The notes: generated by a model not told the origin, from the letters alone. Positions 1 through 64,000 are shown, counted from the first letter of the stretch. The stretch is DNA of 64,000 nucleotides from Patescibacteria group bacterium (GCA_035549555.1 DASZQR010000010.1:372001-436000), one strand, 5' to 3'. A program made the numbers and translations.

Positions 1-116
1 CAAACTCCATAACATTGTCTTATTTTTTCAAGTGGAATATCGCTAAATGAATCAATATCTTTGTAAGTAAAATTTATATCTTTGTTATTCCATTTAAAAC
101 TACCGTTTATTTTCAT
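1..116 (-). CDS. Partial gene, N-terminal 38 codons, possibly NUDIX hydrolase
   Basis: Only the start of this minus-strand gene is in the window: it begins at the ATG at 116 and stays open to base 1. The ATG directly follows the TAA of the cupin gene with no gap, so the two are probably co-transcribed and translationally coupled. The visible peptide starts MKINGSFKWNNKDINF and has an acidic stretch followed by PLEKIRQCYGV. That resembles the lead-in to the first strand of some NUDIX hydrolases, but the NUDIX box lies outside the window, so the family is a guess. The reading frame itself is well supported by the exact junction with the cupin stop. Confidence 0.5.
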   Translation of the reverse strand, partial: MKINGSFKWNNKDINFTYKDIDSFSDIPLEKIRQCYGV

Positions 117-515
117 TTATTCTGTCGTTTTGCCATCAAATTTTTCGTCATCTGCCTCTGCTTCTTCTTTTGTTTTATGTATAACTCCATCTCTGTGATG
201 AGCTGGAGAATAAATGGTGTACATTTTTAAATATTCTCCAGATGACACATTGATCACATTATGATTTGCTCCGGCCGGAACAATAACAACATCCCCTCCA
301 TTTACATCATACTCATTTCCATCAATAATTACCTTTCCCTGTCCGCTTTCAAAACGGAAAAACTGGTCATTATCAGGATGGATTTCCATACCAATTTCTT
401 CAGAAGGTTTTAATGTCATCAAAACTAACTGCGAATGTTTTGAAGTATAAAGAACTTGTCTAAAATATTCATTTTTAGAAACCAGCTCTTCAATATTTGC
501 TTTGTATCCTTTCAT
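117..515 (-). CDS. Small single-domain cupin protein
   Basis: A 132-aa single-domain cupin. Both cupin motifs are visible: motif 1 around residues 42-60, with H46, Q51 and E56 (EIHPDNDQFFRFESGQG), and motif 2 around 74-85, with P80, G82 and H85 (VIVPAGANH). These residues are the usual metal-binding set of the cupin barrel, with the second histidine of motif 1 replaced by D48 or N49. The charged tail after residue 112 lies outside the barrel. Substrate is unknown; such cupins may be isomerases, dioxygenases or sugar-binding proteins. It sits 9 bp after the remnant frame of the DUF2130 gene and abuts the next gene at 116. An AGGA lies about 8 nt before the ATG. Confidence 0.85.
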   Translation of the reverse strand: MKGYKANIEELVSKNEYFRQVLYTSKHSQLVLMTLKPSEEIGMEIHPDNDQFFRFESGQGKVIIDGNEYDVNGGDVVIVPAGANHNVINVSSGEYLKMYTIYSPAHHRDGVIHKTKEEAEADDEKFDGKTTE

Positions 516-524
516 AACTAAATC

Positions 525-635
525 CTAGTTCTCTCCAGTGTCAATTGCAAGTGTTTCAATTTCAGGAAGAGATTTTCCAATTATTCCCTGCAAATCTCCA
601 TACATTCCATGAGTATGATCAACTGATTTTCTGAT
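525..635 (-). pseudogene. Out-of-frame C-terminal fragment of DUF2130
   Basis: A 36-codon open stretch in a different frame from the main DUF2130 ORF begins just inside that ORF's last codons and ends at a TAG at 525-527. It encodes [19 protein letters not shown] followed by GKSLPEIETLAIDTGEN. As I recall the family, MYGDLQGI..SLPEI is a C-terminal motif in many DUF2130 proteins. The frame is closed by TAA at 636-638, so it cannot be a separate gene of any size. Either the DUF2130 gene carries a frameshift near the AAAA run at 627-630 (a real mutation or an assembly error), or this is what remains of a second DUF2130 gene after a deletion. It fills the otherwise empty gap before the cupin. 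Confidence 0.65.
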
Positions 636-1872
636 TTATTTCTTCAAATTTTGCTGTCATTGTAGGATTACCACGCGTTAATTTCTTGATAGTTAAATCC
701 TGTGCTTTACTATTTGCAAGCCTAAGATTATTCACAGATGACAATAAAGCCTCTTTCGTTTTCTGTAAATGATCCATCGTTTTATCAATTTCATCTATAG
801 CTGTTTTAAATTTACGGCTAGCAAGATCAAAATTACCTGCAAACCCTTCCTTAAATTTATTTATATCATTCTCAAAATTTGTAATATCAATATTTTGACT
901 TCTCACCAATGCAAGCTCTGTCTTATATTTAAGTGAATTCATAGCAGCATTATGAAGCACTGTTATTATAGGAATAAAAAACTGAGGACGGACTACATAC
1001 ATTTTGGGGTATTTATGCGAAACATCAACAATACCGGAGTTATATAAATCATTATCAATTTCCAATAACGTAACCAAAACAGCATACTCACATTTTTTTT
1101 CTAATCGATCTTTATCAAGTTCTTGTAAAAAATCCTCGTTCTTATGTTTTGTAGCCGTCTCGTCTCCTTCGTTTTTCATCTCAAACATAATTGAAATTAT
1201 TTCAGTACCAGATTCATCCACATCTCTATAAATGTAGTCTCCCTTACTCCCACTTCTAGAATCATTATCTTTTTCAAAATAGGCCTTTGGAAAAGCAGTA
1301 GCTCGAAGTTTGTTAAATTCCACCTCACAATGTTGCTCTAATGTTTCGCCTACCATTTTTGTTGACAATCTAAGTTTCATATCTTTACGAAGAGCAATCT
1401 CATCATCTTTCATCTTGATAACATCATCTTTAGTCTTAAGTTCGGCAGAAAATTTCTCGGTTAGAGACTTCTCAAGTAATTGTTTTTCTATCTCTTTATT
1501 TCTTACTTCATTAACTAAATCATTTCGTTCTTTCTCAATTTTTTTTGTTGCTTCTGTAACAGCAAGTTTTTTCTCAATATCTGCTGTCTGAATTCTTATG
1601 TTCAGAGCTGCAATTTCCTGGTCTCTTTTTGCAAGTGCTTCCTTTTCTTTAATTTCAGCTTCAAGTCTTTTCTCTTTTTCTATACTACGTTTCGCAACTT
1701 CTAATTGCGTATCAAACTCATCCGTTTTGATTGATTTAATTAGGTTATCGATTGAAGATTTATCAATATCTGTTTCATGTATTGATTTAAGATCAACCAA
1801 ATCACCTTTTTGAGCATCCTCCAATAGCACCAAAGTGTTTTCGTCTTGAATAGAAACTTTTATTTTTTTCAT
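619..1872 (-). CDS. DUF2130 coiled-coil nuclease-like protein, 3' end disrupted
   Basis: 417 aa. Residues about 55-165 are a long charged coiled coil. Residues 170-320 form a conserved domain with G211-D212 and E231-M-K233, a spacing that fits a PD-(D/E)XK nuclease-like active site. The C-terminal part contains [20 protein letters not shown] followed by NPTM, typical of DUF2130 (PF09903) proteins. The role is not known; a DNA-processing function is inferred from the motif and from the neighbouring restriction genes. The ORF ends at a TGA at 619, but a family-like C-terminal segment continues in another frame to 525. The start ATG has a TATAAT 7 nt upstream and no Shine-Dalgarno sequence. The gene is divergent from 1901. 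Confidence 0.8.
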
Positions 1873-1879
1873 AAAACCA

Positions 1880-1887
1880 ATTATACT
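1880..1887. promoter_or_regulatory. Overlapping divergent -10 elements
   Basis: The 28-bp gap between the divergent starts at 1872 (minus) and 1901 (plus) holds TATAAT on the minus strand (1885 down to 1880) and TATACT on the plus strand (1882-1887). The two hexamers share four bases. The minus hexamer ends 7 nt before its ATG, which would put transcription start at or next to the start codon. The plus hexamer leaves 13 nt. No clear -35 elements are seen. Confidence 0.55.
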
Positions 1888-1900
1888 CTACTAAATAAAG

Positions 1901-2560
1901 ATGAAAAAGAAAATCCTAAAAATTACCGGTGTGACTTTCTTGATATTACTGTTAGCTACATTTATATATTCAAGAATTCTCCAGTCCCAAGCAGATGAAA
2001 ACGGAAAAATTTTCGACGATAGATGTAATAATGTAAATCCAGCCTTAATCGCTTATAAAAATTCTTATCTTCAGATGTGGCAAGTTATGAACAATAATGG
2101 CTCAAAAGATGAAGCAATGCAAGATTTCAATAACTATATTTCAGGTATTCAAAAATATATTCCCCTCGAAAATAACTGGTTAGACAAAGATTCAAAATAT
2201 ATAAATAACTGGGCATTCCAAATATTTCAGCCAAAATATATCAAAGATTTAGCAACTCTCCAATACAATATGTATAAAGCTCAAAGAGATGACGCAGAGT
2301 ACATTCAAAATCTCTTCGAAAACCCAAATAGTCAAAATAATACTGATCCAACAATTCCGGCAAAAAATCTTCAAGATGCAAGTAATAAATATTTTAGTGC
2401 GCAAGATGCTGCATCAAAAAAGAAAGACTGGAGAAAATTACTATGGACAGAGCCACCAGTCAATTGCGATCGCAAAAATCTAATTATTCCAAATACTTCA
2501 ATTGATAATATCTTTGCAACTCCAGTTCCAGAAGTTAAAAATCCAGAACAAACAGGTTAA
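1901..2560 (+). CDS. Hypothetical membrane-anchored protein
   Basis: 219 aa, no family recognised. Residues 1-3 are basic and about 6-24 form one hydrophobic helix (KITGVTFLILLLATFIYSR), so this is a signal anchor or uncleaved signal peptide. The remainder is hydrophilic, mostly helical and rich in N, Q and K, and should lie outside the membrane. It has two cysteines (CNNVNP near residue 42 and PPVNCDRK near 190) that could form a disulfide. It is a lone plus-strand gene between two minus-strand units and has its own -10 (TATACT, 1882-1887). Its TAA overlaps the TAA of the convergent nuclease gene in the palindrome TTAA. Confidence 0.7.
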   Translation: MKKKILKITGVTFLILLLATFIYSRILQSQADENGKIFDDRCNNVNPALIAYKNSYLQMWQVMNNNGSKDEAMQDFNNYISGIQKYIPLENNWLDKDSKYINNWAFQIFQPKYIKDLATLQYNMYKAQRDDAEYIQNLFENPNSQNNTDPTIPAKNLQDASNKYFSAQDAASKKKDWRKLLWTEPPVNCDRKNLIIPNTSIDNIFATPVPEVKNPEQTG

Positions 2561-3315
2561 GCTTTCTCATATTCTTTCACAGCTTTTCTATAAGCACAAT
2601 AATCACAAGCCTCTCCACACTCTGGAAGTTCATCAGACTTCAAACAATTGATTGCATTCATTATTGTTTCTGCAATCCATGAAGTATCCCCTTTATAGGC
2701 AATTAATTTGATATCAAATTCAAGCTTTGCATCAAATGCTTTTCTATCTGTGTTGCCGTTACAATAAACAAAATATCCAGTGTCAGAAACTTTAAATCCA
2801 TTTTTACGAAATAGCCACTGATAAACTTCCATTTGCCTTTTATAAGCTATCTGCCAATCAGCATCCAAATTAACTTCCGTCTCCTTTGAAGTAGATTTGT
2901 AGTCAACAATAATAAACTCGCCAGCTAGGTTTACCCACACATCATCAACTCCTCCAGTAATAATCACATTTGTCCCATCTATTGGCGCAGTTACTCCTCT
3001 TCTTAATGAATCTCTCCATTCATCAATTTTCTCGTGTGCTAGAGGAATTGCATCAATTCCATACGCTTTCATTAAAGGATGCTGCGTTTTTGCATTTCGG
3101 TGAATATCAAATTCTTTTTTAAGAAGCTTATCAACAGCACTATTTAAAGAAAACGGATAAGATGGAGGTTGAGAAACCCCAAGTCGCCGATCCAAATAAA
3201 AACACCTCGGGCAATTTATAAAAAGATCAATTTTAGAGCGGCTAAGCCGAAAAGGCTCGCGAGATTCCGGATCATAAATATTTCTTTTCCTGTTTGGTTT
3301 GTAATAATCAGACAT
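2557..3315 (-). CDS. Iron-sulfur PD-(D/E)XK nuclease (Cas4/RecB-like)
   Basis: 252 aa, a Cas4/AddB/Dna2-type nuclease. The core motifs are GGVDD (D124/D125), IIVDYKS (D138 and K140) and the QxxxY motif IV (Q161, Y165). Cysteines sit at both ends, C35/C38 in INCPRCFYL and C233, C237, C240 in CGEACDYC, the arrangement that holds a 4Fe-4S cluster in this family. Such enzymes are DNA exonucleases or endonucleases. There are no cas genes or CRISPR repeats here, so a CRISPR role is not supported. It is the last gene of the hsd operon; its ATG overlaps the stop of the HhH gene by 8 bp (ATGTCTGA). Its link to the type I system is inferred from this coupling. Confidence 0.88.
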   Translation of the reverse strand: MSDYYKPNRKRNIYDPESREPFRLSRSKIDLFINCPRCFYLDRRLGVSQPPSYPFSLNSAVDKLLKKEFDIHRNAKTQHPLMKAYGIDAIPLAHEKIDEWRDSLRRGVTAPIDGTNVIITGGVDDVWVNLAGEFIIVDYKSTSKETEVNLDADWQIAYKRQMEVYQWLFRKNGFKVSDTGYFVYCNGNTDRKAFDAKLEFDIKLIAYKGDTSWIAETIMNAINCLKSDELPECGEACDYCAYRKAVKEYEKA

Positions 3316-4009
3316 AATTTAAAAGAATATCGAATGAATGTTTACCTACATACCAAGCTCCAGCATTAAACAAAAGAGGAGATGTGTGTTCAATTAAACA
3401 TTTATTTATTATTTTGCTTTTAGTCACTTCTCTGTCATCTCTCGGTTCAGTAACTCCAAGTTTATCACTAACTTGCTTTACCCATGTATCAATTGGCTGA
3501 AAGTAAATAAAATCTTGCTTTTTTATTTCATTTTCTAATTCAAAAACCAAAGCCAAATCTCGAAGAAAAAATGTTGCAATCTTATCAGCAACCCCGTAAA
3601 TATTACATAATTCTTGATAAACACCAGAAATATTTCCATCATGAATTTGTTCAATAGAATATAAAACAATATTTCTTCCGTTGTTGTGTCTGATCATTTC
3701 TATTGTCTGACAAATCATTCTTCTATCAACCCTATTATTAACTTTATTTGCAACCAAAAGCTCCTCAAATTCACTCGATTTAAATCTTTTAATATTATTT
3801 TTTAAGTCAAAATTCTCTACAACTTCCATCGCACGTTTCTGAAAATTTTCAGAAATTTCATCCTTCCTTCCTCTATAAAACGACTTAGAAAAGAAAAACT
3901 TCAACCCCTCATACCAATCACTTTTTATTTCATCTCTCCTGCCAATATCAGCCACCAAAAATTCTCCCACATATTTCTCACCAAACTCTCCAATGGTTTT
4001 TATATTCAT
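3308..4009 (-). CDS. Divergent HhH-GPD DNA glycosylase-like protein
   Basis: 233 aa from the ATG at 4009, 2 bp after the hsdR stop; a GTG at 4018 would add three residues and overlap hsdR. The segment around residues 136-185 reads YGVADKIATFFLRD and then PIDTWVKQVSDKLG. This matches the helix-hairpin-helix and catalytic region of endonuclease III-like glycosylases (GVGxKTA ... PVDTHVxRVxxRLG) and keeps the lysine (K143) and aspartate (D174) used in catalysis. There is no C-terminal 4Fe-4S cysteine cluster. The N-terminal half is not recognisable. A base-excision activity is inferred from the motif only; the substrate is unknown. The gene lies between hsdR and an Fe-S nuclease in one coupled operon, suggesting a defence role. 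Confidence 0.6.
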   Translation of the reverse strand: MNIKTIGEFGEKYVGEFLVADIGRRDEIKSDWYEGLKFFFSKSFYRGRKDEISENFQKRAMEVVENFDLKNNIKRFKSSEFEELLVANKVNNRVDRRMICQTIEMIRHNNGRNIVLYSIEQIHDGNISGVYQELCNIYGVADKIATFFLRDLALVFELENEIKKQDFIYFQPIDTWVKQVSDKLGVTEPRDDREVTKSKIINKCLIEHTSPLLFNAGAWYVGKHSFDILLNYV

Positions 4010-4011
4010 TT

Positions 4012-6804
4012 TCACCACTCAAATATTTCTACAATTTTTTCTATTGCTGTTTTGATTCTGTCGATAATCCCTTGTCTTTCTAGAATATGCGGTGTTTGAG
4101 GCAATGAATCAACAATATCTTGGCCGCTTGGCAGTTTTTGAGTATATAAATATTCACTAATTAATTTTTCAAATTTTTCTTCTTGGATGTTTTCCTTTAT
4201 TGCAATTTCTTTAAGTTGTTTTGATCGCTCACTATTCCAAAAGTTTTCAAATGCGTCTTCTGCCTTGCCAGAATCAACAACCTTAGGTAAATTCTCCTCA
4301 ATAAACTTTCTTATTAGCTCCTTTTTGCTTCGAAGCTTTACGCTATGATCAAATAGTTTGAGTATCTCTTCGGTTTTCTTCTCACGAAGAGCTTTGGAAG
4401 TAATATCTTTAAGTCCCGCAATAAGTTTAATAATATAATCAAAATCAATAATATCACGCACTGTTAACTCAATTTCAAAATCAATTTGATCAAGAACCGA
4501 TTCTTCTTCAGTTTGGTTTTTCCTTTTTTCATAAATATCTAAATATTTACTTTGATAATCATAAAATTCCTGTTCTGTTATTCCAAGATTGTCAAAAGAA
4601 AATTCGGCAAAGGTTTCCAAGGACGATTTTATTCTAAGCAAATCACGAAATGTTTTAACAAAAGAAGCTTTTTCTTCATCTCCCTGCAAATTATCTACTG
4701 ATTCTACTGTTGGAGTCTTTTCTCTAAGTTCTTGTAGTTTGATTTCAAACTCTATCTTTTGTTCTTCATATGGTTTTTTGAATACAATTTCCCTTGCGTT
4801 CTCATCGCCAAACAAAGCAAGTGCTTGGTCAGTAGCTTCTTTTAAATTCCGAAATGTTACAATATTTCCATGAGGTTTATCAGCATTCAAAAGTCTATTT
4901 GTTCTTGAGTATGCTTGAATAAGTCCATGATAACGAAGGTTTTTATCAACATATAAAGTATTAAGCCTTGCACTATCAAATCCAGTTAAAAACATGTTTA
5001 CAACCAACACTAAATCTACCTCTTTATCTTTAATTCTTTTTTGTAAATCTTTGTAATAATTATAAAACTTATCAGTAGAAAAATTTGTTCCAAAAACTTC
5101 GTTATAGTCTTTAATACATTTTTCTAAAAATTCCCGGGACTGTTCATTTACAGCCCCTTCTGCAAAAACATCAACATCAAGCATATCTGTTGATTCTTCT
5201 TCATTTGCCTGATATGTAAAAATTGTTGCAAGCTTAAAATCTTCAGGTTTTCGGGTCTTTAGATGCTTATAATATTTTTTCAAAACTTCAATGTTAGAAA
5301 CCGCAAAAAAAGCATTAAATTTTCCATTCTTTGTTTTCTTTTTCCAATCACTCAAAATATAATCCGTAATTTTCGAAACCCTATCATCACTTTCTAAAAC
5401 CTCTTTAGTATCAATTCCTGAAACCGTAGGATCAACAAAATTATCCATATATACAGTATCTGGAAACTTTTGTTTATATTTACCAACATACTCAACAGCA
5501 AATCCTAAAACATTTTTATCTTCAATTGCATGAGTAATAACATATTTATGCAAGCATTCTCCAAACACATCTGCAGTGGTTACCCCACCAATGTTGTTTT
5601 CTGCAAAAATCGGAGTGCCTGTAAACCCAAACATCTGGGCGTTATGGAAAAAATTTCTAATTCGCGCATTTGTCAGACCAAACTGACTTCTGTGACATTC
5701 ATCAAAAATAATTATCACTTTTTCGTCTTGCAAATAAGCAAACTGGTCCAAATATTTTTCGCGCCTTATAGCAACATCCAGTTTTTGAATTGTTGTAACA
5801 ATTAATTTTCTATTTTTATCTTTCAGCTGCTTAACTAAATTTTTAGTATTTTCTGTCCCGTCCACAGAATCTTTGGAAAAAGAGTTAAATTCTTTAGTTG
5901 TCTGAATATCTAAATCTTTTCTATCAACTACAAAAAGTATTTTTTTAACTTCAGGAATTCTAGAAAGTATTTGGCTAGTTTTAAAAGAAGTTAAAGTCTT
6001 TCCTGATCCAGTTGTATGCCAGATATATCCATTTTTATTTCCTTCACGAACTCGTTTTTGGATAGCCTTCACTGCATAATACTGATAGGGCCGCAAAATC
6101 ATCATTGTCCTATCTTTGGCTTCGGCTAAAACAATATATTCAGCAATCATTTCTGAAAGGTTACATTTTTCTAAAAATACATCAGCAAATTCGTTTAACT
6201 TTGTAATTTTCCTGTTCTTCTCATCTGTCCAAAAGAAAGTTTGTTCAAAAAATTGCCTTGGATTATTAGCAAAATATTTCGTATTTACGCCATTACTAAT
6301 TACAAATATTTGAATATATTCAAACAAAGTTCCAGTAAAAGTATTTCTCTGATAGCGATTTATCTGATTAAAGGCTTCTTTCATTTCAACGCCTCGCCTC
6401 TTTAATTCTATTTGAACAAGTGGAAGTCCATTCACAAGAAGCGTTACATCATATCTATTTTTATAATTCCCCATTTGCGTTATCTGATGAGCAACTTGAT
6501 AAACATTACGGCACCACTGATCCATATTAAAAAAGCGAATATAAAAAGTTGTCTCATCATCTCGGTGCAATAAAAATCTATCACGCAAAGTTTTACCTTT
6601 ATCAAATCTATCACCATGCATAAGATGATTAAGAATTTTCTCAAATTCCCTGTCAGTAAGTTTAGTTTCATTAAACTTTTCAAGTTGAAGTTTAAGATTT
6701 GTTATTAAAGCGGTGGAGTCAGGAATTGTAACACTCTCAAACCCCAGCTTATTAAGCTGTTGTATAAGTTCCAGTTCTAGTTGTGCTTCAGATTGTGTGG
6801 TCAT
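4012..6804 (-). CDS. hsdR: Type I restriction endonuclease subunit R
   Basis: 930 aa, the translocase and nuclease subunit. The N-terminal PD-(D/E)XK nuclease is seen as D119 and E133-L-K135 (LVQIELKRRG). The SF2 helicase motifs are Walker A GSGKT (266-270), DECH (368-371), TGTP (395-398) and, further on, FLTGFDS and QAYSRTNRL. The C-terminal helical region, where HsdM would bind, is less conserved. The ATG at 6804 was chosen because it is 1 bp after the stop of the DUF4145 gene and gives the usual MTTQSEAQLE start. The longer ORF to 6927 would run through the DUF4145 coding region. Together with HsdM and HsdS it should form the ATP-driven restriction complex. Confidence 0.95.
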   Translation of the reverse strand: MTTQSEAQLELELIQQLNKLGFESVTIPDSTALITNLKLQLEKFNETKLTDREFEKILNHLMHGDRFDKGKTLRDRFLLHRDDETTFYIRFFNMDQWCRNVYQVAHQITQMGNYKNRYDVTLLVNGLPLVQIELKRRGVEMKEAFNQINRYQRNTFTGTLFEYIQIFVISNGVNTKYFANNPRQFFEQTFFWTDEKNRKITKLNEFADVFLEKCNLSEMIAEYIVLAEAKDRTMMILRPYQYYAVKAIQKRVREGNKNGYIWHTTGSGKTLTSFKTSQILSRIPEVKKILFVVDRKDLDIQTTKEFNSFSKDSVDGTENTKNLVKQLKDKNRKLIVTTIQKLDVAIRREKYLDQFAYLQDEKVIIIFDECHRSQFGLTNARIRNFFHNAQMFGFTGTPIFAENNIGGVTTADVFGECLHKYVITHAIEDKNVLGFAVEYVGKYKQKFPDTVYMDNFVDPTVSGIDTKEVLESDDRVSKITDYILSDWKKKTKNGKFNAFFAVSNIEVLKKYYKHLKTRKPEDFKLATIFTYQANEEESTDMLDVDVFAEGAVNEQSREFLEKCIKDYNEVFGTNFSTDKFYNYYKDLQKRIKDKEVDLVLVVNMFLTGFDSARLNTLYVDKNLRYHGLIQAYSRTNRLLNADKPHGNIVTFRNLKEATDQALALFGDENAREIVFKKPYEEQKIEFEIKLQELREKTPTVESVDNLQGDEEKASFVKTFRDLLRIKSSLETFAEFSFDNLGITEQEFYDYQSKYLDIYEKRKNQTEEESVLDQIDFEIELTVRDIIDFDYIIKLIAGLKDITSKALREKKTEEILKLFDHSVKLRSKKELIRKFIEENLPKVVDSGKAEDAFENFWNSERSKQLKEIAIKENIQEEKFEKLISEYLYTQKLPSGQDIVDSLPQTPHILERQGIIDRIKTAIEKIVEIFEW

Positions 6805-6805
6805 G

Positions 6806-7480
6806 TTAGTTTTGATTGTCTCTCTTTTTAATTTTTTCTTTTTCATCTTCAGGGAGACTGTCGAACAATCTGTTAACTTCTTTTGGTTCACTAATCGTCT
6901 TTTCAGCGATAAAGTTAATAACCTCAAAAAGTTTTAACGCTATATCTTTATTATCAGAAAGATCAATTTGTCCAGGGTGAACTGCGTTGTTTCCTGTTAT
7001 CCTTACATAATCAAGTGCTTTCTGAATCGTAGGATTAAGTCCGTTAGCGATTAATTTCTTTATATCTTCATTAATATTATTTCCTTCTTCACCAAGTTGT
7101 TTTAATAATTTTTGTAATGACAGTCGCAGAAGTGCAGCCGAGCCCCTAGGAGATTTATGAAGTATCTCCGCTGCTTCTTTATAGTCTCTTTTTATATCTG
7201 GATTTAAATCATCATTCGGATCGTCTACTGAAATTTTATCTGGATAAACGATGTCTTGATTCAACCAAAACATATAATTTCCGCAATGTTCACATCTAGA
7301 AATTCTCCACTCTACAGAAAGTGCTTCATCAAAAGGAGTATTGTTTCTGATAACAAAATCGGAAAAATGTAGATTCGTTGCCCTTATATGCGCCCAAAAT
7401 TGTTTTGCATAAACACCGCAGTGAGGACAATGAAATTGACCTTCGTTAAATTTTGGAGGATAAAATTTTGATTTAGCCAT
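6806..7480 (-). CDS. Zinc-binding DUF4145 protein in hsd operon
   Basis: 224 aa from the ATG at 7480, 2 bp after the hsdS stop; the upstream in-frame codons would overlap hsdS. The N-terminus has two CxxC knuckles, C18/C21 (HCPHCG) and C63/C66 (RCEHCG), likely one zinc site. Residues about 110-195 are a DUF4145 helical domain with the family signature R160...GNNAVHPG (H168). DUF4145 domains occur in HsdR proteins and as separate genes next to restriction-modification loci; their action is not established. Its place between hsdS and hsdR with 1-2 bp spacing implies it is made together with the complex and may modulate HsdR or bind nucleic acid. Confidence 0.85.
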   Translation of the reverse strand: MAKSKFYPPKFNEGQFHCPHCGVYAKQFWAHIRATNLHFSDFVIRNNTPFDEALSVEWRISRCEHCGNYMFWLNQDIVYPDKISVDDPNDDLNPDIKRDYKEAAEILHKSPRGSAALLRLSLQKLLKQLGEEGNNINEDIKKLIANGLNPTIQKALDYVRITGNNAVHPGQIDLSDNKDIALKLFEVINFIAEKTISEPKEVNRLFDSLPEDEKEKIKKRDNQN

Positions 7481-7482
7481 AT

Positions 7483-8706
7483 TTATACAAACATCCTTTG
7501 CATTAAGCCTTTTTTCCAATTTTCTGCCATAGAAATTTGCTGTTGCTTGGATTGTAGAAGATTATCAATTGAAGTCAAGAAATTGGCAATTTTTTCTTGC
7601 TCTTTAGTACTCGCAGGTATTGTCACAATTATTTCAGAAAAATGCTTAAATTTAAGGTTCCAAGTATCTGATGTAAGCCCTTGAGAATATCTATAAAAAT
7701 TAAACACTATTCGAGGATATTTAAAAAGATATCCAAAAAAAATAACATTGCCTTTTTTAGGTCTAACAACTGTATATGCAGGACTCACTATGCCATCAAA
7801 ACTAGAAACAGCAGACGCACCTTGCCACATACGCATGGTGTTATATGCTATGTCTCCAACTCGAACTATTTTATACTTGGATTTGTCTAAACTAGAACTA
7901 TCTTTCTTAATTGTTGTATCTTGCTTAACAATGCCCTTACTTTGCGAAATAGATAACATTTCAAAACTTTGATTTTCTTTTCTGTCGTTGCATTCGTCAA
8001 ACAAATCTCCTAATTTATTTTCTTCCCATTTAGGAAAATTTTTACCATTATCATCTTTATATCTTATTTTTTGACTAAAAATCTTTTGCATCATGCCTTT
8101 TTTGTATTTTTCTAATTCCTCCTGTTGTTTTTTAAGGCTTTCAATCCAAGAATCTACAGAAGTTAAAAATAAGGCAATTTTCTGTTGTTCATCTGAATTT
8201 GGTAAAGAAATACGAATTGCCAAAAACCCAGGTTGCGAAATATTTTTCATACTATTACTCGTGCCTGTAGCAATAGTCGATAACTTACTTCTAATTTTAC
8301 CTTCTGAAATCAGAAAGCTTATAAATTCACCATTGCTATATTTATTAAACTCAACTAGCCAAAGTCGATCAGGAAGATATAAATCGTCATGGTCTTCATA
8401 AACATAGGCACTTTCACCTACTAAACCGGGGGTGTTCATCCTACTAACAATTACAGTTCCCTTTTTAGGATTAATTTTTGCTCTCTTATTCTCACTCAAC
8501 AAAATAGTTTTATGCTCATAAGGCTTAAATTTTCTTTTAAAAACTGCACTTGTTTTTAAAATACCCAACTCGCTAGTTAACTTTAATCTTTCTTCAGAAT
8601 TGACACTTACTCCTGTCTTAATTCGCCACACTACATCCCCCATTTTTTTTTCTTCCCACTCCCCACTAAATTCAGGAAATCTGAGTTTGGGAATTTTAAT
8701 CATCAT
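7483..8706 (-). CDS. hsdS: Type I restriction specificity subunit S
   Basis: 407 aa with the two-half layout of HsdS. The first target recognition domain begins at KLRFPEFSGEWEEKKMGD (residues 7-24) and the second at PKWEENKLGDLF (225-236). Each is followed by a conserved helical spacer: residues 173-211 (EQQKIALFLTSVDSWIESLK and onward) and 367-407 (EQEKIANFLTSIDNLL and onward). The two spacers resemble each other, as expected for the coiled-coil arms that set the distance between the two half-sites. The recognition sequence cannot be read from the protein. ATG at 8706 follows the KilA-N stop by 2 bp; a second ATG is at 8703. Confidence 0.95.
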   Translation of the reverse strand: MMIKIPKLRFPEFSGEWEEKKMGDVVWRIKTGVSVNSEERLKLTSELGILKTSAVFKRKFKPYEHKTILLSENKRAKINPKKGTVIVSRMNTPGLVGESAYVYEDHDDLYLPDRLWLVEFNKYSNGEFISFLISEGKIRSKLSTIATGTSNSMKNISQPGFLAIRISLPNSDEQQKIALFLTSVDSWIESLKKQQEELEKYKKGMMQKIFSQKIRYKDDNGKNFPKWEENKLGDLFDECNDRKENQSFEMLSISQSKGIVKQDTTIKKDSSSLDKSKYKIVRVGDIAYNTMRMWQGASAVSSFDGIVSPAYTVVRPKKGNVIFFGYLFKYPRIVFNFYRYSQGLTSDTWNLKFKHFSEIIVTIPASTKEQEKIANFLTSIDNLLQSKQQQISMAENWKKGLMQRMFV

Positions 8707-8708
8707 GT

Positions 8709-9551
8709 TTATTTCTTTGCTTCTAAAAGTTTTTGCTCTTCTTCGTCTTCTTTAATAAAAGTTCGTAATTGCCTTTCTGCCGAGTCTATCAAAAGTGTCA
8801 CCCTCTCCTTTTGCGTTTTCTTTTCATTTATAAAATGTGCATTCAAATTTTCCAGGTTTGCAAGTATAACTAATTCCTGAGAGGATGCATAATCTCGTTG
8901 ATTTCGTCCTGATTTTGTCAATTTCTTATTTTTGGCTCTCCATTCTGAAGCAGTTTGACCAAATACAATTTTGTTCAAAAGATCTGCCTCATCTATATAT
9001 ACAAATGTTTCGTCTGATTTAGCTAATTGGAGAAATGGTAGCAGCACATTTTTAATAGAATCAGTGTGCAACTTGTAGTTGACTCTACTCAAATATCTAT
9101 GTGCATCCCATCGTGCAAATTTCTGCTCACGCTCCTTCAACCTTTGAAATTCTGTAATTATCAACAACTTAAACTCAGGACTCAGCCAACTTCCAAACTC
9201 AAAAGCGATATCTTTGTGTGCGTATGTTCCACCATACCGTCCTTTTTTAGAAAAAATACCTTTTGCACCTGTCTTCAATATCCAATCAGCAACTGATGGA
9301 TTAAAGCTATTCGAACCTGCATTATTTTTAAAATACACGAATTCGTGTATTTTAAAATCAGGGTTATTTATCTTCTCCCAAAACCCCAAGAAATCTATTG
9401 TGTTTTTTGATCTTAGCCAACTGTGAAGTGCTCTATCCGCACCAGCACTACGAGCCATATCTGTTAAACAGATATAATCTTCAGCTCCTACTTTAGCAAC
9501 ATTTATATTACTCTCATGGACTGACATCGCAAGTTTGGTGTTTCGCTTCAT
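8709..9551 (-). CDS. KilA-N domain protein between hsdM and hsdS
   Basis: 280 aa. Residues about 20-138 are a KilA-N DNA-binding domain with its usual landmarks: YICLTDMAR, SWLRSKNTIDFLGFWE and YAHKDIAFEFGSWLSPEFKL. The C-terminal part (about 160-280) is charged and helical, ending in a K/E-rich tail, and is probably a partner-binding region. KilA-N domains are common in phage and large DNA virus proteins and are also found as extra genes inside type I loci, often between hsdM and hsdS. A role in regulating the system or countering phage is possible but unproven. It lies 1 bp after hsdM and 2 bp before hsdS. Confidence 0.9.
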   Translation of the reverse strand: MKRNTKLAMSVHESNINVAKVGAEDYICLTDMARSAGADRALHSWLRSKNTIDFLGFWEKINNPDFKIHEFVYFKNNAGSNSFNPSVADWILKTGAKGIFSKKGRYGGTYAHKDIAFEFGSWLSPEFKLLIITEFQRLKEREQKFARWDAHRYLSRVNYKLHTDSIKNVLLPFLQLAKSDETFVYIDEADLLNKIVFGQTASEWRAKNKKLTKSGRNQRDYASSQELVILANLENLNAHFINEKKTQKERVTLLIDSAERQLRTFIKEDEEEQKLLEAKK

Positions 9552-9552
9552 A

Positions 9553-11130
9553 TCAAAAAGGGATTTCTATTTTTAATTCTTTGCAAAATTCTGCTATTTT
9601 TCCTTGAAGTTTCACTTCATCTATTTCCAAAGTCTTAATTTCTTTTGCAACTTTTTCTATATCAATTTCCGGTTCTGGCTCAAAGGTATCTACATATCTT
9701 GGAATATTTAGGTTATATTCATTTTCTTTTATTTCATTCAAACTTGCTCTGTGAGAATATCTTTTTAATTCTTTTCTATTTCTATAAGTCTCAAAAATCT
9801 TCTCGATATTTTCATCTGTTAATTTATTTTGATTTTTTCCTTTTTCAAACTCTTTCGAGGCGTCAATAAATAAAATATCTTGATCTTCTTTTCTGCATTT
9901 TTTGAAAATTAGGATACAAGCTGGAATTGAAGTGCCATAAAAAAGATTTGCCGGAAGCCCTATCACTGCATCCAGATAATTTTGTCTTTCAATTATGTGC
10001 TTTCGTATTTGGCCTTCTGCTCCTCCCCTAAAGAGTGCTCCATGGGGAAGAACTACTGCCATTACGCCGTTATCTGCCAAATGATAAATCATATGGGTCA
10101 CAAACGCATAATCCGCATATCCCTTTGGAGCTAATCTTCCGTACTGAGAAAACCGCTCATCCTGTTCAAGCAAAGGATTTTTATTACTCTCCCAATCTGC
10201 TGAAAATGGAGGATTAGCAACAACTGCTTCAGCTTGTAAATCTTGATGCATGTCATCAGTTAGCGTATCGCCATGCCTAATACTAAAATGGTCAAAACGA
10301 ACTCCATGAAGGATCATATTCATACGTGCCAAATTGTAAGTTGTAGGGTTTAATTCCTGTCCGTAATAATCAACAATTTGTGCAAAATCCCCAACGCGAA
10401 GAAGAAGCGACCCTGAACCACATGTCGGATCATAAACCGATTTAATTCTTTGTTTTCCTTCAGTAACAATTTTCGACAATAATCTTGAAACTTGAGCAGG
10501 TGTATAAAATTCCCCTCCCTTTTTACCAGCACCTGCCGCAAACTCTCCAATCAAATATTCATAAGCATCTCCCAAAAGATCGCTTTTGGTATCTTCCAAT
10601 TTAAAATCAATTCCAGAAAGCAATGTTAAGACTTCAACAATTACCTCATTTTTCTTAGTCTCAGTTTTCCCAAGTTTTGAAGAAGTTAAATCTACATCAT
10701 CAAACAAACCTTTAAAATCATCTTCACTCGCTGTTCCCATTGATGTTTGTTCAATTGTGTTTAAAACACTTTTAAGATCTTCAAGTATGAAGTTTTCCTG
10801 TCCTTTAATTTCCCGGTTGCCTTTTTTGACTAAATACAAAAACAGTTCTCTGGGTCTCAAAAAGTATCCTAGCTGCTCTACACAGGCATGTTCTACTGCT
10901 TTTAAAACATCCCTATCTTTTTGGGTGTTTCCCCCAATTCCAGAAAATTTATAGTTCTCTCTAGAAAGAAGTTTATCGTTTATAAAGCGTTCAAGTTTTT
11001 CAGAAAGGTATTTGTAAAAAATAAAGCCTAGAATATAATTTTTATATTCATCCGCATTCATTTTTCCTCGAAGAACATTGGCAACTGCCCAAAGTTGTTT
11101 CTCTAAATTTCTTTTATCCTCAACAAGCAT
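9553..11130 (-). CDS. hsdM: Type I DNA methyltransferase subunit M
   Basis: 525 aa, first gene of the operon. The N-terminal HsdM helical domain (about 5-150) starts LEKQLWAVANVLRGKMNADE. The N6-adenine methyltransferase domain follows, with the AdoMet-binding motif D234-P-T-C-G-S-G and the catalytic NPPF at 306-309. The C-terminal tail (about 430-525) would contact HsdS. With HsdS it methylates adenine in the target site and protects host DNA. A TAAAAT hexamer lies 6 nt before the ATG with no Shine-Dalgarno sequence, so the operon message may start at the start codon. Confidence 0.96.
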   Translation of the reverse strand: MLVEDKRNLEKQLWAVANVLRGKMNADEYKNYILGFIFYKYLSEKLERFINDKLLSRENYKFSGIGGNTQKDRDVLKAVEHACVEQLGYFLRPRELFLYLVKKGNREIKGQENFILEDLKSVLNTIEQTSMGTASEDDFKGLFDDVDLTSSKLGKTETKKNEVIVEVLTLLSGIDFKLEDTKSDLLGDAYEYLIGEFAAGAGKKGGEFYTPAQVSRLLSKIVTEGKQRIKSVYDPTCGSGSLLLRVGDFAQIVDYYGQELNPTTYNLARMNMILHGVRFDHFSIRHGDTLTDDMHQDLQAEAVVANPPFSADWESNKNPLLEQDERFSQYGRLAPKGYADYAFVTHMIYHLADNGVMAVVLPHGALFRGGAEGQIRKHIIERQNYLDAVIGLPANLFYGTSIPACILIFKKCRKEDQDILFIDASKEFEKGKNQNKLTDENIEKIFETYRNRKELKRYSHRASLNEIKENEYNLNIPRYVDTFEPEPEIDIEKVAKEIKTLEIDEVKLQGKIAEFCKELKIEIPF

Positions 11131-11136
11131 GAGCTT

Positions 11137-11142
11137 ATTTTA
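11137..11142 (-). promoter_or_regulatory. -10 element of the hsd operon
   Basis: TAAAAT on the minus strand, ending 6 nt before the hsdM ATG at 11130. It is the only good -10 match in the 46-bp gap to the divergent gene at 11177. No convincing -35 is seen. The spacing predicts a leaderless transcript for the seven-gene operon. Confidence 0.45.
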
Positions 11143-11165
11143 TCACTTCTCCAACTTCACAGTGT

Positions 11166-11171
11166 TACAAT
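11166..11171 (+). promoter_or_regulatory. -10 element for the 68-aa membrane protein
   Basis: TACAAT on the plus strand, ending 5 nt before the ATG at 11177. No ribosome-binding site fits between them. It shares the short divergent gap with the hsdM promoter. Confidence 0.4.
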
Positions 11172-11176
11172 GATTT

Positions 11177-11383
11177 ATGAACCTTTCAGCTCTTGTTATC
11201 GCAATCACAATAACTTTTAGCCCGTTTGCTGGGTTTATCGCTTATGTAGTTTCTCTTGATGAATATCAGCATCATTTTGCAAGTAAAAGCGCAGCAAGAA
11301 AGCAAGCTTTGCAAACAGCAATTTTCACTTCTGCAGTCTTTTTAATTCTTGGAGTTATTCTTAGTGTTTATTTTGGTCACTAA
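11177..11383 (+). CDS. Small two-helix membrane protein
   Basis: 68 aa with two hydrophobic segments: residues about 4-25 (ALVIAITITFSPFAGFIAYV) and about 46-66 (AIFTSAVFLILGVILSVYFG). A basic/acidic loop, LDEYQHHFASKSAARKQA, joins them. No family that I can name. The short length, good hydrophobic pattern and a TACAAT 5 nt upstream support a real gene. It is divergent from hsdM and overlaps the 3' end of the convergent methyltransferase gene by 23 bp. Function unknown. Confidence 0.7.
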   Translation: MNLSALVIAITITFSPFAGFIAYVVSLDEYQHHFASKSAARKQALQTAIFTSAVFLILGVILSVYFGH

Positions 11384-12089
11384 TTCTTGTTTTTGAACCT
11401 TCAAAATATTTCTCGTCAATTTCTATTCCAATTCCTTTTCTTAATAATTGTTTACACGCCATAAGCGTCGTCCCGCTTCCCAAAAACGGATCTAAAACAA
11501 TATCATTTGTTTCGCTAAACATTTTTATTAGTCTTCTTGGAATCTCAACTGGAAAAGCTGCAGGGTGGTTTACTCTTTTTGGATTTTCGCCGCTAAATTT
11601 CCAAATTTCATTTACATAATCTCTAAATTCTTTTTTTACAGAAATCCATTCATCTTTGTAAAAAATCAAAATTAACTCTATATTTTTAGAAAACGCCATT
11701 GCATAAAACTTTTTTTGTTTGCTACTAGTCATGAGCGAAGTCGAATGATCCCAAACAATTGTTCCTTTATATTTAAAACCAGTTCTTTTTGCAAGAATTG
11801 TTAAGTCAGCGGCCAAACTTCTTTTTCCGTTCTTTCCTGTGTCAATTGGCACATTAATGCAAATTCGTCCGTTACTTTTTAAAATGTCAAAACTTTTTCC
11901 TAACCACTTTTTTGTAAATTCAAGATATTCTTTATAAGTTTTGTTATCGTTATAAATTCCATAATCTATTCCAATATTGTAAGGAGGGGAAGTGATTATT
12001 AAATCAACCGAACTTTCGGATAGATTAAAGTTTAAAAAATTGCAATTGTGAACTATAATATCTTGTATGCGAAAACTTTTAATTGCCAT
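11361..12089 (-). CDS. Solitary beta-type DNA methyltransferase
   Basis: 242 aa from the ATG at 12089. The catalytic SPPY motif is N-terminal (residues 34-37, DLIITSPPYNIG) and the AdoMet-binding motif is C-terminal (D200-PFLGSGTT, then GIGIEID), the order of beta-class N4-cytosine or N6-adenine enzymes (PF01555). SPPY is commonest in N4-cytosine enzymes, so that is the better guess. No cognate endonuclease gene is next to it. The start overlaps the start of the divergent 12067 gene by 23 bp; a longer ORF exists to 12140, but the ATG at 12089 already leaves a normal 13-residue lead to the first motif. Its 3' end overlaps the small membrane-protein gene. Confidence 0.88.
   Translation of the reverse strand: MAIKSFRIQDIIVHNCNFLNFNLSESSVDLIITSPPYNIGIDYGIYNDNKTYKEYLEFTKKWLGKSFDILKSNGRICINVPIDTGKNGKRSLAADLTILAKRTGFKYKGTIVWDHSTSLMTSSKQKKFYAMAFSKNIELILIFYKDEWISVKKEFRDYVNEIWKFSGENPKRVNHPAAFPVEIPRRLIKMFSETNDIVLDPFLGSGTTLMACKQLLRKGIGIEIDEKYFEGSKTRISDQNKH
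12054..12059 (+). promoter_or_regulatory. -10 element for the 12067 gene
   Basis: Perfect TATAAT ending 7 nt before the ATG at 12067. It lies inside the coding sequence of the divergent methyltransferase gene. No ribosome-binding site lies between hexamer and ATG. Confidence 0.5.
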
Positions 12090-12831
12090 TTTAATTTTTA
12101 TCCCTTTAGTTATCTTTGGTATTTTAATACTTAAAAACAAAAATACTAATCCGCAAAAATCAAATGCTCAAATTCCATCCCCTACTCCAGTTGCTCAAAA
12201 TAATTCTGCAGAAATAAATAATTACACTTTTTCCTGGTACCAAATAATAAACATAAATAATTTAAAATTAATTCCCAATTTTTCTCAAAAGCTTTCTTCC
12301 AAAGATGTAATAGATCAAAATAGTTGTATGTTTTTAGCAAACGGTCCGTTTTATGGTACAAACAATCAACCTCTTGGATTAATTATTACAAATGGAAATA
12401 CAATTTCAGATTATGAAAATAACAATTTATTAAATGGTGTTTTGTCAGTTAATGATTTCGCAACTCCAAGAATTACCCAAAATTTACCACAAGACCATTT
12501 ACAAATTGCAGTCCAAACAGGTCCAATAATTAAAGAAAATAATTCTTACGACAGCTTACAAATTACAAATGATAAAAATTCTCGAAGAGTTTTGGCAGCT
12601 GTTGACGGCAACAATAATTTATATTTTTTAGTTATTTATGACAAGGATTCAGAATTTTCAGGTCCGTTTTTAAACGATGTTCCAAGTTTATTAAATCAAT
12701 TTGAACAAAAAGAAAATATTAATTTTGCAGATATTATCAATTTAGATGGAGGTTCTGCGTCTGTCTTTATCACAAGAAATTTTGATTTAACAGAGTTTAA
12801 TCCGGTCGGAGCATTCTTTTGCCAATCTTAG
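12067..12831 (+). CDS. Phosphodiester glycosidase (NAGPA) family protein
   Basis: 254 aa. Residues 5-23 are one hydrophobic helix, so the protein is exported or membrane-anchored, followed by a P/N-rich linker to about 50. The rest has the landmarks of the NAGPA-like family (PF09992): NGPFYG (92-97), QTGP (150-153), RRVLAAVDG (173-181) and NLDGGSAS (225-232). Members cleave GlcNAc or related sugars from phosphodiesters or act on cell-wall polymers; the exact substrate here is unknown. Being extracytoplasmic, it may trim surface glycans made by the downstream locus. TATAAT lies 7 nt upstream of the ATG. The end overlaps recO by 35 bp. Confidence 0.85.
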   Translation: MRKLLIAILIFIPLVIFGILILKNKNTNPQKSNAQIPSPTPVAQNNSAEINNYTFSWYQIININNLKLIPNFSQKLSSKDVIDQNSCMFLANGPFYGTNNQPLGLIITNGNTISDYENNNLLNGVLSVNDFATPRITQNLPQDHLQIAVQTGPIIKENNSYDSLQITNDKNSRRVLAAVDGNNNLYFLVIYDKDSEFSGPFLNDVPSLLNQFEQKENINFADIINLDGGSASVFITRNFDLTEFNPVGAFFCQS

Positions 12832-13351
12832 AGGAGTTTATTTGCCTCTCCGTAACATTTTCCAAAACTGCATCAGGATTATCCATTGGTTTATCAAACG
12901 CCCAAAATCCTAAATTAATTAATATTTCTTTTACAAAATTTAATCTTAATTGTTTTAAATTTTTAGAAAATTCCAATTCTTGAAAATATTTATTTAAAAT
13001 TTCGTAAATCTCAAAATGTTTTTCAGCTTCCTGTGTTGTTTTACTAATTACTTCACAAAAATAATAAGCAACAGTTAATTTTTTTAAATCTTTTCTAATA
13101 TTTTCAAAACTTTCCAAAATTTCAATTTCGCTTAAAATATCAAATGAGTTTTTACTTTCAATTGCAGAAAATTTTATTTTATTAAATATCTCAATTCCGC
13201 CGCGCTTTCTGCTTGTTAGTTTCCGCGATCCTTTTGCAATAACCACAATTTTCCCTTGAGTCTTCGTAAATAAAGTTAAAATTCTATCCGCCTCTTTGAA
13301 GCTGCGTCTTCCTATCACAAACCCTTCCGAAGAATATGTCTTGTAATTCAT
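12797..13351 (-). CDS. recO: DNA repair protein RecO, short form
   Basis: 184 aa, against about 240 in most bacteria. The N-terminal OB-fold is clear (YSSEGFVIGRRSFKEADRIL, then LFTKTQGKIVVIAKGSRK), followed by helices. The C-terminal region ends soon after ERQINSSKIGKRML, so the usual CxxC zinc finger is absent. Short RecO proteins of this kind are, to my knowledge, typical of Candidate Phyla Radiation genomes. RecO binds ssDNA and loads RecA with RecR in recombinational repair. The ATG overlaps the stop of the upstream 390-aa gene as ATGA, and the 3' end overlaps the NAGPA gene by 35 bp. Confidence 0.85.
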   Translation of the reverse strand: MNYKTYSSEGFVIGRRSFKEADRILTLFTKTQGKIVVIAKGSRKLTSRKRGGIEIFNKIKFSAIESKNSFDILSEIEILESFENIRKDLKKLTVAYYFCEVISKTTQEAEKHFEIYEILNKYFQELEFSKNLKQLRLNFVKEILINLGFWAFDKPMDNPDAVLENVTERQINSSKIGKRMLRPD

Positions 13352-14520
13352 GAAGCTATTGTAACAAGCTGACGAATGTTTGGAAATTCTGGCGTCTTAG
13401 CATTTGGATTACCAACTGCTGTAAACCTTTTATTCCCTTCTTCCAATCTTTTATTATTAATCCTTCTTTTAATCTCATTTGCAGCCACTATCTGACCTTT
13501 ATGCTCATATATATTACCTCTGTACGATAAAGTATGCTCTCTTATCCATCCCTCTGAGTAACCGTTTTTCAAAAGTTGAATACATGTTTTTTGATAATCA
13601 CTTTTAGGCACGCCAATATAAGCGTTACCTAAAGGAAGAAGAAGATCGCTATCTCCATTAGGTGGAACAGAATCATTTTCAGTATCACAAACATCTGAAA
13701 CTACTCGTTCGTATGGAAATTTCCCAAATTTTCCTTCATAAAAATATAAATTATTGTCAGCCAAGATATCTTCAGGCGCGTATGCAATAATATTATTTCC
13801 ATAATCCATACCATCAAAATGTGTATCAACTGAGAAAAATATCCTATCTTTATCTTCTTCTTGCATAGGACTCCATTTATCATAATCAATACCTTTAAAG
13901 TTGTTTTTTGATGAATTTTCCTGGTGCAAACTAAAATATTCAGGGTCATGTCTTTCCATCCACGACTGAGTTGCAAGACCACCTGTTTCAATTATATGAC
14001 CCAAATGCCTAGTTGTATGAAACCAAACTTCGTGCGAAACTTTTTCACCTTTATCTTCCTCTCTTTGAACTGGTTCGCGTCCAGCCATTTCCAAAAAAGA
14101 ATCACCTGGGGCCAGTTTTGAAGAGAGTTCTATACCAAAAGTATTTTTAACTACACCATGTACTCTAGAAACAGCAATAGCCAAATCTTCAGAGTCGCTC
14201 CGTTTTAGTTCTTCCTCATTAATCTCTCTATCTAAATCCTTCACTTCTTTATCAAGAGAACTAAGTCGTTTTGAATATTGTGTATTACCTAGACTAGCTT
14301 TTAAACGATTCGGGTTGTTTTTTCTATCTAGTAAATCAGCTTGATAAGTTTGATTTCTCTGTAACTGTGCGCTTTCTAATCTAGCGTTTAATTCACCGTA
14401 TCTTCTAGCATCAAAACCCATAGGCTTTGTTCCTAAAAAATCAGCCTCTGTCTTTAATAATTTTTCAACTTGAGAAGACGCATTAGTCGCTACTGTTTCA
14501 ACAGATACAGCACTTTCCAT
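13348..14520 (-). CDS. Unknown protein with possible ADP-ribosyltransferase-like motif
   Basis: 390 aa, no family confidently recognised. Residues about 40-110 are charged and helical, probably coiled coil (LSSLDKEVKDLDREINEEEL). A compact domain follows from about 160 to 350. It contains EVWFHTTRHLGHIIETGGL (164-182) and then RIFFSVDTH (226-234), which resembles the H-x-T ... hxxIhxxGL ... S pattern of ADP-ribosyltransferase folds such as DarT or KptA. A candidate glutamate is E339 in NIYEHKG. This is pattern matching only. The gene is translationally coupled to recO (ATGA overlap) and lies 10 bp after the DUF4012 gene. It may be cytoplasmic; no signal peptide or membrane helix is seen. Confidence 0.6.
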   Translation of the reverse strand: MESAVSVETVATNASSQVEKLLKTEADFLGTKPMGFDARRYGELNARLESAQLQRNQTYQADLLDRKNNPNRLKASLGNTQYSKRLSSLDKEVKDLDREINEEELKRSDSEDLAIAVSRVHGVVKNTFGIELSSKLAPGDSFLEMAGREPVQREEDKGEKVSHEVWFHTTRHLGHIIETGGLATQSWMERHDPEYFSLHQENSSKNNFKGIDYDKWSPMQEEDKDRIFFSVDTHFDGMDYGNNIIAYAPEDILADNNLYFYEGKFGKFPYERVVSDVCDTENDSVPPNGDSDLLLPLGNAYIGVPKSDYQKTCIQLLKNGYSEGWIREHTLSYRGNIYEHKGQIVAANEIKRRINNKRLEEGNKRFTAVGNPNAKTPEFPNIRQLVTIAS

Positions 14521-14530
14521 ACAAGAATCA

Positions 14531-16567
14531 TTATATCTTAAATTTAAACTCCTGGTCAGATTTCAAGAAAGTATCTTGTTCTTGTCTCCCGACTTTTACA
14601 GTTTCCATTATAGACTCGACACCGGACTGCTTTTGTACAAACAAATTATATTGCCCATTTGCAGCTTTAAATGGTAGTTTGTATTTTACTGTAATAGTTA
14701 CAACTCCAAGCGGCCTTAATGAATAGCTTCCGGCAAAAACGGTTTTTCCCAAATCTTCATATGGCGCCTGTTTATTATCAAGACCATCAATCGAAATTAA
14801 TGTACTTCCTTTTGGTACATAAATACGAAGCCATGAAGGTAAAACGCTATTGAGCCATCCATCATAGCCTTGAGAATTTTTATAAGTCAAAGTTACAGTT
14901 TTTGTAATGCTGCCATCAAGCCCAATTGAAGCATCGCTCTCAACTTCATTTGTGACATACAAATTAGATTTACGTCCTCCTAAATTTGCATCATCCACAA
15001 AAAGGTAATCATCATTGGCAGGAGTATCACTAACGCGTCCTGCAATATTAAACGATTCAACGCCTTGTTGTGCATTTGCATCAAGCATATAAAACAAAAC
15101 ATCTTTTTGCGTCAGAGAATTCCATGCCGCCTGGAAAAGTGCGGGGATTTTTTCTTTTGGCTGCCCCAGCGAATTTTTAAGAACAGAATTCATCAACGGC
15201 CCAATAATTGCTTTTCGATTATAATAGTTGGCTGGAGCATAAATAATTTTTGTCGGATCGTTTTGGTCCCAGACAACGCTTCCTTCGACATCGGCAAAAT
15301 CTTCAAGTTGATAAACAACATCAGGGCAATTACATTTAGGATTAATCTGTGTGCCAAAATTCCCATATCCAGGAACTCCAACAGTCCCAATAACATTCAA
15401 GATGTTAACCAAAACTTGTGTATCAACAGCAATCACCCCATCGATTTTCGGAATTCCGGCTTTTTGCGCTTCAGCGACAAAAGTCGTCATCGAATCTTTA
15501 AAATCAGGATCAAAATTCATATCACGAAGACGAAGATTTGGATTTATTACATAAGGACCTTTTATAAATTGAATGATTGGTTGTGGCGCTTTAATAGTTG
15601 GTGTATATATATTATCCAAATTATAAATATCATTACTTGTAACATTGCTTACTTTTCCTTTATCAACTGTCATGATTGAATATCCAGTTATAAATCCGCC
15701 AGTTGGTCGAAGCTCTTTATCGTTTTGGAATAAAACTAAATAAGTTCGCGGTGAATCAATTCCCATCATATAAGGAGCTGATTGCAATAATGGTTTGCTA
15801 TTGGCAACAAGCCCTGCAGCTTCATCAATTAAATCAATTCCTTTTGTTAAATCTTCCCGAATAGGTTTTCCAGCAAAAGCAGTTGGATAACGATTTGGAT
15901 CTATTTGATCAAATTCGCTCTTTGCTGCATCTGCCTCTTTTGAAACCTGGTCAACTTTTGGCAAAATATCTTTTATCGTGCTAACTAAAAATTGTATCCT
16001 GTCGTTTGCGTTTTCTTCAGCATTTGTCGCTTTTGTTCCCCCTGGAGCAAAACCAATAATATCTGCATAAGGCTTTGCAGTTTCAATTCCAATTTCTCCA
16101 GCATTAATAGCATGCTGCGCCCCGTTTATTGCATGGTTTCCATCATTCCAATATCCGCTCAAAAATGGCATAAACTTCATCCAGGACAATAAGTTATATG
16201 AAGATTGAAACGAAGTTAAGTCAGTTTTAAATTTTCCAACATCTGTCTGCACCAAATTTATATCCTGCTTTGAGAAATCTGCTTTCATGGTTTGTGAATC
16301 AGCAACCAAAACTTTAGCTTTTTTATAAACTGTAATTCCTGGAATCAGCGTTGCAAGAATCAAAAAAACAAAAATTGCCAAAACAACAGCAGCAACTCTA
16401 ATGATTATTTTCTTTTTTTTGTTATTTTTAAATTTCAAATTTGGAATCTCCACAAAACCCTGCTCGTTTTTTATATTCTGAGGTACGGCAGCTGAAACTT
16501 CACTGAAACCTGTATCTGGAGTTTCTGGCAATTTTATTTCTGGAATATCTATTTTTTTTTCGTCCAT
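14531..16567 (-). CDS. DUF4012 membrane-anchored protein
   Basis: 678 aa from the ATG at 16567; an in-frame TTG at 16579 is less likely. An acidic cytoplasmic head (1-50) precedes a basic KKKK stretch and one membrane helix (about 54-78), and the remaining 600 residues are extracytoplasmic. The large domain includes MGIDSPRTYLVLFQNDKELR followed by PTGGFI, the hallmark of DUF4012 proteins. These occur beside polysaccharide genes in actinobacteria and many CPR genomes. Function is not established; an LCP-like or glycan-attachment role is sometimes guessed. The gene is first after the sugar-transferase gene and has two inverted repeats in the intergenic region. Confidence 0.88.
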   Translation of the reverse strand: MDEKKIDIPEIKLPETPDTGFSEVSAAVPQNIKNEQGFVEIPNLKFKNNKKKKIIIRVAAVVLAIFVFLILATLIPGITVYKKAKVLVADSQTMKADFSKQDINLVQTDVGKFKTDLTSFQSSYNLLSWMKFMPFLSGYWNDGNHAINGAQHAINAGEIGIETAKPYADIIGFAPGGTKATNAEENANDRIQFLVSTIKDILPKVDQVSKEADAAKSEFDQIDPNRYPTAFAGKPIREDLTKGIDLIDEAAGLVANSKPLLQSAPYMMGIDSPRTYLVLFQNDKELRPTGGFITGYSIMTVDKGKVSNVTSNDIYNLDNIYTPTIKAPQPIIQFIKGPYVINPNLRLRDMNFDPDFKDSMTTFVAEAQKAGIPKIDGVIAVDTQVLVNILNVIGTVGVPGYGNFGTQINPKCNCPDVVYQLEDFADVEGSVVWDQNDPTKIIYAPANYYNRKAIIGPLMNSVLKNSLGQPKEKIPALFQAAWNSLTQKDVLFYMLDANAQQGVESFNIAGRVSDTPANDDYLFVDDANLGGRKSNLYVTNEVESDASIGLDGSITKTVTLTYKNSQGYDGWLNSVLPSWLRIYVPKGSTLISIDGLDNKQAPYEDLGKTVFAGSYSLRPLGVVTITVKYKLPFKAANGQYNLFVQKQSGVESIMETVKVGRQEQDTFLKSDQEFKFKI

Positions 16568-16569
16568 AA

Positions 16570-16615
16570 TTGTAATCAATTACAAGCTTTGCTTATAAAT
16601 ACAAATTAATTGTAT
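16570..16615. promoter_or_regulatory. Two short inverted repeats before DUF4012 gene
   Basis: TTGTAAT-CA-ATTACAA (16570-16585) is a perfect 7-bp dyad with a 2-nt centre, 2 bp from the DUF4012 ATG. ATACAA-n5-TTGTAT (16599-16615) is a second dyad reaching the stop codon of the sugar-transferase gene. Both use TTGTA/TACAA half-sites, so they could be a pair of operator sites or RNA hairpins. In AT-rich DNA such dyads can arise by chance. Confidence 0.3.
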
Positions 16616-17250
16616 CACGAAGCACCTTTCCCAGAAATCATAGCCCAAGGAGTTTTCAATAAAATCTGTATATCAAGCATAATTGATTTTTTTTCTGCAT
16701 AATATGCATCCATTGCAATCCTTTTATCAAAGTTCACAGCACTCCTTCCATTTATTTGCCAATATCCAGTTATCCCGGGTTTTACTGATAAAACATCCGG
16801 TAAATACTTTTTTTCCTCGGGATACTTCTCAAACTGCTCCTTAAGCTCCTCAGGATAATAAGGTCTTGGCCCAACAATACTCATTTCTCCTTTTAATACA
16901 TTTATTAATTGTGGAATTTCATCAACAGAATGTTTACGTATAAATCCGCCAATCGGAGTCCATCTTGGATCATTATGAAGTTTATAACTACTTTTTTTAT
17001 ATTCCTCATATAATTCTTTAAATTTTGGGTCCGTCTTTAATAAATTATGAGCATTCATAATCATTGATCTAAATTTATAAGGATAAAATAGTTTTTCGTT
17101 CTTTCCAACTCTTTTTGGTGTATCTGCAAAAACTGGTCCAGGAGATGTTAATTTTATAGCAATTGCTGTAACCAAAATGACTGGAGAAAAAAGAACTAGC
17201 AAAATTACTGAGAGGAAAATATCAATTGTTCGCTTAAAAAAATAATACAT
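16615..17250 (-). CDS. Initiating phosphoglycosyl transferase (bacterial sugar transferase)
   Basis: 211 aa, a small monotopic phosphoglycosyl transferase (PF02397). An N-terminal hydrophobic re-entrant helix covers residues 8-33, and PYKFRSM (57-63), SVDEIPQLINVL with the D110-E111 catalytic pair, VGPRP (126-130) and GITGYWQINGRS follow. It transfers a sugar phosphate from a UDP-sugar to undecaprenyl phosphate, the first membrane step of surface polysaccharide assembly. It lacks the extra N-terminal membrane domain of WbaP/WcaJ, so it is the short PglC/WecA-independent type. It lies 6 bp after the manC-like gene and so ends the co-oriented run of sugar genes before DUF4012. Confidence 0.93.
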   Translation of the reverse strand: MYYFFKRTIDIFLSVILLVLFSPVILVTAIAIKLTSPGPVFADTPKRVGKNEKLFYPYKFRSMIMNAHNLLKTDPKFKELYEEYKKSSYKLHNDPRWTPIGGFIRKHSVDEIPQLINVLKGEMSIVGPRPYYPEELKEQFEKYPEEKKYLPDVLSVKPGITGYWQINGRSAVNFDKRIAMDAYYAEKKSIMLDIQILLKTPWAMISGKGAS

Positions 17251-17256
17251 TTAAAT

Positions 17257-18339
17257 TTATTCCACGTATTGAGGTTTTTCTTTTTCCAGTTTTGTAAACA
17301 ATTCTTTAACTTTAGGCGTTGCGCTAAGGTCGGCAACCAAAAGCCCATCATCAGTATCAATAACTGCAACATTTGATAAGCCAATTACTGCAATTTCTTT
17401 TCCAGGCTTCCCAATTATTAAATTATCGTTTGAATCTATAAATTCTGTATCGGCTCCTTCAATAACATTTGGTTTCTCGACAGATCTAAACGATTCATAA
17501 AAAAGTTGCCATGTTCCAGAGTCGAGCCATCCAAAATCAAGTGGAATTGTGACTCTTTGATTGCTTGGTATTTTTTCAAAAAGTCCGTAATCAATCGAGA
17601 CTTTTTCAAATTTATGATATTCCCTGTAAAGCTCCGTCTCCCACATTTTTGTATCCATACTATCAACTATTTTCATTAAACCCTTATATACTTCAGGTTG
17701 ATACTTTTCGTAATAACCAAGTAATGTATCAGTTCTCCAAACTTCATATCCAGTATGAATTAAATAATTTTTGCCGGTAAAAAATTTCTTAGCTGTAGCA
17801 AGATCTGGTTTTTCAATATGTTTTTCAATTTCTGCAATTCTATATTTTTTATATTCATCAATTGTCGCTCCATATTTCACCCATCCGTTATTTGTACTTG
17901 GAAAAGTCGGTTCTTGATCGATCGATACAGGTTTCCCAGTTTCAGTTGCATATTCTCCAGCAGCTATAACTGCATCCAAAAACAAATCTTCCTTTGTAAT
18001 TACGTGATCACACCAGGATAAAAATACAACCTCATTGGGAAATTTTTTATGAATAATTGCGGTCGCAAGCCCAATCGCTCCCAAATTATCCCTTCTTTCC
18101 GGCTCACCAATAATATTTTCCAATGGGATTTCAGGAGCTTGCTCCCGAGCGAAATCAACATACGATCTCTCAGTAGAAACAAAAATATCTTCTGCTTTAA
18201 ATCTTTTTTTAAATCGTTCAACTGTTATCTGATAAAAAGATTTTCCGCCAATTAAAGGAAAAAATTGTTTTGGAGAAGTTTTACGTGAAACAGGCCACAT
18301 TCGTGTTCCATAGCCTCCACAAAAAATAACAACCTTCAT
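17257..18339 (-). CDS. manC: Mannose-1-phosphate guanylyltransferase
   Basis: 360 aa, the nucleotidyltransferase domain alone with no phosphomannose isomerase domain. The N-terminus has the pyrophosphorylase signature CGGYGTRMWPVSR (7-19) and PKQFFPL (23-29). WCDHVI (near 110) and GWVKYG (near 152) are the NTP-binding and sugar-binding segments typical of GDP-mannose pyrophosphorylases. The C-terminus carries IGLSNVAVIDTDDGLLVAD. It makes GDP-mannose from GTP and mannose-1-phosphate, so the locus glycan probably contains mannose or a sugar derived from it. It starts 11 bp after the GT4 gene. The gene symbol is by family resemblance. Confidence 0.88.
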   Translation of the reverse strand: MKVVIFCGGYGTRMWPVSRKTSPKQFFPLIGGKSFYQITVERFKKRFKAEDIFVSTERSYVDFAREQAPEIPLENIIGEPERRDNLGAIGLATAIIHKKFPNEVVFLSWCDHVITKEDLFLDAVIAAGEYATETGKPVSIDQEPTFPSTNNGWVKYGATIDEYKKYRIAEIEKHIEKPDLATAKKFFTGKNYLIHTGYEVWRTDTLLGYYEKYQPEVYKGLMKIVDSMDTKMWETELYREYHKFEKVSIDYGLFEKIPSNQRVTIPLDFGWLDSGTWQLFYESFRSVEKPNVIEGADTEFIDSNDNLIIGKPGKEIAVIGLSNVAVIDTDDGLLVADLSATPKVKELFTKLEKEKPQYVE

Positions 18340-18350
18340 AACTTAAGATA

Positions 18351-19403
18351 TCACACGGCTTTCACAAATTGCAAAAACTCTTGTTTAAATCTTTTTTTAG
18401 AAAATCTTTTAGAATTCCTTTGGATAACTCTCTTGTTAAATTTCTTCTTTTCAAATTTTCTTACAGCTTCTATTAATTCTTCTTTAGTTTGTTTTTCAAA
18501 AAAAATTCCAGTTTTATTATTTACAGTATCCAAACTTCCTCCTTTTTTATATGCAATAATTGGAACACCAAAACTTTGCGCTTCAACTGCTGTAATTCCA
18601 AAATCCTCCTCCTGTGGAAAAATAAATCCTTTTGCATTTTTATAATATTTTGCAAGTTCCTTATCATCAACTTGCCCTGCAAAAAAAATATTTTTCTTTG
18701 CAAGTTTTTTTAATCTTTTTTCTTCGTGTCCAACTCCAATTATTATTAAAGGTTTATTAATTTCATTAAATGCTTCAATAACCAAATCCACTTTCTTATA
18801 TTTCACCAATCTACTTACTACAAGATAATATTCACTTTTACTTTTATAATTATATTTATAAATATTTACAGGCGGAAAAATAATTCTTGCTTCTCTTTTA
18901 TAATATTTCTTAATTCTTTTTTGTACCTCAGTTGAAATTGCAATTATTTCTTTCGGCTTTTTTGCAGCTTCCAAGTCCTTATCTTTTAAAAATAAAATTA
19001 AAGGTTTTAATAATTCACGAACAGTTTGATTTCCAAAATACTCTTCATAATGGCTCCATAAATATCGAGTCGGCGTCAAACAATAACAAATATGTTTTTT
19101 TGCCGTAACATTCTTTGCAAATTCACTTGTAACTGAAATTACTAAATCATATTCGCTAAAATCAAATCTTTCAAAAACAAATGGCATAATCGGTGCAAGA
19201 AACTCGTGTTTGTCTCTTAAAAATTTTATTTTATTTAAAAAACTAGTTTTAATTTCAGGAAAAATTTCCGCCCATTTAGCGCCATCAGGCGAATATAGCG
19301 ACGTATAAAGAGGTGCTTTTGGAAAAATTTCATGAAGAGCAAGCAAAACTCTCTCCGCTCCTCCAAATTTATTTACTCGATCATAAACAACAGCAATTTT
19401 CAT
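18351..19403 (-). CDS. GT4 glycosyltransferase, WbaZ-like
   Basis: 350 aa, GT-B fold. The N-terminal acceptor domain starts MKIAVVYDRVNKFGGAERVL, and CLTPTRYLWSHYEEYF (near 108-123) is typical of WbaZ-type mannosyltransferases. The C-terminal donor domain has the EX7E motif intact (EEDFGITAVEAQSFGVPIIA, near 262-281). With a GDP-mannose synthase next door, a mannosyl donor is a fair inference. The ATG at 19403 is separated by 30 bp from the divergent gene at 19434. It heads the 19403-14531 minus-strand run (GT4, manC-like, sugar transferase, DUF4012). Confidence 0.88.
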   Translation of the reverse strand: MKIAVVYDRVNKFGGAERVLLALHEIFPKAPLYTSLYSPDGAKWAEIFPEIKTSFLNKIKFLRDKHEFLAPIMPFVFERFDFSEYDLVISVTSEFAKNVTAKKHICYCLTPTRYLWSHYEEYFGNQTVRELLKPLILFLKDKDLEAAKKPKEIIAISTEVQKRIKKYYKREARIIFPPVNIYKYNYKSKSEYYLVVSRLVKYKKVDLVIEAFNEINKPLIIIGVGHEEKRLKKLAKKNIFFAGQVDDKELAKYYKNAKGFIFPQEEDFGITAVEAQSFGVPIIAYKKGGSLDTVNNKTGIFFEKQTKEELIEAVRKFEKKKFNKRVIQRNSKRFSKKRFKQEFLQFVKAV

Positions 19404-19421
19404 CTAGAAGCCATACTATAC

Positions 19422-19427
19422 TATAAT
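19422..19427 (+). promoter_or_regulatory. -10 element for the 19434 gene
   Basis: Perfect TATAAT ending 6 nt before the ATG at 19434, in a 30-bp divergent gap that also contains TATAGTATAGTAT on the minus strand for the GT4 gene at 19403. No Shine-Dalgarno sequence is present. Confidence 0.5.
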
Positions 19428-19433
19428 ATTCCT

Positions 19434-19835
19434 ATGTCGTGCGAACAAAACATTTTAAATTTTATAAAAAATCCAGATCTACAATTACCAAGCTATATAT
19501 TAGTATTAATTAGCGGATCTGGAAATTTTAGACTTTATAACAAAGCCGAGTTTAAAAAATCTTTTTGCAGAGAGTGTCCAAGAGGATTCAGCTATCATGT
19601 TACTCTTTGTGATATTGATCTAAATGAAATTCCAACTATTGTAATCGATCCCTCTCGAAAAAAAATAATTCAGCAAAGATTTGCAGATTACATGCAAACT
19701 TCAATTGCAGTACCAAATGCCGATGATTCGTCACTTTTATACGGAACACTTCCTTTAGAAAAATTCCTGGCACAAAAAGCAGCAAACATTTTTATACCAA
19801 GTAGCGTTCCAAATTTAAAATTAACCTACATTTAA
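19434..19835 (+). CDS. Hypothetical protein on the opposite strand of the glycan locus
   Basis: 133 aa, no family recognised. The start MSCEQNILNF at 19434 is chosen over the longer ORF (19332) because the latter would run into the divergent GT4 gene, and TATAAT lies 6 nt before this ATG. The protein is soluble, mixed alpha/beta in pattern, with SYILVLISGSGNF and HVTLCDIDLNEIPTIVID as likely strands, and several cysteines (SFCREC). It has no signal peptide or membrane helix. Its TAA overlaps the TAA of the convergent GT4 gene in TTAA. It is a lone plus-strand gene among glycosyltransferase genes, so it may have arrived separately. Confidence 0.65.
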   Translation: MSCEQNILNFIKNPDLQLPSYILVLISGSGNFRLYNKAEFKKSFCRECPRGFSYHVTLCDIDLNEIPTIVIDPSRKKIIQQRFADYMQTSIAVPNADDSSLLYGTLPLEKFLAQKAANIFIPSSVPNLKLTYI

Positions 19836-20968
19836 TTATCATACTGTTCGTAAACTTCCAAAGTTTCCTTTGCCATCTTTTCCCAGGAATATCTCGTTAT
19901 AAACTTTTTGTTTTCTCTTATCATTTTTTCTGCGTTTTGTTTTGTTAATTTCATTGTTTGCTCTATTGCATTCTCGATTGATTTCTGATCAACAGGATCA
20001 AAATAAACTGCATGATTTCCGTAAATTTCTCTAAAAACAGGAATCGACGAACATAGCAAAATAGTTCCAACGTTCATCGCTTCTAGCCCTTGAAGTCCGA
20101 ACCCTTCTGACAAACTTGGGTAAATAAATCCAACAGATTTTTCATACAATTCTTTTAAATTTTCATCTGTCATATTCTCTAAAAATAAAATATATTTTTG
20201 AGCATTTAATTTATCCACTAATTTTTCAAGTCTTACCCTGAAATTATTTTTCTTTGTAACAATAATAAAATTAATTTTCATATTGGCAAAAGCTTTTATC
20301 GCAATTTCCAAATTTTTGTGAGGATACACATTCCCAACATATAAAAAATAAAGTTTATCTAAGCGAACGGAAGAAAATTTTGATAAATCTGGCGACGAAG
20401 TCGAGATCCGAAGATTTTCAAAATTTTTGTGTGAGCTTAATTGTGAAATACCTTCATAAATAACTTTCACTTTCGTTTTCTCAATTTTAAAATTCTTAAT
20501 TAATTCATCTTTTACAAACTCACTTGGGACAATTATTTTTTCAGAGGATTTAATTGCATGATTAAAAACTTTTTTATAAATAAAATGTTTTACAAAATAT
20601 TTTGGCAAGGATAAATTACTGGCATTAGTTTTTTGAGAATGCATAGTCATATCATGAATCGTCACAATAAATTTCCCATTAAAATTAAGTGGCGCATTAA
20701 AATGCAAAAAATGGACCAAATCCGGATTTTGTTTTTCAATAATTTTTGATAATTCCAAGTGTTCTTTTAATGAATAATGGGGAATATCTACAATTACTTT
20801 TTCAAAATTTTTATTAAAATTTAAATTATCAAAATATTTTTTTCGAAGTAAAATAATGTATTGATTTGTTTTGTCTAATCTTTGTAACTGCTCTAATAAA
20901 TTAATTGTATATCTTCCAAGTCCTGCATTTTCAAGTCCGTAAAATCTAGCATCTATTAGAATTCTCAT
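19832..20968 (-). CDS. GT4 glycosyltransferase
   Basis: 378 aa from the ATG at 20968, 1 bp after the GT2 stop; a TTG at 20980 is in frame but would overlap. GT-B fold with the start MRILIDARFYGLENAGLGRY, a typical GT4 acceptor-domain opening, and LYFLYVGNVYPHKNLEIAI at the domain boundary. The donor domain has a complete EX7E motif (SEGFGLQGLEAMNVGT). It is a cytoplasmic enzyme that transfers a sugar from a nucleotide sugar to a lipid-linked acceptor; the sugar is unknown. It is co-transcribed with the two glycosyltransferase genes upstream. Confidence 0.9.
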   Translation of the reverse strand: MRILIDARFYGLENAGLGRYTINLLEQLQRLDKTNQYIILLRKKYFDNLNFNKNFEKVIVDIPHYSLKEHLELSKIIEKQNPDLVHFLHFNAPLNFNGKFIVTIHDMTMHSQKTNASNLSLPKYFVKHFIYKKVFNHAIKSSEKIIVPSEFVKDELIKNFKIEKTKVKVIYEGISQLSSHKNFENLRISTSSPDLSKFSSVRLDKLYFLYVGNVYPHKNLEIAIKAFANMKINFIIVTKKNNFRVRLEKLVDKLNAQKYILFLENMTDENLKELYEKSVGFIYPSLSEGFGLQGLEAMNVGTILLCSSIPVFREIYGNHAVYFDPVDQKSIENAIEQTMKLTKQNAEKMIRENKKFITRYSWEKMAKETLEVYEQYDN

Positions 20969-20969
20969 A

Positions 20970-21830
20970 TCATCTTCCAATTATTGCTTTTCCAAATCTC
21001 AAAGTTTTGAGTAAATAAATAGCAAAAACTACAATTAAATTTAAAATTAAATCATATCTTTGCCATAAAAACTTTTTATAAAAAATCTCCATAGAATTTA
21101 CGCCAGCCATTTTTGATTTTAAAGATCTTTTTTTCTTAGAAGCTTTTTTAATATGAAGTATTGAAACTTTTGGATAATAAATTATTTCTTTCCCTAAAGA
21201 TTTAATTTTAAAACTTAAATCAATATCCTCTCCATCTAAAAAATATTCCTCGCTAAACCAATCAACTTTGTCCAAAGTTTCTTTTTTTACTAAAAAGAAT
21301 GCTCCTTGAATTGCATCAACTTCCTGAATTTCATCAGGAGATTTATATCCATACCAGTATTTTGCAAAGATTTTAGATTTTGGAAAAACTTTGTCTAAAC
21401 CACTGAAATGTGTAAGTGCAACAAATGGCGTCGGGAAACTTCTCCTTGCATCACGGTCAGGTTTTCCGTTTGGTAAAACAGTTTTACAGGTAAGCGCTCC
21501 AATTTCGTCATGTAATTCAAAATATTTTAAACACTCACTTATGCTATCTTTGTAAACTTCTGTGTCAGAATTTAAAAACAAAACATATTCACCTTTCACA
21601 TAATTCCTTGCAAGGTTATTTCCTCCAGCAAATCCCAAATTAATATTGCTTTCAATCAATTTGTAATTTTTGGATTTAGGAATTTTTTCATCACTACCAT
21701 TATCTACAACAACAATTTCATAACTAATTCCCTTAGTGTTTCCGATAATAGAATCAACACACTTTTGAGTTAATTCTTTTGTATTAAAATTAAGAATGAC
21801 GATTGACAATTTCTGCATAGATTGGCTCAT
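20970..21830 (-). CDS. GT2 glycosyltransferase, rhamnosyltransferase-like
   Basis: 286 aa, GT-A fold. The N-terminus carries LSIVILNFNTKELTQKCVDS, then VVDNGSDE and LFLNSDTEV, where the N-S-D replaces the usual DxD metal site as in rhamnosyltransferase-type GT2 enzymes. A conserved GAFFLVKKETLDKVDWFSEE and DGEDIDLSFKI follow. The C-terminal hydrophobic helix (about 262-278) probably anchors it to the inner face of the membrane. ATG codons at 21830 and 21818 are both possible; each overlaps the upstream GT4 gene. Donor sugar unknown. Confidence 0.9.
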   Translation of the reverse strand: MSQSMQKLSIVILNFNTKELTQKCVDSIIGNTKGISYEIVVVDNGSDEKIPKSKNYKLIESNINLGFAGGNNLARNYVKGEYVLFLNSDTEVYKDSISECLKYFELHDEIGALTCKTVLPNGKPDRDARRSFPTPFVALTHFSGLDKVFPKSKIFAKYWYGYKSPDEIQEVDAIQGAFFLVKKETLDKVDWFSEEYFLDGEDIDLSFKIKSLGKEIIYYPKVSILHIKKASKKKRSLKSKMAGVNSMEIFYKKFLWQRYDLILNLIVVFAIYLLKTLRFGKAIIGR

Positions 21831-22980
21831 GTAATTTTACTATAGATTTCCAGTCATAATTTTTGCGTACAAATTCTTGTCCAGCTTTTCCAATTTTATT
21901 TCTTAAATTTTTATCGTTAAGTAATCTTACCGCTTCTTTTGCAAGTCCTTCGTTGCTATCAACTATTATCGCATGTTTATTATTTATTAAGTTAAGCCCT
22001 GCCACTCCAATACTTGTTGATACAACCGGCAACCCGGCAGCCATTGCCTCTAATATTTTAAGTCGTGTTCCCCCGCTTCCCCGAATTGGAGCAACCATAA
22101 TGCTCGCAGATAAATAAGCGTCCCTTGCATCAGGAATTGATTCCGTAACTTCAATGTCACTATTTTCAGAAATTGACTTGGGAATCAATCTCCCAACAAT
22201 CCAAAGTTTCGCATTATCATATTTTTCATGTATTTTTGGCCAGACATTATTTATTAATGTCTCAGCAGCTTCACGGTTTTGCAACCATTCAAAGTTAGTA
22301 ACGCCGTACATCACTCTTTGAGGAATTTTTTTCTCCACTTTTTTGTCTGAGTAATATTTTGCATCAACTCCGTTTGGAATGACATCAACTATTGTTCCAG
22401 GAATTAATTTTTCCATAATTATTTTATCATCAGGCGAAACTGTTAAAAGTTTCGTAGCCTTTTTCCAAAAATATATTTCCCAAAATTTTAACTTGTAAAC
22501 ATCAATCATAAAAAACGGCCTGAGTAGTGAGTTTACTTCCGTTTTTACATGATGCTCGTATACTTTATGCCAAATTGTTTGCTCAACTTGAATTGAAGGA
22601 GTTGAAGTTTTAGGAATATGCGGCATAACATAAAAAGCTTCAGCATGAATCAAATCATAATTTCCATCTTGAAGTTCTTTTGCAACAGCTGATCTTTCAG
22701 CAAATGAGAAATTACGAATTAAAAGAAGCGGAAATGGAGAAAAAATACTTAAAAATAAATTGCGAAAAGTCCAAGGAGATTTTGGGCGAGAAAATACTTC
22801 CACTTTTTTACAATACTTAAGAAGTTCAGGAATATATTTGCGCTCACTTTCATCTTTTATTAAAGAAAATAAAGTAATCTCATGTTTTTCACTTAAAAAT
22901 TTTACAATGTTATACCATCTCGTCTGCCCACCTGAAGTTTCAGTATTGGGCAAAAACGGCACTAGCATTAATATCTTCAT
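21790..22980 (-). CDS. GT4 glycosyltransferase
   Basis: 396 aa, GT-B fold. It opens MKILMLVPFLPNTETSGGQT and has a donor domain with GSGGTRLKILEAMAAGLPVV, a GT4 variant in which the first E of EX7E is replaced within GGTRLKILE. It is the first gene of a three-gene minus-strand unit (GT4-GT2-GT4). TATACT, preceded by TGA as in an extended -10, ends 7 nt before the ATG. Soluble, acting at the inner face of the membrane; acceptor and donor unknown. Confidence 0.9.
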   Translation of the reverse strand: MKILMLVPFLPNTETSGGQTRWYNIVKFLSEKHEITLFSLIKDESERKYIPELLKYCKKVEVFSRPKSPWTFRNLFLSIFSPFPLLLIRNFSFAERSAVAKELQDGNYDLIHAEAFYVMPHIPKTSTPSIQVEQTIWHKVYEHHVKTEVNSLLRPFFMIDVYKLKFWEIYFWKKATKLLTVSPDDKIIMEKLIPGTIVDVIPNGVDAKYYSDKKVEKKIPQRVMYGVTNFEWLQNREAAETLINNVWPKIHEKYDNAKLWIVGRLIPKSISENSDIEVTESIPDARDAYLSASIMVAPIRGSGGTRLKILEAMAAGLPVVSTSIGVAGLNLINNKHAIIVDSNEGLAKEAVRLLNDKNLRNKIGKAGQEFVRKNYDWKSIVKLHEPIYAEIVNRHS

Positions 22981-22987
22981 TAACTTA

Positions 22988-22993
22988 AGTATA
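22988..22993 (-). promoter_or_regulatory. Extended -10 element for the 22980 operon
   Basis: TATACT on the minus strand, preceded by TGA (extended -10 form), ending 7 nt before the GT4 ATG at 22980. It lies 5 bp from the -35 of the divergent promoter for the 23034 gene. Confidence 0.5.
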
Positions 22994-22998
22994 TCAAA

Positions 22999-23026
22999 TT
23001 GACAATTACAAAAAGTGTCTTATAAT
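22999..23026 (+). promoter_or_regulatory. Consensus sigma-70 type promoter for the 23034 gene
   Basis: TTGACA (22999-23004), 16-bp spacer, TATAAT (23021-23026): both hexamers match the consensus exactly. The ATG at 23034 is 7 nt beyond the -10, so transcription should begin at or within a base of the start codon, giving a leaderless mRNA. It is the clearest promoter in the window. Confidence 0.8.
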
Positions 23027-23033
23027 ATGAAAT

Positions 23034-23561
23034 ATGGCACAAGAATACCTCCGAAGACATGCAGAACATTTATGGAGACTTCAAGATGAAAAAGCTTCTT
23101 ATCCCGATGATTTAGCTGCTGCACAAAAAAATCATCGAACAAGACCAATCGAACCATCAGGTCGCGACTTTGATGAAGCACTGGCTGCTGTATTAAGTTA
23201 TCCTCTACAATATCACGAGGAGTTATTAAACTCTTACTCAAACAAAAACGATCAAGAAAAAGCAGAAAGAGAACGTAAAATTATGCTTGGTATACACACA
23301 TATCAATCTTTAGAAAGTTTACAAAAGGCAAAGGCAAATAGAGATTATGCAATTATTAATCAAAAACCAGCAAATGAAATAACTACAATGTCCGAGTCCA
23401 TAAACCAAATGGAACAAATGTTATCAGAAATACCGCTTGAAGCACACTATATTGCGTTATTTATGTATGAGTCGAAATTAAAAGGATTAGAAGTAGAACA
23501 TAGATTAGCAGCAGTACGTGTTTTAGATCAACAAGAACGTATAAAGAAACTTCAGAAGTAA
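23034..23561 (+). CDS. Hypothetical helical protein with a strong promoter
   Basis: 175 aa, no family recognised. It is charged, almost wholly helical in pattern and rich in Q, E, K and A (EKAERERKIMLGIHTYQSLE, and VRVLDQQERIKKLQK at the end), with no signal peptide or membrane helix. It is a single plus-strand gene inside the minus-strand glycan locus and has a consensus promoter, so it is probably expressed independently and well. Its end is 10 bp from the convergent GT-C gene. It could be a coiled-coil scaffold or phage-type protein, but nothing in the sequence shows which. Confidence 0.7.
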   Translation: MAQEYLRRHAEHLWRLQDEKASYPDDLAAAQKNHRTRPIEPSGRDFDEALAAVLSYPLQYHEELLNSYSNKNDQEKAERERKIMLGIHTYQSLESLQKAKANRDYAIINQKPANEITTMSESINQMEQMLSEIPLEAHYIALFMYESKLKGLEVEHRLAAVRVLDQQERIKKLQK

Positions 23562-23571
23562 AAAATAACAA

Positions 23572-25047
23572 TTATTTATTTCTCTGTATTAGTTGATGTA
23601 AATCAATAATCACAAAAGTTGGATTTTGCTCAATTGCTTTATATTGCTTCAACAAATTATTTGTATCATTATCGTAATTTACGCTTATATAATAGTCTGC
23701 CCCGTCTTTAATCATATTTTTAATATCATCGTCAACTACTGGCCAACCAAATCTTTTTGTCTGATAAAGAAAAGTCGTGTCTCCGTTATATGGAGCAATT
23801 ACTTTTGCATTTTTGGGCAAAATTTTATTTGCTTCCATCCCTGCAACAATAATTTCATAATGGTTAATTTGATAATCTCCAGAAATTCCAAACCATCCCA
23901 TCCCTAGCATCATCAAAGTACAAAATCCAACAAATCCAGCAACAACTAATTTGTTAAATTTCTGTTCAAACAAAAACACAATTCCTGAAGCAAGCATCAA
24001 ACAAATTGCTGGAATAGTTTGCGTTTGGTAATAATCATGCTGCACATTCCCATCGGCTACAACAGCAACATAAAGAAGCATTCCAGTCGCCATCAAAATT
24101 ATTGGCAAATTTTTGCGCTTCAGGACGCCGAAGGCGAAAAGCGGCAATCCCCAAACTCCCAAAATTAAATCTCCTAATCTTGTTCCAAAAATCCACCGGA
24201 ACCATGCAGGTCTAAAACGAATTCCATTTCCGTTTAATAGCCAGACGAAAAAGGGAATTCCTATAAAATTGGTACCGCTATCCATCCAGGCTCTCCAAAG
24301 AAAAAATGGAACTAACGCTAATGCCAGATAAATATAAATCCAAACATTTGTCCAAAAAACTTTCAGTCCATGTTTTTTAATTAATAAATACAAATAAACC
24401 GGAAAGTAAAATGCAACAAACGGTTTCAAAAGCATTCCAATTGCTAAAAATATCGCAGACAACAATAAGAAAAATAAATAATTTTTCTTGTGATCTAAGA
24501 AGATCATGAAAAACCAGAGTGAAGCAAGTGTTACAAAAACCGCCATCGGCTCGGGCAAAATTACGCGAGTGAAATAAATATTATATGGAATAAATGCATA
24601 AAAAAATGCCGATGCAAGTCCTCCCAGTTTTCCCAAAAATCTTTTTCCGATTAAATAAATAAAAAAACTGGATCCAACCGCGCTAACTACGGAAATAAGT
24701 CTCGCCCAAACTTCCAAAGAAAAGTGATGCAGTGTTTCAAATAAAACAACATTTATTAAGTTATAAATTGGAAATTCTACAAACCTTAATCCTTGTGGAT
24801 TAAAATAACCTGTTTGTGTCGATGAAATATCATAATATCTGGGTTTTAATAAATTTATCCCCTGATCTACATAAACCTGAGAAACAGAAACCGTGTCAGC
24901 TTGTCTCCATGAGTGCCAATCATCAAGAGGATTGTCTATTTTATAAAGTCTTACTCCAAATGCTCCAATAAGAATAAGAAGTAAACACGCTACTTCAATT
25001 ATTCTCGAATCGCCAATTTTTAATAATTTATTCAAAGTTTTTCGCAT
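23572..25047 (-). CDS. GT-C glycosyltransferase (PMT/ArnT-like, GT39 type)
   Basis: 491 aa from the ATG at 25047; an in-frame TTG at 25074 is less likely. Multi-pass membrane protein with about 10-12 helices. After helix 1 an external loop has WHSWRQADT (near residues 44-52), where an acidic residue in this loop is the catalytic site in PMT/ArnT enzymes. The C-terminal ~90 residues form a small soluble domain. It should transfer a sugar from a polyprenyl-phosphate donor on the outer face of the membrane. The start overlaps the O-antigen-ligase-like gene by 20 bp. Confidence 0.85.
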   Translation of the reverse strand: MRKTLNKLLKIGDSRIIEVACLLLILIGAFGVRLYKIDNPLDDWHSWRQADTVSVSQVYVDQGINLLKPRYYDISSTQTGYFNPQGLRFVEFPIYNLINVVLFETLHHFSLEVWARLISVVSAVGSSFFIYLIGKRFLGKLGGLASAFFYAFIPYNIYFTRVILPEPMAVFVTLASLWFFMIFLDHKKNYLFFLLLSAIFLAIGMLLKPFVAFYFPVYLYLLIKKHGLKVFWTNVWIYIYLALALVPFFLWRAWMDSGTNFIGIPFFVWLLNGNGIRFRPAWFRWIFGTRLGDLILGVWGLPLFAFGVLKRKNLPIILMATGMLLYVAVVADGNVQHDYYQTQTIPAICLMLASGIVFLFEQKFNKLVVAGFVGFCTLMMLGMGWFGISGDYQINHYEIIVAGMEANKILPKNAKVIAPYNGDTTFLYQTKRFGWPVVDDDIKNMIKDGADYYISVNYDNDTNNLLKQYKAIEQNPTFVIIDLHQLIQRNK

Positions 25048-26368
25048 TGTATAAAATTGCCATCGCAAATCCAATCAAAAACCAAAACGGAATCGCAAAT
25101 TTACTCGCTTCAAAAATATCAATAAAAACTGCGTTTAGTAAAACTGCAGGAATTATACCAATTACTCCAGCCAAATATGCAGTTCGGAAGTTGATTTGCT
25201 TTTTGCTTAGAATTCCCTTTGGCCAGGATTTCATAATTAAATCTTTTGTAATTCTAAAAAAAACAACAAAAAAAGTTATTGCCCCAAGTGCTCCTGTTTC
25301 CGCAAGCGCACGCAAATAATCATTATCAGTTGCAAGAGTTGCAGATGCATATCCTGTTCCCAAAAGCGGATCTTTCAAAAAAGCTCGAATAGCACGAGGC
25401 CATTCAACATTTAGCCTTATAGAGGTTGATAAGTCCTGTACTGGCGCTTGCGCGCTTAAAACTTCTCCTTGTGCATAAACAGGTCTAATTATTAAATCAC
25501 TAAGTCTATCTTTTATTGCGTTAAAAATATTTAAATACCTATCAAACAAATTGCTTGTGGCAAATGCAAAAACAATTGTCGCAACAACTATTATTAATAT
25601 ATATTTAGTTTTTCGAAGCACCACTAAAGTGATCGACATCGCAAGTACATAAGCAACAGCTGTAATTCTGCTTGCCGCATTTATCATGAGCCAAAAAGAA
25701 GTTGCAATAAGCAAAAACACAATTATCTTCTGCCAATTTTTCTTAACTACAAAAAATATTCCAAGAAGTATCGGGCTTGTAATTAAAATATAACTTGCCA
25801 AGTCATAGTGCCCTGCAAAAGTTGAAACAAGTTGTGTACCAGGAACATATCTTAAAGCAATTCCTTTTGAATATTCACTGTTTTGTGTAGTAATAACTGG
25901 GAAATTAAAATATTTTTGAGCAAGGCCAACAACAAAAACAATTGCCAAAACTATTCCAATACATTTCATATAAAATTCCAAATCTTTTATTGATTTTAAA
26001 GTTGTAAATGCAATAAAAAAGCCAAGCAAGTATTCAACTCTTCTCGCCCATTCTAAAAATCCAACCAAAGCAGTTGCGGTGTTTAAAAATACAACGCCAA
26101 GAAGTGTTGCCAAAAATCCTGTAGCCAAAAATAAAATAATTGCTCTTACAACTGGATTTTTGTATAAAGAAAAAAGATTGGGTAAGGTTTTTAAAAACCA
26201 AAGCACAGTAACAACTAAAATCAGGAAGTCTTCAATGCGAATTGAAACATAAATTCCAGGGACATTTATAAAAGGAAATTTTGGATAAAGCGGGACTGCA
26301 ATCAAAATTGCAGCGATCCCGTATTTTAACAATGTATCAATTTTAAATTTCAATAAAAGCTTTTGCAT
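25028..26368 (-). CDS. O-antigen ligase/polymerase (Wzy/WaaL) family protein
   Basis: 446 aa, about 11-12 membrane helices. The family signature lies in the large external loop and following helix, with GTGYASATLATDNDYLRALA and ETGALGAITFFVVF, as in the Wzy_C (PF04932) domain. Conserved arginines occur in ASRITAVAYV and SIRLNVEWPRA. Such proteins either polymerise lipid-linked repeat units or ligate the glycan to its final acceptor. It is the only one in the window, so it is the likely polymerase or ligase for the locus. It overlaps the upstream GT2 gene by 26 bp. Confidence 0.85.
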   Translation of the reverse strand: MQKLLLKFKIDTLLKYGIAAILIAVPLYPKFPFINVPGIYVSIRIEDFLILVVTVLWFLKTLPNLFSLYKNPVVRAIILFLATGFLATLLGVVFLNTATALVGFLEWARRVEYLLGFFIAFTTLKSIKDLEFYMKCIGIVLAIVFVVGLAQKYFNFPVITTQNSEYSKGIALRYVPGTQLVSTFAGHYDLASYILITSPILLGIFFVVKKNWQKIIVFLLIATSFWLMINAASRITAVAYVLAMSITLVVLRKTKYILIIVVATIVFAFATSNLFDRYLNIFNAIKDRLSDLIIRPVYAQGEVLSAQAPVQDLSTSIRLNVEWPRAIRAFLKDPLLGTGYASATLATDNDYLRALAETGALGAITFFVVFFRITKDLIMKSWPKGILSKKQINFRTAYLAGVIGIIPAVLLNAVFIDIFEASKFAIPFWFLIGFAMAILYNAKNFE

Positions 26369-27236
26369 ATATTTTTGGGCTTATTAAAAATAATCTCCAA
26401 AGGCATCCTAATTTTAGCAAAATTTTAAGAGGCAGTTGTTGCCAGCTTGGGTAAAATTTTTCATAAAACTTTTTAATATTTTTCATTTCAGAAATAAGAG
26501 GAAATGCTTTTACACTGCTTGCTCCCCCAAAATGAGTTATTGACCATTTTGGATTATAGATAATTTGGAAGCCTTTTTGTTTCACTCGATAACAAAAATC
26601 CACATCCTCAACATACATAAAATATTTTTCATCTAAAGAACCAACTTCATCAACAATTTCCTTTCTAGTAAGTAAAAATGCACCAGTTACCCAATCAAGT
26701 TCCTTTTCTCCATTATAAAAATTTATTTTTGGATGAAATGGTTTTATAAAATTATCAACAAAAGGTAAATCCTGTATTATCATCCAGGAAAAAACTCTAA
26801 GTAAAGTTGGAAAATATCCACCAGTTGTTTGCAAACTTCCGTTTTTGTTTTTCAAAGCACATGTTGAAATTCCAATTTTTGGATTTCCGTTCATCCACAA
26901 AACCATTTCTCCCAAGACATTATCATGAATTAGGGTATCTGAATTAAGAAGCAATATATATTTCCCTTTAGCGTCTTTCATTCCCAAATTATTTCCTCCA
27001 GTAAACCCTAAATTAGTTTTGCTTTTAATTAGTTTAAAATTTTTTGAAATCTTTATTTTTCCAGTTGTCTCACTATCAACCAAAATAATTTCGTATTTAA
27101 TTCCCCTGGTATTCTTAATAACAGAATCAATACAATCTAACGTTAATTCTTCAGTATGAAAATTTACAATAATAATAGACAAATCAAATTTGTCTGCGGA
27201 ATACTTCGTCTTCGTAGATAGATCAGGCATATTCAT
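26343..27236 (-). CDS. GT2 glycosyltransferase, rhamnosyltransferase-like
   Basis: 297 aa. After a short lead it has DLSIIIVNFHTEELTLDCID, then LLLNSDTLI (metal-site variant N-S-D), GAFLLTRKEIVDEVGSLDEK and MYVEDVDFCYRVKQKG, a standard GT2 set close to the rhamnosyltransferase group. The lead is unusual in having 18 hydrophilic residues before the first strand; a second ATG at 27230 would overlap the preceding stop by 8 bp (ATGCCTGA) and is equally plausible. Similar in layout to the GT2 genes at 20970 and 58658. Donor unknown. Confidence 0.9.
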   Translation of the reverse strand: MNMPDLSTKTKYSADKFDLSIIIVNFHTEELTLDCIDSVIKNTRGIKYEIILVDSETTGKIKISKNFKLIKSKTNLGFTGGNNLGMKDAKGKYILLLNSDTLIHDNVLGEMVLWMNGNPKIGISTCALKNKNGSLQTTGGYFPTLLRVFSWMIIQDLPFVDNFIKPFHPKINFYNGEKELDWVTGAFLLTRKEIVDEVGSLDEKYFMYVEDVDFCYRVKQKGFQIIYNPKWSITHFGGASSVKAFPLISEMKNIKKFYEKFYPSWQQLPLKILLKLGCLWRLFLISPKIYAKAFIEI

Positions 27237-27735
27237 GAATCATCCAAGCCATAAGCAAAAGTGTGAGACCTCCAAAAACAATTCTTAAAGCAATACTTGT
27301 TGGCACATATTTAATAGTAATTTTTTCCTGATAATGCACACCCTTATACCAAATATCATCCTGTGGTTTTGTTGCAATAAAACCGTTTATATAAACAGAT
27401 TCCCGAAAAGGATGTGCCAATTCTTCAAGATAATAACTTCTCGTTTGGTCTCGAATAAGTGTTTGTGCATCCTCAGGAGGATAATTTAATTCCAAAGTAA
27501 AAGGTCTATATTTAAATTGATTTTTGTAGTGAGCAATTACTTCCTCCCGTGTATAATTTGTAAAATAAGCGCGCCTCAAAGGTGTCTCTACATCAGCATC
27601 TTCCATTGATTGAACCGATCCTGGCGGAGGAGTTGGAAAATCTTTAAAAGGAGTTGGTAAAAGCAAATATGCAAAAAACAATAACCCAAAAACAATTAAT
27701 AATGCATACAAAACTTTCTTTAAGGTAATTCTCAT
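27223..27735 (-). CDS. Hypothetical two-helix membrane protein
   Basis: 170 aa, no family recognised. A membrane helix lies near each end: residues 8-27 (VLYALLIVFGLLFFAYLLLP) and about 147-165 (ALRIVFGGLTLLLMAWMI). The middle is a soluble domain with EEVIAHYKNQFKYRPF and an aromatic-rich stretch (DDIWYKGVHYQEKITIKYV), probably external. It overlaps the acyltransferase stop by 4 bp (ATGA) and its own stop overlaps the GT2 start, so it belongs to this operon. A partner role for the Wzy-like or GT-C enzymes is possible; nothing more can be said. Confidence 0.7.
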   Translation of the reverse strand: MRITLKKVLYALLIVFGLLFFAYLLLPTPFKDFPTPPPGSVQSMEDADVETPLRRAYFTNYTREEVIAHYKNQFKYRPFTLELNYPPEDAQTLIRDQTRSYYLEELAHPFRESVYINGFIATKPQDDIWYKGVHYQEKITIKYVPTSIALRIVFGGLTLLLMAWMIHEYA

Positions 27736-28328
27736 TGAAAAAGTCTTGCCCTTCCAAGTTTATAATGAAGATCGTGTGTTTTTCGTTCTCCGATAATCTT
27801 TGCTGGAATTCCTCCGACAATTGCAAAATCTGGAATATCTCTAGTTACAACAGCCCCAGCTGCAACAACAGCCCCTTTTCCTACAGTTACTCCTGGCAAA
27901 ATTATTGCTCTTGGCCCTATGAAAACATAATCTCCAATTTTCACAGATTCTTCACGAGCTTTAAAAGTTTCACTCTCCAAATCATGTTCTGATGTATAAA
28001 ACATTACTTCACTTGCAACGTCAACATGACTTCCAATAATAAGTCCAGCTCTCCCATCCATAAAAGCCCCGTCTCCAATAATAGTATCTACGCCAATTTT
28101 GATTCCTCGTTGATCAAAAAACTTGGCATGCATATGAATTTTAGATCCGGCTCCAATCTCTACACCAAAAATCTGGTAGATAAAATTGCGAACTATATGA
28201 ATTGGTATATGTCCTGTCCACCTTAGAATCATTAACTCAAAATCCCAAAAATAATTTTTCACTCTATTAATTATTTTTTTCATAGCCTCATTTGAAGACA
28301 ATTTGTTTCCATCTTTATCTTGAAACAT
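27732..28328 (-). CDS. Left-handed beta-helix acyltransferase (hexapeptide repeats)
   Basis: 198 aa. Residues about 70-185 consist of hexapeptide-type repeats (IGAGSKIHM, IGVDTIIGDGAFM, GKGAVVAAGAVVTRDIPDFA) that build a left-handed beta helix. The conserved histidine of sugar O-acetyltransferases is seen in YTSEHDLES. The final IVGGIPAKIIGERK is the usual end of WbbJ/NodL/CysE-type enzymes. It probably acetylates a glycan sugar using acetyl-CoA in the cytoplasm. The ATG at 28328 is 4 bp after the GT4 stop. Confidence 0.88.
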   Translation of the reverse strand: MFQDKDGNKLSSNEAMKKIINRVKNYFWDFELMILRWTGHIPIHIVRNFIYQIFGVEIGAGSKIHMHAKFFDQRGIKIGVDTIIGDGAFMDGRAGLIIGSHVDVASEVMFYTSEHDLESETFKAREESVKIGDYVFIGPRAIILPGVTVGKGAVVAAGAVVTRDIPDFAIVGGIPAKIIGERKTHDLHYKLGRARLFQ

Positions 28329-28332
28329 TTTA

Positions 28333-29451
28333 TTAGTTAGCCGCCTTTCTCAAAACTTCAATTGTTTTTTTGCTCATATTTATCCATGAAAATTTACCAA
28401 GCTGCACTTTTTCCTTCTCTATCAAATTATTATATTCTTTTTTAGTCATCTTTAGAACTTTTTCCATACCATTTGCTATAGAATTAATATTGTTTGGATT
28501 AATCAAAAACCCAGCATTCCCAACAACCTCAGGCAAGCTTCCGACATTGCTTGCTACAACCGGCACATTAAGAGAGAAAGCAGTCAAAATATCAAGACCA
28601 AATCCCTCCCAAAAAGAAGGTAACACAAACATTTTTGCACCTTTAATTAAAGCAAACTTATCTTTTTCATCAATAAAGTCTGTAAACACTACTTTTCTCT
28701 CCAAATTCAAGTTTTTTACCAAAGAAAATATACTTTCATAAAGCCATCCTTTTTTGCCTGCAATAACAAGTTGTAAATTATCATTTTTTATTTCAGAAAA
28801 TGCCGTTATCAGGCTTTCTATATTTTTTGATGGTTTAAGAGTTCCTAAATACAAAATATAATCATTAACTATAGAATATTTGCCTTTAATATTGGCAATT
28901 TTTGCATCACTTATCTGAGTTTTTGTCAAATCATCAACTCCAGGATAAGTAACCACAATACCTTCACTTGGTTTTTTATAATACTTTATAATATCTTTTT
29001 TGCTAGCTTCTGATATAGTCAGTACATATTTTGATCTATTTACTGAAATGGCAGTCCAGTACTTCAACTGCCAAAAATCATATTTAGTAAATTGTGCCGA
29101 AAATTCGAAGAAACCAAGGTCCATAACTGAACAAACGCTTGGGATTGGAATTAAAGGCGGTAAATAATGATTTGGTGAGAAAAAAACATCAAGTCTATCG
29201 GAATTCTTGAGCAAATATGGAGTTAATCGAGTTAAAATCCACATTTTTCTAGATGACAAAACTTTATATTTAAAGTTCTTGCTCTCTTTCGGCATATCGC
29301 TAAACGGTCTATCTTTCAAATATACAACAACTATAAGATCTTCATTCTTAGGAAGTAAATTGTATATACCTTTAATCACTTCATAGGCATATTTATTGAC
29401 TCCAACCCGATTTTTTATGTTTGCTTCGTTCCCGTCAATGCCGATAATCAT
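28333..29451 (-). CDS. GT4 glycosyltransferase with altered EX7E motif
   Basis: 372 aa, GT-B fold. It starts MIIGIDGNEANIKNRVGVNK and has DYILYLGTLKPSKNIESLI at the domain boundary. The donor-site segment reads WEGFGLDILTAFSLNVPVVA: the first E of the EX7E motif is present but the second is a threonine. This substitution is uncommon and could alter activity or donor choice. It overlaps the upstream GT4 gene (29435) by 17 bp and is in the same operon. Cytoplasmic, donor unknown. Confidence 0.88.
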   Translation of the reverse strand: MIIGIDGNEANIKNRVGVNKYAYEVIKGIYNLLPKNEDLIVVVYLKDRPFSDMPKESKNFKYKVLSSRKMWILTRLTPYLLKNSDRLDVFFSPNHYLPPLIPIPSVCSVMDLGFFEFSAQFTKYDFWQLKYWTAISVNRSKYVLTISEASKKDIIKYYKKPSEGIVVTYPGVDDLTKTQISDAKIANIKGKYSIVNDYILYLGTLKPSKNIESLITAFSEIKNDNLQLVIAGKKGWLYESIFSLVKNLNLERKVVFTDFIDEKDKFALIKGAKMFVLPSFWEGFGLDILTAFSLNVPVVASNVGSLPEVVGNAGFLINPNNINSIANGMEKVLKMTKKEYNNLIEKEKVQLGKFSWINMSKKTIEVLRKAAN

Positions 29452-30499
29452 GAGATATTATACCTCGGTAAACCTCTAAAGTCTCTTTTGCACACTTTTC
29501 CCAGCTAAAATCTTTAACTCGCTTATAACCTTTTTTACTTAAGGTTTTTTGATTAACTACGGCTTTTTCAATCCCGTCTCTTATAGAATTAATATCCAGC
29601 GGATCCACCAAAATGGCGCTGGTTCCAGCAATTTCTTTCATTGCTCCAATATCTGATGTAACAACAGGAACTCCACATGCCATAGCTTGTAAAATCGGCA
29701 GTCCAAAACCTTCATATAACGAAGGGTAAACCAGGGCCTTGGCCCCGCTATAAAGACAGATAAGATCATCCTCGCTCAAATATCCGGTATGAATAATTCC
29801 TCGATTATCAATATCCATTTTTTTACCCCCTCCAACAATTACCAATTTGTGTTTATTTTTAGTTTTTTCAAACGCTTCAATCAACCTAGTACTATTTTTT
29901 CTTTTGCCTACTCCTACAGTCAAAATATAATCCTCATGAATTTGATATTTTATTTTCACGGATTCAATCTCTTTTTCACTCCTTCGTATAAAGTTTTCAC
30001 CAACTCCCTCATAAATTACTTTTATTTTTTCTGCATTTGCCCCTATTTCCATCAAATCTATTTTAGTTTGATTGGTAGGAACAATAATTCTATCAACCTC
30101 TTTTAAAACCCAATAAAGCCTTCTTTTGTGAACATCGATAATTTTTCTTGGAGTTTCATTTGGAAATTTTATAGCCACCAGATCATGTACTGTAGTTACT
30201 TTCAAAGCTTTTGTTGGAGGTTGAGTCCAATCAGAGCTGTGAAGTATGTCAAAGTTTCCAACAAGTTTTTGCGGATCAATAACATGTAATCTATTCCAAA
30301 GTAAATCAGCCAGGGTCGGGGAGAGCGACAAAACATTTGAAGTCCACTGTTTAAGTTCTTCTTTCCTGCGCAGTGTCCCTCCAAAGGTTATGAACTGATC
30401 TTCTTTGTCAATTTTATAAAGATTCACAAGGAGTTCTCGTGTGTAATAGGAGACTCCAGTTCCATAAATTATTTGTGAAATATCAATTCCAATACGCAT
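29435..30499 (-). CDS. GT4 glycosyltransferase with EX7Q motif
   Basis: 354 aa, GT-B fold. It begins MRIGIDISQIIYGTGVSYYT, has EDYILTVGVGKRKNSTRLIE at the start of the donor domain, and the donor site YEGFGLPILQAMACGVPVVT, in which the second E of EX7E is a glutamine, a variant seen in some GT4 groups. The first base of its ATG is shared with the last base of the methyltransferase stop (TAATG), so translation is coupled. It is followed by the other GT4 with an altered motif. Confidence 0.9.
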   Translation of the reverse strand: MRIGIDISQIIYGTGVSYYTRELLVNLYKIDKEDQFITFGGTLRRKEELKQWTSNVLSLSPTLADLLWNRLHVIDPQKLVGNFDILHSSDWTQPPTKALKVTTVHDLVAIKFPNETPRKIIDVHKRRLYWVLKEVDRIIVPTNQTKIDLMEIGANAEKIKVIYEGVGENFIRRSEKEIESVKIKYQIHEDYILTVGVGKRKNSTRLIEAFEKTKNKHKLVIVGGGKKMDIDNRGIIHTGYLSEDDLICLYSGAKALVYPSLYEGFGLPILQAMACGVPVVTSDIGAMKEIAGTSAILVDPLDINSIRDGIEKAVVNQKTLSKKGYKRVKDFSWEKCAKETLEVYRGIISHDYRH

Positions 30500-31122
30500 T
30501 ATTTCTCCTTTACAGCAAATAGATCAAAGCTTGCCTGCGGCCAGAAATAAAACAGGGGCTCTGTCAAAAACACAATTAATCCCCATAAAATCCAAGGCTT
30601 ATATTTTATCGTCGCATATTCTCCACGAATGCATTTTGGGCCACGCAGTCCATACACTTTATAGCCCATTCGTTCAAATTCTTCTTTAGTCCAGCCACTG
30701 AAATGTCTTTGATATGGATTGTCACCATACTCACCTTGTTTTACAAATCCATTTGGTGTCAAAATAATTATTTTTTTTGCTGCTATTTTTTCCATGGAAG
30801 CAATCAGTTTTAAAGCTTTTTTCTTGGTAAAATGTTCAACAACATCAAGTGCCACGGTTGCATCAAAACTATTGTCTTTATAGTATTTGCCAAGATTATT
30901 AAGGTCAGCCTTTTTATATGAATCATGAATCTTCTTGCGTTTACTTTCGGCAATTGCAGGTGCAAAAACATCGACTCCTTCAGACTTAAATGTCTTCTTA
31001 ACATTTTTAATCGGCGAATCATTTCCACAGCCCACATCCAAAACACTTTTACAATAAGTAAGATTATTAGTTAGCTGTAAATAAAAAAATATATCTTGGT
31101 ATTTCTTAATTAGATCTCGCAT
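30499..31122 (-). CDS. SAM-dependent methyltransferase
   Basis: 207 aa, class I methyltransferase. Motif I is SVLDVGCGNDSPIKNV (residues 26-41), with an acidic residue after strand 2 (GVDVFAP) and DATVALDVVEHF as the post-I/motif II region. The C-terminal 40 residues contain a hydrophobic segment (WILWGLIVFLTEPLFYFW) that may attach it to the membrane. It probably methylates a sugar or lipid carrier of the locus; the acceptor is unknown. It overlaps the GT-C gene upstream by 17 bp. Confidence 0.85.
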   Translation of the reverse strand: MRDLIKKYQDIFFYLQLTNNLTYCKSVLDVGCGNDSPIKNVKKTFKSEGVDVFAPAIAESKRKKIHDSYKKADLNNLGKYYKDNSFDATVALDVVEHFTKKKALKLIASMEKIAAKKIIILTPNGFVKQGEYGDNPYQRHFSGWTKEEFERMGYKVYGLRGPKCIRGEYATIKYKPWILWGLIVFLTEPLFYFWPQASFDLFAVKEK

Positions 31123-32449
31123 ATTTCCAAACTACCACACCATTAAAATCATATTCCTGTAGCTTATGATATCCTAAATTCTCCAAATTTTCCCTAGTAG
31201 AATCTGCTGGATCAACAATTTCTTGAGAATAACGTATCAAAAAAACTTCTTTATAATCTTTTGCTTGCTTCAAATTAATAATATTCGCATGTGCATCATA
31301 GTACAAAAATGATTCTTTCTGCGAATTTGCTGCAAAAAGGACCGGACTATTACCTACAAATTTTGCAAAATCTCTCCAGTCCTCTCTTTGAAATTTCACA
31401 TTACTCAAATAAATAAAACTTGTCGTTAAATTAAGTGCCAAAACCAACACAACTAAAATTACTCTAAATTTATTTTTCAAAGCGTTTGCTCCAGTTGCAG
31501 CAATTAAATAAAAAGCGGGCAATACAAACAAAAATCTGAAATAATTTAATACTGGAATTTTAATACTAATCAAAAGGGCCATTGTTGTTGGCAAAATTAA
31601 CCACATCCAAATCAAAGTGTCCCTTCTTGCTTTATAAAAAAGATAAGCAAATATAGCAATGGCAGTTAAAACAACGGCAGCATAAACAAACTTATTATCA
31701 AAACTTATTCTCCCTATTCCAAATTTGACAGGTATCAATAAAATATTTTTTACCGAAAAAGTTCCTAAAACATTTACCCAGGCAGGGGAACCGTTTGCAA
31801 CTGAAAGTCCCGAATGTAATTGTTTCAAAAATATCGGTAACCATAATGCGGCTAAAACTCCCAATATAATGTGCGACGTAATCAATTTCTTAAACCAATT
31901 AATATTTTTCTTTCCTAAAATTCCAATTACGAAAAATACAGGTAAAATTAAAAGTGGGAGATAATCAGTTGCTCCAACTAATCCTAAAGTTATCGCAAAA
32001 CTCATCCAATACTCTACCCTGTCTGTTTTTAAAATTTTCACAAATGAAAACATTGCAAATGTTACGAGAAATGTACTCATTGCATACATTCTTGCTTCTT
32101 GCGAATAATAAATAGATAATCCTGAAGTAGCTACAAAAATAGACCCAACAATCCCCGTCTCTTTGTTAATCAATTCTTTTCCAATTAAATAAACAAAATA
32201 AATCGTTAAAACTCCAAATAAAATAGATAAACTTCTTAATCCAATTTCAGTTGTTCCAAAAAATATCGACCATACACGTAAAGTTAAGTAATAAAGTGGC
32301 GGATGAAAATCTCCCACAATAAATTTCCCAAAAAATTGGGATAAACTCATATGAATAGTGGAAACAGAAGTTGCTTCATCAAGCCACAAAGATTGATTTA
32401 AAGAAATTAATCTTAAACCAAGTCCTAGAAGTAAAATAAAAATTATCAT
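31106..32449 (-). CDS. GT-C glycosyltransferase (GT39/PMT_2 type)
   Basis: 447 aa, about 11 membrane helices. After helix 1 the external loop has SLWLDEATS (near residues 17-25); the D-E pair is the expected catalytic site of the PMT_2 family. GDFHPPLYYLTLRVWSIFFG (near 46-65) is the second conserved signature. The C-terminal ~90 residues are a small soluble domain. It transfers a sugar from a polyprenyl-phosphate sugar on the outer face. Its ATG overlaps the GT2 stop by 4 bp (ATGA). Confidence 0.9.
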   Translation of the reverse strand: MIIFILLLGLGLRLISLNQSLWLDEATSVSTIHMSLSQFFGKFIVGDFHPPLYYLTLRVWSIFFGTTEIGLRSLSILFGVLTIYFVYLIGKELINKETGIVGSIFVATSGLSIYYSQEARMYAMSTFLVTFAMFSFVKILKTDRVEYWMSFAITLGLVGATDYLPLLILPVFFVIGILGKKNINWFKKLITSHIILGVLAALWLPIFLKQLHSGLSVANGSPAWVNVLGTFSVKNILLIPVKFGIGRISFDNKFVYAAVVLTAIAIFAYLFYKARRDTLIWMWLILPTTMALLISIKIPVLNYFRFLFVLPAFYLIAATGANALKNKFRVILVVLVLALNLTTSFIYLSNVKFQREDWRDFAKFVGNSPVLFAANSQKESFLYYDAHANIINLKQAKDYKEVFLIRYSQEIVDPADSTRENLENLGYHKLQEYDFNGVVVWKYARSN

Positions 32450-33375
32450 TTTGCAGTCTTTCCTGTAAACATCATCTCCAAAATTCCCACAAAAATTCCA
32501 AAATCATACACTATTTTAAAAACCAAAAATCCAATAGCTAAAACAAATCTATTCAATAAATCGTAAAAATAATTCTTAAAAGAATATTTTGGTTCATCAA
32601 TTTCATTTTTTTTAAAAATAAGAAAAAGACCTAAAATATCAAACCATTTTAGAAGTCCAGCAATTATTGAAATCAATATAAACGATCGCAATGTTGCAAT
32701 TAATTCTCCAATAAATCCCATCTTATATTTTCTTTTTGCGGACCATTTTGCTTGCTCAAAAACTTCTTTTAAATTATCAGGGTTCTCATGATAAAAAACT
32801 GCCTTTGCAGCTATTGCTTGATAACCAAGTTTATCGCTCAAAGTGTAATCATCGGTATACCCTCCTTTTGAAAATCCATTAACTTTTTCAAACTCGCTTT
32901 TTAAAATCGCCCGAAATACTTTCTGCTGATCTGGATAATCTCTCGGATGCCTCATTCCTTCTAACCAACCTTGATTTATTCCCCAACATTTTGCCCAAAT
33001 ATTATTTTTATTTTTGACATATTCTAATTTACTAAAAGTTCCATTTGTTTTTCCTTCCCTAATTGGGCCAACAAGTTCTCCTAAAAAGTTTTCTGAGAAA
33101 GTCATGTCACTATCAACAAAAACTAAAATCTTTCCTTTTGAATATTTTGCTCCAAGATTACGAGCTATAGCCGGACCTTCATGATTTTGTTTCAAAACGA
33201 TAATTTTATATTTTTTAGACTTAAACTCAGAAATAATTTTTAATGTATCATCAGTGCTGCCATCGTCAACTAAAATTACTTCAAAATCTTTTTCAAATTG
33301 TTTATCTAAAGACTTTAAGCATTCTAAAATTACTTTTTCTTCGTTGTAAACTGGAATAATTACACTTACTCTCAT
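32446..33375 (-). CDS. GT2 glycosyltransferase with membrane tail
   Basis: 309 aa. The catalytic part has VSVIIPVYNEEKVILECLKS, ILVDDGSTDDTLKI, the metal site FVDSDMTF and GYTDDYTLSDKLG, a canonical GT2. The C-terminal third has two hydrophobic segments (FILISIIAGLLKWFDILGLF and NRFVLAIGFLVFKIVYDFGI) that should anchor it to the membrane. Starts and stops overlap both neighbours as ATGA. Donor and acceptor are unknown. Confidence 0.9.
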   Translation of the reverse strand: MRVSVIIPVYNEEKVILECLKSLDKQFEKDFEVILVDDGSTDDTLKIISEFKSKKYKIIVLKQNHEGPAIARNLGAKYSKGKILVFVDSDMTFSENFLGELVGPIREGKTNGTFSKLEYVKNKNNIWAKCWGINQGWLEGMRHPRDYPDQQKVFRAILKSEFEKVNGFSKGGYTDDYTLSDKLGYQAIAAKAVFYHENPDNLKEVFEQAKWSAKRKYKMGFIGELIATLRSFILISIIAGLLKWFDILGLFLIFKKNEIDEPKYSFKNYFYDLLNRFVLAIGFLVFKIVYDFGIFVGILEMMFTGKTAK

Positions 33376-34418
33376 AATTCTTCAATTATATCTTTATATT
33401 TCTTGGCAATCTCATCCCAACTAAATTTTTCAGCTTGTTTTCTTGGAGCGCTTCCCCACTTTGTTTTTAGTCCCTGATCTAAAACTTTCGCATATTCTTC
33501 CGTATTAATTGGGTCAACAAAATAACCAGCATTACCAACAATTTCTCGTCTAATCGGATCATTATTAGCTACAACTGGTAATCCGCTTGCCATTGCTTCA
33601 ACCATAACAATACCAAAAGATTCCCAAGAAACTGTTGGATATGTAAATAAATCGCATGAAGTATAAACTTCTGGCATTTTTTCATGACTAAAACTTACAA
33701 TTTTAAACCTTCCCGGAAGCAGTTTATCGCCCAACTTCCGCAGTTCTTCTTCCTTATTTCCTTTCCCTACAATTAAAAGTGATGCATTTGTTTTTGATAC
33801 AGCTTTTATAATTAAATCTTGTCTTTTTTCTTCAACTAAAGCTCCAACATTTAAAACAATTGGTTTTGGTAAATTAATTTGGATTGGTTTAATATTTTTA
33901 TTAAACTTTTTTAAATCAACTCCGTTTGGAATCACTTCAGTTTTTACAAAAGGATTAATTTTTTTTGCCCAACCTTTCTGCCAGTTTGTAAGTGCAATAA
34001 AACAATTAGGAAAACAAATTAAGTTAAACTTGTCATCACCACCTGGACCTGACTGCCCAGGTATAATAATTTTTTTATTGTTTATTAAGCACCACAATTT
34101 AACCAATAGAGTTTGAGTACTGCCGTTTGTTGCAACAATAATATCTGCATCTATATTTCTTAAAACTCTTATCACATGTTTCCCTAACAAAATATTCCAA
34201 TAAAAATTTTTAAACGGTATTTTCCAATTAATTTTAAGTTTTGAAGAATTTACTTTATATTTCGAATTTGGCAATTTATCTCCATTCTGATAAACGGTTA
34301 CATCAACATCCAAATCAATTAATCTATTTGCTAATTCATGCACATAAGTTTCAACTCCACGATAAACTTTCCCACTATAAAAACTTAGAAAAGCAACTTT
34401 TATTTTTTTAGTTTCCAT
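33372..34418 (-). CDS. GT4 glycosyltransferase
   Basis: 348 aa, GT-B fold. The N-terminal domain has KIKVAFLSFYSGKVYRGVET and the donor domain has KPIVLNVGALVEEKRQDLII and a complete EX7E motif (WESFGIVMVEAMASGLPVVA). It is coupled to the GT2 gene downstream (ATGA) and overlaps the GT-C gene upstream by 19 bp. Cytoplasmic nucleotide-sugar-dependent enzyme of unknown specificity. Confidence 0.9.
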   Translation of the reverse strand: METKKIKVAFLSFYSGKVYRGVETYVHELANRLIDLDVDVTVYQNGDKLPNSKYKVNSSKLKINWKIPFKNFYWNILLGKHVIRVLRNIDADIIVATNGSTQTLLVKLWCLINNKKIIIPGQSGPGGDDKFNLICFPNCFIALTNWQKGWAKKINPFVKTEVIPNGVDLKKFNKNIKPIQINLPKPIVLNVGALVEEKRQDLIIKAVSKTNASLLIVGKGNKEEELRKLGDKLLPGRFKIVSFSHEKMPEVYTSCDLFTYPTVSWESFGIVMVEAMASGLPVVANNDPIRREIVGNAGYFVDPINTEEYAKVLDQGLKTKWGSAPRKQAEKFSWDEIAKKYKDIIEEL

Positions 34419-35749
34419 TCTTGAACTCCTTCAGAAATATTTTTGGTGTAAACATAATTCTCTTTTATCCAATCAGTAATCATTTTTGGCTGATATGTCC
34501 CTATATCATACCAATTTCCATTTTGAGGCGCTGCCCAAAAAATCGCAGACGGTTTATTTGTGTTAAAGCTTTTAATAACACTTTCCTGAACTCCTGGAAT
34601 TTCTAAATACCACCCGAAATTATCAAGCCAGGGCTTATTTGGAAATCTATCTGAAAAAGCATAAATATCGCTATTTAACCCTAATAAATAAATTGGCTTA
34701 TTTTGCAGAGAATCTCTTTGTACCGTTTTAGCCAATATTTCATCACTACTCCAAAATCTGCTCCCTCTAAATTGCAAACTTCTAATATTAATAATCAAAA
34801 CCAAAATAGGAATTAAAAATAATAGATAATAATTAAAATTAATTTTTGAAGACAAATAAATAATTAAAATAACAAAAAAAGCAATTGCCGGTTGTAAATG
34901 AAAAAAGGAAAACCTGGGATAAAACCCAATTATTCCTGCAAGAAAAAATGAGGAAAGTAAATAAAATTCTTTTTTTCGTTTCACTTGTTTAAAAGATTTT
35001 GTCAGTATTAACAAAATCGAGATAATTAAAATAAATAATAAAATACCTTCTCGCGCTGTCGGCAAAAGTTGGACATATCCGGGAAACTTTGTCCAATATT
35101 TACTTGGGTAAATTATCGTCCAATTTATAAAATCTTTTAGAGAGGTTTGCATTATTAAAGAAAATAAAAACGGTAAAATTATAATCGTGATTCCAAATAT
35201 ATATTTAAAAATATTTTTCACATCTTTTTTAAACAATAAACAAAAGCCGACAATTCCTAAATAAAAAATTCCAGTCTGTTTTGTTAAAACTGCTAACACT
35301 AAAATTAATCCCGTCAAAAAAAATCTTTTGTTTAAAAATAACAAAAATCCCCCCAGCAAAAACGGGCTCATAAATAAATCTGGCCAAACCATATTCCCTT
35401 CTAATATTGGCTGTAAAAATACATAGACCAAAACTCCGCAAACTGCTAAATATTCTTTCTTGGTTAATTTCTTTAAAATCAAAAATATTAGAAAATCATT
35501 AACCAAAAACCCAATCCAACCAAAAATCTCCAAAGCAATCAATTTATAACCAAATATTTTATAAACAACCGAAAGTAATACCACTAAAAGTGGCGGGTAA
35601 GCATGCACCATGTCTGAATAATTTATAAACCCATGATTAAGAAAATAAGGAAAACTGATCATTTCAGGCCAAGCAGTAAATTGCAATAAATTAAGAATAA
35701 TCAAATGCAGCCCTAAAATTAAAAGTAAATAAAAGCAAACTTTCTTCAT
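34400..35749 (-). CDS. GT-C-like membrane glycosyltransferase
   Basis: 449 aa, about 11 membrane helices with a ~100-residue C-terminal soluble tail. The first external loop has NHGFINYSDMVHAYPPLLVV (near 39-58), with a single aspartate in place of the D-E pair of PMT_2 enzymes. The Y-PPL element and the helix pattern fit a GT-C fold. It lies in the same minus-strand run as the GT4 and methyltransferase genes, its start sharing one base with the methyltransferase stop (TAATG). Likely uses a polyprenyl-phosphate sugar on the outer face. Confidence 0.75.
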   Translation of the reverse strand: MKKVCFYLLLILGLHLIILNLLQFTAWPEMISFPYFLNHGFINYSDMVHAYPPLLVVLLSVVYKIFGYKLIALEIFGWIGFLVNDFLIFLILKKLTKKEYLAVCGVLVYVFLQPILEGNMVWPDLFMSPFLLGGFLLFLNKRFFLTGLILVLAVLTKQTGIFYLGIVGFCLLFKKDVKNIFKYIFGITIIILPFLFSLIMQTSLKDFINWTIIYPSKYWTKFPGYVQLLPTAREGILLFILIISILLILTKSFKQVKRKKEFYLLSSFFLAGIIGFYPRFSFFHLQPAIAFFVILIIYLSSKINFNYYLLFLIPILVLIINIRSLQFRGSRFWSSDEILAKTVQRDSLQNKPIYLLGLNSDIYAFSDRFPNKPWLDNFGWYLEIPGVQESVIKSFNTNKPSAIFWAAPQNGNWYDIGTYQPKMITDWIKENYVYTKNISEGVQEWKLKK

Positions 35750-36450
35750 TAATTTTTCCTTCCCACCACTGTCATACTATCGCCCTCATCAAAAAAAGTT
35801 ACGAAGATATCGTAGGGGATATTTATGATATCTGTAAAAAATCTTCTTTTTTTTTGTGTCAATGCTTCCCAAATTTCTTTAAAAGGATCACTAAACTCGA
35901 AAATTCCCGATCTGCTTTCAAAATGAATAACTTCAAAATTATTTTTTTTAAATAGCTTTTGTAAACTCCTCTTTGTAAACTGGCTAACATGCTCTTTTGG
36001 TAGTTTATATGGCCATTTATCTTGCAATATTTTTGAGGCAATCCCTCCCGCATTAGGAACATCAACCAACAAAATCCCTCGAGGTTTTAAAATCTTATAA
36101 ATCTTCGCCACTACTTTTTCAGCATCTTTAACATGTTCTAAGGTATGATTCATAATCACTAAATCAAAATAATTTTTAGGCAAATTTGTTTTTTCAAAAT
36201 ATTCATTTATTATTTTATGTCCCTTTTTCTTTGCAATTTTATTGCTTTCAGATGGTTCTACTCCCCAAGTTTCAAATCCATCTTCTCTAAAGAGATCAAG
36301 CATTGCTCCAGTTGATGCACCAATATCAAGAACCTTTCCATTCTTTATATATTTTTTAGCTATCTCAAACCTTGTTTTGAAAATATTTTTAAAATGACTT
36401 TCATTTTCTTCATAAGTCTTATCGCGATGATATTTTTTGTAATTACTCAT
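35749..36450 (-). CDS. SAM-dependent methyltransferase
   Basis: 233 aa, class I methyltransferase. Motif I is VLDIGASTGAMLDLFRE (near residues 40-56), then WGVEPSESN after strand 2, and LVIMNHTLEHVKDAE as the region that follows, a pattern of UbiE/COQ5-like glycan methyltransferases. The C-terminal part is soluble. It overlaps the GT2 gene by 4 bp (ATGA). The acceptor is unknown; a sugar of the glycan or a lipid is likely. Confidence 0.88.
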   Translation of the reverse strand: MSNYKKYHRDKTYEENESHFKNIFKTRFEIAKKYIKNGKVLDIGASTGAMLDLFREDGFETWGVEPSESNKIAKKKGHKIINEYFEKTNLPKNYFDLVIMNHTLEHVKDAEKVVAKIYKILKPRGILLVDVPNAGGIASKILQDKWPYKLPKEHVSQFTKRSLQKLFKKNNFEVIHFESRSGIFEFSDPFKEIWEALTQKKRRFFTDIINIPYDIFVTFFDEGDSMTVVGRKN

Positions 36451-37250
36451 ATTCGTCTTTTAATTTTTTTAAGCGGTGTCTGTAGATACGCTTTTACTTT
36501 GAAACCCAATTGAGTATTTTCCCAATTATTTGGAACTATTTCAGGTTTTTCTCTAAAAAAAACCTCTGGAAAATAAAAATCCCCCGCAAATTCTATTCCT
36601 CTTTCATATTTCTTTTTTTTATCTCGCTGCATTACTTCAAAATCTTTAGTTGATCTTGTAAGATGTGTAGCGTGAACGTACGCTAAATCAAAAAACATTA
36701 TTTTAGACTCATCACGATTTTGTATCGGTAAACCATCACCATCAAAAAAGCCTTCTTTACCATAAACATCTCCAACGTGCAGTCCTGGAATATTTTTATT
36801 CATAAATCGAAGTGCAAAATGCCCTCGTCTTTTTCCAAACCGATACATTCCAGCATTCTCTTCCTGAAAATGAAACATGTCACCAATCAAATTGTAAGTT
36901 TTTACAACCACAGACTCATAAACTTTATTACTATTAATAAAACTGCTTATCTTTTTAATATTCTCATCCCACCAAACCTCATCCCCATCTAATATAAAAA
37001 CCCAATCTCCAATACTGTTGTCTAGCATTTGTTGACGCACACCACTATATTCTTCCGGGTCCACTCTACCAATCTGCTTAAAATGAATTTTATGAGGATA
37101 TCTTTTTATAATTTCCTCAATAATTTTTAGCGTTTGATCGGTACTCCCTGTGTCCCAAAGCAAAATTTCATCAACGTAATTTACAACAGAACCAACACTA
37201 TACCATAAAAAATTTTCTTCATTTTTAACCAATGTATTTATACTAATCAT
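36447..37250 (-). CDS. GT2 glycosyltransferase
   Basis: 267 aa from the ATG at 37250, which overlaps the flippase stop by 8 bp (ATGATTAG); the longer ORF to 37307 would run far into the flippase gene. It begins MISINTLVKNEENFLWYSVG, followed by LLWDTGSTDQTLKI and the metal site ILDGDEVWWDENI. This matches the GT2 group that opens with an N-E-E after the first strand. There is no membrane helix. The donor is unknown. Confidence 0.88.
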   Translation of the reverse strand: MISINTLVKNEENFLWYSVGSVVNYVDEILLWDTGSTDQTLKIIEEIIKRYPHKIHFKQIGRVDPEEYSGVRQQMLDNSIGDWVFILDGDEVWWDENIKKISSFINSNKVYESVVVKTYNLIGDMFHFQEENAGMYRFGKRRGHFALRFMNKNIPGLHVGDVYGKEGFFDGDGLPIQNRDESKIMFFDLAYVHATHLTRSTKDFEVMQRDKKKKYERGIEFAGDFYFPEVFFREKPEIVPNNWENTQLGFKVKAYLQTPLKKIKRRI

Positions 37251-38511
37251 TTTTAAATTTTCCAAAAACCCAAAATGCAGGAATAATAAAATTGGAAATA
37301 CTCCCAAATAAGATAGCTAACGCTGCTCCAGCTATACCAAAAATTGGTATTAAAACTAAACAAAAAATGGTAACAACAATTACATTCACAAGACTTATTG
37401 TTACAAAAAGTTTTGGATATGAAAAATAATAAATTGTGGTCATGTGCACTGGAATAGAAAAAAGGAAAACTACTTGAGCAACAAGTAAAACTATAAAGGG
37501 AACAAAACTTGCAAAATATTCTGGTTTATAGAAATGTCTTATAAAAAAATATCCAACAAAAATCCCTGAAACTATTCCCAACAAAGAAAGTACACCAACA
37601 AAAACCTGCAATTTTTTAAGATATTCAATCGCTTGTGTTTTATTGTTTTGCCCTGCAAGTTTTGGAGCAACAACTGTTCCTATTGCACCCACAAGCTGAG
37701 GAATAATACTAGATAAAGTGACTGCAACTGAATAAATACCAACAGCAGTAAGCCCTAAAATTCTAGTAACAAAAAAAATATCTAGTCTACTTGCTACCGC
37801 AGCAAGAATAGTAAATAACGCAACCCATTTATTATAATGGAAAAATTCTTGCAAAACTTTATTTTCATTTTTAACTCCCAAAAACCTGGGCAAAAACAAA
37901 AGCGAAGATATAAAAAATATTATCGGAGCAACTGTTTGAATAATTAAACCCGACTGTAATGCAAAGCTACCGGTAGCTAACAATATAGCCATAAAAACGA
38001 GTCTTGTAAAATTAGAGGAGATGTTAACTAAACCCCAGATATTAAATTTCTGAATCGCCTGCAAACTGCTAGTTGCAAACCCGAATAATAAAAGTCCTAC
38101 TGAAATAAAAAGTGACAGTCTAAGAGGTAAAATTAACGAACTGTTTTTAAAAAAATAAATTGCAAAAAAAGGAACCAAGAACCAGCCAATAACAACTACT
38201 AATACACAAACAACAATTTTTGTCTCAAACGCCAACTTTAAAAATCTTAAAGCCTTTTCCTTTTCTTTTTTTATATATTTTCCTACAAAATTTACAGTTC
38301 CAGTTTCCGTACCCACTACTGCAATATCAGTAACAAGTCCAGAAGCAGTTACAGCAACGCTAAATTCACCCAATGTTTTCGCGTCAAAAACGCGAGCTAC
38401 CCACCAAAAAAATACAAAACCCAAAATTCCATTTATTACAGTTGCTGTCGTAACAATTCCTGTATGACGAAAAGTTGCCGATCTAGTTATCGCGAGTATT
38501 TTTTCTCTCAT
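37243..38511 (-). CDS. Polysaccharide flippase (Wzx/MOP family)
   Basis: 422 aa, about 12 membrane helices and almost no soluble domain. It begins REKILAITRSATFRHTGIVT, then TTATVINGILGFVFFWWVAR, the usual N-terminal pattern of polysaccharide biosynthesis proteins of the MOP superfamily (PF01943). It should move lipid-linked oligosaccharide units across the membrane. It is the only flippase in the window and has no ABC transporter as an alternative, so it is the likely export step. Its start overlaps the GT-C gene by 29 bp. Confidence 0.88.
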   Translation of the reverse strand: MREKILAITRSATFRHTGIVTTATVINGILGFVFFWWVARVFDAKTLGEFSVAVTASGLVTDIAVVGTETGTVNFVGKYIKKEKEKALRFLKLAFETKIVVCVLVVVIGWFLVPFFAIYFFKNSSLILPLRLSLFISVGLLLFGFATSSLQAIQKFNIWGLVNISSNFTRLVFMAILLATGSFALQSGLIIQTVAPIIFFISSLLFLPRFLGVKNENKVLQEFFHYNKWVALFTILAAVASRLDIFFVTRILGLTAVGIYSVAVTLSSIIPQLVGAIGTVVAPKLAGQNNKTQAIEYLKKLQVFVGVLSLLGIVSGIFVGYFFIRHFYKPEYFASFVPFIVLLVAQVVFLFSIPVHMTTIYYFSYPKLFVTISLVNVIVVTIFCLVLIPIFGIAGAALAILFGSISNFIIPAFWVFGKFKND

Positions 38512-41074
38512 GCATATAAATTATAAACAAATAAACTATAATAATTAAAAGTAAAGTTAAAATCGAAAAATAAATTCCCCATCTTAAATATTCATCACCT
38601 CTAAAAGTTATTTTAAAATCTTTAAAATTCTGATCAACATAAAAACCATTGACAGCAGAATACATTGGTACACTTTGTTCATCGTTACCATTTTGTAAAT
38701 ACCAATTATTATTAAATGTATCAGTAAAAATTATCCAACCTGGTTTAGTAATCTCCCCACTGTAATTTTGTGATTTCTCCAAATTTAATATTTTTTGCAA
38801 ACTGGAAACATCTTTGCTTTTATCAATATTATAGTTTTGGAAATTGCCCAATAATTTATCGCTTAAATTGCTTGCATTATCCATTTCAGCTTGGGAAATT
38901 AAGGCTATCGTATTAACTGCTTGAAACCCGCCTTCATTTTGCAAATTCAGTGAATAACTCCCAGTACGAAGTGGAATCGGTCCATATTCTTGCCATTCGA
39001 AATCACCACTTTCTTTTCTATGTACCAGTTCCTCATCGTGGTTAAAAGTTAATTTCAAATCTGAAGAATCTACTCCCGACATCGTCCTAATCGCCAAATA
39101 ATAACTTCCATCAGCAGGTACTTTAAGACTAAAATTCAGTTTTTCATTTTTTACTGTTGAAAATGCAACACCTAAATTATAGTCAAACTCATGGGTGTCA
39201 ATATTGTTTTCTAAAAATTCATATTTCCACATTAAGTAATCGCTAGCCTTTCTTATTGCCCAGGTTGAATAATAAGAAGATGATGACGGAATAAAATCAT
39301 CTGAAAGGAAACTCATTTTTAAATCTTCAACTGTCTTGTTGTTAAATATAATAACAGCAGCACTTGATGCGACATTCTCTAAGCTGCTCACTGCAAATTT
39401 ACCATCTTCAGGGAATAAGAAACCTTCATTAGAAACAGAAAAATCCTTATCAATTAAACTAAGTTTCTGATAAATATCATCCCCGCCAATTACTACAAAA
39501 CTTTGATTAACCAAAAACTTATTTGGAAGAGTAGAACCATTCTCGTAAACAGGTATGTTTGTCCCAATATCTAATTTCTTTAAGCGTTTATCGGCGGCAA
39601 TCAAATTATTTAATCTATCCCAATCTTGTTGTTCTGTTTCACTTAAATTTCGAGATCTAGGATTGCCATTGAAAACCAAATATTTAATTCCAAAAAGCCT
39701 AAAAAAATCGAGATAAAGCGGATTATTAATAAAATTAAATTTATCACCAGTACCATTATTCATAGATGCAAATGGTCTAAAGTTCACTAGATCAGAGGCA
39801 GACAAAGCCTGATTATTGTTATTCGAAAACGAAAACGGTGAAATTTCATTAAACCAAGCATCCCTAAAAAAATCATTTTGAGCAACTAATGTGTTATAAA
39901 TTTTTTCATAATCGCCAATATCTATGTTTCTTCCCAAACTACCATTCATTTTCCCTACTACAACCTGCCATACCAAAAATAAAATAATTATGAAACCCAA
40001 AGCTTTTACAAGAAACGAATATTTATTAACTCTTCTAGATATCTCTTCGATAGCTACACCAATTAAAATGGATCCAAATAACAGAAGTGGAATAAAAAAT
40101 TTTGTAGAATCACGAAAAACACTTCCAAACTTATTATTTACAAAAAAACTATAAAAAAAACTAAATGGTGGAGTCTCTCCTTTTGCAAGAAAAGCAAAAA
40201 CCATCAAACACAAAGTAAGAAAAATTATCTTTTTGTTTTTTATTAAAAAAACCGGCAAAAAAACAAGAATCGGTATAATTACAAAATAAAAATAAACGGG
40301 AATTGTTTGCCCAAATTGATTTGTAGGCCAATTGGAAGAAGTTAAAAATAAAGTATTAAGAAAAGAAGTCGTTTGAAGCGATGCAACATCCGTACTAACT
40401 TCAGCAGACAATCTCAAAGCTGGAATTATCCAGTACATTGAGAGTCCGAGTAAACAAAGAGCCATTAAAATCAATTTTCCAATCTTTGCAAGTTTTTTCT
40501 CTTGAAGCAGCAACGCTGTCAGAAAGACTATCGCGGCAATCCTAAAATCAACAATTGTCAAAATAAAAGCTGCAACAAGACCTACCAAAAAACTACTACT
40601 TAAAATTAAAAAAAGTACTAACGGGAAAAGTCCATATGCCAAAACCACTCCGACTTGACCACCATCAATCAAAAGTAAAAAATATGTATTAATTAAATAA
40701 AACAAAATAGTGTAAAAACAAACTAAATTAGAAAATTTAAAATATTTTCTGACTAAAAGATAAATCCCCAATCCTCCAAACAATAAAGATGGAAAATAAA
40801 ACAAAACACGAAGTATTACATCATTTGAAAAATGTAAAAAATGACCAAGAGCTCCATAAATAAACATTAAAGGATAAATCCATAAAAACAAATTCACATT
40901 TCCTAACGCATTACCCCTTGAAGTCCAAGCACTCGGAAAGTAAAGAAGCTCTTTAAATCCTTCGTTATAAAAGTAAGGGGCATCACCAAAAACAAGATGG
41001 CCATTCAAAAAAAACTTATGAAAAACAGTTCCTAAGCCAATTAATAAAATAATAAAACTAATTTTTTTCCACAT
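38483..41074 (-). CDS. Large GT-C-like membrane protein with beta-rich C-terminal domain
   Basis: 863 aa from the ATG at 41074; the longer ORF starts at a TTG at 41098. The first ~400 residues hold about 12 membrane helices and an external loop after helix 1 (NGHLVFGDAPYFYNEGFKEL), in the style of AftD/DUF3367 or YfhO membrane proteins. Residues about 400-840 are extracytoplasmic and beta-rich, with a carbohydrate-binding-like stretch (YYLAIRTMSGVDSSDLKLTF), and a final membrane helix near the end. PGWIIFTDTFNNNWYLQN near the C-terminus carries the F-x3-W pattern shared with the 43456 and 45677 proteins. Sugar transfer is inferred, not shown. Confidence 0.7.
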   Translation of the reverse strand: MWKKISFIILLIGLGTVFHKFFLNGHLVFGDAPYFYNEGFKELLYFPSAWTSRGNALGNVNLFLWIYPLMFIYGALGHFLHFSNDVILRVLFYFPSLLFGGLGIYLLVRKYFKFSNLVCFYTILFYLINTYFLLLIDGGQVGVVLAYGLFPLVLFLILSSSFLVGLVAAFILTIVDFRIAAIVFLTALLLQEKKLAKIGKLILMALCLLGLSMYWIIPALRLSAEVSTDVASLQTTSFLNTLFLTSSNWPTNQFGQTIPVYFYFVIIPILVFLPVFLIKNKKIIFLTLCLMVFAFLAKGETPPFSFFYSFFVNNKFGSVFRDSTKFFIPLLLFGSILIGVAIEEISRRVNKYSFLVKALGFIIILFLVWQVVVGKMNGSLGRNIDIGDYEKIYNTLVAQNDFFRDAWFNEISPFSFSNNNNQALSASDLVNFRPFASMNNGTGDKFNFINNPLYLDFFRLFGIKYLVFNGNPRSRNLSETEQQDWDRLNNLIAADKRLKKLDIGTNIPVYENGSTLPNKFLVNQSFVVIGGDDIYQKLSLIDKDFSVSNEGFLFPEDGKFAVSSLENVASSAAVIIFNNKTVEDLKMSFLSDDFIPSSSSYYSTWAIRKASDYLMWKYEFLENNIDTHEFDYNLGVAFSTVKNEKLNFSLKVPADGSYYLAIRTMSGVDSSDLKLTFNHDEELVHRKESGDFEWQEYGPIPLRTGSYSLNLQNEGGFQAVNTIALISQAEMDNASNLSDKLLGNFQNYNIDKSKDVSSLQKILNLEKSQNYSGEITKPGWIIFTDTFNNNWYLQNGNDEQSVPMYSAVNGFYVDQNFKDFKITFRGDEYLRWGIYFSILTLLLIIIVYLFIIYMHERKNTRDN

Positions 41075-41213
41075 AAAATAATTTAAATAAAATTGCAATT
41101 ATCAGTAAATAAAAAATCCAATTTACAATTCTAATTGCAACTCCAGGGTGATTTAAAAAGAGAAGTAGAGAAATGAACAAAAATCCTACTACAAAAAATA
41201 AATACAACTTCAT
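41058..41213 (-). CDS. Short two-helix membrane protein
   Basis: 51 aa, a complete ORF from ATG at 41213 to TAG at 41058-41060, filling a divergent gap that otherwise looks empty. It has two hydrophobic segments (LYLFFVVGFLFISLLLFL, 3-20, and IVNWIFYLLIIAILFKLF, 29-46) separated by NHPGVAIR. It overlaps the start of the large GT-C gene by 17 bp, so the two are probably translated in one message. The hydrophobic pattern and coupling support a real small protein. Function unknown; it may be a subunit of the membrane enzyme. Confidence 0.6.
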   Translation of the reverse strand: MKLYLFFVVGFLFISLLLFLNHPGVAIRIVNWIFYLLIIAILFKLFYVEKN

Positions 41214-41245
41214 ATATTGCAAAAATTATACTAGAATTACAGCAA

Positions 41246-41983
41246 ATGTACGAGGGTAAAACTGTGTCAGTTGCAATCGCAACATACAGAGAGAAAAAAA
41301 CAATTAAATCAGTACTCGATAATTTTTATAAAACTAACTTTGTAGATGAAATAATAGTAATAGACAATAATGCAGAAAAAGGCACCTACAAAGAAATTAC
41401 AAAATCGACACCTTTCAAAAAAGGAATCGTAAAAATATATTACGAAAAAAAACAAGGATATGGTTACGCATATAAAACTGCAATTAAAAAAGCTTCATGT
41501 GACTATATCGTTATATGCGAAGCAGATGGTTCCCTGAAAGCAAGCGACATAGAAAAATTTTTAGTCTACTCACGAGATTTCGATGTTGTACTTGGCACCA
41601 GAACTAGCCAAATCGGCTCTCTTTCCGGAACGGGGATGGGTATCATAAGAAAATTCGCCAATGTTTTAGAAGCAAAGACAATCGAAATATTATTCAACAG
41701 CGTTGCACTGACAGATGTTGGCTGCACCTATAAATTGTTTAAGAAAGAGGCACTTAAAAAAAACATTTCAAAATGGAGTAATAACGGAACAGCTCTATTT
41801 AATACCGAACTGACGCTTCATGTAGTTACACAAAATTTGAAGTTCGTCGAAATTCCCATAAGTTATACAAAGAGTACGAGAAAATCCGCAATCGTTGGTA
41901 GATGGTGGCAAACAATTAATTGGGCAATAGTTATACAAATTTATATATTCTATTTTTTTATTAAACAAAAATTTAATTTTTGA
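41246..41983 (+). CDS. GT2 polyprenyl-phosphate sugar synthase (DPM-like)
   Basis: 245 aa. It has TVSVAIATYREKKTIKSVLD, EIIVIDNNAEKGTYKE, the metal site VICEADGS and VLGTRTSQIGSLSGTG, followed by CTYKLFKKEAL. The layout is that of dolichol-phosphate-mannose synthase type GT2 enzymes. The C-terminal WAIVIQIYIFYFF is a possible membrane anchor. Such enzymes charge a polyprenyl phosphate with a sugar, the donor used by GT-C enzymes, of which there are many here. TATACT (41227-41232) lies 13 nt before the ATG. It is plus-strand between two minus-strand genes, overlapping the next one by 11 bp. Confidence 0.85.
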   Translation: MYEGKTVSVAIATYREKKTIKSVLDNFYKTNFVDEIIVIDNNAEKGTYKEITKSTPFKKGIVKIYYEKKQGYGYAYKTAIKKASCDYIVICEADGSLKASDIEKFLVYSRDFDVVLGTRTSQIGSLSGTGMGIIRKFANVLEAKTIEILFNSVALTDVGCTYKLFKKEALKKNISKWSNNGTALFNTELTLHVVTQNLKFVEIPISYTKSTRKSAIVGRWWQTINWAIVIQIYIFYFFIKQKFNF

Positions 41984-43457
41984 AAATATAAGCAGTAAAA
42001 CCACCTTCTCTAATTATGTTTTTGTAACCTGTTTCATCGATAGCAAATCTCGACTCGTTAATGACAACTTTATATTTTGTATTCTCTAGATTTCCAACAG
42101 GCAAAAGCCAAGAAAATTGCTTATCTGCAATATTATCTTCCGGAGCCCTCCCGTAAATTGTGAACAAATACCCCCACCCAGCTGTTCCTTGACATGGCCC
42201 GCCCATCTCTTGCAAACTAAAACTCGAGTTGCCAACAATTTGCATAACATCACTTATCATTTTTCTTTTTGTAGCCAGACCGAACTCTCCACTTGCGCTA
42301 AAAATTGTAAAAACATTAAATATTACGAAACACAAAATCAAAAAATAAAATACGTATCGAAATAACCTATTTAAGTTTGCAATTGTATAGGCAACAATAA
42401 TGAAAAAGATCGGAAAAAAACCAAGTAAATAATATTCAACAGAACCTACAGAAGACAGAAAAATAAAAGGTATTAAATAAGCTAAACTAAAAACAAAAAT
42501 TAGCCTCTTTGCTTCATTTTTCCAGAAATCTTTCTTCAAAAAATAAATTATTAGTAAAATCAAAGCAATGCATATAATAATCCAGGAAGCTTTTGTAGAA
42601 TTATTATTAGGCAATGTGTTACAAGGATATAAAATTTCATCAGTATTAGTTTTCCCAGGCGCAAGATAAAAAAGTCTGCTTGTTGCTTTTGTCAAAGTCT
42701 GAATTCTAATAAACATGTTTGTTTGATTTTTATTTTTTCCGAGCGCTTGAAAAACTCTAATCGGAGCAGTGAAGTCACTCCAATTATGAAAGTAATTAAA
42801 AACAATTAGCGGTGAAATAACTGTCAAAAATGTCAGGAAAGATAAAACTAAAATCTTAATATTCCAAGTTTTTTTATGTGTTATTCCCCAATAAATGGCT
42901 ACAAAAACAACCAACACCATTGACAAATGAATATGAAAAACAATTCCATACAAAAAAGCAAAGACAATCCACCAGTACTTCGAATGACGCGTGTTGTAAA
43001 TAGAAATAATCATAGCCATCGACAAAAAAGGAACTGCAGTTGGATACGGCTGCTGATCGTAATAAACAACAAGAGCAGAAACTGCATAAAGAATAGATGC
43101 AATAATTGCTGTCTTCCTACCGAAAAGTTTATTAGCGAAAAAATAAATTAGAACACAGGCAGCAACTCCAAAAAGACAAGCAATCAATCCCCAAACAAAA
43201 GGGTTTCCGTTAAAAAGCCACATGAAAGGCACCAAAAAGTAATTCAACCCAGGCCCCATATAAAAATCAAATCCAAGAGCGCTAACTCCAATCCAAATAA
43301 TATGAAAATTACTAGTCAATGTTTTTGTAATGTAAAGTACATATTCTTCATCTGGAGTAAAAACCATTAACTTATTTAAAGTAAAAACACGAAGAACAAA
43401 TGCTGTAACAATAATAATTAAAAATGATAAACTGATTCGAAAATTTTTAAATTTCAT
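41973..43457 (-). CDS. GT-C glycosyltransferase (GT39/PMT_2 type)
   Basis: 494 aa from the ATG at 43457; a GTG at 43481 is also in frame. About 11 membrane helices. The first external loop has VFTPDEEYVLYITKTL (near 32-47), where D-E is the expected catalytic site, and VYYDQQPYPTAVPFLSMAMI further on. The C-terminal ~90 residues form a soluble tail containing GGPCQGTAGWGYLF. Its start codon overlaps that of the divergent gene in the sequence CATG. The sugar is unknown; the outer-face transfer is inferred from the fold. Confidence 0.87.
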   Translation of the reverse strand: MKFKNFRISLSFLIIIVTAFVLRVFTLNKLMVFTPDEEYVLYITKTLTSNFHIIWIGVSALGFDFYMGPGLNYFLVPFMWLFNGNPFVWGLIACLFGVAACVLIYFFANKLFGRKTAIIASILYAVSALVVYYDQQPYPTAVPFLSMAMIISIYNTRHSKYWWIVFAFLYGIVFHIHLSMVLVVFVAIYWGITHKKTWNIKILVLSFLTFLTVISPLIVFNYFHNWSDFTAPIRVFQALGKNKNQTNMFIRIQTLTKATSRLFYLAPGKTNTDEILYPCNTLPNNNSTKASWIIICIALILLIIYFLKKDFWKNEAKRLIFVFSLAYLIPFIFLSSVGSVEYYLLGFFPIFFIIVAYTIANLNRLFRYVFYFLILCFVIFNVFTIFSASGEFGLATKRKMISDVMQIVGNSSFSLQEMGGPCQGTAGWGYLFTIYGRAPEDNIADKQFSWLLPVGNLENTKYKVVINESRFAIDETGYKNIIREGGFTAYIFKN

Positions 43458-45381
43458 GTTTATTCTTATTTTACTTCTCACAAGTCTCGTTTTCTATATT
43501 CCGATTCTGTTAAACTCAAACCTTCTCTTAAATCGAGGTAACGATCTTACTAATTTTTTCTATCCAATGTTTTATTTCACTAAAGAAACTTTAATAAAAT
43601 ACCACCAACTACCTTTTTGGAATAATTTATTTTTTTCAGGAACACCACTTCTTCCCGATCCCCAAGCACCGATTTTTTACTTACCAAATATCATTTTTTT
43701 ATTTTTTCGAAATATAGACGCAGGTTTCATGGTTTCCGTCTTCATTCATATTTTCTTTTCAGGAATTGGAATGTATTTACTATCATTATTGGGCTTTAAG
43801 TTTTCAAAAAAGATTTCAATTATATTATCTATTTTATACGTCTTCTCTCCAAAACTTTCAGGCTATATAGAAGCAGGTCATTACGGACTAATAGCTTCTT
43901 GGAGTTGGTTACCGTTTGTTTTTTTATTTACAATACTTTTATCAAGAAAACAAACTTTTAAAAATATTTTTTTATTAAGTGTGTTCTTAGCTCTAATTTT
44001 CTACACGCACCTTCTCATTTTCATAATTGCCGTAATTTCTTCAGGATTTTTATTTCTTTTCCTTATTTCTCAAGGCAAAAAAAATATCGTAAAAAAAATT
44101 ATTTATTTCTCACTGGTCGGTATCTTTTCCTTTGGCTTTGTTGCAATTGCTCTATTACCTCAGCTCTCGTGGCAAAACCAAACCACAAGAAACTTATTAT
44201 TAATTCACCCCGATGTATATCCTAAATGGCTTTCTAAAGCCGAATTCATAAAAGCCGCATTTTCACCAATATTATTCGGCGGTAACTTTATTCAAAACTT
44301 GGATACTGAAAAAATTATTGGCATAGGTTTTTTTGTTAGTTTTCTTTCATTCGTAGGCTTTCTGAATTTAAATACTAAAAATAAAACTTTAGTTGGACTA
44401 ATATCCCTAATAATAATTTTAATTTCTTTAAACAATGCCTCGCCAATATACAATCTGCTAATTAGAGAAAACTGGTACATACTCTTTCGAGTCTCGACTC
44501 GTTTCTGGTTTTTAATAGTTTTCATAGCGCTTTTTTTAGCAGGTCTGGGAATTCAATCTTTACTAAAATTTAAAAAAATAAAATTCTTAATTTATATAAT
44601 TATTTTCCTTGCAATTATCGAGTCACTTCTGACTTCGTGGACAAAAATAATTCATCCAATTCAAACAGACACCACAGCGGCTCCGAGAGAACTTTATGAA
44701 TTTTTAAGCAGTGACAAAAGCATGTTTCGTGTGTTTTGTCTAAATAGATGTTTATCCCAAAAAGAAGCCGCAAACTATCACCTACAACTCGCCGATGGCT
44801 ACGGTACACTTCAACAAATAAATTATTACGACGAGAGTGAACAGCTCTCTCAAAGCTACTTTAATATGCGATACACCTTATCAATTCCCCCGTTTGAAAT
44901 TTTCGATTACGAAAACTTGCAACCTTACTCACCAGAACTATCACAATACAATATAAAATATATCATTTCAAACCATCTTTTAACAGACAAAAATCTGCAG
45001 TTAATAAAAATATTTGGCCAATATTTAGTTTATAAAAATAAAATCAATCTTCCCCGCTCTAATTATCCAATAAACATTTACACTCCAAATTTTATCCAAG
45101 TAAACACGTCAAATTACAAAAGCAATTCCCTAATTCTTTCTGAAGTTTACAATCAAGATTGGTACGCTTTTGCAAACGGCAATAGAAGTTTAAAAATCAA
45201 TGAAACTTTAAGCAAAACACGAGAAGTATCAATAAACAAGAACACAAAATTTGTCAATTTTGTTTACAAACCAACATCTTTCATCTTTGGTCTAGCGATT
45301 ACAACTACAACAATAATTACTTCATTTTTTATATTTGCTGTAAACACTTTCAAAAATAAAAAGAAGTACTCCAAACACTAA
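43456..45381 (+). CDS. YfhO-like GT-C membrane protein
   Basis: 641 aa. Residues 1-20 are the first membrane helix, so the start cannot be much later, although its ATG overlaps the start codon of the divergent gene. About 12 membrane helices lie in 1-400, with LPFWNNLFFSGTPLLPDPQA (near 53-72) in the first external loop, as in YfhO-type proteins. Residues about 405-610 are external and beta-rich, with SLILSEVYNQDWYAFANG (Y-x3-W, near 560-580), and a last helix at about 613-632. Probably a lipid-linked-sugar-dependent glycosyltransferase. It overlaps the small membrane-protein gene (45322) by 60 bp. Confidence 0.75.
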   Translation: MFILILLLTSLVFYIPILLNSNLLLNRGNDLTNFFYPMFYFTKETLIKYHQLPFWNNLFFSGTPLLPDPQAPIFYLPNIIFLFFRNIDAGFMVSVFIHIFFSGIGMYLLSLLGFKFSKKISIILSILYVFSPKLSGYIEAGHYGLIASWSWLPFVFLFTILLSRKQTFKNIFLLSVFLALIFYTHLLIFIIAVISSGFLFLFLISQGKKNIVKKIIYFSLVGIFSFGFVAIALLPQLSWQNQTTRNLLLIHPDVYPKWLSKAEFIKAAFSPILFGGNFIQNLDTEKIIGIGFFVSFLSFVGFLNLNTKNKTLVGLISLIIILISLNNASPIYNLLIRENWYILFRVSTRFWFLIVFIALFLAGLGIQSLLKFKKIKFLIYIIIFLAIIESLLTSWTKIIHPIQTDTTAAPRELYEFLSSDKSMFRVFCLNRCLSQKEAANYHLQLADGYGTLQQINYYDESEQLSQSYFNMRYTLSIPPFEIFDYENLQPYSPELSQYNIKYIISNHLLTDKNLQLIKIFGQYLVYKNKINLPRSNYPINIYTPNFIQVNTSNYKSNSLILSEVYNQDWYAFANGNRSLKINETLSKTREVSINKNTKFVNFVYKPTSFIFGLAITTTTIITSFFIFAVNTFKNKKKYSKH

Positions 45382-45696
45382 AGATTCATACGCATAAATT
45401 CCCGTTCTTTCGGCCCAAACATCTATTCTTAATATCTGTAAAAGAGCAGCAAATATCCAAAAAAATAAAGTTATTAAAAAAGTAGTCACGCTTTTCACAC
45501 CAAGCAAAAAAGTAGACAAAATTAGTCCGACAACTACAATAAAATTAACACTAATTGGAAAATAAGGCTGGAAATAGCCAGCAGAACGGAGTAAAAAAAG
45601 TGAAACAATTAGAATATTAAAAACAGCAAGTCTATAATTGTTTTTATTAATCCACTCTTTAAAAATTATAGAAATCCTATCTTTTAATCTTTTCAT
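45322..45696 (-). CDS. Small multi-pass membrane protein
   Basis: 124 aa from the ATG at 45696; the longer ORF to 45738 would start inside the GT-C gene. About four membrane helices: YRLAVFNILIVSLFLLRSAG, ISVNFIVVVGLILSTFLLG, VTTFLITLFFWIFAALLQI and ESLVFGVLLFIFESVY. IDVWAERTGIYAYESL between the last two is the most distinctive segment. No family recognised with confidence. It overlaps the 990-aa GT-C gene by 20 bp and is probably co-translated; its 3' end overlaps the convergent 43456 gene by 60 bp. It may act with the GT-C enzymes. Confidence 0.7.
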   Translation of the reverse strand: MKRLKDRISIIFKEWINKNNYRLAVFNILIVSLFLLRSAGYFQPYFPISVNFIVVVGLILSTFLLGVKSVTTFLITLFFWIFAALLQILRIDVWAERTGIYAYESLVFGVLLFIFESVYSKYKK

Positions 45697-48649
45697 ATAT
45701 AAAATATGCGAAAACGAAAAATGCTGATACGCCTGCAATAAGGTAACCGATATTCAAAAGACTTTGAGGTTTATAGTAAATCGTAAATTTATAATTTCCC
45801 TTTTTGCTGTTTACAAACCACGCATTTTCATAATAATTTGCAGTAAAGTGAAATACTTCATTATTTTCTCCTTCAATATTTATTTGCCAATCTGGAGAAT
45901 AATTTTCACCGAAAACAATTACATAAGGACCGTTGACATTTGTAACCTCACCACTATAAAAAACAGGTGAATTTTTACTAAATTTCACAATAGGTTGAGA
46001 AAACGACATTGAGGCACTAGATTCAAAAAATAAATCATTTGCAAATATTTTTTGCACCGAAAGATTTTGATATTCCACCTTTGTTCCTAAAACATCTTCC
46101 GTTTGTGGAGACACCAAACTTAAATTTAATGTTGAATTGGTCTCAATAGGTTGATAATAAAAACTATAATCTTGCCAATCTGGATAATCTGGCATAACTT
46201 CAGCGCCATTTTTAAGTGGCGTATTGTTTTGCTTTTGAGAAAGTAAAACTTGCGCCTTATTTCCATAAATCTGCCGATAACTCACATTAATAACATAAAA
46301 AGAATAAGGGTCAAAATTATTAATCAGGAAATTTACCATAGCATCATTTTTATTTTTATTAAAAATAGTAAAAATATTATTTTCTAAGTTAAAATCCGCC
46401 TTCCCTACATAATTGAAATTTTGTAAGTTAACCATATTTTTAACATCAATACTTATTGTAGCTTTATGGCCACCTTGCAAAATATCAATTGGCATAAAAT
46501 ACACATACGAATCATCAGACTTCGCAACCGTCCAAATTTCATTCTTTCCATCCAAATTAACAGTCATTTTATTTCCGCTTATAACTCCAAAATAATCAAG
46601 ACCATATCTTTGTAAAATTGGAGAATACATCCCGGCAGATGGTACGTCAAAGTCATATTCAGCTTTACTTAAATCCCTAAATTCAAGATTCTCCTTGAAA
46701 TTTCCTTGCCCACTAACACTTAAAAGATAATTTGAAAGTTGCAAGTTTTTTGTATGAATTGTAGTTGAGGTAAAGTTAGAAAAGTCCTCCTGAGCAAAAA
46801 GACTGTCTTTCGGATTAACTAAAATTTTATTATTTAAAATTCCCAAATTTAAAGCACTATCGTTATATGGATAACTCAAATTACAACAGTCCGCAGAGTA
46901 AATCTCTGGAGTAGGATTGTTTTTTGGAAAGTTATAGAAATTCCATTGTCCAAACGTACGCTCTAAATTATTTGCAATTTGGTTTGAAATTTTAGGCATC
47001 AATGTCACCTGATCATTTTTCACAAATATCTGACCGATATTCATTACATTCATTAGGTTTGAGGCTTTATCTATTTCATTTCTTTTTAAAGACTCATACG
47101 TTTGTGTAATTATTTGTGAAATCGGAGATGTAGTGTCATTCAAAGGTGCGTCTACAACTTCTCTATCTGTCATAAGATTTAAAATTGAATCAACTCCGCT
47201 ATATCCCCAACTAAATTTTTCAATATTATCGTCAGCATAACTCAAAATTCTTCCCCTAGAAGGATTATTATTAAGAAAGGTTTCTGCTTCAAATACATAG
47301 TCAGGAAACTTAAGATAAAAAGTTCCATTAAAATCTGGTCTGAAAATTTTTCCTAAAACTAGTGGATACGAATAAATTAAAAAACCAATTATTACAAATA
47401 AACCAAAAGAATTAACAACTCGTTTGTTCTTTATTAACTCACCTAAATTAAAAAATAATGCAGATACCAATCCCGCTATAGGCAAAGCAACAAGGGGTGC
47501 AAAAATATACCAAGGACTTCTAAACAAACTAAAAAATGGTAAATGATTTCCCAAAAAAGCAAACAAAACTCCCGTAGGAGGATGTGTCCCTGCAGTCAAA
47601 AAAAGACCAATTACAAGCATTAAAGCAAACGAAATATAAAAAACATTATTAATTCTTTTTCTAAAAATAAAAGCAATTAAAGAAAGTGATGGAATAAAAA
47701 AACTAAAACCAACAAAAAGCGGATTGAAAAAATATCTTGTAGCATACGGGATATAAAGCGGAGCTTTTGTAATACCATCAAAAGAATACCAGTCCCATGC
47801 TCCCATCATTCTAAAAACATTAATCAAGCTTGTATTTTGAGAAAGACTATCTACCCAATTCGAAAACCCAATACTACCAATACTATTGCTTGCAGTAATG
47901 CTTGAAAAAATAAAATGAACAGTTGGCAAAATCCAAGAAGCATTTACTAAGGCAACAATAAAACCAAATAAAACAAAATTTAAAATATCTTGCAACACTT
48001 CATCCTTATTCTTAAAATCCAAAATAATCTGTGAAAATACATATATACCAAGGACAACAAAGAAACAAATAATATATGCTGGGTTAATTCCTGCTCCCAT
48101 CAAAATAATTCCTGTTACAAGAAATAGCAAAAACGAAATTTCACGTTTAATTTTCTTTTGACGGAGAAGTATTAAAGTTGACAAACCAATTGGTATTGCG
48201 GAAATCAAAGACAAATTAGAAACTTTTACATTTTCCCAACTATTAAATAAATAAATATTAAATGAATATAAAATTACAAAAATCATTTGCGGGATATTCT
48301 TTTTTGGAAATACCAGTCGCGCCAAAAACCATGAAGAAAAGATAATTAATGTAAACCAAAAAATAAAACTAAAAAGTTCCACTGTTTGTAAAGAAAACCC
48401 TAGTTTAAACGGAACAAACTGCAAAAAATGGAAAAGTGTTCCGGCGCTTCCAGCTGAAAAATCGGACCCTGCGTTCGTTATGTTTGTCCATGCAAAAAAA
48501 CGCCTCGCAAACCACAAGGCAGGTTGTAATGGAAAATTAGTATCAACACCATCAACTAAGATTCCCGGTCTCCCAACAAACCAAATCACTGGAGTTAAAG
48601 ATAAAACAATCAAAAACAAAACTATAATATTTTTTTTAATATTTCTCAT
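45677..48649 (-). CDS. Large AftD/DUF3367-like GT-C membrane protein
   Basis: 990 aa. Residues 1-430 carry about 12 membrane helices. The external loop after helix 1 has GRPGILVDGVDTNFPLQPAL (near 27-46), similar to alpha-(1->3)-arabinofuranosyltransferase-like proteins. Residues about 430-960 are extracytoplasmic and beta-rich, including TISIDVKNMVNLQNF and VIVFGENYSPDWQINIEGEN (Y-x3-W), then a last helix (about 963-983). It is the largest protein in the window. The substrate is unknown; it may add a terminal sugar to a surface glycan. Its ATG overlaps the discoidin-domain GT-C gene by 14 bp. Confidence 0.72.
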   Translation of the reverse strand: MRNIKKNIIVLFLIVLSLTPVIWFVGRPGILVDGVDTNFPLQPALWFARRFFAWTNITNAGSDFSAGSAGTLFHFLQFVPFKLGFSLQTVELFSFIFWFTLIIFSSWFLARLVFPKKNIPQMIFVILYSFNIYLFNSWENVKVSNLSLISAIPIGLSTLILLRQKKIKREISFLLFLVTGIILMGAGINPAYIICFFVVLGIYVFSQIILDFKNKDEVLQDILNFVLFGFIVALVNASWILPTVHFIFSSITASNSIGSIGFSNWVDSLSQNTSLINVFRMMGAWDWYSFDGITKAPLYIPYATRYFFNPLFVGFSFFIPSLSLIAFIFRKRINNVFYISFALMLVIGLFLTAGTHPPTGVLFAFLGNHLPFFSLFRSPWYIFAPLVALPIAGLVSALFFNLGELIKNKRVVNSFGLFVIIGFLIYSYPLVLGKIFRPDFNGTFYLKFPDYVFEAETFLNNNPSRGRILSYADDNIEKFSWGYSGVDSILNLMTDREVVDAPLNDTTSPISQIITQTYESLKRNEIDKASNLMNVMNIGQIFVKNDQVTLMPKISNQIANNLERTFGQWNFYNFPKNNPTPEIYSADCCNLSYPYNDSALNLGILNNKILVNPKDSLFAQEDFSNFTSTTIHTKNLQLSNYLLSVSGQGNFKENLEFRDLSKAEYDFDVPSAGMYSPILQRYGLDYFGVISGNKMTVNLDGKNEIWTVAKSDDSYVYFMPIDILQGGHKATISIDVKNMVNLQNFNYVGKADFNLENNIFTIFNKNKNDAMVNFLINNFDPYSFYVINVSYRQIYGNKAQVLLSQKQNNTPLKNGAEVMPDYPDWQDYSFYYQPIETNSTLNLSLVSPQTEDVLGTKVEYQNLSVQKIFANDLFFESSASMSFSQPIVKFSKNSPVFYSGEVTNVNGPYVIVFGENYSPDWQINIEGENNEVFHFTANYYENAWFVNSKKGNYKFTIYYKPQSLLNIGYLIAGVSAFFVFAYFIYEKIKR

Positions 48650-50708
48650 AAACAGTCAATTCATTAATTACCCAATCCGTATAGTTATCATTTCCTATTT
48701 GTTCAATTTTAATATATTTTGCACTAATTGGCTTGAAATAAATATCCACTTTACCATTCTCGCTTCCATCGCTTCTATTTTCGAAAACCTCTTGCCAATT
48801 TTTATTATCGTTAGAGATTTCAATTCTATAACCAACATTAAGCTGATTCACGTTATTATACGAATCAATAGTAAGACGAGCAACAGCATGTGGCTTATTA
48901 AAAGAGAGAAGTAAATATTGATAATTTGAATATGGTAATTTTGAATCCCAAAAAGTTTTTTCATTTCTATCAAGTATTTTATTCAGTCCATCTTTATTAC
49001 TCGAAGAAAAAATTTTTATTTGATTTGGATTTAAAATTCTTTTCTTTGCCTCAAAACCTTCTATTCTCCCTCTCATTTCCTGCGTGATATCGGTCAAGAC
49101 ATCATTTGATGAATTAAAATCAAAAGCAATTACATTATTTTTATCAAGATTACTTGTACTAATATAATTCATCATATCTCCAAAATTTCTAAAGTAACCA
49201 AAACCTTTCCCGTTACTTTCCATATAACCTTCTGAATCAATATTCCATAAAAAATTATTTTCAAAAAACTCCTTCGGAAAATTTTCTTCTTCTTGATACC
49301 AAACTAAAAGAGTTTGTCCAAAACCTGATTGAAATGGCATAATTTTCGTGTTTTCAGGCAATCCATAAAACGAACTATCTGATTGCGTAAAAACAATTGT
49401 TTTTTCAGGAAGAATCGGGTAGTCCTTTTTAATCGTATCCAATATATTTTTCCTCAATACACCATCCATTGTCACATTTCTTATGTTTTTATTTAAATAA
49501 AAAATGTTTAAAACCAAAAATAAAAATGAAATTAAAAAAGCAACCTTTGTGTTATATAAATAAACAAAGTAAATACAAATTGAAATTAATATCGAAGAAC
49601 CAATTGTTAAAAAATACAGATTTCTAGAATCAACAATAGGAATTATCCCAACTCTGTCTGGAGAAAGTGCATAAATAAAACTATTTATCAATACAAAAAT
49701 AAACGCAAAAATAATTCCTTTTTTAATATTCTTATCTTCTATCTTTTTATAAATAAAGAAACAAATAAAAACTATAATTAAAAAAAATACAAAAGTTAAC
49801 ATTTCTAATACTCTTTTTTGTACAAAAATATCAAACTGAGTTGTTGCAAAAAAACCCCGAACTTTCTCAGGAAAAATTAATGCAATACTTTTTGCAACAG
49901 AAAGTTCCAAATCAACAGGAATAATCGTCTGGACAAGTCCTTTTAAGGGAAATGTTATCAAATTATATAAAATTGCAAGTTTAGATTGAGAACCAGCAGT
50001 CCCAGAAACCGAAGCGTGCAAAATCATAAATACTTTAATTAATCCGTAAAACACTCCTGTCACAAAAATAAAAAGTGGATAAAAATATTTTTTTCTTAAA
50101 TCTTTATTTGCGTACAAATAAAAAGTTATTGGTAAAAATACAAAAAACGCAATTGCATTTTCCTTAAAAAGAAGAGATATTACTAATAAAAAATAAGAAA
50201 TATAATAAGAAATTTTATTTGCAGATTTAGCAAATTTAATAAAAAAGATAAGCGATAACACCGAAAAAATTACTGCTCCCTGAACACTGACATTAGCAAC
50301 AACCCATGTAGTAGCTTGATTTCCTGCATTAGAAATTCCAAAGAAAAGCGCTGATAATAATCCAAATCTCTTATTATTAATCAACAAACTAACAAAAGCA
50401 AAAACCAGAGCAGTTGCCAGAACATGAAAAAAAATACTAGTAAAAGCATATTCTACAAAATTTAGTTTAAGTAGCGAAAATTCAAGATATGAAAATATAT
50501 TGGCAAGAGGAACAAAATGCAAGCCCGATCCTTTTATAAAATCTTGCAGAAAGAAATTTTGTCCTAATCCCCTAAAAACTGTAAAAACTCCAAATAAATT
50601 CCATTCATCCTGCTGAAAAAAACCGTTTACGAAAGGTAAATAAACAATAGAAACAACTACTAAAATAACAGACAAAAAATATAAAAAAACTTGTTTGCGC
50701 TTAATCAT
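48636..50708 (-). CDS. GT-C-like membrane protein fused to a discoidin domain
   Basis: 690 aa. Residues 1-400 hold about 11 membrane helices. The external loop after helix 1 has FFQQDEWNLFGVFTVFRGLG (near 30-50), with D-E as the likely catalytic pair. Residues about 560-690 are a discoidin/F5/8C-like module: LNKILDRNEKTFWDSK, YRIEISNDNKNWQEVF and a closing DWVINELTVYEKY. Such modules bind sugars or membranes. The combination suggests a glycan-anchored glycosyltransferase. A small upstream ORF with AAAGGA overlaps its start. It is the first of three coupled membrane-protein genes. Confidence 0.75.
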   Translation of the reverse strand: MIKRKQVFLYFLSVILVVVSIVYLPFVNGFFQQDEWNLFGVFTVFRGLGQNFFLQDFIKGSGLHFVPLANIFSYLEFSLLKLNFVEYAFTSIFFHVLATALVFAFVSLLINNKRFGLLSALFFGISNAGNQATTWVVANVSVQGAVIFSVLSLIFFIKFAKSANKISYYISYFLLVISLLFKENAIAFFVFLPITFYLYANKDLRKKYFYPLFIFVTGVFYGLIKVFMILHASVSGTAGSQSKLAILYNLITFPLKGLVQTIIPVDLELSVAKSIALIFPEKVRGFFATTQFDIFVQKRVLEMLTFVFFLIIVFICFFIYKKIEDKNIKKGIIFAFIFVLINSFIYALSPDRVGIIPIVDSRNLYFLTIGSSILISICIYFVYLYNTKVAFLISFLFLVLNIFYLNKNIRNVTMDGVLRKNILDTIKKDYPILPEKTIVFTQSDSSFYGLPENTKIMPFQSGFGQTLLVWYQEEENFPKEFFENNFLWNIDSEGYMESNGKGFGYFRNFGDMMNYISTSNLDKNNVIAFDFNSSNDVLTDITQEMRGRIEGFEAKKRILNPNQIKIFSSSNKDGLNKILDRNEKTFWDSKLPYSNYQYLLLSFNKPHAVARLTIDSYNNVNQLNVGYRIEISNDNKNWQEVFENRSDGSENGKVDIYFKPISAKYIKIEQIGNDNYTDWVINELTVYEKY

Positions 50709-50727
50709 TATTTTTCTTAATTATCAT
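50701..50727 (-). other. Eight-codon upstream ORF with a good ribosome-binding site
   Basis: ATG at 50727, TAA at 50701-50703, encoding MIIKKNND. AAAGGA (50739 down to 50734) lies 6 nt before it, the best Shine-Dalgarno match near the 690-aa gene, whose own ATG at 50708 has none. The stop of the short ORF overlaps that ATG region (ATGATTAA), so ribosomes could re-initiate on the main gene. It may instead be fortuitous. Confidence 0.35.
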
Positions 50728-50777
50728 TATGAATCCTTTCGAGAAAATCCAAAAAAAAGGAAACCAACTTATTAATA

Positions 50778-51482
50778 TCAATCCAAACTTCTTGAAAGTT
50801 GTATATAAAAAAAACTTTGTTCACCACAACCAATATACGAAGAATTTAAATCTCTAGGAAGAACAAACTCATAAGTACAATCAAATTTATCAAACAACGA
50901 TTTCATACCAAAATAAGATTTAGAATATGCACTATCTTCATACGAACTTCTATGACCATATGTTTTTACATAAAAATTTGCCAATTTAAGTGGTAACCAG
51001 GACAGAAAATACAACCTGTAGTGATATTCATAAGGCCACCATTTATTTGGCGCCGTCAAATAAATAAACCCTCCCGGTTTTAATAACTCAAATATCCTTT
51101 TAAAGGATTTCTCGACATGAGACATATGTTCAACAGTTGTTAAGCTTAAAACAATATCAAAACTAGATTTAGTTTTATATTTTTCAACGGGACAATTTAT
51201 AAAGGTAACTTTCGATTTTGTTTTTCTTCTGAATTTCACAGCTTCTTTATAAGAATCAAAATCAGGCCCAACTCCAACTACTTTTCGGGCATACTTCGAA
51301 AATTCAATAGAATATTCTCCTTGCCCACAACCAATATCAAGAACCGTTAAAGACTTGTGAGAAGGCAAAATTTCACAAGCAACTGACATAACTTCGCTCA
51401 CTACGGAATTTACAATCTTTTTAGGTGCGCACTTCCATTTCCTATTTTTAAAGTATTCTTGCTTGAATGTATTTACATTCAT
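50778..51482 (-). CDS. SAM-dependent methyltransferase
   Basis: 234 aa from the ATG at 51482, overlapping the GT2 stop as ATGA; a GTG at 51494 would be deeper in the GT2 gene. Motif I is LTVLDIGCGQGEYSIEFSKY (near 40-60), then VVGVGPDFDSY, and FDIVLSLTTVEHMSHVEKSF. The remaining half contains KPGGFIYLTAPNKWWPYEYH, common in glycan-locus methyltransferases. Soluble. The acceptor is not known. Confidence 0.88.
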   Translation of the reverse strand: MNVNTFKQEYFKNRKWKCAPKKIVNSVVSEVMSVACEILPSHKSLTVLDIGCGQGEYSIEFSKYARKVVGVGPDFDSYKEAVKFRRKTKSKVTFINCPVEKYKTKSSFDIVLSLTTVEHMSHVEKSFKRIFELLKPGGFIYLTAPNKWWPYEYHYRLYFLSWLPLKLANFYVKTYGHRSSYEDSAYSKSYFGMKSLFDKFDCTYEFVLPRDLNSSYIGCGEQSFFYIQLSRSLD

Positions 51483-52483
51483 AATTTTAACCACGAAAAA
51501 ACAATTTTTCTTCCACGTTTATCAGTCAAAAAAGAAAACAGAACAAAATCTGTTATGATAATCACCACCATTGGCTCCATTAACAAAACAACATCTTTAT
51601 ATTTGAGTGTTTTGTAAACACCTTTTAAAAAAGCTGGGAAAAATAAATTAGCATATATGACCCACAAAAAGAGCCTCAAAACTTGTTTTTTTTGTTTAGA
51701 ATCCACCCACTTATATTGCAACAAGCTTTGATATGGAAAAAAATGAATTTTCAAATTTCTAACTCTCTTTCGTAATAAACTTCTAAAATCTTTTGCATGA
51801 TAATGATAGAATCCAGCTGCAGGAACATATGCAAATTTATTAAATCCAAGTTTAACTGTAGATACTAAAATATCATGATCAAAAAGTCTCTTGGCTTTCC
51901 AATTCGGCGTTTTTTTAAATACAGAAAGTCGATAGAGCATCCTTGATTCTGCATTAATATTTGTATCATTAAATACACATAGTTCGTAATTTTTATTTTT
52001 TTTAACAACAGAACTTTGGATTGAGGGTGTTAGAAATTCGTATAAAGGATCACACATTGATGGCTGATAAGATAAATAGCGATTTATCCAAGACATCTTC
52101 TTATTTGGATAAGCTCTAGTATAACTTCCAGAAATACTTTCATCCTCAAAAAGTGGCCTCACCATCTTTTTAATAAAATTCTTATCTCTAAGTTCAATAT
52201 CCTGATCAACCATATAAACAAAATCTCCTGTAATAATCTTCATTCCAAAAACCCAGTTTTCATAAATATCAGTTTTCGGTTTAATCAAAACTTTACACTT
52301 AAACTTTCGCGCTATCTCGACACTTTTATCCTTGCTTCCATTATCAACTACAACAATTTCAATCTTGTTTTTTGGATAATTTTGCTTCCTTATCGAAGAA
52401 AGACAATCAACTAAGTAATTTTCACCATTAAAAGACAAAATTATAATTGATACTTTTGGCAATAGTTTTGTTTTATAATTCAC
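51479..52483 (-). CDS. GT2 glycosyltransferase
   Basis: 334 aa. It opens KVSIIILSFNGENYLVDCLS, with VVVDNGSKDKSVEIA, the metal site YMVDQDIEL and INAESRMLYRLSVFKKTPNW. The C-terminal 80 residues are hydrophobic in part (LRLFLWVIYANLFFPAFLKG), suggesting a membrane tail. It begins 158 bp after the fused epimerase-GT2 gene and is coupled to the methyltransferase gene downstream. The sugar is unknown. Confidence 0.9.
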   Translation of the reverse strand: MNYKTKLLPKVSIIILSFNGENYLVDCLSSIRKQNYPKNKIEIVVVDNGSKDKSVEIARKFKCKVLIKPKTDIYENWVFGMKIITGDFVYMVDQDIELRDKNFIKKMVRPLFEDESISGSYTRAYPNKKMSWINRYLSYQPSMCDPLYEFLTPSIQSSVVKKNKNYELCVFNDTNINAESRMLYRLSVFKKTPNWKAKRLFDHDILVSTVKLGFNKFAYVPAAGFYHYHAKDFRSLLRKRVRNLKIHFFPYQSLLQYKWVDSKQKKQVLRLFLWVIYANLFFPAFLKGVYKTLKYKDVVLLMEPMVVIIITDFVLFSFLTDKRGRKIVFSWLKL

Positions 52484-52641
52484 AGTTTTCCTTTACCTTA
52501 ATTAATTCGGAAAATTTACTTTTTTGTTAACCATCTGCTAGTCAACAACCTTAATAAATCCATCAATGGTTCTTACTTCAAAATCTTTATTCTTAATAAT
52601 ATCTTGTCAAAAGATTTCCAAAAACAATTACATTTATCACT

Positions 52642-54525
52642 TTAAAGTTTATCCACAAAAATGAGCCCTTTTAAGAAAAAAAATCCATAAGTTAAATGTG
52701 TTATCAATATTCCAAACGAAGATATAACTGAATTTGTAATACCAACTCTTTTATAAAGTGATAAAACACCCAAACTCAGAAAGACTAAATTACACAGTAT
52801 CCAAAAAATAAAAAATGTTGAATTTAAAAAACCCAAAATTAACAAAAGAAAATAAAAAATTGCAAACAAACTAGGTAAAAAGTAAATTGGATGCAATGAA
52901 GTTTCTGTATATTCTTTAACAAAATAACCCCGGTGTGTACCCATCGTCCTTACTTGCCTTAGATGTTTTATTGGAAATTCGCGACGATGGTGATGTACTT
53001 TTACATCAGGATCATACAAAACATCGTATCCTAAGAGTCTGATACTATAACAAACTTTTGTATCATCACCACTAAAAAGTTTAGTCGAAAAACCACCAAT
53101 CTTTTTAAGAATATCTTTACGAATAATCAAATTAACCCCTTGTAATTCATTTACTGTTTGTTTTTTTGTAGGTATAAAGCGGTATTGAGCTCCGCCGCTC
53201 ATCAGATATGATTCATAAATATATCCACCAATTTTCGCCCAAAACGAATCTTCATTAGGTGTAATATTTGGACCACCGACGGCTCCAACTCTTGGATGCT
53301 TAAAATCTAAAACTGCATTAGCTAGCCATTCTGGATAAGGATAAGCGTCATCATCAATGTATGCAATAATATCTCCTTTTGCCATAGACAATGCTGCATC
53401 TCTTTTTTCACCTACGCCTGTTCTTTCTTTGCCAGTTAAAACAACTCTAGTTGGAAAACCAAGCTTTGGAATTTCTACTGGTTTATCTGCTACTACAATT
53501 AATTCAAAATTTTTATATTTTAATTTTTTAAATTTTCTAAGATCTTTAAAAAATCTGTCATTAACAATATACAAACAAATAATAATTGTTACCTTGGGTT
53601 CATTTTCGCTTATATTAAATCCAGCAGCAGTCCCCAGATAGTCGTGGAGCGCATCTTTCCAATCACGAAGTATTCCCGGAAACTTCTGACGAATCTTCGT
53701 TGTATCAACTGATTCATTATCAGGCCTTGGTGCAAAAAATATTTTATTAACACCAGCAGTCAGTACCGCATTTAATTTAATATCCTTGCGCTTTATTTCT
53801 AAAAGAATTTGTTTCGCAACATCAAATCTTGTTGCTGTTCCAAGACAGGCAATATGATAAATTCCCCAATCATCAGTTGTAATTAAATTTGCAATTGTTT
53901 CAGCAAGATCTAATGTATAAACTGGAGTTCCTTTTTTATCTTTAACAACATCAAGTGTTTTGACTCCCTTTCTAATTAATTTCAAAATCTTAACAACAAA
54001 CTTTTTATCCTTTTCAACACCACCCATCATCCAACCAAATCGAACTATAAAATATTTTCTTAACTCTTCCTGTACGTATTTTTCTGCTTCATACTTACTC
54101 TTTCCATAAACGTTAATTGGCCTGGGTATATCTGTCTCGTCATAAGCCTTTTTTTTCTTGCCATCAAAAACCCCTACAGAACTTGCAAAAACCATTATGG
54201 CTTTATGTTTTTTACATGCATCGGCAATATTTCTTGTACCTTGTGTATTCGTTTCCATTGCGTGTTTTTCATCAATTTCACAAAGTTCAACATCAACTTC
54301 TGCAGCAAGATGAATAACACATTGCGGTTTAAATTTTCTAAAAACGCTTTCTATCTCTCGAGGCTTTCGGATATCCATGTACTCAAGCTTAAAAGGAGAG
54401 TCAGAAGGACAATCAATATCAGTAGCCAAAACCCTATAACCACGTGACAAAAGAACAGGGACAACATCACTTGCAACAGCTCCGTTAGCCCCAGTCACTA
54501 AAATTCTTTTTAAATTGCTTTTCAT
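52642..54525 (-). CDS. SDR epimerase/dehydratase fused to GT2 glycosyltransferase
   Basis: 627 aa with two enzyme domains in one chain. Residues 1-300 are an extended SDR (NAD-dependent epimerase/dehydratase): ILVTGANGAVASDVV (8-22), LAAEVDVELCE and the Y-x3-K catalytic pair in YGKSKYEAEKY. Residues about 310-530 are a GT2 domain: VTIIICLYIVNDRFF, YIDDDAYPYPEW (metal site) and GGFSTKLFSGDDTKVCYSIR. Two to three membrane helices follow (540-627). The SDR part may make or reduce a nucleotide sugar that the GT2 part then transfers. The single ORF is uninterrupted. It lies 14 bp after the GT-C gene. Confidence 0.88.
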   Translation of the reverse strand: MKSNLKRILVTGANGAVASDVVPVLLSRGYRVLATDIDCPSDSPFKLEYMDIRKPREIESVFRKFKPQCVIHLAAEVDVELCEIDEKHAMETNTQGTRNIADACKKHKAIMVFASSVGVFDGKKKKAYDETDIPRPINVYGKSKYEAEKYVQEELRKYFIVRFGWMMGGVEKDKKFVVKILKLIRKGVKTLDVVKDKKGTPVYTLDLAETIANLITTDDWGIYHIACLGTATRFDVAKQILLEIKRKDIKLNAVLTAGVNKIFFAPRPDNESVDTTKIRQKFPGILRDWKDALHDYLGTAAGFNISENEPKVTIIICLYIVNDRFFKDLRKFKKLKYKNFELIVVADKPVEIPKLGFPTRVVLTGKERTGVGEKRDAALSMAKGDIIAYIDDDAYPYPEWLANAVLDFKHPRVGAVGGPNITPNEDSFWAKIGGYIYESYLMSGGAQYRFIPTKKQTVNELQGVNLIIRKDILKKIGGFSTKLFSGDDTKVCYSIRLLGYDVLYDPDVKVHHHRREFPIKHLRQVRTMGTHRGYFVKEYTETSLHPIYFLPSLFAIFYFLLLILGFLNSTFFIFWILCNLVFLSLGVLSLYKRVGITNSVISSFGILITHLTYGFFFLKGLIFVDKL

Positions 54526-54539
54526 TTTTCACAAGTGTA

Positions 54540-56651
54540 TCACATATTTCCCTGACTAATCGGATAAAAAATATCGTCTGGAATATCAATGTGTTTTACT
54601 CCACTTGAATTTAAATTAATAACATCTGCCTTATAAATTTTTACATCACTCAAATATACATTTGCATTCTCTGCTTTATAAACTTGAAATCCGATTTTCG
54701 CATAACTTGCTCCTGACGGAATTTCTCCAACAAAACCCGCATCTGTATATTTATTAAAAACATCATTTCTAGAAGAAAGCCTTACTCCGATTTCATCATT
54801 CTTATCATTGAAAAATTCCACAAAGAGGAAACCTTCTCTCTTTTGACCAATATCATCTGCAGTTTTAATTTTATAGTCAATTTCAAATCCATTTTGATTA
54901 CTAATATTAATTTTTGGAGAAATCCATCTTACATAGGGGTCAGCGATCCCACCTTTTTGAATAACTAAATTGCCATTTGTGTAAGATAAATTATTTCCGA
55001 TTTTTGTCCAACCATTTTCACCACTTTTAAAATCAAAATTGCGAATTAAAATTTTATTTGTGACCTTATAATCTGGTAACTTCGCAACTAAAAAGTTTGC
55101 ATCAGGTGCAAATGCTGGTTTAATAAGTGAATATATTCCAAAATCTTCGATTTCGTGCATTGCCATTCCGGTAAACGTTTCGTTAAGAATTTGTGTCGGC
55201 GCATTCCAATATTTAAGCGATTTTTGCGTATTTTGCGTCATCCACCAGTAAAAATCATTTGTTGTCCATTCGTAATTAGCAATCGCGAAATCGGCTCCTT
55301 CATTTTTAAATTCATAAATATCAAATGCCGAATCAAGATCAAAATCAAGACGAGTCTGAGAATTTTCAAGCGGCACAGACGAATGCGCAGCAATTTTGGC
55401 GTTGCTTGGCAAGTGGTATGTTATCCATGTTTGCAACACATCTTGATTCCATGGTTTTAAGTAATTAACATCCAACACATAATCTTTGTTTAAATTTTCG
55501 TAACCAGCGAAAACAACCAAAAGTGAAAAAATAATAATTCCAAAATATTTTTTATAATTCAATAATCTCTCAAGGAAGACAGCCGGAATAATCAAAATAA
55601 GCGGCGTAATAGAAACAAAGTTTCGTGTATAAAATCCGCCACCGGTTACATATAGTAAATAAATCGCAAATTCCAAAATAACACTAAACAAAAGAATTCC
55701 TTTTCTAAAATTACTTTTGGTAAAAAGAAAAAAAGTTCCTATTAAAACCAAAATAGAAGTTATTTGTCCAATGCCGTATTTATACAAATAAGAAATAGGA
55801 TAAAAATCAAGAAAGTCTTTCCCATATCTATACTTCAAAGCAGCATATTCAAGTTGTGTTTTAGCAATATCAAATTGAATAATAAAATAGGGATTTAAAA
55901 TCAAAAAAACAAATAAAATAACAAAGGGTACAGAAATCGCAGATGGGTCAAATAAAGTTTTTAGCTTTCTTTTTAAATCTTTTTGTTCAAGCACTCGGAA
56001 AATATGAATAATAAAAAGCGGCAGGAACGAAAAGAACTGATATTTAGTAGAAAAAGCTAATCCGCAGCCAATTGCAGCAATTAAATAATTTTTAAAATCG
56101 GGTTTTTTCCAAACACGAATTGTAAGAAAAAAAGACAAACAAAGAAAAAAGGCATTATAAATATCAGGAAGCCCAAAATGGCTATTTAGAACTTGCCTGT
56201 AATTTACAGTAACCAAAAAAGCGGCTACCAAACCAACATTTTTGTTAAATAATTTTTCGGAAATTTTATAAATTAAAAATACAATTCCTACTCCAAAAAT
56301 TGCTGTAACAGTTCTCGCCCAAAACATCGCATTAATATCTCCATTTCCTAAAATATTATTTTGCAAGTTTGGTAAAAAAGTGCCATCAATTATTTGTCCA
56401 AGATTATTGGCATAATATTTTATCCAACTAAGAGGAATGAAAATAAATTTAAAACTCAAAAAGTTTATGTAAGCAGGTAGTGGAGGATATTCAAATCTAA
56501 TTTCTTGAACACTTCCAGTTTTTAAAATATTAACTGCTTGAGAAAAAATATTTACCTCATCAGCGTGATTCGGATGATACCCAGGATAAACACCAGTAAT
56601 TCTCAAAACAGCCGCAAGGATTAAAATAAAAATTAAAATGCGTTTAGTCAT
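54540..56651 (-). CDS. GT-C glycosyltransferase (PMT-type) with jelly-roll C-terminal domain
   Basis: 703 aa. Residues 1-400 contain about 11 membrane helices. The external loop after helix 1 has YHPNHADEVNIFSQAV (near 24-39), with D-E as the probable catalytic site, and FEYPPLPAYINFLSF next, as in PMT_2/GT39 enzymes. Residues about 545-680 form a beta-rich jelly-roll module (FDFKSGENGWTKIGN ... ANVYLSDVKIYKAD) like carbohydrate-binding modules. It should act on the outer face using polyprenyl-phosphate sugar. The ATG overlaps the methyltransferase stop by 8 bp (ATGACTAA). Confidence 0.87.
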   Translation of the reverse strand: MTKRILIFILILAAVLRITGVYPGYHPNHADEVNIFSQAVNILKTGSVQEIRFEYPPLPAYINFLSFKFIFIPLSWIKYYANNLGQIIDGTFLPNLQNNILGNGDINAMFWARTVTAIFGVGIVFLIYKISEKLFNKNVGLVAAFLVTVNYRQVLNSHFGLPDIYNAFFLCLSFFLTIRVWKKPDFKNYLIAAIGCGLAFSTKYQFFSFLPLFIIHIFRVLEQKDLKRKLKTLFDPSAISVPFVILFVFLILNPYFIIQFDIAKTQLEYAALKYRYGKDFLDFYPISYLYKYGIGQITSILVLIGTFFLFTKSNFRKGILLFSVILEFAIYLLYVTGGGFYTRNFVSITPLILIIPAVFLERLLNYKKYFGIIIFSLLVVFAGYENLNKDYVLDVNYLKPWNQDVLQTWITYHLPSNAKIAAHSSVPLENSQTRLDFDLDSAFDIYEFKNEGADFAIANYEWTTNDFYWWMTQNTQKSLKYWNAPTQILNETFTGMAMHEIEDFGIYSLIKPAFAPDANFLVAKLPDYKVTNKILIRNFDFKSGENGWTKIGNNLSYTNGNLVIQKGGIADPYVRWISPKINISNQNGFEIDYKIKTADDIGQKREGFLFVEFFNDKNDEIGVRLSSRNDVFNKYTDAGFVGEIPSGASYAKIGFQVYKAENANVYLSDVKIYKADVINLNSSGVKHIDIPDDIFYPISQGNM

Positions 56652-57369
56652 TTTTTATAGCAACAAAAATAACCTCGGGGTAAGCTCTATCTTCAGTGTT
56701 CTTTTGATAAACTATTTTAAATCCATGTTTTTTTAGAAGTTTAGTCCAATCCTTTTTACTCCTGTGATAAATCTTAAAATCAAAAAGTTTTTTTTCGAAA
56801 AAAATAGGAATTGGAACAGTATCAGCAAAAAAACCAAATAAATATCTTAAAGAAAATTCTCTATCAACTTCAGCTAAGATAAACTTCCCGTTTTTCTTTA
56901 ACTTTTTGTAAACAACATCCAGAAGTTTCTCTTGAAGTTTCATGCTTCCTAAATGGTGCATCACATGACTTACTACAATTGCATCGGCTTTTGGAAGTGT
57001 TGCACTAAACGCGCTTTTTGCTATAAATTTTGTATTTTTTAATCCTTTATTTGCTTCTTTTATTCTGTCTTTATTTATTTCAACACCAACTACTTTTCTT
57101 TTTACATTATTTAAAGCTAAAAAATTTGCAAGTATTCCCTCACCTGAACCAATATCTAAAATAGTTCCAAATTTTGGAGTTAAATTATTTACCTCATAGA
57201 GTGGTCCAAACCAAAACCTAAATTTTACAAAACTTTTTGTGTAATCAGTTTTCGCATATAAATCAATAATCTTCTTCACATTTTTATTTTTCAGTTTTTT
57301 TTGAACAAACGATTCACCAACAATATAATCCATAAAAATAGCAATTATTTTTTGCAAGATTTCAATCAT
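56644..57369 (-). CDS. SAM-dependent methyltransferase
   Basis: 241 aa, class I methyltransferase. Motif I is GTILDIGSGEGILANFLAL (near 66-84), then VVGVEINKDRIKEANKG, and AIVVSHVMHHLGSMKLQEKL as motif II. The last 80 residues are lysine-rich and soluble. It is between a GT-C gene and an FAD oxidoreductase gene, with 8-bp overlaps on both sides (ATGACTAA and ATGATTGA), so strong translational coupling is likely. The substrate is unknown. Confidence 0.88.
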   Translation of the reverse strand: MIEILQKIIAIFMDYIVGESFVQKKLKNKNVKKIIDLYAKTDYTKSFVKFRFWFGPLYEVNNLTPKFGTILDIGSGEGILANFLALNNVKRKVVGVEINKDRIKEANKGLKNTKFIAKSAFSATLPKADAIVVSHVMHHLGSMKLQEKLLDVVYKKLKKNGKFILAEVDREFSLRYLFGFFADTVPIPIFFEKKLFDFKIYHRSKKDWTKLLKKHGFKIVYQKNTEDRAYPEVIFVAIKND

Positions 57370-58642
57370 TTAGTAAAACTTCCTTCGCAACTCGTCTTCC
57401 TAATTCTACAGCATAATTTGTTCCGCGATCCCAGGGATAAACTTGTTGAATATTTGCTAGGAAAAGATTTTTAATTGGAGTCTTAAAAGGTAATACTTTT
57501 TTGGAATAATTCTTAACAATGATCGGTTGAGCAAAAAAAGCTTTTGCTAAATATATACGTTTTATCCATGATTTACTAAACCGTTTATTAATTTTTTTCA
57601 AATAAGGTAAATATTCTTTCAAAAGCTCTTTGTCACTCATAAGAAAATATTTATTATTATTTTCAAGATAATTGCCAATATAAATAATTTTTTCTTTACC
57701 ATAATTTTTACTATTCATAAAATTTGTATGCTCAACAATTGCAAGAAACGGATATTTTGCTTCATTAATATTCAACCAATATGTTCCATCATCTAAAAAA
57801 CTTTTACTCAAAACTAATACTAAATTAGTCGCGCCTATTCCACTAAATCTTGCTGCGGATCTTAAATAGTTATCTGGTAAGCCAGAAGTTATTTTTGTAA
57901 ACAAATTAGTTGGCAAAGTACATATGACTTTATCGAATGCATATCTTTCTCCTCCTCCAATTTTTATATAAATTTTTTTCTTTTTATTAAGAATTTTTAA
58001 AACTTTTTTCTCAAATAAAACTTCTCCTTTATTTTTTTTAATTTCCTGACATATTTTTTGTGCAAATTTATCAAAACCTCCCTCAGGATAACCTAGAACT
58101 GCTGTACGGGATTTCACTCTAGCCCAAAACCAAGAAGCTGGAATTTGAGTGGAATATTGACCAAATTTTTTTTCTAAAAGCGGTTGCCATAAAACTTTCC
58201 AAGAATCCTCCCCCATTGTTTTAATTAAAAATTTTTTTGCTGTAATTTTCTCTAACGGCTTCCAATTATTTGTAATTTTTAAATACGCCAAAACAGTTCC
58301 AGTTCTTATTCTACTTTGTAAACTAAGATGTTTAAACTTCATTAAAGACAAAGGAGAATCTATTTGCATTATGACATCTTTATAAAAAGTTGAAGTTTTT
58401 GGTCTAACAAAAATTATTTTATGATCTACTTCTTTTGCCAATCTCTGTATTTCATAGTCTGTCTTAAAAAGATGATGGTAATGTGATTCTAATTCCCATT
58501 TCCATTTTTTATTTTTAAATCCAGTTGCTAGTCCACCAGGAATTTTACTAGCCTCAAAAATCGTCACATCATGTCCTTTTTTAGAAAGCTCATATCCCGC
58601 GGAAAGTCCAGTAAATCCAGCGCCAATTATTCCAATTTTCAT
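57362..58642 (-). CDS. FAD/NAD(P)-dependent oxidoreductase of the amine-oxidase type
   Basis: 426 aa. The N-terminus has the Rossmann dinucleotide motif KIGIIGAGFTGLSAGYELSK (2-21) and IFEASKIPGGLATGF, typical of FAD amine-oxidase/phytoene-desaturase-like enzymes. A second conserved region near the C-terminus reads NLFLANIQQVYPWDRGTNYA. It sits in polysaccharide loci of this kind, next to GT and methyltransferase genes, but I do not know the substrate. UDP-galactopyranose mutase is not supported by the motifs seen. It lies 15 bp after the GT2 gene and overlaps the methyltransferase gene by 8 bp. Confidence 0.85.
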   Translation of the reverse strand: MKIGIIGAGFTGLSAGYELSKKGHDVTIFEASKIPGGLATGFKNKKWKWELESHYHHLFKTDYEIQRLAKEVDHKIIFVRPKTSTFYKDVIMQIDSPLSLMKFKHLSLQSRIRTGTVLAYLKITNNWKPLEKITAKKFLIKTMGEDSWKVLWQPLLEKKFGQYSTQIPASWFWARVKSRTAVLGYPEGGFDKFAQKICQEIKKNKGEVLFEKKVLKILNKKKKIYIKIGGGERYAFDKVICTLPTNLFTKITSGLPDNYLRSAARFSGIGATNLVLVLSKSFLDDGTYWLNINEAKYPFLAIVEHTNFMNSKNYGKEKIIYIGNYLENNNKYFLMSDKELLKEYLPYLKKINKRFSKSWIKRIYLAKAFFAQPIIVKNYSKKVLPFKTPIKNLFLANIQQVYPWDRGTNYAVELGRRVAKEVLLND

Positions 58643-58657
58643 CTGAAGAAAAAACCA

Positions 58658-59647
58658 TTATTTTGCCAAATCCTTTTCAATTCTTTTGAAGTCACCAAAA
58701 AATTTACTCCAATTAACTTTATGGCCAACTCTTGCAAATATTTCTTCATCTTTATAAACACGATAGTTTTGCACATTTTTTCTCTTTTTCAAAGTAGCAT
58801 TTAAATTAACAAAATTCCATTTAATTGCTCTCATTACAAGAAAAAAATTTTCGATGCTCCCTCTAATCAAAAAGACAAATGCTATTCCTAGCGAAACAAA
58901 AAAATGCGCCGATAAAACAGAAATTAAATCTTTAACTTCCAAATTTTTAATTAAACATTGTATACGATTCCGATAATATAAATAGTTCAAAAAACTAACA
59001 TTACTTCTTTTGGTTGTAAAGCCAACTTTGTGTTGTATTGAGGTTTTCGGAAAATAAACAACTCGTTTGCCTGCTATCCACACCCTAAAACAAAAGTCAC
59101 TTTCCTCAAAATATGCAAAATAATCTTCATCAAACAATCCAATTTTTTTTATTAAATCCTTACGAATCATCATACAGGCTCCTTTAGCAGAAAAAATTTC
59201 GCGTTCGCTATCATATTCTTTAGAATCTTTTTGATTAAATCCCCAATGATCCAAAAAACCAATATTTGTCCAAAAACTTCCAGCGTTATCTAGATAATCT
59301 TTTTTATCCATCAAATATATTTTTGGCTGAATTACACCAATTGTTTCATCACTTTCCATCTTATTAACCATCACATCTAACAAATCTTTCTTCACAAGAG
59401 TGTCGTTATTGAGAAGCAGTATATATTTTCCTTTTGCAATTTTTAGTGCCTCATTATTTCCACCTACAAATCCAATATTTTTCTTTGATTTTAAACTTGC
59501 ATACTTCTGCGTTCCATCTCTACTTCCATTATCAAAAACAATTGTTTCGTAATTCGTATAATCAAGTTTTTTAATACTTTGCAAACAATTTTCAAAAACT
59601 TCTCCTCCATTAAAATTGACAATTATAATTGAGACTTTTGGTTTCAT
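58658..59647 (-). CDS. GT2 glycosyltransferase, rhamnosyltransferase-like
   Basis: 329 aa. It starts KPKVSIIIVNFNGGEVFENC, then TIVFDNGSRDGTQKY, YILLLNNDTLV (N-N-D metal-site variant) and SAKGACMMIRKDLIKKIGLF, the set of rhamnosyltransferase-type GT2 enzymes. One hydrophobic segment near 240-262 (DLISVLSAHFFVSLGIAFVF) may hold it on the membrane. Its ATG overlaps the stop of the upstream GT2 gene (ATGA). The donor is unknown. Confidence 0.9.
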   Translation of the reverse strand: MKPKVSIIIVNFNGGEVFENCLQSIKKLDYTNYETIVFDNGSRDGTQKYASLKSKKNIGFVGGNNEALKIAKGKYILLLNNDTLVKKDLLDVMVNKMESDETIGVIQPKIYLMDKKDYLDNAGSFWTNIGFLDHWGFNQKDSKEYDSEREIFSAKGACMMIRKDLIKKIGLFDEDYFAYFEESDFCFRVWIAGKRVVYFPKTSIQHKVGFTTKRSNVSFLNYLYYRNRIQCLIKNLEVKDLISVLSAHFFVSLGIAFVFLIRGSIENFFLVMRAIKWNFVNLNATLKKRKNVQNYRVYKDEEIFARVGHKVNWSKFFGDFKRIEKDLAK

Positions 59648-60450
59648 ATAAATGAACTTAAATACCCAGCAACAGCCCAGGTTGCTTCCAAAGTTCTAAC
59701 AATAACAAATGAAAATCCAAGCACAGGATCATTGACAAATTTTTTCCAATTTCTGAAATAGGCTTTACGAAATAGTAGATTTCCTTGAGTTGCAATTAGC
59801 TCAGGGTGTTTTTTTGCATATTTTGCACCGTTTCTCCCGTAATAATATTTTTTCTTCAAAAGTCTATAAAGTGTCACCCCTTCTTCGTGATGCAATATAT
59901 ATTCACCACTTCTGCCGATTTCATATTGTTTACCAATACGATATGGTAAATCATAATCTTCAGGCCCTGTAAGCTCTAAATCATATCCTCCATATTCCTC
60001 AAAAATTTTCTTTTCAAAAAACCTTGCTACCTCAATTGAAAAGTCACCCATGTACATCTCTCGTTCAAAATTACGAATCCTGGCAATAAAATTATTTCCA
60101 ACAGTTTTTTCCGGAATAACTAGTAATTTATATTTTCCAAAAACGGTAGAAACACAATCTTCCACAACTTTTTTTGTAAGTTCCATATCAGCATCTAAGA
60201 AAATTAGATATTTTCCTTTTGCCTTCGACGCTCCAAAATTCCTCTGCGCGCTCCTTTCTAAATGCGCTCTTTGAAAAACCTTTGCACCTTTCTGTTTTGA
60301 AATATTGATTGTTTTATCAGAAGAACCATCATCGACCACAATTGTCTCAATTCTTTTATAAGACTGTTTTTTGATACTATCCAACAACCTTCCGATGTTT
60401 TTTTCTTCGTTTCGTGCTGGAATAACTATTGAAACTAGATCTTTTTTCAT
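59644..60450 (-). CDS. GT2 glycosyltransferase
   Basis: 268 aa. It has DLVSIVIPARNEEKNIGRLL, TIVVDDGSSDKTINIS, the DxD site IFLDADMEL and GGYDLELTGPEDYDLPYRIG. The C-terminus (DPVLGFSFVIVRTLEATWAV) is hydrophobic and may be membrane-associated. It is the first gene of a minus-strand series running to 41058 with few gaps. The 46-bp divergent gap to 60497 has AT-rich sequence but no clear paired promoter. Confidence 0.88.
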   Translation of the reverse strand: MKKDLVSIVIPARNEEKNIGRLLDSIKKQSYKRIETIVVDDGSSDKTINISKQKGAKVFQRAHLERSAQRNFGASKAKGKYLIFLDADMELTKKVVEDCVSTVFGKYKLLVIPEKTVGNNFIARIRNFEREMYMGDFSIEVARFFEKKIFEEYGGYDLELTGPEDYDLPYRIGKQYEIGRSGEYILHHEEGVTLYRLLKKKYYYGRNGAKYAKKHPELIATQGNLLFRKAYFRNWKKFVNDPVLGFSFVIVRTLEATWAVAGYLSSFI

Positions 60451-60496
60451 TGTTGACTTTATTATGATATGATATTGCCAAATTTAAATCAAAGCC

Positions 60497-61432
60497 ATGA
60501 TAAAAAAACTTTCATTCATTATCCCAGCTAAAAATGAAGAAGACTCCATAGAAATTTTGTATAAGGAATTAATTAACGAAGTTAAAAAGTTAAAAACAAA
60601 ATATGAAATAATTTTTATTGATGACGGATCAACAGATCGAACTTTTAATATCTTTGAAAAATTAAGAAAAAAAGATAAAAATATTTCCGTTATTAAACTT
60701 AGAGGTAATTGGGGAAAATCAGTGGCGCTATCAATTGGTTTTGAGAAGGCTTCAGGGGATATTGTTTTTACTCTTGATGCAGACCTTCAAGACAATCCAA
60801 AGGATATACCTAGTTTTATTAAAAAAATTAATGAAGGAAACGATTTGGTTTCAGGTTGGAAAAAAAGAAGAAAAGACCCTATTAGTAAAACTATTCCATC
60901 TAAAGTTATGAATTCTCTTGTTAGGCTTTTAACTGGCCTCAAAATACACGACATGAATTGCGGTTTCAAAGCTTACAAAAAAGATGTTGTCAAAGATTTA
61001 AATTTGCATGGAGATCTTTATCGTTTTATTCCAATAATTGCACAAAAACAAAACTTCAAAGTTGATGAGGTAATCGTTTCTCATCGACGCCGCAAGTATG
61101 GTAAATCAAAATACGGAATAAAAAGATTATTAAGCGGATGGCTTGATTTGTTAACCGTTTTTTTCTTAGTTAGATATTTGCGCAGACCGGGGCATTTTTT
61201 TGGATTTATCGGACTTGTAATGATTATAATCGGAACAATTATCGGTTTTTATATCAGTTTTCTTGAAATAACAACCGGCAGTATTCAATTTCACTATCCG
61301 CTTCTTTTCTTGGGAGTAATGTTAATTATTTTAGGAGTTAATTTATTAATGACAGGTCTTCTGGCAGAGATGATTATTCATTTTGAAGGAAAGCAAAATT
61401 ATCAAAATATTATTGTAAGTAATAAAAACTAA
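60497..61432 (+). CDS. GT2 polyprenyl-phosphate sugar synthase with two-helix tail (GtrB/DPM-like)
   Basis: 311 aa. The catalytic part has LSFIIPAKNEEDSIEILYKE, FIDDGSTDRTFNI, the metal site FTLDADLQDNP and MNCGFKAYKKDVV, the signature of DPM1/GtrB-like enzymes. Two C-terminal membrane helices (GHFFGFIGLVMIIIGTIIGF and YPLLFLGVMLIILGVNLLM) follow. It should load a sugar on polyprenyl phosphate, to supply the GT-C enzymes. It is a single plus-strand gene with an AT-rich leader of about 23 nt; its stop region overlaps the GT-C gene by 23 bp. Confidence 0.9.
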   Translation: MIKKLSFIIPAKNEEDSIEILYKELINEVKKLKTKYEIIFIDDGSTDRTFNIFEKLRKKDKNISVIKLRGNWGKSVALSIGFEKASGDIVFTLDADLQDNPKDIPSFIKKINEGNDLVSGWKKRRKDPISKTIPSKVMNSLVRLLTGLKIHDMNCGFKAYKKDVVKDLNLHGDLYRFIPIIAQKQNFKVDEVIVSHRRRKYGKSKYGIKRLLSGWLDLLTVFFLVRYLRRPGHFFGFIGLVMIIIGTIIGFYISFLEITTGSIQFHYPLLFLGVMLIILGVNLLMTGLLAEMIIHFEGKQNYQNIIVSNKN

Positions 61433-63479
61433 AACTTCTATAATTTTTCAATAAACAAGTATTTTCAGGCAACATATTAAATTTTATAAATCTTACATTT
61501 TGCCCCACAAATGGTTCTGTAAACTTCCCTTTGTCTGGTTGTTGTTTCAAAACTGATATTGCCCAATCATCTGGTAAAACTCCAGGCAATCTCGTCCAAC
61601 TAACATTATCGTTTGAAATTTCAAAATATCCACTCGTCAAATTACTGCATTTATTTTGATTATATGTCATATCAAGTCTTGAGATTTTATATTCATCATT
61701 CAAATCAAACTTCAAACTATTTTCTGTTTTTATCACATTAACCTTTGGAACTTTTTTCTCAATCCATGGATTCTTTAAATGTGCATCGTCATTTTTCCAA
61801 ACAGTCACAACAGGCACACCATCAATTTTTTCCTGATACACTGGGTTTAGAAAAGTAGTCAAATACATATCGTAATAACTTCTTGTGTCGGTTCCTTCGT
61901 AATTTAATGTCATTGCATACTCTCCGTTGCGCAAATATCCGCTACGATTCGCGTTATCAAGATCAATATCTTGTCTTATCCAAATTCTTGGAACATTAGG
62001 AATAAGTTCATACGCATAAACCAGTTTGGAGTTTTTTGGCACATTTACATCAATCCAGTCAATTGCCTGCCTATATGCCGAACCAAAACTGTTTCCCCAT
62101 GCTGGAATATCCATCGCCTTTGCCCCAGCAAGTCCGCCAACAAGAAAATTAAAATACACATCCTCAACAGGATGTGTCCCGATAATAGGAACAAGCAAAA
62201 CTAAAAATACAACCGCCACAAACACACTCTTTACAAAAAGATTATTTCTAAACCTTCTTAATTTATTAAACAAATAACTTCCGCCAATCCCAGCAAATGC
62301 ACAAAGTGCAGGCACATATTCCATCAACTGTCTTATTCCGCCATAAATATTTGCCCCATGCCACGTAACTCTAAGTATAGGAACTAAAAACCACAACAAA
62401 AATAAAATAGAAATCTCTTTATGTTTTTTAAAATTTATAATTCCAAAAATAACTCCAGCACCAGAAAAAATTAAAACAATCGGCGGTGTGGTAGTTATTA
62501 TCCAAAAAACAGGATAATAATTTATTCCAAGTGGACCAGAAAATCTTGGATCAACAGGTCCAGTTGCAATTCCAATATCTTTATAAAATTGAATTACATT
62601 TTGCACTCTTCCAATCGGATCCGGCCAAAGATAAGGCCAAAAAACAACAAAGATTAAAATGCCAATCGCAAATGCAAAAATTGCGGCAAACAAAATCTTA
62701 AAATTAATTTTTGATAATAGCTTTTGCTTTTCAAAAATAAAATACGATAAAGTCCAAGGAACTATTACAAAAACTGCAAACAAAATATTAAATTTTGTGC
62801 CAAGGGCTAAACCAAAAAATATTCCAGAAACAAATATCCACTTCGCTTTTTTTGTTACAATCCCCTTCCATACAAAAAAAATAAAAATACTCCAATAAAC
62901 AGTCTCCGGCACATCTTTTTCCGTATTAAAATGCATTTCACTCCAAAAAAGCGGGTAAGATGCAAGTGACAAACTTGCTAACGAACCAGCAATTTTTCCG
63001 TAAACTCTAGAGACCCAATAAAATATCAGCCCAACCAAAACACTCGCAAGCAAAACTCCATAAACATGATAAGCGTCAATATCATCAATAATTCTTAGTT
63101 TCTGAAATAAAACTACATTAAATAAAGACGACAATATATCCGAAAGCGGCGGATGACCATATCCATCATTCGACATAAAATAGCTAAAGTTAAGATCACT
63201 ATTTTGATAAAGACTTCGGGTTGGGACTTTAGACAAAGGTATATCTGCATTAATAAAAAGGCTTGTAGGGTTTTGATAATACCATTGGCCCAATGTTTGC
63301 CAACCAGAAAAAAAATCCTGCAAATTAGAATAATCTTTTTTACCTGTCAAATAATAATTTAAATATGCCTGTCCTCGCGGAAGATGATTAATAACATCCC
63401 AATTAATTCCGTAATCTTTTAAAGTAAAAAGTCCAGCAATAAAAAAAATAAAAGCAAAAATAAAAGCAATTTTTTTCAT
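61410..63479 (-). CDS. GT-C glycosyltransferase (PMT-type) with discoidin-like C-terminal domain
   Basis: 689 aa. Residues 1-420 contain about 11 membrane helices. The external loop after helix 1 has LKDYGINWDVINHLPRGQAY (near 20-40), with D29 as a possible catalytic residue, and DGYGHPPLSDILSSLFNVVL (near 105-125). Residues about 585-689 form a beta-rich domain: RLDMTYNQNKCSNLTS, YFEISNDNVSWTRL and VRFIKFNMLPENT. These match the discoidin-like module of the 48636 protein. Outer-face sugar transfer is inferred. The ATG overlaps the partial GT4 stop by 4 bp (ATGA). Confidence 0.85.
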   Translation of the reverse strand: MKKIAFIFAFIFFIAGLFTLKDYGINWDVINHLPRGQAYLNYYLTGKKDYSNLQDFFSGWQTLGQWYYQNPTSLFINADIPLSKVPTRSLYQNSDLNFSYFMSNDGYGHPPLSDILSSLFNVVLFQKLRIIDDIDAYHVYGVLLASVLVGLIFYWVSRVYGKIAGSLASLSLASYPLFWSEMHFNTEKDVPETVYWSIFIFFVWKGIVTKKAKWIFVSGIFFGLALGTKFNILFAVFVIVPWTLSYFIFEKQKLLSKINFKILFAAIFAFAIGILIFVVFWPYLWPDPIGRVQNVIQFYKDIGIATGPVDPRFSGPLGINYYPVFWIITTTPPIVLIFSGAGVIFGIINFKKHKEISILFLLWFLVPILRVTWHGANIYGGIRQLMEYVPALCAFAGIGGSYLFNKLRRFRNNLFVKSVFVAVVFLVLLVPIIGTHPVEDVYFNFLVGGLAGAKAMDIPAWGNSFGSAYRQAIDWIDVNVPKNSKLVYAYELIPNVPRIWIRQDIDLDNANRSGYLRNGEYAMTLNYEGTDTRSYYDMYLTTFLNPVYQEKIDGVPVVTVWKNDDAHLKNPWIEKKVPKVNVIKTENSLKFDLNDEYKISRLDMTYNQNKCSNLTSGYFEISNDNVSWTRLPGVLPDDWAISVLKQQPDKGKFTEPFVGQNVRFIKFNMLPENTCLLKNYRSFSFYYLQ

Positions 63480-64000
63480 AACAATTCTTCTACTTTTAAT
63501 AACATTTTTTTTGTAGATTTATAAGTATCATAAATTTCTTTGGGTTTTTTGAAGTTTTTGGCAATTTTTTTCTTGAAACCTTTCCCTTTTTTTATTATTT
63601 TAAACATTTCGTCAGCCAAAGCAGTTGCATCTTCTGCAGGTGCAACAAAACCAATCTTAAAATCACTGGCAATTTTCCCCATATCCCCTACATCTGTAAC
63701 AACAATTGGCAATTTCGCATTAATTGCCTCAATCACAGTGAAGGGGGTACTTTCGCTTCTTGAGGCCATAACCAAACTGTCTGCCTGCAAAAACAGTCCG
63801 GCAACTTTTTTTCTATCATAAACCGGTCCTAGAAGCTTAAAGTTCTCATCTAGTCTATCTTTCTTAACTTTAACTTTTAAGTCCTCAAACATTGTTCCAG
63901 GTCCTGCCAGATAAACAACAAAGTTATCGACCTTTCTTCTTAATTTTTTCGTGGCTTCAAACAAAACATCAGGTCCTTTAACCGGCTCAAGTCTTCCCAC
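63476..64000 (-). CDS. Partial GT4 glycosyltransferase, C-terminal part
   Basis: 174 codons of a minus-strand GT4 gene whose start is beyond the window. The visible part is the donor-binding domain: GRLEPVKGPDVLFEATKKLR (near 2-21), VYLAGPGTMFEDLK, and the complete EX7E motif in ASRSESTPFTVIEAINAKL. The lysine-rich tail ends at GT-C gene 61410 with an ATGA overlap. The start MGRLEP is an artefact of the window edge. Donor unknown. Confidence 0.85.
   Translation of the reverse strand: MGRLEPVKGPDVLFEATKKLRRKVDNFVVYLAGPGTMFEDLKVKVKKDRLDENFKLLGPVYDRKKVAGLFLQADSLVMASRSESTPFTVIEAINAKLPIVVTDVGDMGKIASDFKIGFVAPAEDATALADEMFKIIKKGKGFKKKIAKNFKKPKEIYDTYKSTKKMLLKVEELL

Follow-up and report, generated by a model that had tools for sequence, protein, structure and literature searches.

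What does it mean that a type I restriction operon ends in genes for an HhH-GPD glycosylase-like protein (HhH protein) and a Cas4-like nuclease: one dedicated defence system, or separate parts in one operon? The question arises from a 64-kb stretch (the window) of a Patescibacteria genome of about 1.0 Mb, in which hsdM, KilA-N, hsdS, DUF4145, hsdR, the HhH gene and the PD-(D/E)XK nuclease gene form a minus-strand run of seven genes. CRISPR is rarely carried by Patescibacteria, and to our knowledge the means of their phage resistance are largely open. Gene content, spacing, folds, active-site conservation, the independent occurrence of the HhH and nuclease genes and their defence and mobile neighbourhoods were computed directly. 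We put at about one in two the probability that the locus is a normal type I operon with two internal defence-associated genes and two modular 3' accessory genes, a nuclease that degrades ends and a glycosylase against modified bases.

Gene order and spacing

The genes of the locus and their family matches are as follows.

11361-12140, minus strand: separate DNA methylase upstream of hsdM (PF01555, 7.6e-48; PADLOC MTase_II, 1.1e-69)
9553-11130, minus strand: hsdM, type I DNA methyltransferase subunit (PF02384, N6_Mtase, 1.6e-112; PF12161, HsdM_N, 9.8e-20; PADLOC MTase_I, 1.8e-168)
8709-9551, minus strand: KilA-N domain gene (PF04383, 9.5e-22; PADLOC candidate PDC-S22, 1e-103)
7483-8706, minus strand: hsdS, specificity subunit with two target-recognition stretches (PF01420, Methylase_S, twice, 1.4e-20; PADLOC Specificity_I, 4.2e-85)
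6806-7480, minus strand: DUF4145 gene, PD-T7-4-like (PF13643, 4.5e-13; PADLOC PD-T7-4, 3.9e-86)
4012-6804, minus strand: hsdR, type I restriction translocase/nuclease (HSDR_N, 4.5e-36; SWI2_SNF2, 7.6e-64; T1R_D3-like; EcoR124_C)
3308-4009, minus strand: HhH-GPD-fold protein of 233 aa, putative bifunctional DNA glycosylase/AP lyase of an unnamed family (predicted structure and conserved residues)
2557-3315, minus strand: Cas4/AddB/RecB-type PD-(D/E)XK nuclease of 252 aa, predicted Fe-S protein (C35, C38, C237, C240; PF12705, PDDEXK_1, 7.6e-14)

HsdM, HsdS and HsdR are encoded together with intact family matches, which identifies a type I restriction-modification system (EcoR124-like; PADLOC REase_I PDLC03048). 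The ORFs, gene order and strand given for the seven genes in the sequence-only reading were confirmed on re-reading, and its spacings were recovered on recomputation from the ATG starts: 1 bp for hsdM/KilA-N, 2 bp for KilA-N/hsdS, 2 bp for hsdS/DUF4145, 1 bp for DUF4145/hsdR and 2 bp for hsdR/HhH, followed by an 8-nt overlap of the HhH and nuclease genes. The hsdR start is the ATG at 6804 (the mechanical ORF extends to 6927), and the HhH gene starts with the ATG at 4009, with an alternative GTG at 4018.

The promoter-like element that had been placed before hsdM was not reproduced: a scan of 11131-11360 on the minus strand detected no sigma-70-like site of at least 9/12, and promoter scanning as a whole was at shuffle level. 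The DNA methylase gene, absent from that reading, is separated from hsdM by 230 bp and is counted here apart from the operon. Tight spacing is common in the window, where 17 of 41 co-directional pairs lie between -12 and +4, so the spacing alone makes co-transcription of the seven genes likely and is not proof of one functional system.

The HhH protein has the fold and active site of DNA glycosylases

The HhH protein had no match in Pfam, NCBIfam or PADLOC families, the curated cut-off of Pfam PF00730 (HhH-GPD) not being reached, and its one PHROG match was at chance level (0.028). A weak PDB sequence match to RMD5 (E 0.0065 and 0.0039) was absent from the fold search and taken as chance.

The AlphaFold2 model (pLDDT 91.6, pTM 0.90) consists of helices only. 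The best 13 Foldseek matches listed were all HhH-GPD enzymes, though with E of 0.03-0.9. In the comparison with known glycosylase families that had been suggested earlier, the nearest solved structures among the matches listed were Ogg2, EndoIII and OGG1, with VIA Z of 12.6 for MjOgg, 12.3 for SsOgg and 12.2 for EndoIII (Ogg2/EndoIII over 179-193 residues); no AGOG structure was among the best 50 structural matches listed. Profile alignment recovered the DNA-binding HhH hairpin, GVG(D/P)KIA-like, and hhalign to EndoIII sets (prob 82-95) paired K143 with GVGxK and D174 with VDTH. Both regions were located by the relatives' alignment and hhalign.

3570-3605 (approximate codons), minus strand: HhH hairpin and catalytic-Lys region, around YGVADKIAT, K143
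3479-3502 (approximate codons), minus strand: GPD-loop catalytic-Asp region, around QPIDTWV, D174

K143, R150, P172, D174, G217 and W219 are invariant in 12 relatives. The distance from the Lys to the Arg is always 7 and that to the Asp is 29-37; the residue four before the Trp is Asn in 11 relatives and Glu in one. The motifs FYRGRxDExS and VNNxxDRxM are conserved and peculiar to this family. By modelled fold, hairpin, Lys and Asp, the HhH protein is a member of the HhH-GPD DNA glycosylase superfamily with predicted activity on DNA, and a Lys-dependent lyase (bifunctional glycosylase/AP lyase) is predicted. The glycosylase-like call of the sequence-only reading is borne out by the fold and by the catalytic Lys and Asp being in place.

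The fold is also similar to that of DUF2419 (Qng1), a queuosine-nucleotide glycosylase, and therefore a non-DNA substrate is possible, with the HhH family acting on free or RNA-derived modified nucleotides. DUF2419 structures align to the model over 198-206 residues with Z of 9.5-10, and both are mainly helical; no Pfam match to DUF2419/Qng1 was found at E up to 1, and the likeness is one of fold (Z about 10, 205 residues). We consider such a substrate very unlikely: Ogg2 and EndoIII score higher (Z 12-12.6), the recovered hairpin is a DNA-binding one, and the HhH genes neighbour DNA-targeting systems.

Distribution of the HhH gene

The HhH gene is rare, being present in 3 of 380 genomes, and it was never detected beside hsdR elsewhere. 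Its loci are few, and most contain other restriction or defence genes: a type ISP/IIG enzyme (L012); a DNA methylase, a PD-(D/E)XK gene and a serine recombinase (L013); a PDC-S11-like nuclease with 4-nt overlap, type III R-M and a recombinase (L014); AbiEii and TOTE (L015); and the MjaI system (L016). Two loci (L011, L093) have no restriction gene. In a leave-one-out BLAST comparison, restriction genes near HhH loci were not significantly enriched (3/6 versus 8/40, p = 0.14). Relatives were also found on a phage contig (L087) and on archaeal plasmids; a GPD motif pattern scan of viral contigs and tblastn of phage and further plasmid sequences detected nothing.

The HhH protein could mend host damage linked to restriction (deaminated or oxidised bases, AP sites near modified sites) and not attack invaders, which we regard as unlikely. 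Adenine rather than cytosine is the base that type I systems would be expected to methylate, which argues against host repair, as do the very different systems that the gene accompanies (types I, II, III, IIG/ISP, AbiE/TOTE) and its rarity and presence on a phage contig and archaeal plasmids. EndoIII and AlkA-like enzymes are already encoded in the host genome, where a Pfam HhH-GPD search detected these genes only (L001, L002). The HhH fold and catalytic residues are nevertheless those of repair glycosylases, and there is a precedent in Mig.MthI, an HhH glycosylase that removes T from deaminated 5mC (PMC2714593).

The nuclease is repeatedly the last gene of defence operons

The seventh gene product was confirmed as a Cas4-like nuclease, more exactly a RecB/Cas4/AddB-type PD-(D/E)XK nuclease with four near-invariant Cys and a predicted Fe-S cluster. 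It scores 52.7 bits against the PDDEXK_1 Pfam model (cut-off 22) and 37 bits against the NCBIfam cas4 equivalog, under the cut-off of 65. The active-site residues H79, D124/D125, D138-x-K140 and Q161-x3-Y165 are kept in at least 95% of 43 relatives, as are C35 (43/43), C38 (42/43), C237 (43/43) and C240 (43/43). Similar folds include SSO0001 Cas4 (Z 11.7) and AdnA (Z 10.9), with a Foldseek value of 9.2e-07.

The nuclease gene is common (133 of 380 Patescibacteria genomes) and rarely linked to hsd. It often stands alone, fewer than half of its loci belong to a defence operon, and some follow TruB, lactate permease and similar genes. All six IMG/VR relatives are the terminal gene of a defence operon, with a 0-14 nt gap or a short overlap, after type I with a CBASS cyclase and a 2TM effector, type III Res, IIG with Ppl, Gabija A and B, HerA, and Ppl. 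Genome loci place it after reverse transcriptase, type III Res, NgoFVII, KilA-N, Eco57I-type operons and DpnI, and in one of them (L111) it is directly preceded by a KilA-N gene 50% identical to that of our operon. Defence operons that end in this nuclease gene are thus of several unrelated kinds: types I, II, III and IIG, CBASS, Gabija, Ppl, HerA and reverse transcriptase.

In an independent-panel test, defence matches were found for 5/66 upstream-operon genes, compared with 0/243 just downstream (Fisher p 0.0004) and 9/758 elsewhere (Fisher p 0.003). In an immediate-upstream Pfam comparison, 2/10 control genes were in islands, a control set (n = 10) too small to test. A pure housekeeping role, considered on the lack of conserved neighbours by BLAST, was dropped on the repeated terminal position in defence operons.

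Since most of its loci lie outside defence operons and many stand alone, the nuclease may be a hitchhiking repair or recombination gene. A rival reading is a solo-Cas4 with which Patescibacteria recombine or take up DNA, standing in for RecB and having no part in immunity; its frequency among the 380 genomes and its many stand-alone loci fit this, as does the known over-representation of solo-Cas4 in CPR (PMC5704561). We find this reading possible and rather doubtful, given the recurrent terminal place in defence operons.

Separate parts joined at one locus

The last two genes had been proposed as an extension of type I restriction. The suggested search of related genomes for linkage to hsdR gave no support to a fixed one: the HhH gene was never beside hsdR elsewhere, the nuclease gene was rarely near hsd, and both occur mainly away from hsd loci, an outcome named beforehand as one that would refute the idea. 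The closest hsd relative (L176, 75% HsdR identity) has neither gene nearby, and no other case of the two genes side by side was found among the loci examined. We rejected a dedicated seven-gene system as a fixed unit because neither last gene consistently follows hsdR and the two do not co-occur elsewhere in the searched data. The earlier interpretation is thereby supported in part, since in a broader sense the idea survives: most HhH loci contain other restriction or defence genes, and the nuclease is often terminal in other defence operons.

The same data are compatible with chance juxtaposition, in which nomadic repair or housekeeping genes landed behind hsdR and are co-transcribed with no functional tie to restriction. 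Each gene lacks hsd in nearly all other loci, L176 lacks both, tight spacing is common in the host genome, and the nuclease gene is, at many of its loci, solitary or preceded by such genes as TruB and lactate permease. On the other hand, defence genes are enriched in the operon upstream of the nuclease, all six IMG/VR contexts are defence operons, and R-M, Abi, TOTE and recombinase genes are frequent at HhH loci. Chance juxtaposition appears somewhat unlikely to us, with a real share of the probability.

Proposed functions

On the accessory-gene reading, the HhH and nuclease genes would be modular additions with an evolutionary origin outside type I systems. The nuclease gene, widespread in Patescibacteria, would have been captured repeatedly at the end of unrelated defence operons, closely spaced to the gene before it, and its product most likely degrades the DNA ends (cut or nicked DNA) that the system encoded upstream leaves, in a clean-up step like that of RecBCD/AddAB. 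In the HhH protein, K143 would attack C1' of the target nucleotide with the assistance of D174, so that the glycosylase/AP lyase would remove a modified, probably purine, base and nick the strand. Its likely target is the DNA of invaders that is shielded from restriction by a base modification, and the resulting abasic sites or nicks would be passed to the nuclease. We infer these enzymatic activities, the substrate and the cooperation of the two proteins; the two genes are together at one locus only, and therefore cooperation rests on that locus.

A bolder version, which we offer tentatively and hold to be fairly unlikely, is that the HhH family is a new anti-phage glycosylase class on the HhH-GPD repair fold, excising a modified purine (perhaps guanine) that phages use against restriction, that Patescibacteria append the Cas4-like nuclease to many DNA-targeting defence operons as a general plug-in for degrading ends, and that here the two work one after the other behind type I restriction.

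If true, a modular nuclease common to types I, II, III, IIG, CBASS, Gabija, Ppl, HerA and reverse-transcriptase operons would suggest one shared degradation step, possibly standing in for RecBCD/AddAB. The immune base-excision enzymes would likewise gain another fold from an HhH-GPD clade that is associated with defence and keeps its lyase active site intact, with a testable substrate class.

Comparison with known systems

Beyond the HsdM, HsdS and HsdR genes of type I restriction-modification, the operon has KilA-N and PD-T7-4-like DUF4145 genes inside and the HhH and nuclease genes at its end, additions that are missing from L176, the closest hsd relative. The DUF4145 gene matches the PD-T7-4 model at 3.9e-86 but is embedded in a type I operon. 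We found no description of KilA-N together with DUF4145 in type I loci in the open-access literature, nor of HhH glycosylases in defence islands. Already known are the solo-Cas4 nucleases of CPR, the occurrence of UvrD-Cas4 together with type III R-M, and glycosylases that serve defence with a different fold (Brig1, Brig3, PabI).

The nuclease shares with solo-Cas4 and Cas4-like pfam12705 proteins, as described in the available part of PMC5704561, the four-Cys PD-(D/E)XK architecture, the PDDEXK_1 model, the CPR distribution and R-M neighbourhoods, where UvrD-Cas4 occurs with type III R-M. It differs from solo-Cas4 and UvrD-Cas4 in being a separate gene with its Cys arranged 2+2, and its repeated appearance at the end of defence operons of many kinds is a pattern not stated in that part of the account.

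The HhH protein has the fold, HhH hairpin and catalytic Lys and Asp in common with OGG2, AGOG and EndoIII; its family differs from them in the lack of a Pfam/NCBIfam match, in its own motifs and in its position near defence and mobile genes. Pab-AGOG, of a family described as exclusively archaeal (PMC9638937), has the layout K142, K149, D174 and D208/W212 (PMC9638937, PMC3397491), and the arrangement in the HhH family resembles this AGOG/OGG2 pattern. The Lys-to-Asp spacing is 31 in the HhH protein and 32 in AGOG, a basic residue is found at Lys+7 in both (Arg and Lys, respectively), and the polar residue four before the Trp is Asn or Glu in the HhH family and Asp in AGOG, where the Trp is a stacking residue. 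The strictly conserved C-terminal Lys of OGG2, used for 8-oxoG recognition (PMC3397491), is absent from the HhH family, whose members end in NYV, NNE, PFR, EKL, STQ, EQL, GKL, LAN, ILT and so on. The four C-terminal Cys ligands of EndoIII/MutY with 4Fe-4S are absent as well, most members having 1-4 scattered Cys.

R.PabI combines base excision with AP lyase activity in the service of restriction; it has the HALFPIPE fold and recognises a fixed sequence (PMC10273834). The HhH protein differs in its fold, HhH, and in that no partner methylase of its own is evident. The anti-phage DNA glycosylases of defence islands, Brig1 (uracil-glycosylase-like fold) and Brig3 (mixed alpha/beta) (PMC11078745, PMC13160076), differ from the HhH protein, which is all-helical HhH in its model and a predicted Lys-dependent lyase.

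Operon layout and hsd relatives

The window operon consists of a type I system to which a modular tail is attached, and family scans confirmed the hsdM, KilA-N, hsdS, DUF4145, hsdR and PD-(D/E)XK nuclease genes. We found the seven minus-strand reading frames and their spacings (1, 2, 2, 1 and 2 nt, then an 8-nt overlap) exactly as the sequence-only reading gave them, given ATG starts, while the promoter it placed before hsdM was not reproduced. The source genome (1.01 Mb, 16 contigs, 96% complete) has relatives that include Beckwithbacteria and other Patescibacteria.

2557-11130, minus: seven-gene operon
2557-3315, minus: nuclease, 252 aa
3308-4009, minus: HhH-GPD-fold protein, 233 aa
6806-7480, minus: DUF4145 gene
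11361-12140, minus: gene for a separate N6/N4 DNA methylase, with hsdM 230 bp downstream

The DUF4145 gene strongly matches the PADLOC PD-T7-4 model (3.9e-86), so that the hsd operon contains a member of a known family of defence proteins, and the KilA-N gene likewise strongly matches the PADLOC candidate PDC-S22.

The locus with the closest HsdR (L176, 75%) has the order hsdM-hsdS-187 aa-hsdR and lacks the KilA-N, DUF4145, HhH and nuclease genes, as does a 44% relative (L177); therefore the HhH and nuclease genes are probably local additions. Hitch-hiking of the added genes, a main rival explanation, may account for their position.

The nuclease as a recurrent last gene of defence operons

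The nuclease matches PDDEXK_1 (7.6e-14), with conserved H79, D124/D125, D138-x-K140 and Q161-x3-Y165, and its cysteines C35, C38, C237 and C240 are kept in 42-43 of 43 relatives. The nearest folds to its model (pLDDT 76) are SSO0001 Cas4, AdnA and exonucleases; against the NCBIfam Cas4 equivalog it scores 37 bits, under the 65-bit cut-off. It was detected in 133/380 Patescibacteria genomes (21/57 in the order). In the first 40 loci examined hsd genes lay within about 8 kb at only three and no neighbour family recurred, so the nuclease does not belong to type I systems as a component.

Among the co-directional genes immediately preceding the nuclease are those for a reverse transcriptase (gap 0), for a PemK toxin, for type III Res and, with an overlap, for an NgoFVII restriction enzyme. 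Elsewhere it follows an Eco57I/AAA/DUF2130 operon or, at a gap of 3, a four-gene Eco57I-type operon, and DpnI lies a little further upstream in one other locus. At L111 (9850-11434) a KilA-N gene of the window's family directly precedes it (gap 1 nt) without hsd genes. At several loci DUF2130 genes either neighbour the nuclease or come immediately ahead of it (window 619-1872; L078; L178 2016-3116, within a restriction/AAA operon). On IMG/VR contigs, which may be host fragments although called viral, 6/6 relatives directly follow a defence operon, at 0-14 nt or with a short overlap.

Defence genes at compared nuclease loci
L182, 1051-6747: type I HsdR, CBASS-like cyclase and two-transmembrane (2TM) effector in one run, nuclease last
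L183: type III Res directly before
L184, 3152-5998: operon of IIG and a PHP/AAA gene matching the PADLOC Ppl model, the latter directly before
L185, 1803-5986: Gabija-like gajA-gajB pair between type I hsdR and nuclease
L186: HerA directly before
L187, 3207-5996: PHP/AAA gene matching the Ppl model directly before

A panel that drew solely on the window, L182-L187 and the loci of the HhH gene, avoiding circularity, was applied to 84 genome loci and matched 5/66 upstream-operon genes, 0/243 genes at +1 to +3 (p = 0.0004) and 9/758 farther genes (p = 0.003), the absolute rates being low because the panel is insensitive. Many copies stand alone, especially at 50-60% identity.

Distribution and neighbourhoods of the HhH gene

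The HhH gene is rare (3/380 Patescibacteria genomes, 4/374 in the class, 2/57 in the order) and patchily spread over Patescibacteria, Omnitrophota, Aminicenantes, a phage and haloarchaeal and methanogen plasmids, suggesting horizontal transfer. The gene adjoins hsdR at none of the other loci.

HhH neighbours at compared loci
L011: recombinases only
L012: type ISP/IIG enzyme
L013: DNA methylase, PD-(D/E)XK protein, serine recombinase
L014: PDC-S11-like nuclease (4-nt overlap), type III restriction, recombinase
L015: AbiEii, TOTE primase-helicase
L016: MjaI-type restriction system

At L093, close to a contig end, no gene of these kinds was found. Leave-one-out BLAST for restriction genes gave 3/6 HhH loci versus 8/40 control loci (p = 0.14), in the expected direction and not significant. 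Cooperation of the HhH protein with the nuclease is suggested by one locus. Host repair, the other main rival explanation, may be the role of the HhH protein.

Fold and active site of the HhH protein

The HhH protein has no family-library match except a chance-level PHROG. Its AlphaFold2 model from the seven closest sequences (pLDDT 91.6, pTM 0.90) contains helices only, and the glycosylase-like call held, the first 13 Foldseek matches all being HhH-GPD enzymes, though with weak E-values. VIA-align gave Z of 12.6 for MjOgg, 12.3 for SsOgg, 12.2 for EndoIII and 11.3 for bacterial OGG1; the queuosine glycosylase DUF2419 scored about 10. Independently of the fold search, hhalign against EndoIII/AlkA-type proteins from related genomes (pairwise E-values) aligned K143 to the EndoIII GVGxK lysine and D174 to the VDTH aspartate (probability 82-95).

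We aligned 12 members: the window protein, L011-L016 (named genome records), L087 (phage contig), L093 (a further Patescibacteria genome) and three archaeal plasmid proteins (Haloquadratum, Methanocaldococcus). K143, R150, P172, D174, G217 and W219 are invariant in 12/12, the K-to-R spacing is always 7 and K-to-D is 29-37, the residue four before W219 is Asn in 11 and Glu in one, and the members lack both the C-terminal Lys of OGG2 and the Fe-S cysteines of EndoIII. A M. jannaschii plasmid gene (L008 9401-10681) encodes a 426-aa, 18-cysteine protein with the same K/R/D/W signature. The proposed enzymatic steps are predicted from fold and residues.

Comparison with known systems

In the open-access literature we found no account of defence islands that carry an HhH-GPD clade, or of a single nuclease recurring as terminal gene of varied CPR defence operons. 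Known anti-phage glycosylases include Brig1 with a UDG-like fold and Brig3 with a mixed alpha/beta fold (PMC11078745, PMC13160076); the HALFPIPE fold is known from restriction glycosylases (PMC10273834). The AGOG counterparts are K142, K149, D174 and D208/W212, of which the Trp stacks against the base (PMC9638937, PMC3397491); R150 and W219 of the HhH protein putatively match AGOG residues by spacing, not superposition.
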